Source: Candidatus Kaiserbacteria bacterium CG10_big_fil_rev_8_21_14_0_10_56_12 (GTDB taxonomy: Bacteria; Patescibacteriota; Minisyncoccia; Phycocordibacterales; Phycocordibacteraceae). From it: a stretch of 47,220 bases of DNA. Both the position numbers and the translations under genes were made by a program. Within the stretch, counting starts at the first letter, position 1. Each line of letters starts with the position of its first letter. The notes under the pieces were generated by a model. The model saw only the letters and a list, made by a program, of their open reading frames with translations, had not been told where the DNA came from and did no database searches. The DNA lies in the NCBI GenBank assembly GCA_002773355.1, contig PFBL01000020.1:1-47220 (forward strand), written 5' to 3'. Of this stretch, positions 1-47,220 are shown one piece after another.

Positions 1-1318
1 AACTAGCCTGTTATCCCCAGGGTAACTTATATCCGTTAATCTCTGGCCGCATCTAAGGCGTACCATCGGTTCACTATGCTCTGCTTTCGCATCTGCTTGG
101 GATGTCCCCCTCGCAGTTAAGCTCTCTTGTGCCATTACACTATCGCCACGGTTTCCATTCGCGGCTAGAGAACCTTAATAGACTCCTCCGTTACTTTTTA
201 GGAGGATAGCGCCCCACCAAAACTACCTGCCACGCACGGTCCCCATGTGGATCCCACATAGGTTAGACACTGCAAAATTCAAGATGGGTATTTCACTGAC
301 GGATCCACGCCACCCGAAAGCGACGCTTCAAATCCTCCCCACTATGCTACGCATGAATCCCGCAGGGCCAATACGAAGTTGTAGTAAAGCTCCTGGGGTC
401 TTTTCGTCTAACTACAGGTATCCGGCATCTTCACCGGAATTGCATTTTCACCGAGCGAGTCCTCGAGACAGTTTCCCAGTCATTACACCATTCGTGCACG
501 TCGGAACTTACCCGACAAGGAATTACGCTACCTTAGGACGATTATAGTTATCGCCGACATTCACCGGGGCTTACACAGTTCAGCATCATACCGAAGTACG
601 ATACCCACCGTGGTTGACCTTCCGGCATTGGTCAGGTGTCACCCCCTATACTTCCTCTTACGAGTTTGCAGGGAGCTGTGTTTTTGGTAAACAGTTGCCA
701 GGAAAACTTTCACTGCGGCCCCTCACTCTTGCGAATGAGGGGCAGGCCTTATCGCTAACTTACGGCCGCTTTTTTGCCGAGTTCCTTGAGGACCTCTTAC
801 TCGTTCATCTTACTCTACTCGAGCTGACCACCTGTGTCGGTTTGCGGTACGGTCGCAAATATGGTTAAGCTTAGAAGTTTTTCTCGGAACCGCGCTTTGC
901 ACTCTCTCTCCCCCCGTGGGAGGAAATTGCGCCCTCACTCGGGCTAGTGCGCGCCGGATTTACCTAACGCGCGCCCTCATGCAAGCAACCGGAATCCAAT
1001 AACCGGCAGCGCATACAGCAGTTCGTCACTCCATCGCCCATATCGCGGTCAGGGAATATTAACCCTGTGTCCATCGGGTGCGGCTCTCGCCATCCCCTTA
1101 GGCCCGACTAACCCTCAGTTGATCACCATAGCTGAGGAAACCTCGGTCTTTCGATGTGCGGGGTTCTCACCCGCATTGTGGTTACTTGTACCGGCATTCT
1201 CACTTCTGTACGCTCCACCATGGGTTCCCCCTTTAGCTTCAGCGCGAACAGAACGCTCTCCTACCGCTTATGCACTTCATTGAGGAGGCAAGTCTGATCG
1301 GACTTGCCCGAAAAAGTT

Positions 1319-1394
1319 TGGTGGACCGGGCGGGACTCGAACCCGCGCAGGTGGGGGCTAAATCCCACCGCTCTGCCTGCTGAGCTACCAGCCA
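1319..1394 (-). tRNA. tRNA-like gene of undetermined identity, 8-nt anticodon loop
   Basis: It folds as a class I cloverleaf. The D stem is GCTC/GAGC, the T arm GCGGG-TTCGAGT-CCCGC, the variable loop is 4 nt, and ACCA is encoded at the 3' end. The acceptor stem is weak, with a U1-C72 mismatch and two G-U pairs. The anticodon stem GTGGG/CCCAC closes an 8-nt loop, ATTTAGCC, instead of 7. Counting from the 5' side the anticodon would be UUA, which would read the stop codon UAA. Counting from the 3' side it would be UAG (Leu), but with a pyrimidine at position 37. It could be a functional odd tRNA, a four-base decoder, or a decaying copy that only serves as a processing site in the rRNA. Confidence 0.65.
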
Positions 1395-1411
1395 ACAAAC
1401 TTTTTTTAGAT

Positions 1412-1486
1412 TGGCTGGGAGAGAAGGATTTGAACCTTCGACCACGGATTAAGAATCCATTGCTCTACCTCTGAGCTATGCTCCCA
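1412..1486 (-). tRNA. tRNA-Lys(CUU) inside the 23S gene
   Basis: The anticodon arm is ATGGA-TTCTTAA-TCCGT, giving anticodon CUU with A37. The D stem GCTC/GAGC and T arm GAAGG-TTCAAAT-CCTTC are intact, and GCCA is encoded at the 3' end. The acceptor stem pairs TGGGAG with CTCCCA, but the 5' strand has one base too many before U8, so a bulged C must be assumed. It lies 17 nt upstream of the second tRNA-like gene in the rRNA transcript, and both sit inside the helix 45 insertion. Confidence 0.8.
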
Positions 1487-1593
1487 GACAAACCTTAAAG
1501 AACATTTCCTCAATGAAGCGCACAAGCCCGCAATTTCGGCACGACGTTTAACCCCGATCATCTTCGGCGCAAGGACTCTCGATGAGTGAGCTG

Positions 1594-1636
<43 letters not shown>

Positions 1637-2205
1637 CACTGTCAATGAGTCCTCACTTCCTTGTGATGTACTGAACGTCGATTTAGGGGCCTTAAGTGGC
1701 GATCTGGGCTCTTCCCCTCTCGATCGATGGAGCTTCGCCCCCACCTTCTAACTGCCGCCCGAGTACGTGGTATTCGGAGTTTGATAGGAATCACGAGATT
1801 GCTCCCTGTTGATCCCTTCCAGTGCTCTACCCCCACGCACACATATGGCGACGCCAGCCCAAAAGCTGTTTCGGAGAGAACCAGCTATTCCCAGGTTCGA
1901 TTAGCTTTTCACTCCTTACCACAAGTCATCCCAAGGCGTTGTACGACCTACGGGTTCGGGCCTCCATCTGTCTTTCGACAAACTTCACCCTGCTCATGGC
2001 AAGCTCACCTGGCTTCGGGTCGTATATATCCTACCAACGTGCTATTCACACTCGGTTTCCCTAAAGCTCCGCCCCGTAAGGGCTTAGCTACGCAAGATAT
2101 ACACACTCGCCGGCTCATTCTTCAATAGGCATGCCGTGACGGACATAAATGCCCGCTCCGACCCCTTGTAAGTACACGGTTTCAGTTCTATTTCACTCCC
2201 CTCTC

Positions 2206-2236
<31 letters not shown>

Positions 2237-2457
2237 AGTTCGCTATCGGTCATAGGATGTATTTAGCCTTACCGGTTAGTTCCGGCAGATTCACTCGAGC
2301 TATTCGTGTCTCGAGCTACTCAAGAATACAAGCAAGAGTTGTCGTGTATTTCGCCTACGGGGCCATTACCCTCTGTGGCGCTGCTTCCCAGCAGCTTCGG
2401 CTATACAGACAATTTGTAACTCTTTTCATACAAGTATGACGCTCGCATCTTACAACC

Positions 2458-2564
2458 CCCTACTTCGCTCGCTACCGCCCAGCGAGCTTCGTCGGGCACA
2501 GCCCATCTTGTGTAGATAGGCCTGCCCTTCGTAGCTCATCTGCGCAGCAATGAGCGAAGTAGGG
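2458..2564 (-). other. Expanded helix in 23S domain I
   Basis: In many bacteria the rRNA here reads AGCCCAAACC, then a short hairpin, then GGGGTTGTA. In this gene the hairpin is replaced by a 13-bp perfect stem (2458-2470 with 2552-2564) around 81 nt with internal hairpins. It is a second, smaller expansion segment or intervening sequence. No open reading frame or tRNA is visible in it. Confidence 0.6.
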
Positions 2565-2878
2565 TTTGGGCTTTTCCCTTTTCGCTCGCCGCTACTCGGG
2601 GTATCACGAGAGTCGCGTTCCCTTCAAACGAACATACGCTTGAAGAGAACGCAACTCCTGTTGTTCTCTTTTCCTCCGGGTACTGAGATGTTTCACTTCC
2701 CCGGGTTCGCTTCACGCAGACGTTACTCCGCGGATCTGAGTTCAAGCTCAGGGGTTTCCCCATTCGGACACCTCCGGATCAAAGGCTACAAACCGCCTCC
2801 CCGGAGCTTTTCGCAGGTTAGTCACGTCCTTCTTCGCCATCCTAGGCCAAGGCATCCACCGTGCACTCTTAATTGTCT

Positions 2879-3066
2879 CTCGTGCGGAGACCTACATAGC
2901 ACGCTCATCTACCCACTGTAGACGAGCCACTATTCAGCACCGTGTCCATTTTACGCGCGGTGAAGCACGTTCAAGGCAACACGTATCTTTCTCCCATCAG
3001 ACATGCGGCTCGCACGCCTGACGGGACTGTATATTCGTATGTCAAATAACGCGCGTCTCCCGAAAC
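2879..3066 (-). other. Leader region of the 23S rRNA, no gene
   Basis: This stretch lies upstream of the mature 23S 5' end. It holds a 10-bp hairpin at 2903-2927, likely a processing stem, and a TTGACA hexamer on the minus strand near 3045 without a convincing -10 at the usual distance. I see no coding region and no tRNA or 16S sequence. Confidence 0.5.
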
Positions 3067-3092
3067 GAAAACCGCCCTCTGGGGCGGTTTTC
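3067..3092 (-). terminator. Hairpin terminator
   Basis: The 11-bp arms GAAAACCGCCC / GGGCGGTTTTC surround a 4-nt loop. The U-rich end is part of the stem and continues as GTTTCG. It lies between the strong promoter at 3170-3198 and the 23S rRNA gene. Confidence 0.6.
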
Positions 3093-3163
3093 CGAGCGCT
3101 TGCGCGCGTGGCCTTACGGCCTATCCGCTCCAAAAAATGACGTCTTTCGGTTCGTAGACACGT
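3067..3163 (-). ncRNA. Candidate small RNA between a strong promoter and a terminator
   Basis: A near-consensus promoter (3170-3198) would start a minus-strand transcript near 3163. The transcript meets a hairpin at 3067-3092 about 75 nt later. Between them lie a GGCC-GTAA-GGCC hairpin and a closing GAGCG/CGCTC pair, and no open reading frame with a ribosome-binding site. The hairpin may end a ~95-nt small RNA. Alternatively, transcription may read through and this is the rRNA promoter with its leader. The sequence does not decide between the two. Confidence 0.4.
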
Positions 3164-3169
3164 AGTGCG

Positions 3170-3198
3170 AGTATAGACGAGTGCGCAATAGCTGTCAA
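3170..3198 (-). promoter_or_regulatory. Near-consensus sigma70 promoter upstream of the 23S gene
   Basis: On the minus strand TTGACA (3193-3198) and TATACT (3170-3175) are separated by exactly 17 bp, an 11 of 12 match to consensus. It is the best promoter in the window by eye. Its product is either the candidate small RNA at 3067-3163 or the 23S rRNA. Confidence 0.75.
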
Positions 3199-3199
3199 C

Positions 3200-3235
3200 A
3201 CAAAACCGCCCCGGCAAAAGCCGGGGCGGTTTTGT
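3200..3235 (-). terminator. Terminator of the MscS-like gene
   Basis: A 16-bp perfect hairpin (3200-3215 with 3220-3235) with an AAAA/TTTT loop and GGTTTTGT at the end lies 9 bp past the stop codon of the MscS-like gene. Confidence 0.8.
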
Positions 3236-3244
3236 AAGGAAAGC

Positions 3245-3928
3245 CTAGTCCTTAAGCTGGGAGCGGAGGCTCTCAAGATAGTGAGCAGCAGAGGCCTGCC
3301 CACCAAGACCGAATGCGAGCCCGACAGCCAATGAGACGGCGATCACCACACCCGTGAAGAGTGTCTGAACGAAAACCGTCGCCACATTAAGCTGTGCCAG
3401 AGCCGCGAGGATCGCGAAGATCCAGATCGCATAACGCGCTACCTTACCAAGGAAGCCCGCCGCGTTAAGCGCAGCTGCCCGAGCAGAGCCCGCTACGACG
3501 CGCTCGGTAGCCTCAGCCACGACTGCCGCAACAAGCAAGATCAAGACCGCCACAATGACCTGTGGAAGGTATCCAAGTACCACCGTCCTCAAGAAGTCAT
3601 TGACCTGCGTAAGGCCAAGCACCTGAAGCGCCGCTACCAAGAAGACGATAACGAAGAACCACTCTACCAAGAAGCCAAGAAACTTGCCCGAGGAGAGCTG
3701 GAAGCCCGCTCGAGAAAGCACGCGCTCGATGCCAGTTGGTCGCAGGGCCTGGTCAATGCGCAAGGCATCAACAACCTGCTTCACAACACGCCCAACGCCA
3801 ACACCAATCAGCCATCCTACAACGAAGATGATGACCGCAACGACTAAGTTTGGAATGAACAAAACCAGTCCGTTGAAAAGATTCGCAAAGGACTGACTCA
3901 GTACATCTGCCCAAGTAGTGAAAACCAT
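3245..3928 (-). CDS. MscS-like membrane protein with TM-helix repeats
   Basis: The 227-aa protein has four to five hydrophobic segments. Residues ~20-45 (LVLFIPNLVVAVIIFVVGWL) are typical of the conserved TM-helix repeat found in small-conductance mechanosensitive channel relatives. A second repeat lies at ~105-130. The C-terminal segment, VSLAVGLAFGLGGQASA, resembles the pore-lining TM3 of MscS. The soluble beta and C-terminal domains of MscS are absent: the protein stops about 15 residues after TM3. It is probably a small channel or membrane protein answering osmotic or membrane stress. The family assignment is fairly safe; channel activity is inferred. The gene stands alone with its own terminator. 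Confidence 0.8.
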   Translation of the reverse strand: MVFTTWADVLSQSFANLFNGLVLFIPNLVVAVIIFVVGWLIGVGVGRVVKQVVDALRIDQALRPTGIERVLSRAGFQLSSGKFLGFLVEWFFVIVFLVAALQVLGLTQVNDFLRTVVLGYLPQVIVAVLILLVAAVVAEATERVVAGSARAAALNAAGFLGKVARYAIWIFAILAALAQLNVATVFVQTLFTGVVIAVSLAVGLAFGLGGQASAAHYLESLRSQLKD

Positions 3929-4002
3929 AGTAAGTAAAGCTTGTTTATGTGATTAATTTACTCATATGCGTATACGAGTATCTACCGTAAAGTATAGCAT
4001 TT

Positions 4003-4572
4003 TCAAAGCCCAATTTTATCGACGAGCAGACGGTGTGGATAGTCAAAAACATCTCGCAGGAGACGATCGTAGACGCCAAGACGGTAGCGGAAATCGGCCG
4101 TAGTGAAGAAGGCATAGCGTATTTCTCGGCCAAGTTCTGCCTCAAGCGAACGTACACTCTGTGCCAGAGCGCGTTCGTCGAGCGCGTCCCCTACCACAAG
4201 GAGATCCACCTTGGATTCTAAGGTTCCTGTAAAAAGCCCCGAGAGTGCGACGAGTCGTAGCGTACCTGCGCGCCGCAGAAGTGTGAGCATGTCTTGTGGG
4301 CGCACGTTGGTTGTTTCGCGAATGAAGGTGTCGAGGGCCGCGAGGTGCTCAAAATTCTGATTTGTTTGATAGCGGGCGGGCGTGTGGGAGCCCTTTTTGC
4401 GCAATAACCCTGCCGCAAAGAGCTCGGCCAGCTCGCGACGCGCAACATCCTTAGAAAGCTTGGCGCGCTGCATGACTTCGCTCGCGTTAAACGCCGTATC
4501 CTGGTTAAAGAGAAAGAGTCGGATGGTCTTGAGCCGGGCGGGTGAGCCGAAGAGCTTGGCGAGCGGTTCCAT
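4003..4572 (-). CDS. Winged-helix regulator with degenerate nucleotidyltransferase-like domain
   Basis: The 189-aa protein starts with a winged-helix domain (residues ~1-75; the recognition region includes ASEVMQRAKLSKDVARRELA and the wing GLLRKKG). A C-terminal half follows with SGLFTG...KVDLLVVGD, resembling the G-S/D-x-D core of MNT-type nucleotidyltransferases but with key positions altered. Proteins of this two-part form occur in Parcubacteria, where they are thought to be regulators; the target is unknown. A -10-like TACACT (4584-4589 on the minus strand) lies 11 bases before the ATG, so the mRNA is probably leaderless. The upstream rplL terminator separates it from the ribosomal genes. 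Confidence 0.6.
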   Translation of the reverse strand: MEPLAKLFGSPARLKTIRLFLFNQDTAFNASEVMQRAKLSKDVARRELAELFAAGLLRKKGSHTPARYQTNQNFEHLAALDTFIRETTNVRPQDMLTLLRRAGTLRLVALSGLFTGTLESKVDLLVVGDALDERALAQSVRSLEAELGREIRYAFFTTADFRYRLGVYDRLLRDVFDYPHRLLVDKIGL

Positions 4573-4613
4573 ACGTTGTGACTAGTGTACGGTCTTGCGG
4601 ACAAAAAGGCAAA

Positions 4614-4637
4614 GAGCCGGCGCCTGGGCGCCGGCTC
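4614..4637 (-). terminator. rplL terminator
   Basis: The GC-rich hairpin GAGCCGGCGCC / GGCGCCGGCTC is followed on the minus strand by TTTGCCTTTTT, 28 bp after the rplL stop codon. Confidence 0.85.
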
Positions 4638-4664
4638 TCATGTCCTTTAGCCTGTCTCTAAGGC

Positions 4665-5093
4665 TTATTTGAGGGTTACTTTAGCTCCAGCCTCAGTAAG
4701 CTTCTTCGCCAACTCCTCTGCATCCTCCTTCTTCATGCCCTGCTTCAACATCGAAGGAGCGCCGTCAACGAGATCCTTTGCCTCCTTGAGGCCGAGGGCC
4801 AACGCCTCCTTGACCGCCTTAATGACAGCGATCTTGCTTGCTCCGGCGTCTGTGAGCTCCACATCGGCCGTTGACTTGCCCTCCTCTTCCTCAGCACCAC
4901 CAGCGGCTGCGGGACCAGCAACCGCGACAGCGGCCGCACTCACACCAAACTTCTTCTCGAGCACTTTCACGAGCTCAGAGAGCTCGATAACACTCATGTT
5001 CTCTACCTCTTCGACAAGTTTCTTGAACTTGCTCGGCACCTCGACAGCAGCTTCTGTCACCTCCTCCGGTGCATTCTTTGTCTCTTCGTCCAT
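4665..5093 (-). CDS. rplL: Ribosomal protein bL12 (L7/L12)
   Basis: The 142-aa protein has the two-domain plan of L7/L12. The N-terminal dimerisation domain contains [19 protein letters not shown]. An Ala/Gly/Glu-rich hinge ([19 protein letters not shown]) follows, then the C-terminal factor-binding domain ending in [20 protein letters not shown]. It forms the ribosomal stalk on L10 and recruits translation GTPases. It is slightly longer than the usual ~120-125 aa because of an acidic N-terminal extension of about 25 residues. It follows rplJ by 29 bp in one operon and is closed by a strong terminator. Confidence 0.97.
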
Positions 5094-5122
5094 ACAAGTA
5101 ATGAGTTAACTGGGTAATAACG

Positions 5123-5617
5123 CTAGGCTGTTTTTGTCTCGCGAATCTTGTCGAGCGCAGTCACAAAGCCCTGGATAGGACTGTTGAGCACATTCACAAA
5201 CATGCCGCGAAGCACGGGGACCGGCGGAATAGTTGCGATTGCGGTCATGGCCTCTTTATCTACAAAAGCCCCGTCGAACACTCCTCCGAGAAGCGATAGG
5301 GCGCCTTTGAGCTTCTTGCCATAGTCATAGATACCACGCGCAGGGGCCGTAACCTCGTCCACGGTCCAAGCAACAGCCACTTCCCCAGGGAGCTCAGGCA
5401 CATCGCCAGTAAAGCCGCGTTCCTCGAGCGCCTTACGGATGAGTGTCTTCTTGGCGACAAAGTAGCGCACGCCTGCCTCTGCAAGCTCCTTTCGCAACTT
5501 CGACGCGTCGGCCACGGTAAGCTTGCTGAACCCGACGAAGCTCACCGCCGTCGCCTCGCTAAAGGCGCTTGCGAGCTTCGCGAGAATCTCGCTCTTTTTA
5601 TCTTTTGATATTGCCAT
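5123..5617 (-). CDS. rplJ: Ribosomal protein uL10
   Basis: The 164-aa protein starts MAISKDKKSEILAKLASAF and carries the L10 pattern (GFSKLTVADASKLRKEL, KKTLIRKALEE, ...PIQGFVTALDKI). It is the base of the L7/L12 stalk and binds 23S rRNA near the GTPase centre. The gene is the first of the rplJ-rplL pair. rplK is elsewhere in this window (36391-36810), so the classical rplKAJL cluster is split. The start ATG at 5615-5617 gives the normal N-terminus. Confidence 0.96.
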   Translation of the reverse strand: MAISKDKKSEILAKLASAFSEATAVSFVGFSKLTVADASKLRKELAEAGVRYFVAKKTLIRKALEERGFTGDVPELPGEVAVAWTVDEVTAPARGIYDYGKKLKGALSLLGGVFDGAFVDKEAMTAIATIPPVPVLRGMFVNVLNSPIQGFVTALDKIRETKTA

Positions 5618-5780
5618 ACGATTATGCAGTACGAACGAAATGAAGGAGAGTTCGACCCGTTATCTCGAGCACGCTCGAGAGGTCTCGCCTCGGCAGGATT
5701 TATTCCCTCGACGATTGCTCGGGATACCTACGGTCTTCGGTTCGTACCCTGGTACAGTACCAGATCGAAGCGAGAACGCA
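5618..5780 (-). promoter_or_regulatory. Structured leader before rplJ, possibly an L10 leader
   Basis: The ~160 nt between the small membrane gene and rplJ contain several inverted repeats, for example CTCGAGCGTGCTCGAG near 5667-5686 and GTACC...GGTAC near 5738-5760. rplJ mRNAs in many bacteria carry an autoregulatory leader bound by L10-L12. The position fits, but I cannot confirm the conserved kink-turn by eye. Confidence 0.35.
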
Positions 5781-5785
5781 ATCCG

Positions 5786-5923
5786 TTAGGTCTTGGCCAC
5801 TGCGAAATGGAGGACGACTAACGCGAGCGCAATGATGACCACAAAACTCGTAGAGAACGTAACAAATCGCACCACATACGGCAGTGCCTTCTGCCCATCT
5901 TTCTTGTGGGCGTCGTTCGTCAT
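5786..5923 (-). CDS. Small single-pass membrane protein (45 aa)
   Basis: The frame is MTNDAHKKDGQKALPYVVRF, then a hydrophobic stretch (TFSTSFVVIIALALVVLHFAV), then AKT and a TAA stop. The N-terminal ~18 residues are polar and charged, followed by one transmembrane helix of ~22 residues. That is what a small membrane protein looks like rather than a random frame. It lies just upstream of the rplJ leader on the same strand. I do not recognise a family. secE is elsewhere in the window, so this is not SecE. Confidence 0.55.
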   Translation of the reverse strand: MTNDAHKKDGQKALPYVVRFVTFSTSFVVIIALALVVLHFAVAKT

Positions 5924-5946
5924 ACTAATCAGAATATCATGTACAC

Positions 5947-5980
5947 AAAAAGAAAAACCCCTTGCGGGGTTTTTCTTTTT
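5947..5980. terminator. Terminator hairpin after the surface protein gene
   Basis: The 15-bp perfect arms AAAAAGAAAAACCCC / GGGGTTTTTCTTTTT enclose a TTGC loop. The A and T runs on both sides allow it to work in either direction. On the minus strand it ends the surface protein gene at 6038. Confidence 0.85.
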
Positions 5981-6037
5981 GCTAGGCCAATTTCCTAACC
6001 AGAGTTCCGTGAAGAACTAAATCCTTATCTACACTAA

Positions 6038-8029
6038 CTATCGAGCGGTCATGTACACCGGTTGTGTCTTGAGACCGTTCAGGTTCGCTGTGTAGTAGGT
6101 CGTACCAAGCGTAGAGCTTGATCCGTAGTTGATACCTACGATCTGTACACCAGTGAAGCCGCTCGTGACGCTACCCGTTGTCGTGGCTGTGATAGCCGTC
6201 GTGAACGAGAAGGTACGAGACGTGCCTGCTGGGACGTAGTAGTAAGAACCAACTGAGTCCTGAGACTTGGTGTCTACAGGGCCAAATACCGGCGTGGTTG
6301 GCATACCCGTTGCCCCATGGGTTGAACCAGTCGAGGTTGCGTAGTTGATACCGCCCGCACTAGCACTTGGGGTCGTCACTGCCGAGGCAAGACGCGTTGT
6401 GGCGCCGCCGATGTAGATATCGGAGTCACCCGCCTTCACAGTAAACGGAATCGTGTACTGTGTGTTGTCACCAGCACCAGAGAGACCAGTGGTCGTCGTG
6501 GTGGTTGGTGTGCCCGCAGTAACCGTAATGCCCGTACCGGTAAGGGTCTGGGTATTACCTTGCGCTGCAGCTGATGGTGATACAGAAGCGCCGTCGGCGT
6601 CAGCAACGGTCCATCCAGAGGTCGTAGTAGACGCAATGAGTGTGGTGCCATCGCTGTAGGCCGCAGCTGTCTGGGCCTTAAGGTCTGCAACAACTGAGTA
6701 CTCAGTTGTTGTGTCCTGACTAAGGCTCTGGTTGACGTTGTTGAAGGTGACCGTCGCGTACGTTGCAGAACTGCTGATCGTCTTCGAACTAATCGTGTCA
6801 GAACCCTTCTTCAGGTAGACCGTACCAATCACATTGGTCAGGGTGTTGCCCGCGCTGGTTCCGAAGGAAACAACGAGGTCAGTAACCTTCACGTTCTGGT
6901 TCTTCGGCTTCATGTTGAAGTTCAAGAGAACAACACCCGAAGTGGTCGAAGATGAAGTCGTGACCTGGCCTGCGTCAGGGTTGTCGGCTGCTGGGCTGAC
7001 CGTAAGTGTGCCGGCCGTTGCAGACGAAACCGTGATGCTGTTACCCGTAACCACCGTGTCGCCAGAAGCAACGTAGGTGTCAGAGATGCCATCGGCACCC
7101 ACCGCACGAACGCTGTTAGCAAGCAGTTTGACCGTGAAGCCGTTTCCGTCTTCGTTCGATCCGACACTTGATACTGGCGTTACCTCTACGTAGAGGTTGC
7201 CGGTGGTACCAGACTTAATAACAGAGTTCAAACCGGTGAAGCGATAGGTCCAGGTGACACTGCTTTGGTCGCCACTTGCAGGATCCATCGACGCAATCTT
7301 CTTACCATCGAGGTAGAGGCTTACGTCACTCACATACTTGTTAAGGTTTGCACTCTGGCTACCAGTCGTACCAACTACGAATGTCGCATCGACACGCTGG
7401 AGGGCAACATCACCGCCCGTAGCGTCCATCGAGAGCCCGATAACCTTGGTGGCGTCATCGCCTGCGTGCAAGGCTGTCGTAATGTCTCCGAGAGAGTTTA
7501 CGTTCGTGAGGTACCCATTCCCTGTCAAGCCTGCCGTCGAGGTTGAGCTCGAGGTACAAGACTGGCCAGTGGTTGAGCTGAAGAGATCGCCAGCTGAACA
7601 ACCCGGGACGGTCGACGTTGTCGTCGTACAAGCCTGACCCGTAGTTGAGCTGAACTTATCGCCAGCGGCACAGCCGGGGATTGATACACTTGCGACACCA
7701 GTGAAGGCGGTGCGAGAGATTGGACCAAAGTAACCGACGGCTGGTGCTACACCAGATGCTGCCTGCCACTTCGCAACTGCGGCCTTCGTAAGAGGACCGA
7801 AGTAACCCATAGAGACGCCTGCTGGCATCGTGAGATAGCCACCTGCGACGAGGGTCGTCTGAAGACAAATAACTGCCGCGCCAGTAGAACCAACCGTGAG
7901 GTCAGTTGCACCGACTGAGCAGGCATCTGCTGCGTGGGCAAGAGGGGCAAGCGAGAGCATCGAGGTCGCCATGGCGAGCCCTGCTGCTACCGCTGCAACC
8001 TTTGCCGTTGCTTTTGTAGTTATTGTCAT
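6038..8029 (-). CDS. Secreted surface (S-layer-type) protein with peptidoglycan-binding module
   Basis: The 663-aa protein has a clear signal peptide (positive start, hydrophobic core, cleavage near LAPLAHA-ADA). A peptidoglycan-binding module follows at ~35-110 (VGSTGAAVICLQTTL, YFGPLTKAAVAKWQ). Next are two Cys-containing repeats of the form PGC-x-AGD-x-FSSTTGQ-x-C (~118-160), then a ~500-residue Thr/Ser/Ala-rich beta region with few charged residues. Such proteins are common in Parcubacteria and are candidates for the surface layer; the role here is inferred. The gene stands alone between its own terminator and a long upstream region, as expected for a strongly expressed structural protein. 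Confidence 0.8.
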   Translation of the reverse strand: MTITTKATAKVAAVAAGLAMATSMLSLAPLAHAADACSVGATDLTVGSTGAAVICLQTTLVAGGYLTMPAGVSMGYFGPLTKAAVAKWQAASGVAPAVGYFGPISRTAFTGVASVSIPGCAAGDKFSSTTGQACTTTTSTVPGCSAGDLFSSTTGQSCTSSSTSTAGLTGNGYLTNVNSLGDITTALHAGDDATKVIGLSMDATGGDVALQRVDATFVVGTTGSQSANLNKYVSDVSLYLDGKKIASMDPASGDQSSVTWTYRFTGLNSVIKSGTTGNLYVEVTPVSSVGSNEDGNGFTVKLLANSVRAVGADGISDTYVASGDTVVTGNSITVSSATAGTLTVSPAADNPDAGQVTTSSSTTSGVVLLNFNMKPKNQNVKVTDLVVSFGTSAGNTLTNVIGTVYLKKGSDTISSKTISSSATYATVTFNNVNQSLSQDTTTEYSVVADLKAQTAAAYSDGTTLIASTTTSGWTVADADGASVSPSAAAQGNTQTLTGTGITVTAGTPTTTTTTGLSGAGDNTQYTIPFTVKAGDSDIYIGGATTRLASAVTTPSASAGGINYATSTGSTHGATGMPTTPVFGPVDTKSQDSVGSYYYVPAGTSRTFSFTTAITATTTGSVTSGFTGVQIVGINYGSSSTLGTTYYTANLNGLKTQPVYMTAR

Positions 8030-8451
8030 AACAATTGTTAATTATTTTTAGACGCACATAGTAATCATTTTGATTAATCATTTTGATGGTGAACGAAGCA
8101 CTTTCACACTACCCCACAGCGAGCGGTATCGACCAGCGCGCCATGGGTTAGTTGGTAAGGGTTGACGTGGTTCCATCCGTTGCCGGACGAACCACTTATT
8201 CAGTTATCAACGTACGCCCTTCTAGGGAACAGTGCGCCCCCAATAAGGACTAGCTTGAAGTATACCAGGGAGTCCTGTTTCTTCGAAGGGCTCTGTGGAT
8301 AACACAGCGCAAAAGAGCACAAAAAAGCGGCTGTCGCCAGCCTTGCTACATGCCCTATTGATCGCTCCGCTCCACCAACACACATTAGCACAAAGACGCT
8401 TGGCGGTCAAAAGTGTCCGGTGCTCTGGCTCTGTCTCGCGCCTCGCGCCCA
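8030..8451 (-). promoter_or_regulatory. Upstream region of the surface protein gene; long leader with hairpin
   Basis: There is no gene in these 420 bp. On the minus strand an extended -10 (TGG-TATACT, hexamer at 8259-8264) would give a ~220-nt leader for the surface protein. The leader holds a strong hairpin at 8167-8195 (GTGGTTC/GAACCAC around TCCG/CGGA) and two direct repeats of ATCATTTTGATT just before the gene (about 8064-8087). A TTATCCACA-type DnaA box lies at about 8291 as a single copy. The leader may stabilise the mRNA. Confidence 0.45.
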
Positions 8452-9222
8452 CTAGGCGAGGGAATACGTACTCCAACGACGCTCGCCTTCTTTCACCAAT
8501 ACTCCTTCTGCAACGAGGGCCGCGAGCTCTCGCTGTACGGTCTTTTCAGATACACCTGGTACGCTACGAGAAATGTCCTTTATACTTCCCTTGTCCTTGT
8601 CCCTTAAGAAGCTCAGTAGCGCCTCGCGCCTGTCTTTTATATGTCCTTTAGGGAGCCTCTGCGCCGACACCGCATTGTGCCGTGTTGGCAGAGACGGCTC
8701 TCTCATGCGCGCCGGCTGTTCTGACGGAGCTCGCCTTACAGCGCTCTTGGCTAGATCCGCGATGCTCGGTGCATCATCCATAGCAATCCTTGGCTCTTCG
8801 TACCCTGCGACTTCCTGCAGCAAATAGTGCGTTTCTTTGCTGATGAGATCTGCATTCATCGCGGAGAGCAGTCCGCTCGTCCGGGCGATCCCGATCATGC
8901 TCGAGAGAGCCAAGAGCTCGCGCGAAAGTGCCATCCGCGCCTCTTGTGGCGGACGTATGGCCGCATCGACAAGAGCAATGGAAAGAGTATCGATACGATC
9001 GCGCAACATTGGTGTCTGCGTAAAGGCTGGCAAGAGCAGGTGTATCGCCTTTGCTAACCGCTCAGCCTTCTTGTACATATAGACACGGCGTATGTCCTTA
9101 TCGAATACGTTGCTGAATATGCTTTTTTCTAGGACAATCTCCTGCTGACGATGTGGTGCAGATGGTCTATTCGTCTCACGACTTTTATCTAGCTGTCCCT
9201 GAGCGAGTAGCTGCTGTCTCAT
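8452..9222 (-). CDS. DeoR-like HTH protein with helical N-terminal domain
   Basis: The 256-aa protein has a C-terminal winged helix-turn-helix of DeoR type (residues ~195-256: KGHIKDRREALLSFLRDKD, SIKDISRSVPGVSEKTVQREL, VLVKEGERRWSTYSL). The N-terminal half is an all-helical domain (~45-140, KAERLAKAIHLLLPAF ... SALMNADLIS-like region) that looks like a four-helix bundle, joined by a basic linker rich in Arg and Pro. It is probably a DNA-binding regulator of unknown target. The start could also be the Met at MYKKAERLAKA (about residue 49), since the first ~35 residues are low in conservation signals. Confidence 0.6.
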   Translation of the reverse strand: MRQQLLAQGQLDKSRETNRPSAPHRQQEIVLEKSIFSNVFDKDIRRVYMYKKAERLAKAIHLLLPAFTQTPMLRDRIDTLSIALVDAAIRPPQEARMALSRELLALSSMIGIARTSGLLSAMNADLISKETHYLLQEVAGYEEPRIAMDDAPSIADLAKSAVRRAPSEQPARMREPSLPTRHNAVSAQRLPKGHIKDRREALLSFLRDKDKGSIKDISRSVPGVSEKTVQRELAALVAEGVLVKEGERRWSTYSLA

Positions 9223-9322
9223 ATCCTTATATAGGACAGTATACGTCCGCGGGTCTCACTTGCAAGCAATCCGTTGACACCGCCGCGAGCATATGCGGGG
9301 CGATGGTACAATTACAAGCGTT

Positions 9323-11503
9323 ATGGCGAGAAAATCTATTGCCGGCAGGCGACGGCGTGGAGCGGCGCTCCACGAATATGACCGCGTCATTCGCTACACG
9401 TCCACCGTTGTTCTTTTTGCGGCGGCCTGTCTCTCGGCTCTCGGTATTTTTGGAGCTGCGGGGCCGGTCGGTGCCTCCATTTTCACCGCAAGCTATGCAA
9501 TCGTCGGCATTGGTGCCTTTTTTTTGCCGGTCGCGCTTATCGCGCTCGGCATCTACGCGGGGTTTCGTCGCGCAGTCCTCGCCCCACTTACCGCCTCTGC
9601 GTTGTTATTGATCCTGGCGTCGGTCCTCACCCTCGCAGGCCTCTTTCCTGACACAACCTTTGGGGGGCTTGCGGGAACCTGGCTCGGCGCGTCTCTCGCG
9701 AGCTTTTTCGGTTTTTGGGGTAGCTTTGTTCTACTCCTCTCTGTCTTCGCGGTTGGTACGACATTCCTCGTCGATCTCGAGACGCTCGGTACGATCGTTG
9801 GGGAGGGCGTGTATGCACTCTGGGAACGCTTGCACGGGCGACGTGTGCACGATGCTGATGATGAGGAGTTTGACGACGTGGTTGGCGTACCCGAAGAGGA
9901 CCCCTACGCTGACGAGGACGGGTCACCTGCGCACGCCGAGCAGGAACCTGTGGTCACGATGTTTGATAGGCCACAGCGGCCCCAGAATGGGGGTGCGGGT
10001 ATTGCTAATTTCGATGCGGAGTACAATCCGCCGCCCGTATCAATCCTGGCAGCTGATCGGGGCAAGCCTGGCGTAGGTGACATCAAAGCCAACGCGAACA
10101 TTATCAAACGAACGTTTCAAAACTTCGGTATCAATCTCGAGATGGACGAAGTTTCGGTGGGCCCCACGGTCACGCGCTATGCGGTGAAACCCGCAGAAGG
10201 CGTTCGACTCTCAAAGATTGTATCGCTCGCAAACAATCTCGAACTCGCCCTTGCCGCTCATCCTGTCCGCATCGAAGCGCCTATACCGGGCAAATCGTTG
10301 GTGGGCATTGAGGTACCGAACACAACCAAGGCAATGGTTGGCCTCGGTGGCCTCCTCTCTTCTCCCGAATGGGCCGAGAGCACCAAGCCACTCCTCGCGG
10401 CACTCGGGCGTGACATTACCGGCACGCCTCACTACGTCAACATCACCAAGATGCCTCACGGCCTCGTCGCTGGCGCAACAGGGTCGGGTAAGTCGGTCGC
10501 TATTCATGCACTGATCACATCCCTCCTCTACCGTAACGGGCCAAACCAGCTCCGGTTTATTATGATCGACCCTAAGCGCGTCGAACTCACCGCATACAAC
10601 GGGATCCCGCACCTGTTGACACCGGTCATTACCGACCCAAAGAAAACCATCCTCTCTCTGAAGTGGGCCGCCAAAGAAATGGAACGTCGCTACAACATAT
10701 TAGAGGCGGCGCGCGTACGTGATGTCGACTCTTACCACAAGACGGTGTATGAGCCCGCAAAAGGTCGCGGCGAGAGCGAAGATCTGCCCGAAGCGATGCC
10801 ATATATTGTGATCGTCGTGGACGAGCTTGCTGACATCATGCAGAGTTACCCGCGAGAGCTTGAGGCATCGATCGTTCGGCTCGCACAAATGTCACGTGCG
10901 GTCGGCATTCACCTTATCCTGTCTACCCAGCGACCGTCGGTCAACGTGATTACCGGCTTGATTAAGGCCAATGTGCCGACCCGTATGGCCCTCCAGGTTG
11001 CCTCTCAGATTGACTCGCGCACGATCCTCGATGGTGCGGGTGCCGAAACACTGCTTGGCGCCGGCGACATGCTCTACCTCTCGAGTGACATGCAGAAACC
11101 GGTCCGCCTCCAGACGGCCTACATCGGCGAGGACGAGGTTAAAAAGGTGGTGAGCTACATCAAGAAGAACAATATCGGCGACCTCTCGAGCATTGATCTC
11201 GGCGGCAGTGGCGTCGTCGTTGAGTCGAACGATGTCATCGGGCTCGTGAACGGCAGTTTCGACGATGAGGACGCTGATGACGATCTCTACGATGACGCAA
11301 AAATGGCTGTAGAGGAGGCAGGGCGCGCCTCGACCTCCTATCTCCAGCGCAAACTGAAGATTGGCTACTCGCGCGCGGCGCGTCTCATGGACGTTCTCGA
11401 GGCCAAAGGAGTGATCGGCCCCGCCGATGGATCGAAGCCGCGCGAAGTACTCACGACCCTGTCACATGAAGTGCCAGAGGACGATCCCGATGAGACGTTC
11501 TAG
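9323..11503 (+). CDS. ftsK: DNA translocase FtsK/SpoIIIE
   Basis: The 726-aa protein has four transmembrane helices in the first ~165 residues, an acidic linker (DADDEEFDDVVGVPEEDPYADEDG region), then the motor: alpha domain (~225-330), Walker A GATGSGKSVAIH, Walker B IVIVVDELADIM, and LILSTQRPSVNVITG. It ends with a gamma winged helix (AGRASTSYLQRKLKIGYSRAARLMD) that would read KOPS-like sequences. It moves chromosome DNA at the division septum. I place the start at MARKSIAGRR (9323): a -10-like TACAAT (9307-9312) lies 10 bases before it, so a start further upstream would fall before the transcript. The next gene follows after 6 bp. Confidence 0.95.
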   Translation: MARKSIAGRRRRGAALHEYDRVIRYTSTVVLFAAACLSALGIFGAAGPVGASIFTASYAIVGIGAFFLPVALIALGIYAGFRRAVLAPLTASALLLILASVLTLAGLFPDTTFGGLAGTWLGASLASFFGFWGSFVLLLSVFAVGTTFLVDLETLGTIVGEGVYALWERLHGRRVHDADDEEFDDVVGVPEEDPYADEDGSPAHAEQEPVVTMFDRPQRPQNGGAGIANFDAEYNPPPVSILAADRGKPGVGDIKANANIIKRTFQNFGINLEMDEVSVGPTVTRYAVKPAEGVRLSKIVSLANNLELALAAHPVRIEAPIPGKSLVGIEVPNTTKAMVGLGGLLSSPEWAESTKPLLAALGRDITGTPHYVNITKMPHGLVAGATGSGKSVAIHALITSLLYRNGPNQLRFIMIDPKRVELTAYNGIPHLLTPVITDPKKTILSLKWAAKEMERRYNILEAARVRDVDSYHKTVYEPAKGRGESEDLPEAMPYIVIVVDELADIMQSYPRELEASIVRLAQMSRAVGIHLILSTQRPSVNVITGLIKANVPTRMALQVASQIDSRTILDGAGAETLLGAGDMLYLSSDMQKPVRLQTAYIGEDEVKKVVSYIKKNNIGDLSSIDLGGSGVVVESNDVIGLVNGSFDDEDADDDLYDDAKMAVEEAGRASTSYLQRKLKIGYSRAARLMDVLEAKGVIGPADGSKPREVLTTLSHEVPEDDPDETF

Positions 11504-11509
11504 TACGCA

Positions 11510-11833
11510 ATGACTCGATACCTCACTGCGCTCATACTGGGCGCTCTGATACTCTATGGCCTGGTAGAGGCCTGGCCTCTCTTGAGAGGTCCGGCACTCA
11601 CCATCGACTCCCCCGCCGATAACGCAACTATAGACGGCGGGATCCTGACCGTGTCAGGCACAGTGGCGCGCGCCGCAATCTTTACCATCAACGGTTCGCC
11701 CGTATTGTATGACCAGAATGGGCACTTTTCGTCAACTCTTACGTTCCCGCGTGGAGGCTCTATACTTACCTTTGTGGAGAGCGATCGCTTCGGCAGGACT
11801 GTCACTGCCACACGCTCCATTTTCGTCCCCTAA
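11510..11833 (+). CDS. Small membrane-anchored Ig-like protein
   Basis: The 107-aa protein has an N-terminal hydrophobic anchor (TRYLTALILGALILYGLVEA). After it comes a single Ig-like beta-sandwich domain with the pattern TIDSPADNATIDGGILTVSGTV, FTINGSPVLYDQNGHFSSTL, and ILTFVESDRFGRTVTATRSI. This resembles bacterial Ig/glucodextranase-B-like domains. The gene sits between ftsK and recA with gaps of 6 and 15 bp, so it is co-transcribed with them. The function is unknown; a role at the envelope or septum is only suggested by the neighbour. Confidence 0.7.
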   Translation: MTRYLTALILGALILYGLVEAWPLLRGPALTIDSPADNATIDGGILTVSGTVARAAIFTINGSPVLYDQNGHFSSTLTFPRGGSILTFVESDRFGRTVTATRSIFVP

Positions 11834-11848
11834 CTCATTACCCTACCT

Positions 11849-12895
11849 ATGGCCTTCAGCAAAACAAAAAAAGAAAAAGTACTTAAAACCGTGACCGCCT
11901 CGACAGGAGACAAAAACGAGCGCCAAAAGTCGATCGATCTCGCCCTTAAGGAGATTCGAACCAAGTTTGGTGATGACGCTATCACAACGCTCGCGGGCGG
12001 TAAGCAAGCTAAAATCCCTTCGATTCACACCGGCTCTATCGGCCTCGACGCCATCCTCGGTGTCGACGGCCTCCCCTGCGGGCGCATTATCGAGATTTTT
12101 GGCCCTGAGTCGAGCGGCAAGACCACACTCGCCCTACACGTAATCGCCGAGGCGCAGAAGTCGGGCGGCGTCGCCGCCTTTGTCGATGCCGAACATGCGC
12201 TCGATCCAGAATATGCGCGACGCATTGGGGTCAAGCTTCAAGAACTCTTGATATCACAGCCAGACACCGGGGAGCAGGCGCTCGACATCGTCGAATCACT
12301 GGTGCGGAGCGGCAACGTTGACGTCATCGTCGTGGACTCAGTTGCCGCACTCACCCCTCGTGATGAGATAGAAGGTGAAATGGGTCAACAACACGTCGGC
12401 AAGCAGGCACGGCTCATGTCGCAGGCACTCCGCAAGCTGACGAGCATCGTGTCGCGGAGCAAAACGATCGTCATCTTCATTAATCAGATCCGCATGCAGA
12501 TCGGCGTTATGTTCGGGAATCCGGAAACGACACCGGGCGGCAAGGCACTCAAGTTTTACACCTCGGTACGCCTCGATATTCGCCGCATCGCGAGCATCAA
12601 GAAGGGCGAAGAGGTCGTGGGCGGGCGCACACGCGTAAAGGTAGTGAAGAACAAGGTCGCCGCACCGTTTAAAACAACGGAATTCGACCTGCTCTACAAT
12701 GAAGGCATTAGTCGAGAGGGCGAGCTCCTCGCGCTCGGCGAGAAGTTTGGACTTGTTACCAAGAGCGGCGCAACCTACAAAGTCGGCGAGCAGAAGCTCG
12801 GCGTGGGGTATGACGCCTCGCGCAAGTTCTTGAGTGAGAACAAATCGATCGCCAATGACCTCACCAAGGAGATTAAAGCGAAGTTGGCCGAGTAG
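11849..12895 (+). CDS. recA: Recombinase RecA
   Basis: The 348-aa protein is a full RecA. It has Walker [10 protein letters not shown], Walker [22 protein letters not shown], loop L2 [21 protein letters not shown], and the C-terminal domain with [24 protein letters not shown]. It catalyses strand exchange and stimulates cleavage of LexA-type repressors where present. It is the last gene of a ftsK-Ig-recA run. No LexA box is evident upstream. The C-terminal tail is short and ends in EIKAKLAE. Confidence 0.98.
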
Positions 12896-13243
12896 CTAGG
12901 CCACCCGTGCCGCAGAGACGAGAGAGTTCGTCAGGAGTCGCGCAGTAACGCGCGCCAGATACACGACACTCACGAGCGTCACCAGCGTGAGTGCCTGCAC
13001 CAACAACCGCGTGTGCTCAAACGCATAGACGAAATAGAGCGCGTGCCCGAGCGTGTCCTGCGGCCCGTTGGTGAGCACCTTGGCCACCCACACTTCCTTA
13101 CCAAGATCCCAGAGCGCGAGCACAAAGACACCGAGGACGAGCGTACTCGTAGACAAGATTGCGCGCAAAATGCGGAGACGATGCACGCGCCGCATCACAA
13201 CGCGCTCGATAGCTGAGTTATTAGTCATGGTGTTGTTCATCAT
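12896..13243 (-). CDS. Membrane protein overlapping the sigma factor gene, possible anti-sigma
   Basis: The 115-aa protein has a basic N-terminus (VVMRRVHRLRILRA) and two transmembrane segments (~28-48 and ~83-103) with a loop between. Its start codon lies inside the end of the ECF sigma factor gene: ATGs at 13243, 13240 and 13228 all overlap the sigma stop at 13221. The pair is therefore translationally coupled. Small membrane proteins encoded this way are often anti-sigma factors. No anti-sigma sequence motif is visible, so this is inference from position. Its stop codon touches the recA stop on the other strand. Confidence 0.55.
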   Translation of the reverse strand: MMNNTMTNNSAIERVVMRRVHRLRILRAILSTSTLVLGVFVLALWDLGKEVWVAKVLTNGPQDTLGHALYFVYAFEHTRLLVQALTLVTLVSVVYLARVTARLLTNSLVSAARVA

Positions 13244-13805
13244 ATGTTTTTTTAAACAGCCGTTTCGCCCGATGCACGCGTGTCTTCACTGCCGGTATCG
13301 AGAGCTGCTCCGAAGCGGCTATCTCCTCCTGCGTCTTGCCCTCGATGAATTGGAGCCGGAGAATCCTGGCGGCCGCTTCGGGTATCTTTGCAAGCGCGGC
13401 GAGGACTTCGTTGCGGATAGATAAGTCTTCAAGAAATTCTGCTCGCTCATCCGGAAATGATTCGTAGTGCTCTGGCTCGAGCTCGACGTGGTGCGCCCCC
13501 TCTTTGCGGCGTGCCGCATATTTAGTGTACGCAACGCGGTTGAGTATCGTGTACGCCCACGAAGCGAAGGTCGCGCCTTCTTGTGAATGATAGCGATCCG
13601 CATAGAGATACATCTTGGTGAAGGCGTCTTGCACCACCTCTTCGGCATCCTCGGGTGACCAGAGTATCTTCTTGGCGCGGCGCAGGAGTGGCGCCTCGTA
13701 GCGGCGCACGAGTATCGCAAAGAGATCGGGCTCTTTCTGCGAGCGTACGAGCAGTTCTGCATCGCTCAACTGGCCAAGATCTTCAGCAAAACTTGAAAAG
13801 CTCAT
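13221..13805 (-). CDS. ECF-type RNA polymerase sigma factor
   Basis: The 194-aa protein has region 2 (ELLVRSQKEPDLFAILVRRY, SPEDAEEVVQDAFTKMYLYADRY, FASWAYTILNRVAYTKYAARR) and region 4 (LAKIPEAAARILRLQFIEGKTQEEIA, LSIPAVKTRVHRAKRLFKK), the plan of ECF sigma factors. I choose MSFSSFAEDL (13805) as the start. A -10-like TATGCT (13816-13821 on the minus strand) ends 10 bases before it and would overlap the longer frame. It forms a two-gene unit with the overlapping membrane protein. The signal sensed is unknown. Confidence 0.9.
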   Translation of the reverse strand: MSFSSFAEDLGQLSDAELLVRSQKEPDLFAILVRRYEAPLLRRAKKILWSPEDAEEVVQDAFTKMYLYADRYHSQEGATFASWAYTILNRVAYTKYAARRKEGAHHVELEPEHYESFPDERAEFLEDLSIRNEVLAALAKIPEAAARILRLQFIEGKTQEEIAASEQLSIPAVKTRVHRAKRLFKKTYDEQHHD

Positions 13806-13840
13806 TATGTCTGCTAGCATACAGGATAATGGTGTTTAGG

Positions 13841-13862
13841 GCCTGCCCGCCGGTAGGCAGGC
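13841..13862. repeat. GCCTGCC...GGCAGGC hairpin
   Basis: The 7-bp arms at 13841-13847 and 13856-13862 form a small GC-rich hairpin followed on the plus strand by ACTTTTTA. It lies between the sigma factor promoter and efp. It may be a terminator-like element or one copy of a dispersed palindrome. Confidence 0.4.
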
Positions 13863-13903
13863 ACTTTTTATAACGCGGCGTACTCGCTTTAAGTTTCTTC
13901 TCT

Positions 13904-14479
13904 ATGGCCATACTTAGCTACAACGAGATCCTATCGAAATGCATCATTATTTACAATGGTGAGCCGTATGAGGTGCTGTCCGCGCACATTTTCCGCATGC
14001 AACAGCGCAAGCCGGTCAATCAGACAAAATTGCGGCACCTGGTCTCTGGCAAGGTGATCGAAATCTCCTTTCATCAGAACGAATCGGTGGAGGAGGCCGA
14101 CGTGTGCCGCATGCAGGCGCAGTATCTCTACACCAATCGCGGTGAGAGCTGGTTTGCCGAAGAATGTAACGCTTCAAATCGATTCTCGTTTCCCGAGGAG
14201 GCAGTACGTCAACAGGTGCGGTGGCTTGCGCCACATGCTCTCGTTGATGTGCTGACGATCGACGATGCACCGGTTACGATCAAGATCCCCGTCAAAGTAG
14301 ACCTCGAAGTCGTTGAGGCTCCGCCGAGCATTAAGGGCAACTCGGCCACGGGCGGCAACAAGCCGGTGACCGTCTCAACCGGCGCCAAGGTAGACGTACC
14401 TCTCTTTATAAATGTAGGCGACGTCGTGCGCATTAATACCGACACCGGCACATACGCCGAACGCGCCGACAAGGCCTAG
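13904..14479 (+). CDS. efp: Translation elongation factor P
   Basis: The 191-aa protein matches EF-P in length and domain order: KOW-like domain I (~1-65), then two OB domains (~66-130 and ~131-191, ending GDVVRINTDTGTYAERADKA). EF-P relieves stalling at polyproline. The domain I loop that carries the modified Lys or Arg in other bacteria reads HIFRMQQRKPVNQTKLRH here. A Lys is present but is followed by Pro instead of the usual PGKG/PGRG setting. No modification enzyme (EpmA, EarP) is in the window. The gene stands alone, with a bidirectional terminator after it. Confidence 0.93.
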   Translation: MAILSYNEILSKCIIIYNGEPYEVLSAHIFRMQQRKPVNQTKLRHLVSGKVIEISFHQNESVEEADVCRMQAQYLYTNRGESWFAEECNASNRFSFPEEAVRQQVRWLAPHALVDVLTIDDAPVTIKIPVKVDLEVVEAPPSIKGNSATGGNKPVTVSTGAKVDVPLFINVGDVVRINTDTGTYAERADKA

Positions 14480-14481
14480 TT

Positions 14482-14518
14482 AGAAAGAAGGCCCCGCCGT
14501 GTGCGGGGCCTTCTTTCT
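14482..14518. terminator. Bidirectional terminator between efp and rpsR
   Basis: The 16-bp arms AGAAAGAAGGCCCCGC / GCGGGGCCTTCTTTCT lie between two convergent genes. The T-rich ends on each strand make it usable for both. Confidence 0.9.
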
Positions 14519-14526
14519 ATTCACGG

Positions 14527-14733
14527 CTACGCCGCGACGTACGGCAGGAGGGCCATGTAGCGCGCACGCTTAATTGCTTGCGCAATATCGCGCTGTTTGG
14601 TGGCGGGAATGCCGGTTCGCTTCTTTGAAAGAATCTTTGCGTGTGGGTTGGTAAATTGCTTCAAATACGCCACGTCCTTATAATCGACGAACTTCTTAAT
14701 CTCTATTTCTTCTCGCTCTGCTTGATAGGCCAT
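14527..14733 (-). CDS. rpsR: Ribosomal protein bS18
   Basis: The 68-aa protein carries the S18 core: IEIKKFVDYKDVAYLKQFTN, HAKILSKKRTGIPATKQRDIAQAIKRARYMALLPY. It binds S6 on the platform of the 30S subunit. It is the last gene of rpsF-ssb-rpsR, 10 bp after ssb. rplI, which follows in many bacteria, is not here; an intergenic terminator comes instead. Confidence 0.97.
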   Translation of the reverse strand: MAYQAEREEIEIKKFVDYKDVAYLKQFTNPHAKILSKKRTGIPATKQRDIAQAIKRARYMALLPYVAA

Positions 14734-14743
14734 ACGTCAGTAA

Positions 14744-15196
14744 TTAAAAAGGAATATCCTCTGGGTTAATCTCCTCGTCTGGGTATTGAATCTCGTCTCC
14801 CCCGCTCGGTGTCGTCGGCTCTGCCTGCGCGGCTCGCGGCGCCCCATCGGTTGCTCCGCCCCGACCACCGTCAGCACCAAACTGGAAATTCTCGATAACG
14901 ATCTCGGTACGATAATTCTTCTTGCCAGTTTCCTTATCGTCCCATGAGCGCGTGGTAATACGACCCTCGACAAAGATCGGGCGCCCTTTCTTGCAGTATT
15001 GCGCAATGACTTCTGCCGTACGGCCAAACGCGACGAGGTTATGGAACTCTGTCGTCTCTTGGCGCTGTCCATCCTTGCCTTTGAAGGAGCGGTTGGTCGC
15101 AATAGCAAAATTGGCTACCTGTGATCCACTCGGGAGAGCCTTGAGCTCTGGGTCTCTCGTGAGGTTGCCGTAGAGGAATACTTTGTTCAAGTACAT
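14744..15196 (-). CDS. ssb: Single-stranded DNA-binding protein
   Basis: The 150-aa protein has the OB fold of SSB (YLNKVFLYGNLTRDPELKALPSG, ATNRSFKGKDGQRQETTEFHN, GRPIFVEGRITTRSWDDKETG), a Gly/Ala-rich linker, and the acidic tip INPEDIPF that binds partner proteins. It lies between rpsF and rpsR, as in many bacteria. Confidence 0.97.
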   Translation of the reverse strand: MYLNKVFLYGNLTRDPELKALPSGSQVANFAIATNRSFKGKDGQRQETTEFHNLVAFGRTAEVIAQYCKKGRPIFVEGRITTRSWDDKETGKKNYRTEIVIENFQFGADGGRGGATDGAPRAAQAEPTTPSGGDEIQYPDEEINPEDIPF

Positions 15197-15202
15197 AGTT
15201 TT

Positions 15203-15697
15203 TTATAGTGCGGCGTTCTCGAGCGCTGCATCGAGCGCCACCGCTTCGCTCCCCTCAGCCTCCTCAGCAGTTGCCGCAGGCGCCTCTTTCATGCTGAATT
15301 CGTAGAGCTCCACCGCGTGGCGTGCCGCCTCTTTGGTGGTAATGAGATCGATAAAGCGCACCATGTTTTTGTCTGCGTTGACTGCCTCGATGACTTCGGC
15401 ATGATCCGCGGCCGTGGTCTCATACACAATCCAGCAGAAGTAGGCCGAGCTAAAGTCCTTGCGGCCGCTCGTCTCCTGTCGAGAGATCGTATAGGCAAGT
15501 TTGGTCATCCGCGGCTCGCCTTCTGCAACAACCGTCCCATTGCTCTCAAGGATGCCGCGCACCGCCTGATACGCCTTTTTGACGCCTTCGGTTGGCAGAT
15601 CTGGGTCGAGGTGGAACCCGAGCTCGTATACGCGAACATCCGCCTCGTTCTCGAGCTCTGTTTCTACTTCTGTCTCAATGTCGTCCTTCTTCGCCAT
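15203..15697 (-). CDS. rpsF: Ribosomal protein bS6
   Basis: The 164-aa protein has the S6 core (YELGFHLDPDLPTEGVKKAYQAVRGIL, RMTKLAYTISRQETSGRKDFSSAYFCWIVYE). An N-terminal acidic extension of ~20 residues and a C-terminal Ala/Glu-rich tail make it longer than the ~100-130 aa usual. It heads the rpsF-ssb-rpsR operon; ssb begins 6 bp after its stop. Confidence 0.94.
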   Translation of the reverse strand: MAKKDDIETEVETELENEADVRVYELGFHLDPDLPTEGVKKAYQAVRGILESNGTVVAEGEPRMTKLAYTISRQETSGRKDFSSAYFCWIVYETTAADHAEVIEAVNADKNMVRFIDLITTKEAARHAVELYEFSMKEAPAATAEEAEGSEAVALDAALENAAL

Positions 15698-15751
15698 ATT
15701 CCTTATTTGATTGGCCTATCCTAACACTCTCTCGTACCCCCCGCAAGGCGC

Positions 15752-16609
15752 TCACGGGCGAGCGAGATCAAACAACTGTCGCGTATTTTCGAGCAATGTC
15801 TGGCGGACCGACTCTGGGTCTTCTTCCCTGATGCGGGCGATGCGGGAGACGACGTCGATAACAGCGAGTGGATCGTTGCGCTGTCCGCGCCGCACGGCTG
15901 GCGCAACATAAGGAGCATCGGTTTCTACCAGTAGATTTGCAAGAGGTACGGTCTTAATAACCGCGTCATAGTCGTGCATGAACGTGATGACCGCAGTAAA
16001 CGAGACTGTGAAGCCGAGCGCATTAAGCGCCTGAGCCTCTGCAACACCACCTACAAAGAAATGGATATCGCCGCGCAGGTTTTGGTACGTATTTAAATGC
16101 GTATTTAAATCCTTACTTCTTTCTTCTTCTAAGAGCTCGATAAGATCGCGATATGCATCAGTTGATCCTTTGCTGGGCCTGCAATGAATAATGAGTGGTT
16201 TATCAAACTCGATTGCAAGCGCGAGGTGTTGCTTGAATAGCGTTTTCTGTTTGACCTTTGTGGCTTCGGCGGAGTGAACCGAGGTGTCACCTGGCAGACG
16301 ATAATAATCGAGGCCGCACTCCCCTATCGCCACCACCTTGGGATGTGCCGCGAGCTGTCGTTGGTATGATATATCATACCACTCACTTGATTCGTGGTTT
16401 GGGTGCAGCCCGACTGCGGCATAGAGGTGCTCGTGCTTTTCGGCGAGTGCGACAGCCTTCTGCGATGAGTCGAGGTCGCACCCGACCACAATCCCCGCGA
16501 CGCCCTGCGAGCGCATCTCGTCGATCACTTCGGCACGATCTGCATCATACTGCTCAAACTGCACGTGGCAGTGTGCGTCGATGTACCGCGTCTCCATGTT
16601 AGGCATCAA
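15752..16609 (-). CDS. tatD: TatD-family metal-dependent hydrolase
   Basis: The 285-aa protein has the metal-binding start YIDAHCHVQFEQYDADR, then GLHPNHES, IGECGLDYYR, the QKTLFKQHLALAIEFDKPLIIHCR strand, FTAVITF, and LLVETDAPYVAP near the C-terminus. TatD enzymes are DNases/hydrolases with a TIM barrel. The start overlaps the metG stop by 11 bases on the same strand, so the two are translationally coupled, a common metG-tatD pairing. A perfect 20-bp palindrome, also found near the TrpR-like gene, is embedded in the coding sequence at 16362-16381. Confidence 0.94.
   Translation of the reverse strand: MMPNMETRYIDAHCHVQFEQYDADRAEVIDEMRSQGVAGIVVGCDLDSSQKAVALAEKHEHLYAAVGLHPNHESSEWYDISYQRQLAAHPKVVAIGECGLDYYRLPGDTSVHSAEATKVKQKTLFKQHLALAIEFDKPLIIHCRPSKGSTDAYRDLIELLEEERSKDLNTHLNTYQNLRGDIHFFVGGVAEAQALNALGFTVSFTAVITFMHDYDAVIKTVPLANLLVETDAPYVAPAVRRGQRNDPLAVIDVVSRIARIREEDPESVRQTLLENTRQLFDLARP
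16362..16381. promoter_or_regulatory. 20-bp palindrome inside tatD, second copy at 28651
   Basis: TGGTATGATATATCATACCA is a perfect inverted repeat. The same 20 bases occur at 28651-28670, and a close variant lies before the TrpR-like gene at 29168-29185. It encodes ...WYDISYQ... in tatD. It may be an operator. Confidence 0.55.
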
Positions 16610-18023
16610 GACGCGAGAAAAGGTTCTCGGGTTTCTTATTCTCCAAGATCGTTTGCTTGATGAGTTCGTTCGTCGCCGGCATAAATGGGTTCAGGAGTCT
16701 CCCAATCTGATAGAGCTCCGTAACCATCTCGCGAATGAGCGCACGCCCTTTCTCGAGGTCTGTTTTGACGACCTTGAACGGCTCCTCTCTCGTAATGCGC
16801 TCGTCGAGATCCTGGATGCGTCCCCAGATATAATCAGCCACACGGTTAAACTCAAACGCGTGAAGCAGGTCCCAATATTCTTGTGGAAACGGGGAGTCCG
16901 CTGGTCGCTCAATCGGCTCTGACAGGTGCGTCTCGGCGAGCTTCATCACGCGCGCCACAAGATTACCGAGTCCATTGGTAAGGTGTGCGGTGTAGTGATC
17001 GTGAATAGCGCTCGGCGTCAGGTCAGAATCTTCGAACGGGCTCACGTGGCGCAAGAGGATATAGCGCACTGCATCGGTCCCATATTTCTCGACAAGCGCC
17101 ATCGGGTCGATAACATTACCCAGCGACTTGCTCATCTTCTGGCCGCCGCTCGTAATGAAGCCGTGGATAAAGATCTGCGCCGAGGGCGCCACGCCTGCCG
17201 AGAGGAGCATCGCCTGCCACATGGCCGACTGCTGGCGCAGGTTGTCCTTGCCGGCCAGTTGTGTGACAGGCCACCACTTCGCGAAGGTTGCTTCGTCGGT
17301 TGGCCACCCTATCACCGATATATAGTTCACGAGCGCATCAAACCATACATACATCACGTGCTCGTCGTCTCCCGGCACCGGGATCCCCCACGAGAGCTTC
17401 TCCTTGCGGCGCGAAATACTGAAGTCTTTTAAACCGTTCTTGACGAATGTGCGAATCTCGTGGAGCCGCTCCTTGGGGAGTACGAATGTCTCATTTTTTT
17501 CATAGAGATCAAGCAGGGCCTGCTCATACCGAGAGAATTTGAAATAGTAATTTTCCTCGGTGCGTATCTCGATCTCATGATTCGGATGCAAGGGACATTT
17601 CCCGTCGACGAGCTCGGAGTCGGTCTTTTCTAATTCGCAACCGACACAATATTTGACTTCGTATGCGGCTTTGTAGATGTCACCCTTGTCGTCACACCGA
17701 TTCCAGAATTCTTGAGCAGACGCGATGTGTGTCGAGTTGGTCGTACGGGTAAACGCGTCATAGGAGATGTTCAGCGTATCGGCAAACGCCTTAAAGCGAG
17801 CCGCATACTCATCAACGTACGCCTGCGGTGTCAATCCCGCTTCGCTCGCTTTCTCGGCAATCTTCGCGCCATGTTCATCGGTCCCAATATTAAGAAAAGC
17901 TTCCTCGCCGGCGAGCACGCATGCGCGTTTATAGCAATCGGCCTCGACAAATTCGAGCGCATGCCCCACATGAGGCGCCGCATTCACGTAAGGGAGTGTT
18001 GTGGTTATATAGCGGGCGCTCAT
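16599..18023 (-). CDS. metG: Methionyl-tRNA synthetase
   Basis: The 474-aa class I synthetase has the HIGH region PYVNAAPHVGHALEFVEAD and the KMSKS loop GQKMSKSLGNVIDP. A zinc-knuckle region around CVGCELEKTDSELVDGKCPLH follows the MetG1 pattern, and an anticodon-binding helical domain comes at the C-terminus. It lacks the extra C-terminal tRNA-binding (EMAP-like) domain of longer MetRS, as is usual for small genomes. It attaches Met to initiator and elongator tRNAs. It is coupled to tatD downstream and lies 6 bp after the membrane protein gene upstream. Confidence 0.96.
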   Translation of the reverse strand: MSARYITTTLPYVNAAPHVGHALEFVEADCYKRACVLAGEEAFLNIGTDEHGAKIAEKASEAGLTPQAYVDEYAARFKAFADTLNISYDAFTRTTNSTHIASAQEFWNRCDDKGDIYKAAYEVKYCVGCELEKTDSELVDGKCPLHPNHEIEIRTEENYYFKFSRYEQALLDLYEKNETFVLPKERLHEIRTFVKNGLKDFSISRRKEKLSWGIPVPGDDEHVMYVWFDALVNYISVIGWPTDEATFAKWWPVTQLAGKDNLRQQSAMWQAMLLSAGVAPSAQIFIHGFITSGGQKMSKSLGNVIDPMALVEKYGTDAVRYILLRHVSPFEDSDLTPSAIHDHYTAHLTNGLGNLVARVMKLAETHLSEPIERPADSPFPQEYWDLLHAFEFNRVADYIWGRIQDLDERITREEPFKVVKTDLEKGRALIREMVTELYQIGRLLNPFMPATNELIKQTILENKKPENLFSRLDA

Positions 18024-18029
18024 GGTGCA

Positions 18030-19100
18030 CTATCGTGCCTGTCCTCGCGAATTCTCTTGACGCTTACGCTTGTCAAAATCTGACAAGAACTCGAGCGCGG
18101 CCGCGGCCACGGGCACAGAGAGAAGCACGCCGAGGAAACCAACCAGCGTATAACCCGCAATGAGCGCAACGATGACGAGCAGTGGCGAGATACCCACCAC
18201 CTTCTTCACGATGAGCGGATAAATAAGATTTGATTCAAACTGGTTGACGACGATATAAAGCCCCACCACGATCGCCGACAGGGCGACCCCGCCAGTCGAG
18301 AACGCGATGAGCGCAGCCAGTAATCCCGCGATCAGTGAGCCGAAGATCGGGATGATCTCTGCAAAGGCCGTAAAGAGCGCGAGCAAGAGTGCATAGGGAA
18401 CACCGATAATGAGGAGCCCGAGGTAGACCAAGATGCCCACGATGGCCGAGAGCAAGAGCTGTCCCTGCATCCAGAGCCCGATTTTCTTTTGCGCTCGCTT
18501 CCATAGGCTGACCGCGTATTCCTCATGCTCAACCGGCAAGATGAGCCGCAAGAAGTCGTCGATACCGGTGTCTTGGAGTGCGAAATAGAACGAGAGCACC
18601 ACCACGAGGAGGAGCGAGAGGAACCCGCCAAAGAACGCCACCACGAGCTCGGTGATGCCGCTCGCACTCTGTGAGAATGCATTTTGGAGTGAGAAGAGCT
18701 GTCCGGCAAGCGCCCGCAGGTCTTGCTGGCTACCAAGCAGATCAGTGGCGTGTGAGATCGATGAGAGTGGTGCCGTGGTGGTCGGCAGTGAGCTTATGTA
18801 TTGAGGAATGGCTGAGACGAAGTCGGCCGCGTCCGCGATGATGGGCGGGAAAAAGATGTACATGAGTACGAAAAGCGAGCCGAACACGAGCACATACACC
18901 ATGAGCACGGCGAGGAACCGCGGCACCCGCACCCGAACGAAGAGGGCGACCCCCGGCTCGATAGCCGACGCGATCACAATCGCCGTCAGCACGAGCAATA
19001 TGAGATCTCTGAGTAGCCAGATCACATAGGCCCCCGCGATGACCAACACTGCCTTCACGATCGTACCCGCAGTGATAGAGATATTGAATTCTTTACTCAT
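18030..19100 (-). CDS. AI-2E family (PerM-like) membrane protein
   Basis: The 356-aa protein has about seven to eight transmembrane helices and family signatures: LVFGSLFVLMYIFFPPIIADA, the cytoplasmic segment FYFALQDTGIDDFLRLILPVEHEEYAV, and the block VGILVYLGLLIIGVPYALLLALFTAFAEIIPIFGSLIAGL. Members are transporters of mixed function (autoinducer-2 export, Na+/H+ exchange); the substrate here is not known. I choose MSKEFNISITAG (19100) as the start. An extended -10 TGC-TACGAT (19108-19113 on the minus strand) lies 7 bases before it, and the longer frame has an implausible Arg-rich start. Confidence 0.88.
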   Translation of the reverse strand: MSKEFNISITAGTIVKAVLVIAGAYVIWLLRDLILLVLTAIVIASAIEPGVALFVRVRVPRFLAVLMVYVLVFGSLFVLMYIFFPPIIADAADFVSAIPQYISSLPTTTAPLSSISHATDLLGSQQDLRALAGQLFSLQNAFSQSASGITELVVAFFGGFLSLLLVVVLSFYFALQDTGIDDFLRLILPVEHEEYAVSLWKRAQKKIGLWMQGQLLLSAIVGILVYLGLLIIGVPYALLLALFTAFAEIIPIFGSLIAGLLAALIAFSTGGVALSAIVVGLYIVVNQFESNLIYPLIVKKVVGISPLLVIVALIAGYTLVGFLGVLLSVPVAAAALEFLSDFDKRKRQENSRGQAR

Positions 19101-19128
19101 ACGGCGCATCGTAGCATATCTACGCGCC

Positions 19129-20367
19129 TTACTCGAGCGCCGCGCGCAGACGCGCGGCCACCTCCTCGATCGAGAGTCGCTCTTGCTCTCCCGTATCACG
19201 ATGTCGCAACGTTACGGTGTCTGCAAGCTCTGGATGCTCCCCGAGTGTGTCGAAGTCCACCGTGACACAAAACGGTGTGCCGATTTCGTCTTGTCGACGA
19301 TACCGCTTGCCGATGTTGCCGTTGTCATCCCACGCTATCCACGGATGTACCTTTTGCAGTGCTGTGCGCACTTCCTTAGCCTTCGCGACAAGTTCCGGCT
19401 TATTTTTAAGAAGCGGCGAGACCATCGCTTTAATCGGTGCAATCTTTGGAGCGAGCGCCAGATAGGTGCGTGTCTCGCCTCCCATGTCGTCCTCTCGATA
19501 GGCGCTTGCCAGTATGGCCAACACGGTACGGTCGACACCGAGTGACGGCTCAATGACGTGCGGGATAAAACGCTCTCCCGTCTCTTCATCAAGATACGAG
19601 AGATCAACCTGCGACGCTTTTGCATGTGCCGACAGATCAAAATCACCCCGATATGCGAGACCCCACAGCTCTTTGCGGCCGAACGGATAGTCGAACTCGA
19701 AGTCGATCGTACGCTGGCTGTAATGAGCACGATCGTTCTCGGGGACATCGAGCTCATGCAACGCACTCGGCGAGAGCCCGACCTCCTCGGCGAATCGGTG
19801 CATGAGGAGTCGCCACTCTTCAAATGAAGACTCCCACGCGGCAGGACGTACAAAATACTCAACTTCCATCTGCTTGAATTCGCGCTGGCGGAAGATAAAA
19901 TCGCGCGGTGCAATCTCGTTACGAAAGGCCTTCCCTACCTGACCAAGGCCGAACGGTAATTTGGGATGCATCGAGTCGACGACGTTCTTAAAGTTAACGA
20001 ACATGCCTCCCGCCGTTTCCGGCCGCAAATACGCAACCGTCGCCTCTTCGCCAGCGCCGACAGACGTTTTAAACATGACATTAAACATCTTTCCGTCGTC
20101 GGTTGGGTCAGCGAAACCAGCGACGTGACCCGATGCTTCCCATGCATGGGGGTTCATGATGATGGCGGCATCAATCGGATACATATCGTCGCGTTCATTG
20201 ACGAACCGGCGATACCACAGTTGCTTCACGTTCTCCTGCAGGAGCACGCCGAGTGGGCCGTAGTCGTACGTGCCCGCGAGACCGCCATAGATCTCCGAGC
20301 CGGGGAACACGAATCCGCGCCGCTTACAGAGCGAGACGATTTTCTCCATTAGGTGTTGGTCATCCAT
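19129..20367 (-). CDS. glyS: Glycyl-tRNA synthetase, homodimeric type
   Basis: The 412-aa class II synthetase starts MEKIVSLCKRRGFVFPGSEIYGG and carries LAGTYDYGPLGVLLQENVKQLWY, motif 2 GQVGKAFRNEIAPRDFIFRQREFKQME, and motif 3 PHVIEPSLGVDRTVLAIL. A C-terminal anticodon-binding domain is present but short. This is the archaeal/Gram-positive-type alpha2 enzyme, not the alpha2beta2 type. The Shine-Dalgarno before the ATG is weak (AGGAC). It stands between a PerM-like gene and a surface protein gene. Confidence 0.95.
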   Translation of the reverse strand: MDDQHLMEKIVSLCKRRGFVFPGSEIYGGLAGTYDYGPLGVLLQENVKQLWYRRFVNERDDMYPIDAAIIMNPHAWEASGHVAGFADPTDDGKMFNVMFKTSVGAGEEATVAYLRPETAGGMFVNFKNVVDSMHPKLPFGLGQVGKAFRNEIAPRDFIFRQREFKQMEVEYFVRPAAWESSFEEWRLLMHRFAEEVGLSPSALHELDVPENDRAHYSQRTIDFEFDYPFGRKELWGLAYRGDFDLSAHAKASQVDLSYLDEETGERFIPHVIEPSLGVDRTVLAILASAYREDDMGGETRTYLALAPKIAPIKAMVSPLLKNKPELVAKAKEVRTALQKVHPWIAWDDNGNIGKRYRRQDEIGTPFCVTVDFDTLGEHPELADTVTLRHRDTGEQERLSIEEVAARLRAALE

Positions 20368-20411
20368 GTCCTGTTCTCTCTAGAGTGCGGCAAAACGGGC
20401 TTTGATGCAAC

Positions 20412-22301
20412 TTAGGGCGCCACGCTCCCCTGCACGGGGACATACCCTGGGTCGCCCTTCGTCTCGATCGTCGGCGCGACTCCGGTCGCCTTCACATGTG
20501 CGCCCGCGAAGCGATCGTAGCCACTAAAACTCGGGATGCCCGTCAATGGCGGCGACGTGTTCTTCTGCGAGGTCGAGGGCGTGAGCACGACCTGGAAGAC
20601 CCCCTGTGTGGTCGCGCCCTGCGCGAGATCGCCGATGGTCCACGTCACGAGACGCGAGTTTGAATCATATGAGAAGTTACCGTCGCCTGCAGTCTTGCTC
20701 GTATAGGCCACATAGTTTGGCAGTGTCGCGGTAACCACTGCACCAGCCACGGCGCTCCCCGGATTTTTCACATTCCAGACCACCGAGTAGGTCGTCGCAA
20801 GATCGGCCTGCGGCGGGATCGGCCCGGTGTTTGCAATCGGTCCAGACGCGTGGAGCGACGACGCCGTGAGTGCGACAGCCGTGAGCACCTTCACCGTCTT
20901 GCTCATCGTTGCCTGGACCTGTTCGGGCACGTTGCTCTGCCCAGCGCGCGTCCCAGAGATCGAGGTGGTGAGGGTGATAGAGGGAGAGCCGGCGGCCGCA
21001 CCCGATGGTAGTGTGGAGAAGCTAAAGGTGCCCAGCCCCGATGCTCCTGGTGCTAGGTTCGCAAGCGAGGAGTCTTTGTCGGGACTAAAGACGACTGTAT
21101 GATCTACCGATCGGTAGAAGCCGCGCGTGGTGGTGACACTGTTGTAGTCGACCGCCGCGCCAGAGAGAGCGACCAGTACCGTCACGTTTGATACATTCGT
21201 CGCGAGCGTGTTGGCATAGGAGACCGTAACGTTCTGGCGCGTCCCGGGCGAAACAGCGGCACTGGCGCTCGAGTCGCCATTCACACTAATCGTCGCGCTG
21301 ATAAATGGTGTCGCGATGGCAACTACTGCCTGTTGTGTCATATAGGTGATCGCCAGCGTTGGGTCAGACGCTGACTTCGCCGTGCCGATACTGAAGTGGA
21401 ATGCGCGCTCGTCGTTCGCCTGCCCGGTAAGGACACCGGTTACGGTAATCGTCTTTACCTCACCGGGCGCGAGCGTGCCCAAGACAAAATGGTTGTCGGT
21501 TGACGGTACCGACGTCTGCGAGACAGTAAAGCCGTACGGGTACGTGGCGGCGAGCACGACGTTATCGAGCGGCACCGACGCATTCGATCGCACCGTGAGT
21601 GTGAGGGCGAACGGTTTACCCGAGACGGTCTCAGTAAGTGTGTCGACCTTAACCTCGAGCGGCGTTGACGTGATCGCGAGCGGGTAGTCAGACTTCTTCA
21701 CGAACGTCGCGTTCGAGCCGGTCGTACCATACGAAAATGAGGTGTGGAGAGTCAACGTGTCCCCTGCCGCACCGAAGATGACGGCCTGCAGGGTCCGCGT
21801 GATAGTGGACCCGCTCGCAAGGTCACCGAGACTCTCCTCGTACCGCGGGTACGCCTCGAGGGTGTTGCTTGCGTTGCGTGTGCCCTCAGGAAAGGCTATT
21901 TCGATCTTGGCGTTCTGTACCGCAACGAGATTCTTGTTCGTGACCGTCACGACGAGCGGTACGGTATCTCCTGCCGCAATCGAGGCAGGGCCCTGCACGG
22001 TCAAGTCGATATTGCTCGCGGCCACCGTATTGCCTCCGTAGTAGACGACATAGGCCGCGACCCCAAGAGACACGAGGAAGAAGAGCATAGCGAAGCCGAA
22101 GAAAATACTCGCGAATCGCAGGTGACGTTTTTTGTGTTCGGGCATATGTGTGGGGAGTGGGTCCTCCTGCCACTCATGAGGCACTCTCGGCGACCCGGAG
22201 ACCGAGAGTGTGGTGGGCGTCTCCTCTACCGGAGGCGTCGTCTCGTAGAGACGGTGTCGGGCTCGTTCGAGAGCGCCCGTATCGTCGTCTGGTGGCGGCA
22301 T
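20412..22301 (-). CDS. Membrane-anchored surface protein with DUF11-like repeats
   Basis: The 629-aa protein has a cytoplasmic N-terminus of ~65 residues (acidic, Pro-rich), one transmembrane helix (FASIFFGFAMLFFLVSLGVAAYVVYY), and a long extracellular part of repeated beta-sandwich domains. Repeats show patterns such as IAAGDTVPLVVTVTNKN...VQNAKIEIAFPEG, LGTLAPGEVKTITVTG and LAPGASGLGTFSF, as in DUF11/CARDB-type adhesion proteins. It is probably a cell-surface structural or adhesion protein. An extended -10 TG-TATACT (22309-22314) lies 7 bases before the ATG, so the mRNA appears leaderless. Confidence 0.75.
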   Translation of the reverse strand: MPPPDDDTGALERARHRLYETTPPVEETPTTLSVSGSPRVPHEWQEDPLPTHMPEHKKRHLRFASIFFGFAMLFFLVSLGVAAYVVYYGGNTVAASNIDLTVQGPASIAAGDTVPLVVTVTNKNLVAVQNAKIEIAFPEGTRNASNTLEAYPRYEESLGDLASGSTITRTLQAVIFGAAGDTLTLHTSFSYGTTGSNATFVKKSDYPLAITSTPLEVKVDTLTETVSGKPFALTLTVRSNASVPLDNVVLAATYPYGFTVSQTSVPSTDNHFVLGTLAPGEVKTITVTGVLTGQANDERAFHFSIGTAKSASDPTLAITYMTQQAVVAIATPFISATISVNGDSSASAAVSPGTRQNVTVSYANTLATNVSNVTVLVALSGAAVDYNSVTTTRGFYRSVDHTVVFSPDKDSSLANLAPGASGLGTFSFSTLPSGAAAGSPSITLTTSISGTRAGQSNVPEQVQATMSKTVKVLTAVALTASSLHASGPIANTGPIPPQADLATTYSVVWNVKNPGSAVAGAVVTATLPNYVAYTSKTAGDGNFSYDSNSRLVTWTIGDLAQGATTQGVFQVVLTPSTSQKNTSPPLTGIPSFSGYDRFAGAHVKATGVAPTIETKGDPGYVPVQGSVAP

Positions 22302-22321
22302 GTTCTAAAGTATACAGGGTC

Positions 22322-22891
22322 TTAGAGCCCCGAAGCGGCGATGCCGTGGTTAATGCGCTCAATGTGCTCGGCGCGCAGAGGCTCGAGCGCGCGCAAGCTC
22401 TCTGCAGTAAACACGTTGTCGGTCGTAGGGAGCGCCCCAGCGTCGAGCCCAAGCGCGGCTAAGATACCAAGCGCCGCAACGATCTCGGCCTCGTCCAAGA
22501 GCTCGCATGGCACGGTGCTCGACGCCTCAAAGTAGCTGCGCACCAGCGAGTAGAGCGTGGTGTTCTGATCTTCTTCGGGCGCAAGCCGCACGAGAAGTCC
22601 AGAGACACGAGCGGCACGAGCGCGGGCGTCTTCGCGCGGCATCTGACTAAACCAGTTTTCTTTGAGGACTGCACCCGCGATGCGCCACCCATCCTTGCCG
22701 CGCACGAGTACGAGATCACTCTCGGCAAAGGTAACCAGCGCCGCGGCGAGCTTAGCGCCTGGTTTGCGCAGGGCCTGTGCGCGAGCACGCACGACGCCCA
22801 CCGTGGGAGTAAGCAAGGTGACCAGAGTGTTCGCTTCACCGAGCGGGGTTCTCGCGAGGACGATCCCGGAGGTCTCGTACTTATGTCGCAT
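22322..22891 (-). CDS. recO: DNA repair protein RecO
   Basis: The 189-aa protein has the RecO N-terminal OB fold ([44 protein letters not shown]) and the helical C-terminal half. It loads RecA with RecR. It is shorter than the usual ~240 aa and has no zinc-binding cysteines, which fits the reduced forms. I take MRHKYETSG (22891) as the start. It overlaps the ileS stop by 11 bases, suggesting translational coupling; the longer frame adds ten residues of ileS-overlapping sequence. Confidence 0.85.
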
Positions 22892-25800
22892 CCACTTCTT
22901 CGCGAGTCGAGTCGCGTACAATGTCGAACTTCACCTCTCCTGTCGAGAGTGTCGCCGAGAACGCCCCCGATGAGGCATTCATAACGGTGCGTACCACGTC
23001 GTTCTGTGCATATCCCTTGGTCTTGCGCGCGTCGGCGACCGCACGCGCCATCTCTCGCTCGTCACCCTCCTTCACAAGCTCTGGAGTGAGCGCGGTATCG
23101 AGTGCAAGCTCGGCACCCGTCACCACCTGCTTCACGTTCACTTCTTCTTTCAAAAGATCGGCAAGATCTTCGCTGAGTGCCTCGGGTACAGTGAGTGACG
23201 CGAGCGGTTGTCGTACTTTGATATTCGCCTTCTGCCGGAGTTGTAGCGCCTCCGAGGCAAGCGCCCGCACGCGTGCCATGTGAGCAATCAGATCGCTATT
23301 CGTACGGCCTGCAAATAGCCAGCGCAGACTAAACCAGCTGCCGGCGCTCGGCCAATCGGCCAGGTGCACACTCTCGGGATCGTCTGCACGTCGCACCTTG
23401 CCGAAGACATCTTCGGCGATAAAGGGCGCGAGCGGCGCGAGCAAGAGCGCAATTGTGCGCAACGTCTCGCGCAAGGTAGTGAGCGCAGCCGCGTCACCGT
23501 CACGCACACGATCACGGACTCGCCGCACGTACCACTGTGAGAGATCCTCGGCCAGGCGCGCGATGGCGCGCGACGCATCAAGGAGCTGGTACCCGTCGAG
23601 TGCCTTGGTAGCCGCACGCACCGTCTCGTCGGCGCGCGTGCGCATCCAACGATCAATCACGGTCACCTCTCCCTCGAGCGGCGTCGCGTCTTTAAAAAGC
23701 TCGTAAAACTTGGCCGAGTTGTCGACCCACGAGAGAACCTTTGCCGCCTCTTTGACTGTCTTTGCGTCATAGTTCTTAGAGTCGCCTGCCTGCGCGACAC
23801 TATACATCCAGAAACGAATCGTATCGACACCCCACCGCTCTATCTCTTGATTAGGGTCGACCACATTGCCCTTCGATTTGCTCATCTTCTTGCCCTCAGC
23901 GTCGAGCAGGTGCCCGAGACAGATGACGTTCTTGTAGGGTGTACCCTTGCCGGCGAGCACTCCAACGGCGAGCAAGGTGTAGAACCATCCGCGCGTTTGA
24001 TCAATGGCCTCTGAGATAAAGTCGGCCGGATAGGTTATGGGGAGATGCTCCTTGGCCCCCTGTGCGAAGGGCATCGCGCCAGAGTCAAACCACACGTCCA
24101 TGACCTCTGGCACGCGGTGAAGCTCGGTACCCTGATCAGAGACGAGCACCACATCGTCGATGTATGGACGATGCAGATCAAGCTCGTAGTCGTCGTTGTG
24201 CGGCAAAGGGACGAAGGGGAACTCAACGACCTCTGCGAGCTTGGCAGAGCTAATGACCTCATTCAAGATCCGGTCCCCTTCGGCTCGATCGGCCCCAACC
24301 TGCAACACCTTCGCCGACTCGAAGGTTACGCCGTGCGTCACGATGAGTATCGTCTCGTGTGCACACTGCGCCTCGAGGTCGTACATAAACGAGCCGAGTC
24401 GGTTCTTCGCGTCAAAATAACTCTCCCCTCCCGGCGTCGAGTTGGCGTAGTGTGTCCTCCGTTTCCAGTCCCAAAATAGTTCACGCCCGTTTTGCGTATT
24501 CTTGCCGCTAAAGATGCCGAAGTTAAACTCGCGCAGGCGTTCGTCGTAGACAATATCGCGCGCGGCGATGCCAAGCGCCTCGGCTACCTGCTCTGCGGTC
24601 TGCCTCGTTCGTAAGAGCGGCGAGGCATAGATCTTGGTCACGTGCCGACTCTTGAGCGCCTCAGCACTCGCGGCCACCTGCTCCCTCCCACGATCGGTAA
24701 GCGCATTACTCTCCTCGCCATCAGAATCGAAATACGTGTTGGCATTCCCCTCTGATTCGCCGTGGCGCATGAGGAGGTACGTATTGCCCGACGTCTTCGC
24801 GCGCTTGGTAAGCTCCGCAACCGAGCCGATGACGAGCCGCTCGCTACCGTCCTCGCTCTGCCACACTGGCATCGGTGTGCCCCAGTACCGCTCACGACTG
24901 ATTGCCCAGTCCTTCACATTTAAGAGCCACTCTCCCATGCGCCCGTCGCGGATATGGGCTGGCTCCCAGTGCACCTTCTGATTCTCGGCGACCAGCGTAT
25001 CGCGTAAATCTTGCATGCGGATATACCACGAGTCGCGTGCGTAGTAGATCAAGCGCGTCTTACAGCGCCAACAGAAGGGGTAACTGTGCGTATAGGACTC
25101 CTTGGCGAACACAAGCGAGCGCGTCTGCAGATTCTTGAGTACCGCAACCGCCGTGTCCTCGGCACCAGCGGGCGCGCCCGCGAGGAAGCCCGTCCCCGGA
25201 ACGAACTTACCCTCAGGGCTCACCGTGTGTACCTTGGGGAGCCCGACCGCGTTACCAAGATCGAAGTCGTCCTGACCATACATCGGTGCGATATGCACGA
25301 TACCCGTGCCATCCTCGGTTGTGACAAAGTCTGCGGCGTAGACCTTGAACGCGTCATCGAACTTCCCTTGCTCGCCCTCTGGTGCCAAGTTTTTTGCAAA
25401 ATCGTAGAGCGGTTGGTACGACCTACCAACGAGATCCTCGCCACGAACGTCTGCTACACGCTCCCAGCCCCCACCGAGCATCGCTTCGGCCCGCGCGTGA
25501 GCTAGAATGACGCGCTCACCATCCTTTTCATAGATTCCATAGGCTATCTGTGCGCCTATCGCGAGCGCAACGTTGCCCGGGAGTGTCCACGGCATCGTCG
25601 TCCAGGCGAGGAGGTAAGTTCCGGGTTCGTCGACGAGCTCAAACTTGGCCGTGAGAGTGAGGTCCTTGACGTCTTCATAGCCTTGCGCGAGTTCGTGCGA
25701 CGAAAGCGAGGTGCCACAACGCGGACACCACGGTACGATGCGATAGTCCCTATAGAGACGCCCGTCACGCTCCGTCTCGGCAAAGACGCGCCAGAGCGCC

Positions 25801-26267
25801 TCCATGTAGGCACTATCGAAGGTAAAGTAGGCCTTGGCATCATCAACCCAGTAGCCGATGCGTTTGGTAAACCGCGCCCAATGATCGATATATTTAAAAA
25901 CGCTTTCGCGACACTTCTTATTAAACGCGGCGACGCCGTACTTCTCGATGTCGGGCTTACCGCTAAAGCCGAGCTCCTTCTCTACCTGCAGCTCGACTGG
26001 CAGGCCGTGCGTATCCCACCCTGCGCGACGATTGACCCGATACCCGCGCATCGTCTTATAGCGCGGGATGGCATCCTTGAATGCGCGTGCCTCGAGGTGG
26101 TGGATGCCGGGCATACCATTGGCGGTTGGCGGCCCCTCGTAGAAGACGAATTTGCCTTTGGGCGACTTCTTCGCGAGCGATTGCTCGAAGATGTGCTCAC
26201 GCTCCCAGAACGCGAGCACCGCCTCCTCGCGCTTCGCCGCATCTGACTTCTCGGGCGTCTCAGCCAT
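22881..26267 (-). CDS. ileS: Isoleucyl-tRNA synthetase with inserted histidine-phosphatase domain
   Basis: The 1128-aa protein is a complete IleRS: HIGH-type [16 protein letters not shown] (~46-61), the CP1 editing domain, paired cysteines C181/C184 and C399/C402 for zinc, [13 protein letters not shown] (~724-736), KMSKS at 794-798, and the anticodon domain. Between SVAELTKRA (~482-490) and DLHRPYIDD (~697-705), which are adjacent in ordinary eukaryotic-like IleRS, lies a ~195-residue histidine phosphatase/phosphoglycerate mutase domain (24198-24785). It has [13 protein letters not shown] (RHG 501-503), [26 protein letters not shown] and the second His in VTHG (644-646). Both catalytic His and the Arg residues are kept, so the domain may be active. 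A -10-like TACGAT lies 8 bases before the ATG. Confidence 0.96.
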
Positions 26268-26304
26268 ATCTGCCTATCGTAACGTCTGGGAGAGAAAAAA
26301 GGAA

Positions 26305-26332
26305 CGGCCAGCGACAGAATCGTCGCTGGCCG
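26305..26332 (-). terminator. Terminator before ileS
   Basis: The 11-bp arms CGGCCAGCGAC / GTCGCTGGCCG are followed on the minus strand by TTCCTTTTTTCTC. It ends the small basic-protein gene at 26373 and lies 24 bp before the ileS promoter. Confidence 0.85.
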
Positions 26333-26372
26333 CGGGCTCCCGACCCCCTGTTGCCGCGGGAACCCTTATTCT

Positions 26373-26540
26373 TCACGTGCCCCAGAAGTTGAGCCGCTGA
26401 CTGAGGCGCGGTACACCCGCGTGAAGCTGGTCCGGCGTCCGACGCTTCTTACGTCGTTTCTCGACATGCGCCCTCGCCTTCGCGGCAAGGGTATCATACT
26501 TCTTCGCCTTCTTTTTTTTGACCTTACCGTGCTTCCCCAT
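26373..26540 (-). CDS. Small very basic protein (55 aa)
   Basis: The frame runs from MGKHGKVKKKKAKKYDTLAA through ARAHVEKRRKKRRTPDQLHA to RLSQRLNFWGT and a TGA stop. About 20 of 55 residues are Lys or Arg, so a nucleic-acid- or ribosome-binding role is possible. A purine-rich stretch with AGGTGAG and GGGAG lies before the ATG, and a strong terminator follows the stop. It is the second of two tiny genes; the first (26681-26815) is strongly acidic. I recognise no family. Confidence 0.5.
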   Translation of the reverse strand: MGKHGKVKKKKAKKYDTLAAKARAHVEKRRKKRRTPDQLHAGVPRLSQRLNFWGT

Positions 26541-26673
26541 CTCCCTCTCTCACCTCTCTCAAGTTTGACGAAGCACACGGGATTGCGTACTTCTGAACGA
26601 GACCATACCCCATCGCGATGCTGTCGGCAAGCGCGTTATTGACACTCACCTAGTTGCTCATCGGGCCAAAAAA

Positions 26674-26700
26674 CGGCGGGTCACTCGTGTGACTCCGCCG
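26674..26700 (-). terminator. Terminator containing the stop codon of the acidic small gene
   Basis: The CGGCGG/CCGCCG hairpin with GTCAC pairing inside is followed on the minus strand by TTTTTT (complement 26668-26673). The TGA stop of the acidic small protein (26681-26683) lies within the 3' arm. Confidence 0.85.
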
Positions 26701-26815
26701 CTTCTTCCTCGTGTACCTTGGGCGCAACGCCGCCAAAAAGGTCCGAGGGGTCCGACCACGTCGGTGCTTCGGATTCTTCCGTTTCCGGCTCCTTGTGTTC
26801 GTCCTTATCACTCAT
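26681..26815 (-). CDS. Small very acidic protein (44 aa)
   Basis: The frame MSDKDEHKEPETEESEAPTW, then SDPSDLFGGVAPKVHEEEAA, ends ESHE and TGA. A perfect Shine-Dalgarno AGGAGG lies 5 bases before the ATG, the best in the window, which is strong evidence that it is translated. About 15 of 44 residues are Asp or Glu. The gene ends inside its own terminator hairpin. It lies upstream of a small basic gene on the same strand, with a terminator between them. No family is recognised. Confidence 0.65.
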   Translation of the reverse strand: MSDKDEHKEPETEESEAPTWSDPSDLFGGVAPKVHEEEAAESHE

Positions 26816-26897
26816 GTGGGCCTCCTGCGTGCTGGCGTCCGTGGCCACGCTCTATTCCTAGCCTACCCTTATATACGCGTGTGGGCAACAATACTTT

Positions 26898-28538
26898 CTA
26901 CATCTGCTCCGGTGTCGGGATGCCGAGGAGCGTGAGGCCGTTGGTCATCGTGTTGGCAAACGCTTGCGCCACGCGCTGCTTGTAGGCCTCCTCGGGGCTC
27001 CCGAGCACCTGCTCGCTGGCGTAGAAGGCATTCCACGCGGCGGCGAGCTCGGTGAGGTAGGTGAGCAAGAGGTTCGGCGCCAGCTCGCGCGCGGAGCGCG
27101 CGGCTACCTCGGGGTAATGCAGGATCACCCGCTCGATAGCGTAGGGCTCGCTCGGCTCATTGCTCCCCTTCTCGCCGTTGGTCGCGTAGGTGAGGATCTT
27201 CTTGGCGCGCACGAGCGCATATTGCAGATACGGCCCCGAGTCTCCCTCGAGCGAGAGCGACTTCTCAGTATCAAAGATGATGTCAGAGCCGGGTGCTTGG
27301 CGTAGCACCATATACTTGATCGCACCAACCGCCACCTGCTCGGCAATCAGTGGATCTTCGTTTTTCTCACTTGCGCGTTGTATGACGTTGTCGATAAACT
27401 CCGCGGCAGTGATCACATTGCCCTCGCGGGAGGACATCTTGCCTGAGGAGAGCTTCAAGAAGCCGGTCGCCACGTGCGTCGTCTTCTCTGCGAGAAGGGG
27501 CGCGAGCTCGCCAAGCGCCGCGAGCACGGTCTTGAAGCGCCCTGTCTGCTCATTACCGGTTACGATGATCACCTTATCTGAGGGCCAACGTTCCTCCTTT
27601 AAGAACGCGAGACCGATATCCTTGGTCTCGTAGGTCGGCGTGTGATGAGAGGTGACGAAGACCATCGTGTGCACTCCGTGCTTCTCGCCGTTGTAGATCA
27701 CCGCGCCGTCACTCCGTTCGAACACGCCCTTAGCCAGGCCGTCATGCACTACACGCAAGCCGATCTCTGTGGTATCGCTGTCAAAGAATTCGTAATCAAA
27801 ATGCGTGCCCAAGAGTGCCCAGATCCGCCGGAACTCCTCGACAGACACCTCGCGCCCCTTGCGCCAGAGCGCCATGAGCTCGGCATCGGTGCCGCCATAG
27901 ATCGCCTGGTTGAGCGCGTCGATCTCGGCCTGCACATGCGGGCCGCCCTCATAGGCCCCAGAGCCGGTCACATAGGCCTCGCCGATCTCCTTGGCCGTGG
28001 TGGGCTCGGTGATCCCGTTCTTGCGCAGGCCCCAGAGCGCCTTGGCGACATTGGGTCCGATATCCCCGCCAAAGGTGTCGCGAGCAATCGTCGCGTCGCT
28101 GTTCTCGATGAGGCGCGAGAGCGCCTCGCCCACGATCGTGCCCACGAGATGCCCCACGTGCATCTCCTTAAAGGCGTTCGGATTGCTGTACTCCACCATC
28201 ACCCGCTGACCTTCTTCATGACTCCCCCTTCCCCAATCCTCGCCCTGTGCAATGGCTTCAGCAATAGCGAGAGCCACCCCAGCACGCGACAATGTGATGT
28301 TGATAAATCCGCCTTTCGCGACTTCCACCTTCACTGCAAGATTACCCAATTCCTCTCGAACCGCAATGGCCACAGATTCCGCGAATTCTGCGCCAATATA
28401 TACAGCATAGTCGCCGAGTGACAGGTTCGGCGGTCGACGAATGATGGCCACTATTGACGACCCGCCCCCTGCAACGGCGATTCCATGGCCGATCGATGAT
28501 CGAATTCTATCTTCCATCAAACTGAGTTTATCAGACAT
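26898..28538 (-). CDS. argS: Arginyl-tRNA synthetase
   Basis: The 546-aa class I synthetase has the N-terminal Add-1-like domain (~1-105), the HIGH-type motif NPNAFKEMHVGHLVGTIVGEAL, the GEKHGVHTMVFVTSHHTPTY segment, and the KMSSREGN-type loop SSGKMSSREGNVI. The DALR anticodon domain ends TNGLTLLGIPTPEQM. The C-terminus matches the ArgRS pattern. A GAGGG ribosome-binding site precedes the ATG. Upstream lie a terminator (28598-28619) and the palindrome at 28648-28673, which may control it. Confidence 0.96.
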   Translation of the reverse strand: MSDKLSLMEDRIRSSIGHGIAVAGGGSSIVAIIRRPPNLSLGDYAVYIGAEFAESVAIAVREELGNLAVKVEVAKGGFINITLSRAGVALAIAEAIAQGEDWGRGSHEEGQRVMVEYSNPNAFKEMHVGHLVGTIVGEALSRLIENSDATIARDTFGGDIGPNVAKALWGLRKNGITEPTTAKEIGEAYVTGSGAYEGGPHVQAEIDALNQAIYGGTDAELMALWRKGREVSVEEFRRIWALLGTHFDYEFFDSDTTEIGLRVVHDGLAKGVFERSDGAVIYNGEKHGVHTMVFVTSHHTPTYETKDIGLAFLKEERWPSDKVIIVTGNEQTGRFKTVLAALGELAPLLAEKTTHVATGFLKLSSGKMSSREGNVITAAEFIDNVIQRASEKNEDPLIAEQVAVGAIKYMVLRQAPGSDIIFDTEKSLSLEGDSGPYLQYALVRAKKILTYATNGEKGSNEPSEPYAIERVILHYPEVAARSARELAPNLLLTYLTELAAAWNAFYASEQVLGSPEEAYKQRVAQAFANTMTNGLTLLGIPTPEQM

Positions 28539-28591
28539 TTTTCCCTCACGATATTCTTGAACTCGTACGGGAGCCTGTCGCGCAGAAAACG

Positions 28592-28619
28592 AAAAAAGGC
28601 CTCGCGCGATGCGGAGGCC
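28592..28619 (-). terminator. Terminator between the TrpR-like gene and argS
   Basis: The GGCCTC/GAGGCC stem with a 10-nt loop (28598-28619) is followed on the minus strand by TTTTTT (28592-28597). It could end the TrpR-like transcript or act as an attenuator in the argS leader. Confidence 0.75.
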
Positions 28620-28647
28620 CTGCGGTGGCCGCGTGAATAACCGCCCC

Positions 28648-28673
28648 GGCTGGTATGATATATCATACCAGCC
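28648..28673. promoter_or_regulatory. 26-bp perfect palindrome downstream of the TrpR-like gene
   Basis: The core TGGTATGATATATCATACCA (28651-28670) is flanked by GGC and GCC, which extend the symmetry to 26 bp. The same core is in tatD at 16362. It sits 43 bp past the TrpR-like stop and 110 bp before argS. Confidence 0.6.
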
Positions 28674-28715
28674 ACAGTGAGAGAGACAGCTTGGTGCTGT
28701 CGCACAGGCGCGTTG

Positions 28716-29138
28716 CTACTCAGCCAGTGATCCAAGAGATCGCCAGCGACCCTTCCCCAATCGAGGTGGCGCAACAATATGCAGTGCATTGATAAACGTA
28801 TAGATGGCCGTCTGATGCTTGAAATGCGCCGTGTACTTTCGTGCGTAAGCAGCAATTTTGTCATAATGCCCATCCTTTGTAGACCGCCATACGCGAACAA
28901 TTGTTTGGCGCGTGACGCCGAGGGTGTCCGCTATTTGTGTAAAGGAGTACCCGCGCACCAGTAGAACCACGATAGCGAGACGCTTCACGAGCATGACCCG
29001 CTCAGTTTGTGATAGTAACTCGTTCGCGAGCGCGCGGGCGTCACGTCTCGTCTGAGCCGCGGTAAGAAAAGTAATAAACTCATCGGCAAGTTCTGTTGCC
29101 ACCCCTTTCTTGAGTCGTTTGCTGGAAATGTGTGTCAT
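28716..29138 (-). CDS. TrpR-like (YerC/YecD family) transcriptional regulator
   Basis: The 140-aa protein has the Trp-repressor fold: helices LADEFITFLTAAQTRRDARALANELLSQTERVMLVKRLAIVVLLVRG and the helix-turn-helix YSFTQIADTLGVTRQTIVRVWRS. The family includes YerC/YecD. After the HTH it has a ~45-residue tail containing KYTAHFKHQTAIYTFINALH. I choose MTHISSKRLKKG (29138) as the start; a -10-like GACGAT lies 5 bases upstream, although an upstream TTG is in frame. A site resembling the 20-bp palindrome lies at 29168-29185 in its promoter region and one perfect copy follows the gene, which suggests autoregulation. Confidence 0.85.
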   Translation of the reverse strand: MTHISSKRLKKGVATELADEFITFLTAAQTRRDARALANELLSQTERVMLVKRLAIVVLLVRGYSFTQIADTLGVTRQTIVRVWRSTKDGHYDKIAAYARKYTAHFKHQTAIYTFINALHIVAPPRLGKGRWRSLGSLAE

Positions 29139-29167
29139 GATGCATCGTCGCAATTGATACGATCATT

Positions 29168-29185
29168 GATATGATCAATCATACC
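29168..29185. promoter_or_regulatory. Operator-like site before the TrpR-like gene
   Basis: GATATGATCAATCATACC matches 15 of the central 18 bases of the palindrome at 28651 and 16362. It lies 30-47 bp upstream of the start codon, a typical place for autorepression. An overlapping imperfect repeat (TTGATACGATCATTGAT) extends it. Confidence 0.5.
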
Positions 29186-29314
29186 AATTATCAAACAAAT
29201 CAAAAAATGCTTGCGTGAGGATTCCCACTATATGGAGTGGCCCGCACAAACGCAGGCCGAGAATGTTGTCGCGGGCATACTATTGATACAACCCTTCTCC
29301 AGACTGAGCCCCCA

Positions 29315-29333
29315 ACATAGGGCTACCCTATGT
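29315..29333. terminator. Hairpin after the AbrB-like gene
   Basis: ACATAGGG and CCCTATGT pair around a 3-nt loop directly downstream of the AbrB-like stop. No U-run follows on the minus strand; on the plus strand ATTTATTT follows. It is a weak terminator or a plus-strand one. Confidence 0.35.
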
Positions 29334-29335
29334 AT

Positions 29336-29524
29336 TTATTTCTTCCAATCCTTGATGAGGATGGTGCGGTTTTTGTGGTGGACGACCAGGGTGAGCTTTT
29401 GTCGCTCGCGCCAGCCGAACTCGCGGACAACGGCCGCCGGGAGCGAGACCGTGTAGCTGCGGCCACCGCCCGTCTTGGTGAGCGAGCGGATGTTTTCTTG
29501 CCCCGATTTCCTCCTGCCGGTCAT
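29336..29524 (-). CDS. AbrB/SpoVT-type DNA-binding protein
   Basis: The 62-aa protein has one swapped-hairpin AbrB domain: SLTKTGGGRSYTVSLPAAVVREFGWRERQKLTLVVHHKNRTILIKDW. Such proteins are transition-state regulators or MazE-like antitoxins. No toxin gene lies next to it, so a regulator is more likely. The first 12 residues are basic. An extended -10 TGG-TATACT (29531-29536 on the minus strand) lies 6 bases before the ATG, so transcription would start practically at the start codon. Confidence 0.8.
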   Translation of the reverse strand: MTGRRKSGQENIRSLTKTGGGRSYTVSLPAAVVREFGWRERQKLTLVVHHKNRTILIKDWKK

Positions 29525-29576
29525 GTCTCCAGTATACCATGCTCCTGAATTTGCTCCTGAACTAATTCATGAACAT

Positions 29577-29763
29577 AAAAAAGGCCTGCCGTAGGGGCAG
29601 ACCGCGAGGTAGTGCACAGAGGGTTGCGCAAATGCTGTAGAGCAAGGCTTGCGGGCGCTCTACAACATTCACTCTGTGCACCACCTGACGCCAACGTACA
29701 ACAGTACGAGCTAATTTGCAACTCAAACGATTCGGCGGTGGGGTCTGCTTGCGCAAGCGTGAG
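29577..29763 (-). ncRNA. Candidate structured RNA 1 of the tandem RNA locus
   Basis: On the minus strand a perfect TATAAT (29770-29775) precedes a ~187-nt stretch without a convincing reading frame. The stretch has a 14-bp stem (29672-29685 with 29608-29621), then a 13-bp stem (29657-29669 with 29631-29643) stacked on it across an asymmetric internal loop. It ends in a terminator hairpin (29583-29603, GGTCTGCC/GGCAGGCC) and TTTTTT. A long rod with an internal bulge recalls 6S RNA, but I cannot confirm that family. Confidence 0.6.
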
Positions 29764-29780
29764 CCGCGAATTATACCGGA

Positions 29781-29960
29781 AAAGAAAAGGCCCACGCGAC
29801 GTGCGGGCCGAGAGAGTCGCGAGATGGATGCCATGATGGTCTATCCGGGTTCGCCGACTGGCTGGCGTGCCAGCCGGCGGGACACTAACCTCCCTCTCGC
29901 GACTCGTGAGCACTCTACGCCACGTGCTCTCGCTCCGCAATGTGCGTGGGCCGAAACTGT
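29781..29960 (-). ncRNA. Candidate structured RNA 2 of the tandem RNA locus
   Basis: The minus-strand segment is closed by a perfect 9-bp stem GGCCCACGC / GCGTGGGCC (29944-29952 with 29789-29797). Inside are a 6-bp hairpin GAGCAC/GTGCTC (29908-29929), an 11-bp stem (29895-29905 with 29814-29824) and an apical GGCTGGC/GCCAGCC hairpin. The 3' arm can also pair locally as a terminator hairpin followed by TTTTCTTTT. A TAGAGC -10-like hexamer lies just upstream. No family is recognised. Confidence 0.55.
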
Positions 29961-29969
29961 GAGCTCTAC

Positions 29970-30125
29970 AAAAAGAAAGATCCGCCGAGGGCAGATCTTG
30001 TAGGGGCGGTGGTGGTGCCGTCTGAGCACAGTCCGGACAAATAACAAATAGCGTCGCGGAGTAGCATTTCGCCGCCGAGGGGTATGGGGCCCCTTCACGG
30101 CCTCTCTCGTGCACCACCACCGCCA
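29970..30125 (-). ncRNA. Candidate structured RNA 3 of the tandem RNA locus
   Basis: The expected transcript start (~30125) coincides with the first base of a perfect 14-bp closing stem, GGCGGTGGTGGTGC (30111-30124) with its complement (30005-30018). The ~90 nt inside include an AGGGG/CCCCT hairpin flanked by GCCG/CGGC. A 9-bp terminator hairpin (29978-29998) and TTTCTTTTT end it. Promoter, closed structure and terminator fit together, making it the best-supported RNA of the three. It might be a 6S-like RNA or something new. Confidence 0.65.
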
Positions 30126-30131
30126 GGCAAT

Positions 30132-30160
30132 ACTCTACACGATCTCCGCCCGCTCTGCAA
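30132..30160 (-). promoter_or_regulatory. Promoter of structured RNA 3
   Basis: TTGCAG (30155-30160) and TAGAGT (30132-30137) on the minus strand are 17 bp apart. The start point would be the first base of the 14-bp closing stem. The -35 directly abuts the glyA stop codon. Confidence 0.55.
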
Positions 30161-31417
30161 CTAGAACCTCTCGTGGATCGGGTGGGCGCGCGCGATAGCA
30201 ATCACCTCCTCCTTGGCGCGCGGCGGCGGCGTCTTCTTGGTGAGCACCTCGAGCATGAGCTCTGCGACTCGACGCGAGTCGGCCTCCGTAAGCCCCCGCG
30301 TAGTCATCGCGGGCGTGCCGAAGCGGATCCCTGACGGGTCCATGGGCCTGCGCGGGTCGTTGGCAATCATATTTTTATTCAAAGTGATCCCCGCTTCGTC
30401 GAGCAGTTTCTCTGCCTCATCTCCGGTTACTCCAAGCGAGCCATACACATCGGCCAAGATGAGGTGATTGCTTGTCCCGCCGGTAATCATACGCACGTTG
30501 CCCGCCTTATACACGTCTGCCATCGCGGCGGCGTTAGCTACGACTTGGCTCGCATACGTCTTAAACGATGGCTGTAACGCCTCCTTGAAGCTCACGGCCT
30601 TGGCCGCGATCTGGTGCATGTGTGGCCCGCCCTGGAGGCCCGGGAAGAGCGTCTTGTCGATTCGCTTAGCAAGGTCCTCGGAGTCGCGGGTGAGGATCAT
30701 CCCGCCGCGCGGGCCGCGCAGGGTCTTGTGCGTCGTGGTGGTCATGAGATCGAAGCCGTAGTCGAACGGATTCTTCGCCGCGCCGCCCGCGATAAGGCCC
30801 GCGATGTGTGCGATATCCATCACCGCGACCGCCCCCACCTCGCGCGCGATATCGACAAACTTCGCGTAGTCGAGCTCACGCGGATACGCTGAGTAGCCCG
30901 CGAGGACAATCTTAGGCTTGATCTCCTTGGCCGTCTTGCGCATCTGGTCATAGTCGATCTCGCCGGTCTCGATGTCCTTCATCTTGTAGCGGACGAAGTT
31001 GAAGATCTTGGTGAGGTAGGTCACCGGGTGGCCGTGCGTGAGGTGCCCGCCGTGGCTGAGATCCATACCGAGGATCGTGTCGCCCGGCTCGAGGAGCGCG
31101 AAGTACATCGCGATGTTCGCATTGGCGCCACCCAAGGGCTGGACGTTTGCATACACGGCATTGAAGAGCCTCTTCGCGCGGTCGATTGCAAGCACCTCCA
31201 CCTTGTCAGTGAACTCTTGGCCGCCGTAGTAGCGCTTGCCCGGATAGCCCTCGGAGTATTTATTGGTGAGCGAGGAGGCCATGGCCTCCTTAACCGCGCG
31301 TGAGACATAGTTCTCGCTCGGTATCAGCTCGAGGCCATCGGCCTCGCGCTTGTCCTCGCCCACAAGAGCCTCATATATCTCAGTATCTTGTTCGTATATG
31401 TGTGAGTAGAAATCCAT
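30161..31417 (-). CDS. glyA: Serine hydroxymethyltransferase
   Basis: The 418-aa PLP enzyme has LELIPSENYVSRAVKEAMAS, YPGKRYYGGQEFTDKVEVLA, the PLP-lysine motif TTTTHKTLRGPRGGMIL, and RFGTPAMTTRGLTEAD. It makes glycine and 5,10-methylene-tetrahydrofolate from serine, the methyl donor for ThyA, encoded divergently 56 bp away. I choose MDFYSHIYEQD (31417) as the start. A -10-like TACAAT (31435-31440) leaves no room for the upstream in-frame codon. The gene is followed at once by the promoter of structured RNA 3. Confidence 0.97.
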   Translation of the reverse strand: MDFYSHIYEQDTEIYEALVGEDKREADGLELIPSENYVSRAVKEAMASSLTNKYSEGYPGKRYYGGQEFTDKVEVLAIDRAKRLFNAVYANVQPLGGANANIAMYFALLEPGDTILGMDLSHGGHLTHGHPVTYLTKIFNFVRYKMKDIETGEIDYDQMRKTAKEIKPKIVLAGYSAYPRELDYAKFVDIAREVGAVAVMDIAHIAGLIAGGAAKNPFDYGFDLMTTTTHKTLRGPRGGMILTRDSEDLAKRIDKTLFPGLQGGPHMHQIAAKAVSFKEALQPSFKTYASQVVANAAAMADVYKAGNVRMITGGTSNHLILADVYGSLGVTGDEAEKLLDEAGITLNKNMIANDPRRPMDPSGIRFGTPAMTTRGLTEADSRRVAELMLEVLTKKTPPPRAKEEVIAIARAHPIHERF

Positions 31418-31472
31418 CGTGAGGGTATAGGTCGATTGTATCACCAGAGAGCAAATAGAGTATCATGGGATC

Positions 31473-32363
31473 ATGAAGCCCTACGCCGAGCGCACTCCCG
31501 ACTACCAGTATCACCAACTGCTCGAACGCATTATGAACGAGGGCCGAGACATCATGCCTATACACGGCATCGGTGCGCGCTCGATTGTCGGACACCAGAT
31601 CCGCTACAACCTCGAGAACGGCTTCCCACTCATGACCGAGCGCGACCTCGCGCGTACCTTGCCGGGCGCTCTCGGAGAGCATATCGGGTTCCTCAACGGT
31701 GCACGAACACTCGACGAGCTCAAGAAATATGGCATGCCTGCCGTCTTCTGGGATCGGTGGGTGACCAAGGAGAAGTGCGCCGACTTCGGCCTGCCGGAGG
31801 GTGACCTCGGTGACGGATCATACGGTGCCGCGTGGGGGAGCTTCCCCACCAAGGAGAGTGAACCCTTTAACCAGATCGCGCATGTCGTCCAGCAGATACA
31901 AGAGCGCCCCTATCTACGGACGCACTTCGTCTCTCCGTGGATACCGCAGTACACGATTCAACATGAGGGCCTCGCCCGCAAAGTGGTGGTAGCGCCCTGT
32001 CACGGATGGATCCATATACTCGCCTACCCTGACAAGAAGGAGCTCACGATCCACCACTTCCAGCGGAGCGCAGACGTGCCGATCGGGGTTGTCTCAAATA
32101 TCGTCCAGTATGCCGCATTTGGTATGATGCTCGCACAAGTTATTGGGTACAAAATGACAGAACTGGTCCACACATTCTCAGACGCTCACATCTACCACAA
32201 CCAGTTTGATGCAGTGAAAGAGCTCCTCGCCCGCGAGCCGCGACCCTTCCCCACTCTCGTGCTCGATCCGTCGATCAAAAATATCTTCGACTTCCGCCCT
32301 TCTCACTTCATCCTCTCTGGGTATGACCCGCACCCCAAGATGGTGATCCCTACGGCGATTTAA
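31473..32363 (+). CDS. thyA: Thymidylate synthase
   Basis: The 296-aa protein carries the ThyA catalytic cysteine in VVAPCHGWIHIL, then HHFQRSADVPIGVVSNIVQYAAF, and SDAHIYHNQFDAVKELLAR. It turns dUMP into dTMP using methylene-tetrahydrofolate and produces dihydrofolate, which FolA (35096) recycles. A -10-like TAGAGT (31456-31461) lies 11 bases before the ATG. The HIT gene follows after 2 bp. glyA is divergent, so the two share a short promoter region. Confidence 0.96.
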   Translation: MKPYAERTPDYQYHQLLERIMNEGRDIMPIHGIGARSIVGHQIRYNLENGFPLMTERDLARTLPGALGEHIGFLNGARTLDELKKYGMPAVFWDRWVTKEKCADFGLPEGDLGDGSYGAAWGSFPTKESEPFNQIAHVVQQIQERPYLRTHFVSPWIPQYTIQHEGLARKVVVAPCHGWIHILAYPDKKELTIHHFQRSADVPIGVVSNIVQYAAFGMMLAQVIGYKMTELVHTFSDAHIYHNQFDAVKELLAREPRPFPTLVLDPSIKNIFDFRPSHFILSGYDPHPKMVIPTAI

Positions 32364-32365
32364 CT

Positions 32366-32842
32366 ATGGGTGCCAAGAGAACATTTGTTGACCTAGATGC
32401 CGCAGGACCGCGCCACGAGTATCGAGCGATCCTCGCAAAGATAAAAAAAGACGCGGTGTGCCCTTTTTGCCCTCAAAACTTCAAGTATCACACGCGGCCC
32501 ATCCTGCACGAGACCAGGCACTGGCTCAGCACCGAGAACTTCGCGCCGTATATCGGCACCAAACACCAATTCCTCCTTCTGCACAAGAAGCATATCGAAC
32601 ACCTCACCGAGATGTCGCCCGCGGCGTGGGGCGAGCTCCTCAAGCATGCTCAGTGGCTCTGTAAAAAATACGACCTCCCGGCCGGGAGTATCTTCATGCG
32701 ATTTGGAGACGTCAAGTATACGAACGCCAGTGTCGCCCACTTGCACGCCCAGCTCCTCATCGGGACCAAACGCGCCAAGAAGACGTTCCCGATTGCGCCT
32801 CCGCTTGGCTTCAGTACGAAGCCCTATATCCCAAAAAAGTAG
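32366..32842 (+). CDS. HIT-family protein
   Basis: The 158-aa protein has CPFCPQNFKYHTR near residues 31-43 and the histidine-triad region SVAHLHAQLLIG, a variant of H-x-H-x-H with Gln in the last place. HIT proteins are nucleotide hydrolases or transferases acting on nucleotide phosphates; a Gln at the end is typical of the GalT-like branch. It is 2 bp downstream of thyA and surely co-transcribed. A second, different HIT-like protein is encoded at 34384. Confidence 0.8.
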   Translation: MGAKRTFVDLDAAGPRHEYRAILAKIKKDAVCPFCPQNFKYHTRPILHETRHWLSTENFAPYIGTKHQFLLLHKKHIEHLTEMSPAAWGELLKHAQWLCKKYDLPAGSIFMRFGDVKYTNASVAHLHAQLLIGTKRAKKTFPIAPPLGFSTKPYIPKK

Positions 32843-33703
32843 CTACGCGGTCTGTACGCGCACAATCTCGACTCCTGCCGCCTTGAATATATACTCGGCA
32901 TCGAGTCGCGAGTACCCTTGCGCATAGTACACGCGCGTGATGCCGCTCCGTGCGATGAGTCTGGCACAGTTCGCGCATGGAAACGTGGTGACGAAGAGTT
33001 CGGCTCCCTTGAGAGAGACGCCGTCCCGCGCGGCCTGGGCAATCAGGTCCGCCTCGGCATGAATCGAAAGATAGATCTCAGGGTGCTCTCCTGCATTAAA
33101 GTTCGAGCGGGGATCTCCCATCATCCCCGTCGTTCCACTATGCGGCAGGTGCCGGTTATGTGCTCTAAGTACAACCTTCGCGCCTTTTACAAGTACCGCA
33201 CCGACTTGCCGCCACCAATCGGGGCTGTGCGTCGCCTCACGCGCGGCCTCGCGCAATCGCTTGAGATCTTGCGCGCGGTGCGATACCACACGGTTGGGAG
33301 CAACAATGTGTTCGGTCGTGGAGATCATCTTGTCCCAGCGCAGGAACACACTCGCATACGTGACCTTACGGCGGATGAGGAATTTCTTGGCAAAATCGTG
33401 CGACACGTCCTCATCGGGGAGGATGAACGTGGTGTACGGCTTGAGCGTTTCGCGCACGTTCGCCTTCTCGAGCACGTGCACCTCATTACCCAACCAAAGG
33501 CTCTCGAGTGCCTTGGCCGCGTCCTGCGGAGAAAGCGCTCGTATGTCTCGATCGAGGTTCGGCGTCAGGGTGCGGAGGCTATTGCCAAGCACATATAGGT
33601 CGGCCTTGGGGTACGCCGCAAAAAATGCCCTGTACCCTGCGTGGAGCGCGGGGACATAGGCAACCACAGCGCTATTCGCCTTTGATTTTTTTGAGTGCAT
33701 GTT
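32843..33703 (-). CDS. dCMP deaminase-like protein with extra N-terminal domain
   Basis: The 286-aa protein ends with a cytidine/deoxycytidylate deaminase domain: QVGAVLVKGAKVVLRAHNRH, the zinc/proton-shuttle motif HAEADLI, and TTFPCANCARLIARSGITRVYYAQGY, as in dCMP deaminases. The first ~140 residues (VVAYVPALHAGYRAFFAAYP..., ILPDEDVSHDFAKK, VFLRWDK) form a domain I do not recognise. The pairing is consistent with supplying dUMP for ThyA nearby. The start at MHSKKSK overlaps the upstream gene by 32 bases; a GTG just after that gene's stop is an alternative start. Confidence 0.82.
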   Translation of the reverse strand, partial: NMHSKKSKANSAVVAYVPALHAGYRAFFAAYPKADLYVLGNSLRTLTPNLDRDIRALSPQDAAKALESLWLGNEVHVLEKANVRETLKPYTTFILPDEDVSHDFAKKFLIRRKVTYASVFLRWDKMISTTEHIVAPNRVVSHRAQDLKRLREAAREATHSPDWWRQVGAVLVKGAKVVLRAHNRHLPHSGTTGMMGDPRSNFNAGEHPEIYLSIHAEADLIAQAARDGVSLKGAELFVTTFPCANCARLIARSGITRVYYAQGYSRLDAEYIFKAAGVEIVRVQTA

Positions 33704-34286
33704 TGACGGTGTCTGGCATCCCACGCATCACCTCGCGCGCAAAATCTTCTGCACCGGCAATCGTGAGGAGACGTATCCGCCCCGTCGTAGTGGTCGACGC
33801 CTGCGGTGGCAGAGTTACGATCTTGCCGCAGACCTTTTTGTATATGGCGATCTCCTTCTTGCCAAAATCGCTCGTGGAGGTTGAAGTGACAAGCACGTCT
33901 GGCCGCACCGTCTCGATCAGCTTGCCCATACTCTGATTGGCCTCGCGCATGGCGATGATACTCACGTGTCGTAGGTGGGCGAGCATGTTAACGCGCTCCT
34001 TTTGCGGCACGATCGGCCGCGATGGCCCTTTGCGCTGCTTCGTAAGCTCGTCTGAATCGATACCGACAATAAGTATGTCCCCGTATGAGAGAGCGGCTTC
34101 GAGATAGCGCGCATGTCCTTCGTGGATCATGTCGTAGACGCCCTGCGTGAGCACAATGCGGTAGCCCATGCGCTTTAAATCTTCGACAACGCGCTTGAGC
34201 TCCCCAAAATCTGGGATGAACCGGTCTTTCAGATTCGAGCCGGGAGACAAAATGTGCTTAATCTTGATTGGCGTAGGGCCTTTCAT
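33672..34286 (-). CDS. Cytidylyltransferase-like nucleotidyltransferase
   Basis: The 204-aa protein has the nucleotidyltransferase fold with TQGVYDMIHEGHARYLEAALSYGDILIVGID (H-x-G-H motif), the loop RPIVPQKERVNMLAHLRHV, and a STTTTGRIR motif in place of ISTT-x-R. It resembles the RfaE/HldE nucleotidyltransferase domain and cytidylyltransferases. The substrate is unknown. I choose MKGPTPIKIKH (34286) as the start, since the longer frame has an atypical Cys/Pro-rich beginning. It overlaps and probably couples to the deaminase-like gene. Confidence 0.78.
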   Translation of the reverse strand: MKGPTPIKIKHILSPGSNLKDRFIPDFGELKRVVEDLKRMGYRIVLTQGVYDMIHEGHARYLEAALSYGDILIVGIDSDELTKQRKGPSRPIVPQKERVNMLAHLRHVSIIAMREANQSMGKLIETVRPDVLVTSTSTSDFGKKEIAIYKKVCGKIVTLPPQASTTTTGRIRLLTIAGAEDFAREVMRGMPDTVKHALKKIKGE

Positions 34287-34383
34287 GCCGCTATGAAAGC
34301 ACGCTGACGAGCGCTTTGCAAAAGGAGCGCCAACGCGGTAGGGTAGCCGATGGAAAGTCCCCACCCAGGGGCAAGGAGCACCG

Positions 34384-35016
34384 GTGCAAACTTTGTACAA
34401 TGAAATCATCGGGCTGCCGAGGACGTATCCGGGCCTTGCGGCCCTGCGACCCCAGGTGGTCTATCTTGTGGGCTGTAGGCAATTCAACCAGTTCTGCTGT
34501 ACGTGGCGGGCGCTGGTCGATCCGGACACGTTCTGTCCGTTCTGCCCGACGGAGCTCGAGCGGCGCGAACGAACGCCTCTCCGTGTGTGCGCAGGGTGGA
34601 TGGTTCTCGAGAACGAGTTCCCCCGTCCCGACGTCGAGAAGATGCTGCTCATCGTCCCCAAGCGGCACCTACTGAGCGCCGCGGATCTCACCGACGAAGA
34701 CGGCATGAACATCGTCTACCTGTGGACCGTCTGCATGCGCGAGCTCGACTGCGCGGGAGGGGCGTTCATCGGACGCTTCGGCGATCCGCGTGTTCACGCG
34801 GGCACGGTCCCGCACATCCACGCGAACGTCATCGTCCCGAGGCGCGAGAGCGGCATGAGTGTCCCGCTCGCGAAGCTCGTCGACGGGGAATACGGCCACA
34901 GGGAGGACTACGCACGTCTCCGCCAGTTCGCGAGTATCCTGGATGGACGCGGCGTCGAATGGCTGTTCTCCGAGGAGGGTGTCCGCGAGACACAGCCGGC
35001 GATTGCGAGAACGTGA
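34384..35016 (+). CDS. Second HIT-like protein, compositionally distinct
   Basis: The 210-aa protein has DTFCPFCPTELERRERTPLR, LLIVPKRHLLSAADLTDEDG and the histidine-triad motif VPHIHANVIVP. The start is GTG, with a clear AAGGAG Shine-Dalgarno (34373-34378) 5 bases upstream. Codon choice (CTG, CCG, CGG) and SD use differ from most neighbours and resemble dnaA in this window. It ends in a strong terminator and precedes folA. It may have been acquired or may belong to another expression class. Confidence 0.75.
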   Translation: MQTLYNEIIGLPRTYPGLAALRPQVVYLVGCRQFNQFCCTWRALVDPDTFCPFCPTELERRERTPLRVCAGWMVLENEFPRPDVEKMLLIVPKRHLLSAADLTDEDGMNIVYLWTVCMRELDCAGGAFIGRFGDPRVHAGTVPHIHANVIVPRRESGMSVPLAKLVDGEYGHREDYARLRQFASILDGRGVEWLFSEEGVRETQPAIART

Positions 35017-35034
35017 GGGAACGGGTTCCCCGGA

Positions 35035-35064
35035 GGGCCCGGCGCATGCTAATGCGCCGGGCCC
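35035..35064 (+). terminator. Terminator after the second HIT gene
   Basis: The 13-bp arms GGGCCCGGCGCAT / ATGCGCCGGGCCC enclose a GCTA loop and are followed by TTTTT. It separates the gene from folA. Confidence 0.92.
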
Positions 35065-35095
35065 TTTTTGCATATTGTCATGTACACTGGAACGC

Positions 35096-35596
35096 ATGCC
35101 TACCAGCCGCATTAGCATTATCGCCGCCATCGGACAGAATCGGGCACTCGGGCTACAGGGCAAGCTCTTGTGGCATGTGCCCGATGATATGCGGCGGTTT
35201 AAAGAGCTTACGACTGGTCACCCGGTCATCCTGGGGCGCAAAACCTGGGAGTCGATACCCGAGAAGTTCCGTCCCCTCCCGGGGCGCACCAATATCGTCG
35301 TGACGCGCCAGGCAGATTACCAAGCGCCCGGTGCATTGGTGGTCGATTCGCTCGAGAGTGCGCGCGCTTCAGCGGCGCGCACCTCCGGTGCCGAGGAGAT
35401 TTTTGTCATCGGTGGTGCACAAGTATATGCCGAGGCACTTCCGCTCGCGGATCGTCTCTACCTAACCCTTGTTGATGACCCTGCGGTGGGCGACGTCCAC
35501 TTCCCTTCGTATGAACAGGAGTTCACCAAAGTTATCACCGAGGAGCCTGGCACTGGTGACCCTCCCCACCGCTTTATAACACTCGAGCGCGTATAG
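35096..35596 (+). CDS. folA: Dihydrofolate reductase
   Basis: The 166-aa protein has ISIIAAIGQNRALGLQGKLLWHVPDDMRRF, GHPVILGRKTWESIPEKFRPLPGRTNIVVTR, FVIGGAQVYAEALPLADRLYLT and the C-terminal FPSYEQEFTKV. It reduces dihydrofolate made by ThyA. The correct start is MPTSRISII (35096): a -10-like TACACT (35083-35088) lies 7 bases before it and a terminator lies between it and the previous gene. It faces the CofE-like gene with no gap. Confidence 0.96.
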   Translation: MPTSRISIIAAIGQNRALGLQGKLLWHVPDDMRRFKELTTGHPVILGRKTWESIPEKFRPLPGRTNIVVTRQADYQAPGALVVDSLESARASAARTSGAEEIFVIGGAQVYAEALPLADRLYLTLVDDPAVGDVHFPSYEQEFTKVITEEPGTGDPPHRFITLERV

Positions 35597-36343
35597 TTAT
35601 CGCGCGCGGCCGTTGCCGCCGCGTTTCCAGCGGGGGTTGAAAAGCACGGGCGCAAAGAGGTCATCCGTGGGCGCAACAATAAGCTGGTCGAGCCTCGCTG
35701 ATCTATTTTTAAAAACGATGTTCGGGACGCCGCGCATCACTACCAGAGGCTTGCGCTCGGCGACCTCGCCCATGACGAGCACCGCGCTCGCGGCGAGCGC
35801 ATCGATCACGTTGGCCAACTCGATACGCATTGGGCGACCAAAGAGATCCTTCTCGCCGCGATAATCGTGCAACGGGTCGATACCATCCCACGCAAGCGCG
35901 AACCCGATCGCGCCCCGGCGGAGCGTCTCGCTCTTTGAGTCGGTGATGACAACCGCAACATTCTGCACCCCGTACGTCTTCTGTAGCCAGACGCGTAGCC
36001 GTTGCGCGCTCTTGAATGGGTCTTTGGGATAGAGGACATAGTGGCCGTTCCCGTTGCTCTCGTCGATACCTGCCGACCCCGTGATCACACCTCGTGCGAT
36101 GGTGAAATATTTTTTGTGCCGCGCATGCGGTATATGGCGATACCACTCAGCCTCCCTCGTAATGAGAGCGATCTTCTTTGTCCCCTTAATCGGGATACAG
36201 GCTCCTTCGTCTATTGATACCGCCTTCGAGGAGATCGCTACGATGGCGCCCTCGCGTAGGCGGAGCCGCGAAGACTTGATCGCCTGCCGCACGTCGTCCT
36301 TGGGCGGTGTGAGCACGCGCAATGTATACGATTGTATATGCAT
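35597..36343 (-). CDS. CofE-like (F420-0:glutamyl ligase family) protein
   Basis: The 248-aa protein matches the CofE fold: AIKSSRLRLREGAIVAISSKAVSIDEGACIPI, VITDSKSETLRRGAIGFALAWDGIDPLHDYRGEKDLFGRPMRIELANVIDALAASA, GEVAERKPLVVMRGVPNI. CofE adds glutamates to coenzyme F420. CPR bacteria are not known to make F420, and nothing else for F420 is in the window, so it probably has another substrate as an amide-bond ligase. The C-terminus (NPRWKRGGNGRAR) is basic. It meets folA tail to tail. Confidence 0.78.
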   Translation of the reverse strand: MHIQSYTLRVLTPPKDDVRQAIKSSRLRLREGAIVAISSKAVSIDEGACIPIKGTKKIALITREAEWYRHIPHARHKKYFTIARGVITGSAGIDESNGNGHYVLYPKDPFKSAQRLRVWLQKTYGVQNVAVVITDSKSETLRRGAIGFALAWDGIDPLHDYRGEKDLFGRPMRIELANVIDALAASAVLVMGEVAERKPLVVMRGVPNIVFKNRSARLDQLIVAPTDDLFAPVLFNPRWKRGGNGRAR

Positions 36344-36390
36344 AGAAAGCGTCGTGCGCGCGTGGTGCTCGCGCAGAGTGCGTCGAGGTC

Positions 36391-36810
36391 TTACTTGACC
36401 TCGACGCCCATGCTCCTGGCAGTGCCTGCGATGGTGCGCGCCGCAGCCTCCTTTGACGAGGCGTTCATGTCGGGCATCTTCTCTTCGAGAATCGCGGTAA
36501 TCTGTGCCGCGGTAATGGTGCCTGCTTTCTGCACGGGCGTCTTGCTCGAGCCCTTATCAATCCCGAGTGCTTTGAGAATGAGACGCGAGGCTGGTGGGTT
36601 TTTGAGGACGAAGGTGAATGAACGGTCGTCCATCACCGAGAGCTCTACCGGGATAATCATCCCTCGCTTCTCTTTGGTAGCCTCGTTAAACTGGGTGACA
36701 AACTGCCCAATGTTCACACCTGCAGGGCCCAGTGCGGTACCTACCGGCGGTGCCGGCGTCGCCGCCCCACCAGGGATCTGGAGCTTAATCTTTTTTACTA
36801 CGGTTGCCAT
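36391..36810 (-). CDS. rplK: Ribosomal protein uL11
   Basis: The 139-aa protein carries KIKLQIPGGAATPAPPVGTALGPAGVNIGQFVTQFNEAT and the rRNA-binding C-terminal half (KTPVQKAGTITAAQITAILEEKMPDMNA, AARTIAGTARSMGVEV). It forms the GTPase-associated centre with 23S rRNA. It follows nusG by 18 bp. rplA, which normally follows, is missing; a CofE-like gene comes next. Confidence 0.97.
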   Translation of the reverse strand: MATVVKKIKLQIPGGAATPAPPVGTALGPAGVNIGQFVTQFNEATKEKRGMIIPVELSVMDDRSFTFVLKNPPASRLILKALGIDKGSSKTPVQKAGTITAAQITAILEEKMPDMNASSKEAAARTIAGTARSMGVEVK

Positions 36811-36828
36811 AATGTGTGTGACATTACC

Positions 36829-37464
36829 TTATAACTTCCTGATCTGCAAAAAGTCGAGTTCGACCGGCGTCTCACGACCGAACATCGAGACCATAACCTT
36901 AACCTTGCCGCGTTCCTCATCGATCTCACCTACCTTGCCTTCGAGGTCCTTAAACGGCCCGTCAACAATCGCGATGGGGTCGTCTTTCACGAGGTCGATG
37001 CGGTGCTTCGGCGCCTCGGCCGTCATGCGCTTGGTAAGACTCGCGACCTCGCTCTCCTCCATCGGCACCGGTGTGTTGCCCGCACCCACGAAGCCCGTCA
37101 CGCGCGGTGTGTTGCGCACCACAAACCACGAGTCATCGTCGACAATCATGCGGACGAGGATATAGCCCGGGTATATCTTCTCTTCTTCGATGACCCGCTT
37201 GCCCCCCTTCACACGGATCTTTTTCTCGGTCGGCACGACGACATCAAAGATCTTGTTCTGCATGCCGAGCGACTCGATACGTTGCTTGAGGTTACGCTCG
37301 ACGGCGTTCTCGTAGCCCGCGTAGGTGTGGATCGTGTACCAGCGCGCGTCCTCCTTAGCGGGCGCGGTCTCGTCAACAATCTCTTTCTTCACTGTGGGAG
37401 CGATGTCGGCCATATCGCCGTCCTCATCGGCGTATCCTGTCTTCTCTTCGGTATCTTCGTTCAT
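36829..37464 (-). CDS. nusG: Transcription factor NusG
   Basis: The 211-aa protein has an acidic N-terminal extension of ~40 residues. Then come the NGN domain (ARWYTIHTYAGYENAVERNLKQRIESLG, EKIYPGYILVRM, WFVVRNTPRVTGFVGAG) and the KOW domain (GPFKDLEGKVGEIDEERGKVKVMVSMFGRETPVELDFLQIRKL). It couples transcription and translation. I use MNEDTEEK (37464) as the start. It overlaps or nearly touches secE, with rplK following. Confidence 0.96.
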   Translation of the reverse strand: MNEDTEEKTGYADEDGDMADIAPTVKKEIVDETAPAKEDARWYTIHTYAGYENAVERNLKQRIESLGMQNKIFDVVVPTEKKIRVKGGKRVIEEEKIYPGYILVRMIVDDDSWFVVRNTPRVTGFVGAGNTPVPMEESEVASLTKRMTAEAPKHRIDLVKDDPIAIVDGPFKDLEGKVGEIDEERGKVKVMVSMFGRETPVELDFLQIRKL

Positions 37465-37474
37465 AATGAAAATG

Positions 37475-37660
37475 TTATCCGCCAACAACGCGGCTCACGA
37501 CCCCGCCGAAGAGGTAGTCGAGTATTCCCACGAGGACCGTGATCTCCGCCGCGATAATAATGACGACCAGCGTGTGCGCGATCGCGGTCTGCCGTGTCGG
37601 CCAGACGATGTGCACAAACTCTGCGCGAACGTGTTTGAGATACGTGGTGAGTGCGTTCAT
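37475..37660 (-). CDS. secE: Preprotein translocase subunit SecE
   Basis: The 61-aa protein has TTYLKHVRAEFVHIVWPTRQTAI followed by one transmembrane helix (AHTLVVIIIAAEITVLVGILDYLF), the minimal SecE form. It clamps SecY in the membrane. I use MNALTTYLKH (37660) as the start. The gene heads secE-nusG-rplK, its usual place. Confidence 0.95.
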   Translation of the reverse strand: MNALTTYLKHVRAEFVHIVWPTRQTAIAHTLVVIIIAAEITVLVGILDYLFGGVVSRVVGG

Positions 37661-37719
37661 GAAGAAAGGGTTGGTAAATAAAAAAGCCCTGCGGGCCTTC
37701 AATACTCCATAGGATACTA

Positions 37720-37757
37720 GAAGACCCCACCGGCGTCAAGACGCCGATGGGGTCTTC
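37720..37757. terminator. Terminator between the SIMPL gene and secE
   Basis: The 17-bp arms GAAGACCCCACCGGCGT / ACGCCGATGGGGTCTTC (one mismatch) enclose a CAAG loop. It lies after the SIMPL stop codon. A shorter GCCC/GGGC hairpin with TTTTTT (about 37681-37699) follows on the minus strand. Confidence 0.8.
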
Positions 37758-37774
37758 ATACATTGAGGCACCTC

Positions 37775-38575
37775 TTAGCGAATCTCGTAGGTGATCGAGA
37801 CCGACGCGCTGTAGGTATTCTCCCCCGCTGGTACGTTGGGCGACGCTGTCGCCTTGGTCTCCATCGCACCACCGAGCCCATACATCATAGGGCCCGGGTA
37901 GTTGCCTGATGTCTCGTTAAAGTTCACGATCTTGCCGAGCGATACGCCGAGTTCGTCAGCGAGCTTTGCGGCCTTGGCCTTGGCGTTCTTGATCGCGTCG
38001 GCGCGCGCCGCATCGTAGCCAGCCGTCGCATCATCGAGTGCGAAGGCGGGGCCTGAGATATTTTGTACCTCGAGCTTGCCCAGCCCTGCGAGCACGGCAC
38101 CGACCTTGTCGAGATCACGAATCTTCGCCTCGACAGTCTCCGAGACCTGATAGCCCGTTATCTTGGGTGTGCGATATGCCGGGCAGAGCGTCCCGGGAGG
38201 GCATGGGTTCGGGTAGCTGTATTGTGGTGTCACCGTGTAGGCGAGAGTCTTGATATCCTTTTCCGCAACGTCTTGCCCTTTCACGAACTCGATCGCGGCA
38301 TTCGCCTGTTTGGTCGTTGCCTCTTGAGCTGCGGCTACTGTCTCGGCGGTATTCTGCACCGAGAACGACACGCGGGCGATGTCAGGCGAAAGAGTTGCCT
38401 GGCCCTCGCCGCTCACGGTGATCACGTCGGTTGCAGGGTTGCTCGCACGGTCGGTGTTCTTCATCACGCTGATGGTCTGTGCCAAGAGAAATACCGCGAG
38501 GAAGATCACGCTAGCCGTGGCGGCCACGCGCATAGCGCGGCTCGCAAACAGGCTGTTGAGCGAATCGTTGTTCAT
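37775..38575 (-). CDS. SIMPL-domain (DUF541) protein, membrane anchored
   Basis: The 266-aa protein has an N-terminal anchor (VAATASVIFLAVFLLAQTISVM) and the SIMPL domain: ITVSGEGQATLSPDIARVSFSVQN, LAYTVTPQYSYPN, ITGYQVSETVEAKIRDLDKVG, and AARADAIKNAKAKAAKLADELGVSLGKIVNFNE. It ends with YSASVSITYEIR. Members are periplasmic or surface proteins of unknown function, linked to oxidative stress in some bacteria. Two Cys (PNPCPPGTLCP) could form a disulfide. It stands alone before secE, separated by terminators. Confidence 0.88.
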   Translation of the reverse strand: MNNDSLNSLFASRAMRVAATASVIFLAVFLLAQTISVMKNTDRASNPATDVITVSGEGQATLSPDIARVSFSVQNTAETVAAAQEATTKQANAAIEFVKGQDVAEKDIKTLAYTVTPQYSYPNPCPPGTLCPAYRTPKITGYQVSETVEAKIRDLDKVGAVLAGLGKLEVQNISGPAFALDDATAGYDAARADAIKNAKAKAAKLADELGVSLGKIVNFNETSGNYPGPMMYGLGGAMETKATASPNVPAGENTYSASVSITYEIR

Positions 38576-38619
38576 AGAAGTTTATTTATGAATAAGTACG
38601 GCACGAGTATACCACCTCA

Positions 38620-39261
38620 TCACTCTCCCTGCAGGGTGGTGAGCAAGTGACGAATGGCTGTCTGAGCCGGGAGCGCCTGGACATCGAGACTGGGGTTCGT
38701 CCAGTCGACGCCACGATCGATCGCATCGAAGCGGAGCACGTCGGTCGTGCGCGCAAGGTAGTAGGCGACGTCGATCTGGCCCTCAAATCGATCGAGTGTC
38801 ACCACGGTGAAGTGGTGCGTTCCGAGATCGGTCGAGGAGAACTGCGTTGCCGTCGCCGGGAGATCAGAGGTGATGTTAATGGCGGTCTGTTGGATGGTGT
38901 CGAGGGCCGTCGAAGACGCGTGTATCGGGAAGCGGCGGATGAGAATACTACCCACCCCGGTCGACGAGAGGCCCGGGATCTCATACGCGGCGACCACCGA
39001 TGCGTCGCTCGGTGTCACCTCCTGCGTGTTGGGCAAGAGCGCAAAGGCGATCCCCAGGTCTGAGACCGAGACGTTTGGTGGCGGGCACGCGGGGAAGTCG
39101 CACGAGAGCCCGAGATGGTCGAGCTGGGTACCGTCGGGGCACGTGTACTTCTCTACCGGGCACGCGATCGGGTGTGGCGAGTACTCGATCGCATTTCTAT
39201 AGAAAAATCCGCCTGCACCAAAAAGTAAAATAATGGCAATGCCGAGAAAAAGTCTTTTCAT
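38620..39261 (-). CDS. Membrane-anchored protein with Cys-rich motif
   Basis: The 213-aa protein has an N-terminal anchor (RLFLGIAIILLFGAGGFFY), then a short Cys-rich segment ACPVEKYTCPDGTQL ... CDFPACPPP with four Cys that could form two disulfides, and a ~150-residue beta-rich domain of unknown type. It probably sits on the outer face of the membrane. The -10-like TAAGAT lies 6 bases before the ATG at 39261. I recognise no family. Confidence 0.6.
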   Translation of the reverse strand: MKRLFLGIAIILLFGAGGFFYRNAIEYSPHPIACPVEKYTCPDGTQLDHLGLSCDFPACPPPNVSVSDLGIAFALLPNTQEVTPSDASVVAAYEIPGLSSTGVGSILIRRFPIHASSTALDTIQQTAINITSDLPATATQFSSTDLGTHHFTVVTLDRFEGQIDVAYYLARTTDVLRFDAIDRGVDWTNPSLDVQALPAQTAIRHLLTTLQGE

Positions 39262-39314
39262 CACACAATCTTATCACTAAACCGATTTTGCACCTTGCGT
39301 CGCGAAAGCTCCTG

Positions 39315-40403
39315 TCAGGCCCTAAAGGACTCGTCGCTCTTCCCCACAGTGTTGTGCGGAGCGAAGGGGCGCTTCCACCACTGCATCGCGAGGCGGTGCT
39401 CCTTGAATATAAGGTGGTCGAGGGTGAAGGTCTCCGGCTGGACCAGTAGATTGAGCGAGATGCCATAGAGCAAGAAGTGCGGCCACACGAGCTCTCTGAA
39501 GTAGAGGAGCGAGAGCGTGATGTAGAAGAGGCTGATGAGCACCGTGAGTCGCATCTCGAAGCCAACGATTATGAAGAGCCCGATCGCGGCTTCGACGAGC
39601 CCCGCACCAAGGGTCACCAAGAGCGGGTCAGAGGGGAACAGCCAGTGAAATTGGGTGAGATTCCAGTTGTTCACCACGTCGAGGGTGAGTGCTGGATGCA
39701 AGAGCTTAATGGTGACCGCGGCGTAGAGGAGCGCGAGCCCATAAAGCACTCGCACAATCAAGGTCTCATACTTCTCAAACACTCTGAGGCGGCGTAATGG
39801 GCCGAAGAGATAGCGGTCGAGCGACGCAACGCGCATACCGAAGAGGAAGAGCACAACGAGCTCGCCAAAGTAGTTAAGGTAGGTGAAGACGTAGTGCCCA
39901 TAGGTGAATAAGCTCGCAAGAAAGATCACAACGCCTGCGAGAGCCACCAGCTCGGTAAAGAGCCCGAGCGCAATAAGCACACCCATGAGGTAGAGCGCGA
40001 GCTTGACGACGCCAGGATAGGGCAGGAGGCCGAGGTGGAGCTCGGGGCCGAGGAAGCTGTCACTCGCCGCAGAGAAGATGAGTGCCGCCGCGATGGTGAT
40101 GCGCACAAGGTGGGGGCCCAATCGCGCGAATCGCTCAAAAAAGGCCGTAACGTTCTGCCCCGCGCGACTGAGCCGGAACCAGAAATTGAGGACATACACG
40201 AGTAAGACCGCAAGCACGATGGCGAGCGTGATATGCAGATCGACAGGGTTCCTGAGAGCGTCGAACGCGTGCAGACTATAGCCCGCGTTCACGCCGCGCC
40301 AGAAGTTATCGTACGAGATCACATACGCCTCGTGGGCGAAGGCACGCGGCACCACACCGACGAAGAGCGCGGCGAGCGCGAGTAGAGTACGTCTCCAACT
40401 CAT
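39315..40403 (-). CDS. DoxX-like membrane protein
   Basis: The 362-aa protein has a signal sequence (RRTLLALAALFVGVVPRAFA-HEAYV), several transmembrane helices and a C-terminal half typical of the DoxX/MauE superfamily (LVTLGAGLVEAAIGLFIIVGFEMRL, FLLYGISLNLLVQP). The start of the mature part (HEAYVIS) puts a His at the N-terminus. DoxX proteins often deal with redox or thiol chemistry. The start MSWRRTL (40403) is supported by a -10-like TACACT (40410-40415) 6 bases upstream. The neighbouring His-rich gene and its copper-type operator suggest a metal link, which is not proven. Confidence 0.7.
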   Translation of the reverse strand: MSWRRTLLALAALFVGVVPRAFAHEAYVISYDNFWRGVNAGYSLHAFDALRNPVDLHITLAIVLAVLLVYVLNFWFRLSRAGQNVTAFFERFARLGPHLVRITIAAALIFSAASDSFLGPELHLGLLPYPGVVKLALYLMGVLIALGLFTELVALAGVVIFLASLFTYGHYVFTYLNYFGELVVLFLFGMRVASLDRYLFGPLRRLRVFEKYETLIVRVLYGLALLYAAVTIKLLHPALTLDVVNNWNLTQFHWLFPSDPLLVTLGAGLVEAAIGLFIIVGFEMRLTVLISLFYITLSLLYFRELVWPHFLLYGISLNLLVQPETFTLDHLIFKEHRLAMQWWKRPFAPHNTVGKSDESFRA

Positions 40404-40459
40404 ACAAAAAGTGTACAAGATTGCGCACACTGGCACTGCTGTCTCGAGTGGTGTCGTGG

Positions 40460-40867
40460 CTAGTTATACTGCAAGACGATCTCATCCCCGTCATGCATGA
40501 CGTATCGGCCATACTCGGTCGATGTCGCCCCGTTCACCTGCATGTGCATGTTCGGACCAAAGGAGGTGATGTCTCTCCCCCACTCCTTAAAAAACTGCCT
40601 GAGCTCGAGATCCTTTTGGTGCACCTCGCCCGGGAACTCCATGTGTATCACCCCATCGGTGTCGTGCGTATGGATCGGCTTCTCTTCTGCGCCGAGGCCT
40701 ATATCCGCCTGGATGGGCACGTTCTTGCCGTCTACCTCTATGGTGAGGTGCGCGTGCCAATGGAGCCCGTGCTCAGCCGCAACGTCGGGATCCACAACGG
40801 GCGCAGCAACTTTCCACACGACGAACACAATGAGAACGAGGGCGCCCACAATAAGTATGTATTTCAT
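40460..40867 (-). CDS. His-rich membrane-anchored protein, possible copper binding
   Basis: The 135-aa protein has one N-terminal transmembrane helix (KYILIVGALVLIVFVVWKVA), then a small outer domain rich in His, Met and Asp: HGLHWHAHLTIEVDGKNVPIQADIGL, KPIHTHDTDGVIHMEF, FGPNMHMQVNG, RYVMHDGDEIVL. The spaced His and Met residues look like a soft-metal site. I use MKYILIVGAL (40867) as the start. A TTGACT-18-TATTAT promoter lies directly upstream, and an inverted repeat of copper-regulator type (CsoR-like) fills its spacer. The function is inferred. Confidence 0.7.
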   Translation of the reverse strand: MKYILIVGALVLIVFVVWKVAAPVVDPDVAAEHGLHWHAHLTIEVDGKNVPIQADIGLGAEEKPIHTHDTDGVIHMEFPGEVHQKDLELRQFFKEWGRDITSFGPNMHMQVNGATSTEYGRYVMHDGDEIVLQYN

Positions 40868-40876
40868 GTTCACTGC

Positions 40877-40906
40877 ATAATACCCCCATGGGGTATCCAC
40901 AGTCAA
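40877..40906 (-). promoter_or_regulatory. Promoter with CsoR-like operator in its spacer
   Basis: On the minus strand TTGACT (40901-40906), an 18-bp spacer and TATTAT (40877-40882) lead to an ATG 9 bases later. The spacer contains ATACCCC-CAT-GGGGTAT (40880-40896), a 7+7 inverted repeat of the TACCCC/GGGGTA kind bound by copper regulators such as CsoR. No CsoR gene is in the window. Confidence 0.65.
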
Positions 40907-40945
40907 GCGATCCTCTCTGAGCACTACTGCGGAGACAAAACTCGG

Positions 40946-41018
40946 GGCGACTATCGGGAATCGAACCCGAATCGAGAGCTCCACAAGCTCCAGTGTTAAC
41001 CGTTACACCATAGTCGCC
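40946..41018 (-). tRNA. tRNA-His(GUG)
   Basis: The cloverleaf has acceptor GCGACTA/TAGTCGC, D stem GTGT/ACAC, anticodon loop with GTG, and T arm TCGGG-TTCGATT-CCCGA. G-1 is encoded and faces C73, the identity pair of bacterial tRNA-His. CCA is not encoded (CCG follows). Confidence 0.93.
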
Positions 41019-41090
41019 ACGTGCCCTGCGCAGCTTTATGCGAAGCAGGGTGACGCACTGGTTTTTTATACCACGAATTGTGAAAAATAC

Positions 41091-41627
41091 TTAGTATTTT
41101 GGGTTTTCCTCGGCGACACCCGCGAGGTGGTTGGCGAGTCGGGCGAGTGCGAAGAGGAGTGAGGAGAGCCGGTTGAGATAGGCGCGCGTCTCGGGTGCGA
41201 GATCACGTGCGCCAACCTCGACGGCGGCAATGACGCGGCGCTCTGCGCGCCGCGAGAGCGTCCGCGCGACGTCTAACATCGCTGAGAGTTCGGTCCCTCC
41301 AGCGAGGGAGAAGCTTTTGATCGGGGGGATCTCTTTCTCAATGTCATTGACGAATGTCTCCACAGCGGCCACCGCCCCCTCTGCGAGCCGCTTGTCTGAG
41401 CCGGCCACCTCTGCCTGCACAATAAAGAGCTGTTCCTGGATGTTGCGCACCGCATCCTTGATGCGCGGCACGTCTCCCGCGCGCATCTTGACCAGCCCGA
41501 GAAATGCGTTCAGCTCATCGAGCGCGCCGAGTGCCTCAGGGAGCTCAGACGCCTTCGAGATGCGCTGTTGATCGCAGCCGAACGCCTTGGTGGTGCCTCC
41601 GTCCCCTTTGCCGGTAAAGAGTGCCAT
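41091..41627 (-). CDS. Cob(I)alamin adenosyltransferase, PduO type
   Basis: The 178-aa protein has LFTGKGDGGTTKAFGCDQQRISKASELPEALGALDELNAFLGL (ATP-binding N-terminal motif of PduO/MMAB enzymes), then the helical bundle with IKSFSLAGGTELSAMLDVARTLSRRAERRV and YLNRLSSLLFALARLAN. It makes adenosylcobalamin. No B12 synthesis or B12-dependent enzyme is in the window; a B12-dependent ribonucleotide reductase elsewhere is a likely user. I use MALFTGKG (41627) as the start: an extended -10 TGG-TACGAT (41639-41644) lies 11 bases upstream. Confidence 0.92.
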   Translation of the reverse strand: MALFTGKGDGGTTKAFGCDQQRISKASELPEALGALDELNAFLGLVKMRAGDVPRIKDAVRNIQEQLFIVQAEVAGSDKRLAEGAVAAVETFVNDIEKEIPPIKSFSLAGGTELSAMLDVARTLSRRAERRVIAAVEVGARDLAPETRAYLNRLSSLLFALARLANHLAGVAEENPKY

Positions 41628-41764
41628 ACAATAGGAGCATCGTACCACGGGCCTGTCTATGAGTTGACAGGGCTTCTCTGCATTACCTATGATGCGAGCG
41701 GACTTCGGTCATTCGATTCACTAACACATCAACACATCGCACTAGGTGCGGAAGGGAGGCCCCA

Positions 41765-43156
41765 ATGCCTGACAGCAATTTCCAAGCCGAGCAGCTTTGG
41801 GAGCGGGTGCTCCCCATTATCAAACCTGACGTCGAGAGCAAGGATTTTGTTACATGGATCGCGGAGCTCCGCCCCGCATCATGGGACGGCGAGACGCTGA
41901 CCCTGGAAGCGCCCTTCGGGCTCTTCCGCGACCGCGTGAAGCAGTCGTTCCTGCCGGCGATCCAGAGCGCCGTTTCTTCGGTTGTGCGCAAGCCCTGCCA
42001 AGTCTCGGTGGCGGTGGGGGCCTTCGGTGCGATGCCATCGACGCACCGAGGACACAACGGCCATGGAAAACCCGCTGCGTCTTCGAGTCAAACCACTGTC
42101 GCTCCGCGTCAGAGGGAACGACCCATGAAGACCTTCGAGGGCTTCATCGTGGGCGAGGGCAACATCATGGCCTATCTCGGAGCCAAGCAGCTCGCCGAGG
42201 GTGGCTGGGCAAGCCCGCTCTTCCTCTACGGCGACGTGGGGCTTGGCAAGACCCATCTTCTGCACGCTGTCGAGCACGCTCTGCACGAACGCGGCAGGAG
42301 GGTCCTCTACTATCAAGGCGAGGACTTCACACGCAGGATGGTCGAAGCGTTGCGACTGCAGCGGATGGAGAGCTTCCACCGGGAGTTCCGCAACGCTGAC
42401 GCCCTGCTCATCGACGACGTGCAGTTCCTTGCAGGAAAAAGGAGGGCACAGCAAGAGTTCTACCACGTCTTCAACCTATTGCACTCGGCCGGCCGGCCGA
42501 TCGCTCTGGCGAGCGATCGTCAGCCCGACGAGCTCGAGAATCTCGAGAACGGGCTGCGCAGTCGCTTCCAGGGCGGCCTCTTGGCTGATCTGGCGCCGCT
42601 CGACCGCGAGCTGCGCTTGAAGATCCTCGGGACCAAGCTGAAGGAAGCAGGCGTCAACCTCGACAACCACGTCGTCGAACGCCTGTCTCTGCAGCTGCAG
42701 GGCAGCGTCCGGGAGCTCGAGGGGTTGGTGTCGCGGCTCAAGGCCGCCAGCAGCGTCGTGTCACTCAACGATCAGGCGCTCGATACGGCGATAGTGCCGT
42801 ATGCGTCGCGACGGGGACCGGTGGACCTGGACATCGTGATCGACACGGTAGCTTGGGTCTACGGCCTGACCCGCGACGAGCTGCTCTCGCGAGACCGCTC
42901 GCGGCGTGTGGCGTGGCCACGGCACATCGCGGCCTACATGTGTCGCAAGCTGACCTCGGCGTCCCTGCCCGAGATCGGGCACGCACTCGGAGGGCGCAAC
43001 CACACGTCGATCCTGCGTGCGGTACAGTCCGTTTCTGAAAAAGCTCTGGACGACGCGGCCATGGCAGCGAAGCTCGGACAGATGGAGAAGATGCTCGGGG
43101 CAAGCCCGGAACTTCGGCCGAGGAGCGAGAAGAGCGGTGCGCGTGCGACGGCGTGA
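41765..43156 (+). CDS. dnaA: Replication initiator DnaA
   Basis: The 463-aa protein has domain I (LWERVLPIIKPDVESKDFVTWIAEL), a variable domain II, the AAA+ domain with Walker A LYGDVGLGKTHLLHA, Walker B ALLIDDVQFLAGKRRAQQEFYHVFN and sensor motifs, and the C-terminal DNA-binding domain with LPEIGHALGGRNHTSILRAV. It is the chromosome initiator. It has a clear SD (GGGAGG, ~41753-41758), unlike most genes here, and different codon choice (frequent CTG). No cluster of DnaA boxes is seen around it, so the origin is probably elsewhere. Confidence 0.96.
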   Translation: MPDSNFQAEQLWERVLPIIKPDVESKDFVTWIAELRPASWDGETLTLEAPFGLFRDRVKQSFLPAIQSAVSSVVRKPCQVSVAVGAFGAMPSTHRGHNGHGKPAASSSQTTVAPRQRERPMKTFEGFIVGEGNIMAYLGAKQLAEGGWASPLFLYGDVGLGKTHLLHAVEHALHERGRRVLYYQGEDFTRRMVEALRLQRMESFHREFRNADALLIDDVQFLAGKRRAQQEFYHVFNLLHSAGRPIALASDRQPDELENLENGLRSRFQGGLLADLAPLDRELRLKILGTKLKEAGVNLDNHVVERLSLQLQGSVRELEGLVSRLKAASSVVSLNDQALDTAIVPYASRRGPVDLDIVIDTVAWVYGLTRDELLSRDRSRRVAWPRHIAAYMCRKLTSASLPEIGHALGGRNHTSILRAVQSVSEKALDDAAMAAKLGQMEKMLGASPELRPRSEKSGARATA

Positions 43157-43162
43157 AAAAGA

Positions 43163-43212
43163 CGGAGCGCTCGCGCTCCGCACAAGGGCGGCCTCCTCCA
43201 GGGGCCGCCCTT
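43163..43212 (+). terminator. Tandem hairpins after dnaA
   Basis: A CGGAGCGC/GCGCTCCG hairpin (43163-43180) is followed by a 12-bp hairpin AAGGGCGGCC.../GGCCGCCCTT (43184-43212) and ACTTATTTT. Confidence 0.75.
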
Positions 43213-43238
43213 ACTTATTTTCTTGGAGATGTATTTTG

Positions 43239-43323
43239 TGCCCGGGAGAGGACTCGAACCTCCACGCCCATTACAGGCTACGCCACCTCAAGGCGCAATG
43301 TCTACCAATTTCAACACCCGGGC
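43239..43323 (-). tRNA. tRNA-Leu(GAG)
   Basis: It is a class II tRNA with acceptor GCCCGGG/CCCGGGC, anticodon arm GCGCC-TTGAGGT-GGCGT (anticodon GAG), a long variable arm, and T arm GGAGG-TTCGAGT-CCTCT-like pairing. A73 is present and CCA is not encoded. Confidence 0.93.
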
Positions 43324-43380
43324 AATCACCGCACGTGCGGTAGGTCTACTATACGCAAAAACGCTCCAATACTCAACGCC

Positions 43381-43920
43381 CTATGCGGCGACCTCGGCAG
43401 TCTCTTTCTCCTCTGTTACCTCAGTCTCTGGTATCTCAGCCGGTGCCGTCTCAACTGTGCCCTCCTCGGGGGCGGTCTCTACTCCTTCTTCTGCCTCCGT
43501 TGAAGCAAGGGTCTCGTCGCTCTTCACGTGCATAATGCGTGCGTTGCGAAGCTGGCGGCGCATCGCCTTGGCGGCCTTCTCACGGATGAAGTAGAGCTTG
43601 GCGCGACGGACTTTCGAGCGCTTCACGATCTCGATCGAGTCGATGGCTGGTGAGTAGAGCGGGAACACCTTCTCCACACCGACTCCAGAGAGCGTCGCGC
43701 GGACGGTAAAGGACGCTCCGGCCTCAGTGCCGTGCTTGACCGCGATCACCAAGCCTTCGAAGACCTGCTTGCGGGCGTTCTTGATGGTCTTCTCCTTCTT
43801 GTCGGTCCCCCGGCCCTTCTTGAGCTCGATAATATTCTGCGTCACGCGCACCGTGTCACCCGGGCGTATCCCGAGTGTTGCGCGCCCTTCAGCGTTTACT
43901 GGTGTGAGTACCTTCTCCAT
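43381..43920 (-). CDS. rplS: Ribosomal protein bL19
   Basis: The 179-aa protein has the L19 core ([95 protein letters not shown]-type region, ~20-130). A ~45-residue Glu/Thr/Val-rich acidic tail follows that is absent from the usual ~115-aa protein. It contacts both subunits at the interface. It stands between tRNA-Leu and the rluD-like gene. Confidence 0.96.
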
Positions 43921-43944
43921 ATGTCTATCTACGATTCGCGCACT

Positions 43945-44619
43945 TTACCACGAGGCATCAAATCGAGCAAAGGCGCTGGCCAGGTCCTCTGGCACTGGTG
44001 CCTTGATAGTAATGGTGGTGCCGCTGGGGAGCGGGAGTTGTACCTGGTAGGCATGGAGTGCAAGCCGCGTGATCCCGAGTAATGGTTTGTGGTTCGGCGC
44101 GTAGAGCGGGTCACACACGATCGGGTGATGAATCGCCTTGAGGTGCGTGCGGATCTGGTGCGTCCGGCCGGTCTGTGGCTCGACCCTGAGTAGAGAACAG
44201 TCTGCGGTCTCACCGACCACCTTGTAGTCTGTTATGGCCTCTCTCAAGCGCCCCTTAGCCTTGGGCTGAGCGCTCCGCAAACGGAAGTCGCTCCGCGAGC
44301 GCCCGATATCAAAATCTATCCTGCCCTTCTTGGCCTTAATGCTCCCATAGACGAGCGCGAGGTACGTCTTCTTCACGATCCTGTCGTGAAAGGCCTTGCG
44401 CAAGAAATCGTATGCCGCCTGGTTCTTGGCGAAGAGGAGCACGCCCGACGTGTCTCGATCGAGCCGGTGTACGTATCCGCCCCCGCTCTCGGGATAGCGT
44501 TCGTTGAACCACACCTCTGCGGTGTGCTCCTGCGTCCGGCCGTCACTGTGCGTGATGAGCCCTGCGGGCTTCGCTACCGCAACCACATCAGCGTCTTCAT
44601 AGAGAATTGGCAAGTCCAT
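43945..44619 (-). CDS. RluA-family 23S rRNA pseudouridine synthase
   Basis: The 224-aa protein has the RluA catalytic region with HRLDRDTSGVLLFAKNQAAYDFL (catalytic Asp in HRLDRDTSG), KTYLALVYG, and VEPQTGRTHQIRTHLKAIHHPIVCDPLY. No S4 domain is present at the N-terminus, so it is like RluA/RluC-type short forms. It would modify uridines in 23S (or tRNA); the site cannot be told. An extended -10 TGG-TACAAT (44631-44636) lies 11 bases before the ATG. Confidence 0.9.
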   Translation of the reverse strand: MDLPILYEDADVVAVAKPAGLITHSDGRTQEHTAEVWFNERYPESGGGYVHRLDRDTSGVLLFAKNQAAYDFLRKAFHDRIVKKTYLALVYGSIKAKKGRIDFDIGRSRSDFRLRSAQPKAKGRLREAITDYKVVGETADCSLLRVEPQTGRTHQIRTHLKAIHHPIVCDPLYAPNHKPLLGITRLALHAYQVQLPLPSGTTITIKAPVPEDLASAFARFDASW

Positions 44620-44697
44620 CGGGTGTCTCTATTGTACCAAACTCGCACCTACTTCCAAAACAAATGATGTGGCACGCGCGGAGCGCGTGGTGGCTCT

Positions 44698-44884
44698 GAA
44701 TTGAATCGTACGCTTCACGAAAGCCCCGCCACCGCCTCGCTTCACTCGGCAACCCCAAAAAGAAAAAAGTTCCTTGCTTCTCTGATTTTCGCGGGGGTGG
44801 ATTTTTTCTAAAATGGAAAGGATATTTTTCTTTTTGGGGTTCTGCCCGTAAAGATATTCGGGCAGTGTGGCGGGGCTTCAATTC
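44698..44884. repeat. Nested inverted-repeat element (~187 bp)
   Basis: Three pairs of arms nest around one centre: GAATTGAA/TTCAATTC (44698-44705 with 44877-44884), AAGCCCCGCCAC/GTGGCGGGGCTT (44721-44732 with 44867-44878, sharing two bases with the outer arm) and a perfect 17-bp pair (44751-44767 with 44825-44841). A CTGCCCG/CGGGCAG hairpin sits on the right side. There is no gene. It may be a MITE-like element, or a large structured terminator, at the border of the AT-rich island. Confidence 0.55.
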
Positions 44885-44903
44885 GGACTCGGTTTTGCAA
44901 AAA

Positions 44904-46132
44904 CTATTTTCTGGGGAAAAGGATTTGGCAAAACCTCGACTGATTTTGTTTTTGTATTTTGTCCGCGCGGCGGAGGGGTCTGGGGAGGAATCCGCGCGGG
45001 CTTCTGAATTTTTTTGGCGGATTGCTTTTCAAATACTTCTCAAATTCTGCGAGTGCCTCCGGAATATTTCCGCGTCCAAAACCCACGCGAAAATGTTTGT
45101 CGTCATATCCGTAGACAGTTGAGGGCAAAACCATAATTCCCGCCTCGTTGACGACACGCTCACAGAATTTGAGAGAATTTTCGTTAAACAAAATTTTAGA
45201 GAAACCGATTGTTCCTGCTTTCGGCCTTACCCAACTGAAAAACTGTTTATGTCGCTGGAAAAAATTATCGAGAAGTCCCAGATTTTTTTCAATTCTTTTT
45301 AGGTGTCTCTCGATGATTTTTTCTTTCGCTCGTAGAGCGATGAGGGACAAGAGTTCACTTGGGCCAACGGGACAAATTGTGGTGTAATCTTTGAACGCAG
45401 CCATTTTTTTGATATAACGCTTTATCTTTGGTTATGACCCAGCCCAAGCGAACTCCTGCCATACCAAAAGTTTTAGACATACCGAAAAGTGAGATCGCTT
45501 TCTCGTACACCTCGCAAGATGCGAGGTAATCTGTCTTCAGAATTCAATTCGAGAAAGCGATACATTTCGTCAGAAAAAACATGAACATTATGTTTTTTCG
45601 CAATCTCGATAATTTTTTGGAAATCCTCTTTTGTGGGTAGGTAGCCAGTGGGGTTATGTGGAAAATTGAAAATTATAAGTTTGGTATTCGGCTTTATTTT
45701 CTCTTCCAAAAAATTAACATCAAATTCCCAGTTATCTTTTTCACTTGGTTGCCACTTCTCTACATCACAGCCGAGCGATTCCACTATTTCGTAAAGTGAT
45801 TGATAGCCCGGCCAAGTACAAATTACATGGTCGCCTTTGTCGAGCAGAGAGTTGAGCGCGATAAAAATCCCTTCTTCTGGAACTGTGATCAAAACTTCAT
45901 CGGCTGATATACCCTTATACATTTTTGCAATTTCTTCGCGGAGAAGTGGCAAGCCGAGTGATTCTGTGTAGCCAAGTTTCAAATTATCCCAAAGCGGTTT
46001 TGTTTCTGAATCAGCCCATGACAAAACTTCCGATTGCGCCAAACCATCACAATCCGAACTTGAAAGCAGATATTTAACTGAAAATTCGTATTTAGCGAAG
46101 TATCGCCCTAATTCAAAAGGTTTAATTTTCAT
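44904..46132 (-). pseudogene. Aminotransferase class I/II, broken by two frameshifts
   Basis: The N-terminal part (46132 down to about 45520) reads MKIKPFELGRYFAKYEFSVK ... GKLGYTESLGLPLLREEIAKMY-like sequence, LITVPEEGIFIALNSLLDKGDHVICTWPGYQ, FNFPHNPTGYLPT, VFSDEMYRFLEL. A middle part in another frame holds the PLP-lysine region SLFGMSKTFGMAGVRLGW. A third frame resumes at MAAFKDYTTICPVGPSELLS and runs to the stop at 44904. The first shift is at an inverted duplication (ACCTCGC/GCGAGGT, 45509-45527), the second in an A7 run (45404-45410). AT content is much higher than in the neighbours. It is an acquired, decaying gene, or sequencing errors created the shifts. Confidence 0.75.
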
Positions 46133-46135
46133 AAG

Positions 46136-46387
46136 TTATTTTTCGCTCGCTTTTTTTAATTCGTTATATAAATTAACCTCGATTTCAATTTCACCAGAAT
46201 CCAATACTTGTTTCGTCATTTTATCGCCTCGCTCGCTTGGCATCAAAATTTCTTTTACATCAGGAAGTTTTTTTGTTGCTTTTACTTTTTCAATCATTTG
46301 AGTTACTCCGGTTTTTACAGCACTTGCTCCACCAAGTAAATCTGGGTCAATCGCTAAAACTAAATGCCCGCTCCAATTGTTTGCCAC
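46136..46387 (-). pseudogene. C-terminal fragment of an LDH2-family (malate/lactate) dehydrogenase
   Basis: The 83-residue frame ANNWSGHLVLAIDPDLLGGA ... LPDVKEILMPSERGDKMTKQVLDSGEIEIEVNLYNELKK matches the C-terminal end of the Ldh_2 family (G-H-F-x-AIDP and ILxPGE patterns). The frame is open back to an in-frame TGA near 46415 and lacks the ~250 upstream residues that hold the NAD-binding and catalytic parts. It is 3 bp upstream of the aminotransferase remnant and equally AT-rich, so the two look like the remains of one operon. Confidence 0.6.
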
Positions 46388-46680
46388 ATCACCAATTCCT
46401 GTAAACGAACCTCCCTTTCACACAAGCAGAATGATTGGCTCGCATCTTTCCAAAACGGGCTAAAAGACTCTCAGTCCTTGGACAAAATTGCTTCTGATTC
46501 AGACCTTTTTGCGAAAAAGGTCTGTGCCAAATAAATCTTTGGCTCGCACCTGCTTCTTGGCGAAAAAACAATCCGTCCCGCCGAAGGCGGGAATCCGAAT
46601 TCATTGGCGAAAACGGGCGAAACAGAGTGGGCGTGCCTACGGCACGCCCACTCCTTGGTTGGTTCTCAACCGCTAAGTTC
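46388..46680. other. Gene-free stretch with hairpins
   Basis: There is no convincing gene in ~290 bp. It holds hairpins AGACCTTTTT/AAAAAGGTCT (~46500-46522), CCCGCC/GGCGGG (~46574-46590) and a 13-bp one at 46625-46653 (GAGTGGGCGTGCC/GGCACGCCCACTC) that probably ends the tRNA transcript on the minus strand. The decamer TTGGCTCGCA occurs twice (near 46436 and 46530). Confidence 0.5.
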
Positions 46681-46685
46681 CATTT

Positions 46686-46761
46686 TGGTGCGCGGTGAGG
46701 GACTTGAACCCCCGACCTTCTCAGTGTAAATGAGTTGCTCTACCAACTGAGCTAACCGCGC
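46686..46761 (-). tRNA. tRNA-Val(UAC)
   Basis: The cloverleaf has acceptor GCGCGGT/ACCGCGC, D arm GCTC/GAGC, anticodon arm ACTCA-TTTACAC-TGAGA (anticodon UAC), T arm GGGGG-TTCAAGT-CCCTC-like pairing, and ACCA encoded. Confidence 0.95.
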
Positions 46762-46815
46762 AAAACTCTATCAATCTCTTCGGTGTCATCTCGAGGGGCG
46801 TCCATGGGCTTCGCC

Positions 46816-46839
46816 CTCTACCAACTGAGCTAACCGCGC
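46816..46839 (-). pseudogene. Duplicated 5' part of tRNA-Val
   Basis: These 24 bases equal 46738-46761, the first 24 bases of tRNA-Val from the acceptor strand through the D arm. The copy continues into unrelated sequence (GGGCGAAGCCC), so no anticodon or T arm follows. It lies 54 bp upstream of the intact gene. Confidence 0.75.
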
Positions 46840-46880
46840 ATTGGCACGTGCGGCCCATGTAGCACTCTACCCTATTTGGG

Positions 46881-46962
46881 TGGGCATGGGGAGACTCGAA
46901 CTCCCAAGTCTTGCGACATACGCTTCTGAGACGTACGCGTATACCAGTTCCGCCACATGCCC
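46881..46962 (-). tRNA. tRNA-Leu(CAG)
   Basis: It is a class II tRNA with acceptor GGGCATG/CATGCCC, anticodon arm TACGT-CTCAGAA-GCGTA (anticodon CAG), variable arm TGTCGCAAGACTT, T arm GGGAG-TTCGAGT-CTCCC, and A73. CCC follows instead of CCA. Confidence 0.94.
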
Positions 46963-47031
46963 TCACGCTCGCGACCATGGTACCAGACTTTGTGTTGTGG
47001 TCACAGAAGCTACACATACTTGCTTGTGCCC

Positions 47032-47220
47032 TTAAACGATTTGAATTGGAACGGAATTCTCCGAAATATCCGAGAGATTAAAGACCTTTTGGATCTCGTC
47101 CTCCCGGAGGCAGGCATAATTCCAGACTTTTCGACGATTTATGCCTAAACACATGGAACTCCCTTTTAGACCCAATAATTTTAGCAGAAAAATCGTGATC
47201 ATTCCAGACTGCATCGGCTC
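47032..47220 (-). other. AT-rich right edge with open frames, no certain gene
   Basis: Two minus-strand frames are open to the window edge. One ends at 47032 (LREDEIQKVFNLSDISENSVPIQIV), the other at 47078 (ending LPPGGRDPKGL). Either could be the 3' end of a gene outside the window. Base composition differs from the GC-rich part. I recognise neither. Confidence 0.2.

Follow-up and report, generated by a model that had tools for sequence, protein, structure and literature searches.

Orphan intergenic small RNAs of bacteria that end at intrinsic terminators combine a promoter, a structured body and a U-run terminator, and are lineage-specific. 6S RNA (RF00013) is a small stand-alone RNA with its own promoter and with ends sealed by a helix, and Y RNAs follow a plan in which an end helix is kept and the interior varies. 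The locus analysed here holds three structured modules, termed M1, M2 and M3, that resemble each of these systems in part. They have the promoter, structured body, U-run terminator and lineage-specific occurrence of orphan intergenic small RNAs, but differ from them in an unusually long end-sealing helix that begins at the predicted first base, and in forming three diverged tandem copies with almost no interior conservation. They are like 6S RNA in being putative small stand-alone RNAs with helix-sealed ends and promoters of their own, but match it neither in sequence nor by covariance model, and the predicted folds of M1 and M2 show no two-sided central bubble. To Y RNAs (YrlA and others) the modules are alike in the end helix and the variable interior, whereas a tRNA-like part was not noted in the modules.

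Three tandem modules downstream of glyA

The window (the whole 47-kb stretch of DNA that was analysed) corresponds to contig C13 in a genome of 632 kb that is rated 97% complete; the nearest public relatives of this genome bear the labels Kaiserbacteria and other Patescibacteria. Between glyA (30161-31444, minus strand), the upstream anchor gene, and a gene for an AbrB/MazE-type DNA-binding protein (PF04014; 29336-29524, minus strand), three units follow in the series M3, M2, M1, all on the minus strand. This agrees with the initial annotation, which had placed three tandem structured RNA modules here and had given each a long stem and its own U-run terminator; in each, a closing helix of about 14 bp precedes an intrinsic terminator. 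M3 (29977-30124, minus strand) is made up of a perfect 14-bp closing helix (30111-30124 with 30005-30018), a 92-nt interior and a terminator at 29977-29999. M2 (29789-29905, minus strand) is closed by a helix of about 14 bp that contains one mismatch (29892-29905 with 29814-29827), and has an inner hairpin and a terminator at 29789-29809. M1 (29583-29686, minus strand) is a rod in which a 15-bp closing helix with one G-U pair (29672-29686 with 29607-29621) is followed by a 7-nt bulge on the 3' side, a 13-bp inner stem and a terminator at 29583-29603. A longer alternative M2 (29789-29952, minus strand) has outer 26-nt arms (29927-29952 and 29789-29814) that are 77% complementary, and could enclose the M2 promoter region if transcription began upstream.

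A promoter of the form TTGCRR-N17-TANNNT, 6-7 nt before the helix, is common to all three modules, and this shared spacing would place the first helix base at or next to the expected transcription start. In M3 it reads TTGCAG-N17-TAGAGT (30132-30160, minus strand), directly after the glyA stop codon and 7 nt before the helix, just as the initial annotation had described it with its 17-bp spacing and a start at the 14-bp stem; this placement is repeated in three loci of relatives (L034, L035 and L159). The promoters of M2 (TTGCGG-N17-TAGAGT, 29912-29940, minus strand) and M1 (TTGCAA-N17-TACGTT, 29693-29721, minus strand) are of the same type and had been overlooked. A perfect TATAAT had been assigned to M1 instead. 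The motif exists, as a second -10 of M1 at 29773-29778 on the minus strand, but by eye no TTG-type -35 is seen at 17 bp from it, and the TTGCAA-17-TACGTT site is the better placed candidate for the M1 promoter.

We scanned the 47-kb window for a terminator preceded immediately by a long helix; the promoter was not among the criteria. The scanner returned the three modules and one unrelated place, and only in the modules was the helix preceded, at 6-7 nt, by the promoter. About 0.06% of window positions have a promoter of this form 4-8 nt upstream of them, a figure for a pattern that was chosen after the modules had been seen and that afterwards recurred in relatives. Of 3000 dinucleotide shuffles made from the region, one gave a comparable combination of helix and terminator, and none had the promoter as well. 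Terminator-like sites in a 1.6-kb stretch, with both strands scanned, numbered four against 1.2 expected, and three of the four are the module terminators. Folding z-scores against shuffles, calculated for the RNAs without their terminators, were -5.1 for M3, -5.9 for M2 and -7.6 for M1. The M3 value changed to +0.46 once the 3' arm was truncated, indicating that the folding excess sits in the closing helix; the M3 interior is weakly structured.

Codon scores were negative in all frames of the modules, as compared with +0.2 to +0.5 for the training genes, and a chance 226-aa open reading frame across all modules had no Pfam hit. On these two grounds a protein-coding reading of that frame was dropped, and the absence of coding potential that had been claimed for the locus was borne out. 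At the sequence level, each module has the promoter of its own, the non-coding body and the intrinsic terminator of a stand-alone intergenic small RNA gene.

Known RNA families and a 6S-like RNA elsewhere in the genome

An Rfam search of the modules, a check suggested in the initial annotation, matched no family: nothing reached gathering thresholds, the only matches were chance ones at E 2.5 and 7.6, and none of the cis-regulatory (riboswitch or leader) families matched. The modules had also been judged by eye to match neither tmRNA, RNase P RNA nor SRP RNA, and the model searches agree. The tmRNA and RNase P RNA genes were found on C20 and C18, respectively, rather than at this locus, and a search of the modules up to E 10 found no SRP RNA (RF00169). 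The other housekeeping RNAs of the genome, as far as found, lie away from the modules. The locus analysis supports a reading as three tandem, putatively structured non-coding RNAs outside Rfam. As a separate observation, RF00169 was not found in the whole genome at E<=1e-3; at 97% completeness, SRP RNA is either missing from the assembly or diverged.

It had further been suggested that one of the modules may be 6S RNA. This was not supported: no module matched the Rfam 6S family even at E<=10, and RF00013 found nothing in the genome at E<=1. Weak, sub-threshold Rfam 6S matches were obtained in two relatives (G002, 35.1 bits; G035, 29.6 bits), where they lie between ndk and a metallo-beta-lactamase-fold gene, both named from sequence by eye. 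This ndk locus has a conserved 6S-like RNA in at least 10 genomes of the genus; loci that hold it include L142, L144-L148, L150, L152 and L153. The RNA has an invariant ACGCAACT ... AGTTGC pairing. Its RF00013 score falls below threshold in G002 and G035, and in the others RF00013 finds it more weakly or not at all. From the sub-threshold Rfam scores and its shape, this genus RNA is likely to be 6S. A model of it (R2), built from nine genomes with the copy of the window's own genome left out, scored that copy at 115.7 bits (L149 1291-1445, about C10:51104-51258, plus strand), whereas the same copy did not reach E 10 against Rfam. The modules scored at most 4.5 bits against R2 with filters off, and their predicted folds show one-sided 3' bulges in M1 and M2. 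Rfam, the genus model and the genome's own 6S-like copy on C10 all speak against 6S RNA for the modules.

Counterparts between glyA and argS in relatives

BLAST searches with the 584-bp region found no match in the genomes of 99 relatives, nor in phages and plasmids. Searching by the frame of the modules (promoter, helix at +1, terminator) did reach relatives where BLAST over the 99 genomes had reached none. One RNA of the module design lies between glyA and argS in each of three other species, G040 (L034), G029 (L035/L007) and G023 (L038/L006), with TTGCAR, a 16-17 bp spacer, TANNNT, a helix of 12-18 bp and a terminator. The sequences of these RNAs are largely unlike the modules, but promoter, helix and terminator are alike. 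A frame scan of 0.99 Mb of loci gave further TTGCR-promoter matches only in these same species, all of them between glyA and argS, and none in shuffled sequence. The -35 begins at the first base past the glyA stop in the window's genome, G040 and G029; in G023, glyA extends further and ends in a stop that overlaps the -10. TTGCGT-16-TACACT and a terminator occur at the same spot in a fifth species (G048, L159), where the RNA fold is not significant (z 0.13).

When the six RNAs are aligned, 13 of the 14 pairs of the closing helix have changes on both sides, and 98% of its cells are paired, as opposed to 43-54% when the alignment is slid; the alignment was fitted to the helix by hand, and the covariation is therefore partly by construction. 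The stronger argument is that the RNAs of G040, G029 and G023 were picked first by position, yet have the helix. The 5' arms of M3 and M1 have GGTGGTGCAC (10 nt) in common, an agreement equalled in 4 of 300 shuffles, and the M2 arm by eye resembles those of G023 and G029. These similarities are consistent with tandem duplication and divergence.

We also built a model (R1) of the module-type RNAs, which scored M3 at 60.1, M2 at 61.2 and M1 at 56.9 bits, all three being training members. Apart from G040, which repeats the L034 sequence, a search of 99 genomes with R1 recovered known carriers only; the search was insensitive, missing G029 from its own training set, so that carriers may exist elsewhere. 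Weak R1 matches in seven genomes (G012, G055, G061, G063, G080, G083 and G092) gave no helix-terminator unit on scanning, and no further member appeared in the window's own genome at E<=1 among the 150 of 183 candidates scored. Most relatives are without such an RNA at this position, including L032, the nearest by GlyA. On a GlyA tree with many weak forks and without the G023 row, the carriers occur scattered. This scatter suggests that losses, or spread, must be frequent, and together with the many relatives lacking the RNA it indicates that the RNA is not essential.

Possible roles of the modules

The modules have a predicted promoter, helix and terminator at a shared position, and neither coding signal nor Rfam match. 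We infer that they are transcribed and stable and act in trans. More specifically, we propose, at about even confidence, that they belong to a lineage-specific family of stand-alone, stable, trans-acting small RNAs, represented by three diverged paralogs in tandem at this locus and by one copy apiece in relatives. Transcription of each RNA would begin at the first base of its closing helix or at a neighbouring base, so that the 5' end would be sealed as soon as the RNA is made, and the intrinsic terminator immediately after the 3' arm would end transcription. Action in trans would then come about through exposed interior stretches that pair with targets, or through a helix that binds a protein. 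Trans action is suggested by a frame (TTGCR -35, helix, terminator) that persists through nearly unrestrained change in sequence and interior. The main weakness of this proposal is that the interior has no conserved motif of the kind that a target or protein would fix.

A rather improbable alternative is that the modules are elaborate 3' ends in cis, which terminate glyA transcription and insulate the next genes while the RNA itself has no role. M3 does stand directly after the glyA stop with a terminator, and in every carrier the RNAs sit between two genes of the same direction. A terminator, however, would need neither a promoter for each module nor a helix at the expected start point, and in many relatives a few tens of bp separate glyA from argS, with no unit of promoter, helix and terminator between them. 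Three copies with promoters of their own make little sense as a terminator, which favours a stable, trans-acting RNA. It is very unlikely that this RNA would be a second 6S-type RNA that has diverged and binds RNA polymerase, in the manner of 6S-2 beside 6S-1 in Bacillus. The rod shape, the closing helix from the first base, the promoter and terminator, and a 3'-side bulge beside the closing helix in M1, M2 and the G040 RNA would fit such a role; the Rfam and R2 results, and predicted folds of M1 and M2 that show no two-sided bubble, speak against it.

We give similarly little credence to a role within a protein complex, for example as a Y-RNA-like ligand of a Ro/TROVE protein with the end helix bound and the interior free: in the modules the helix is constant and the interior varies, as in Y RNAs, but the helix carries no conserved motif. 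Inverted arms and a sporadic distribution on the GlyA tree could also point to remnants of small, MITE-like mobile elements with inverted ends, and the spacer gains other insertions in relatives as well. This origin seems hardly probable, given that the region has one match in its own genome and none in phages or plasmids, that the arms differ among M1, M2 and M3, and that promoter and terminator are kept.

Within the proposal of trans-acting RNAs, a doubtful further step is that selection acts on the promoter and the end-sealing helix while the interior is exchanged almost freely and the unit is copied in tandem, which would yield one frame with a different interior in each species and copy. 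Were they transcribed, three RNAs in tandem would mean a considerable non-coding outlay for a 0.63-Mb genome, and a constant frame around a rapidly diverging interior would account for such genes escaping both sequence searches and Rfam. A brief literature search turned up no study of small RNAs in candidate-phyla-radiation bacteria.

The glyA-argS spacer seems to be a favoured site for small insertions. In the window it also holds a Trp-repressor-family gene (PF01371; 28716-29153). Trp-repressor-like genes occur in this spacer in some relatives too (L110, L157, L165), and some such genes adjoin a palindrome such as GGTATGATATATCATACC. In G007 (L025 1069-1412), glyA and argS are separated by about 340 nt that match nothing in Rfam and whose end resembles a terminator. 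Just past glyA, L036/L037 carry a small insertion with inverted ends (CGTTAGATA...TATCTAACG); it lies between repeated GGTACACTC or a near copy and, by eye, resembles a very small element that duplicated its target. Positions 1-2882 of the window match 23S rRNA (model positions 1-2487 of 2925), the match being cut off where the window, and with it contig C13, begins.
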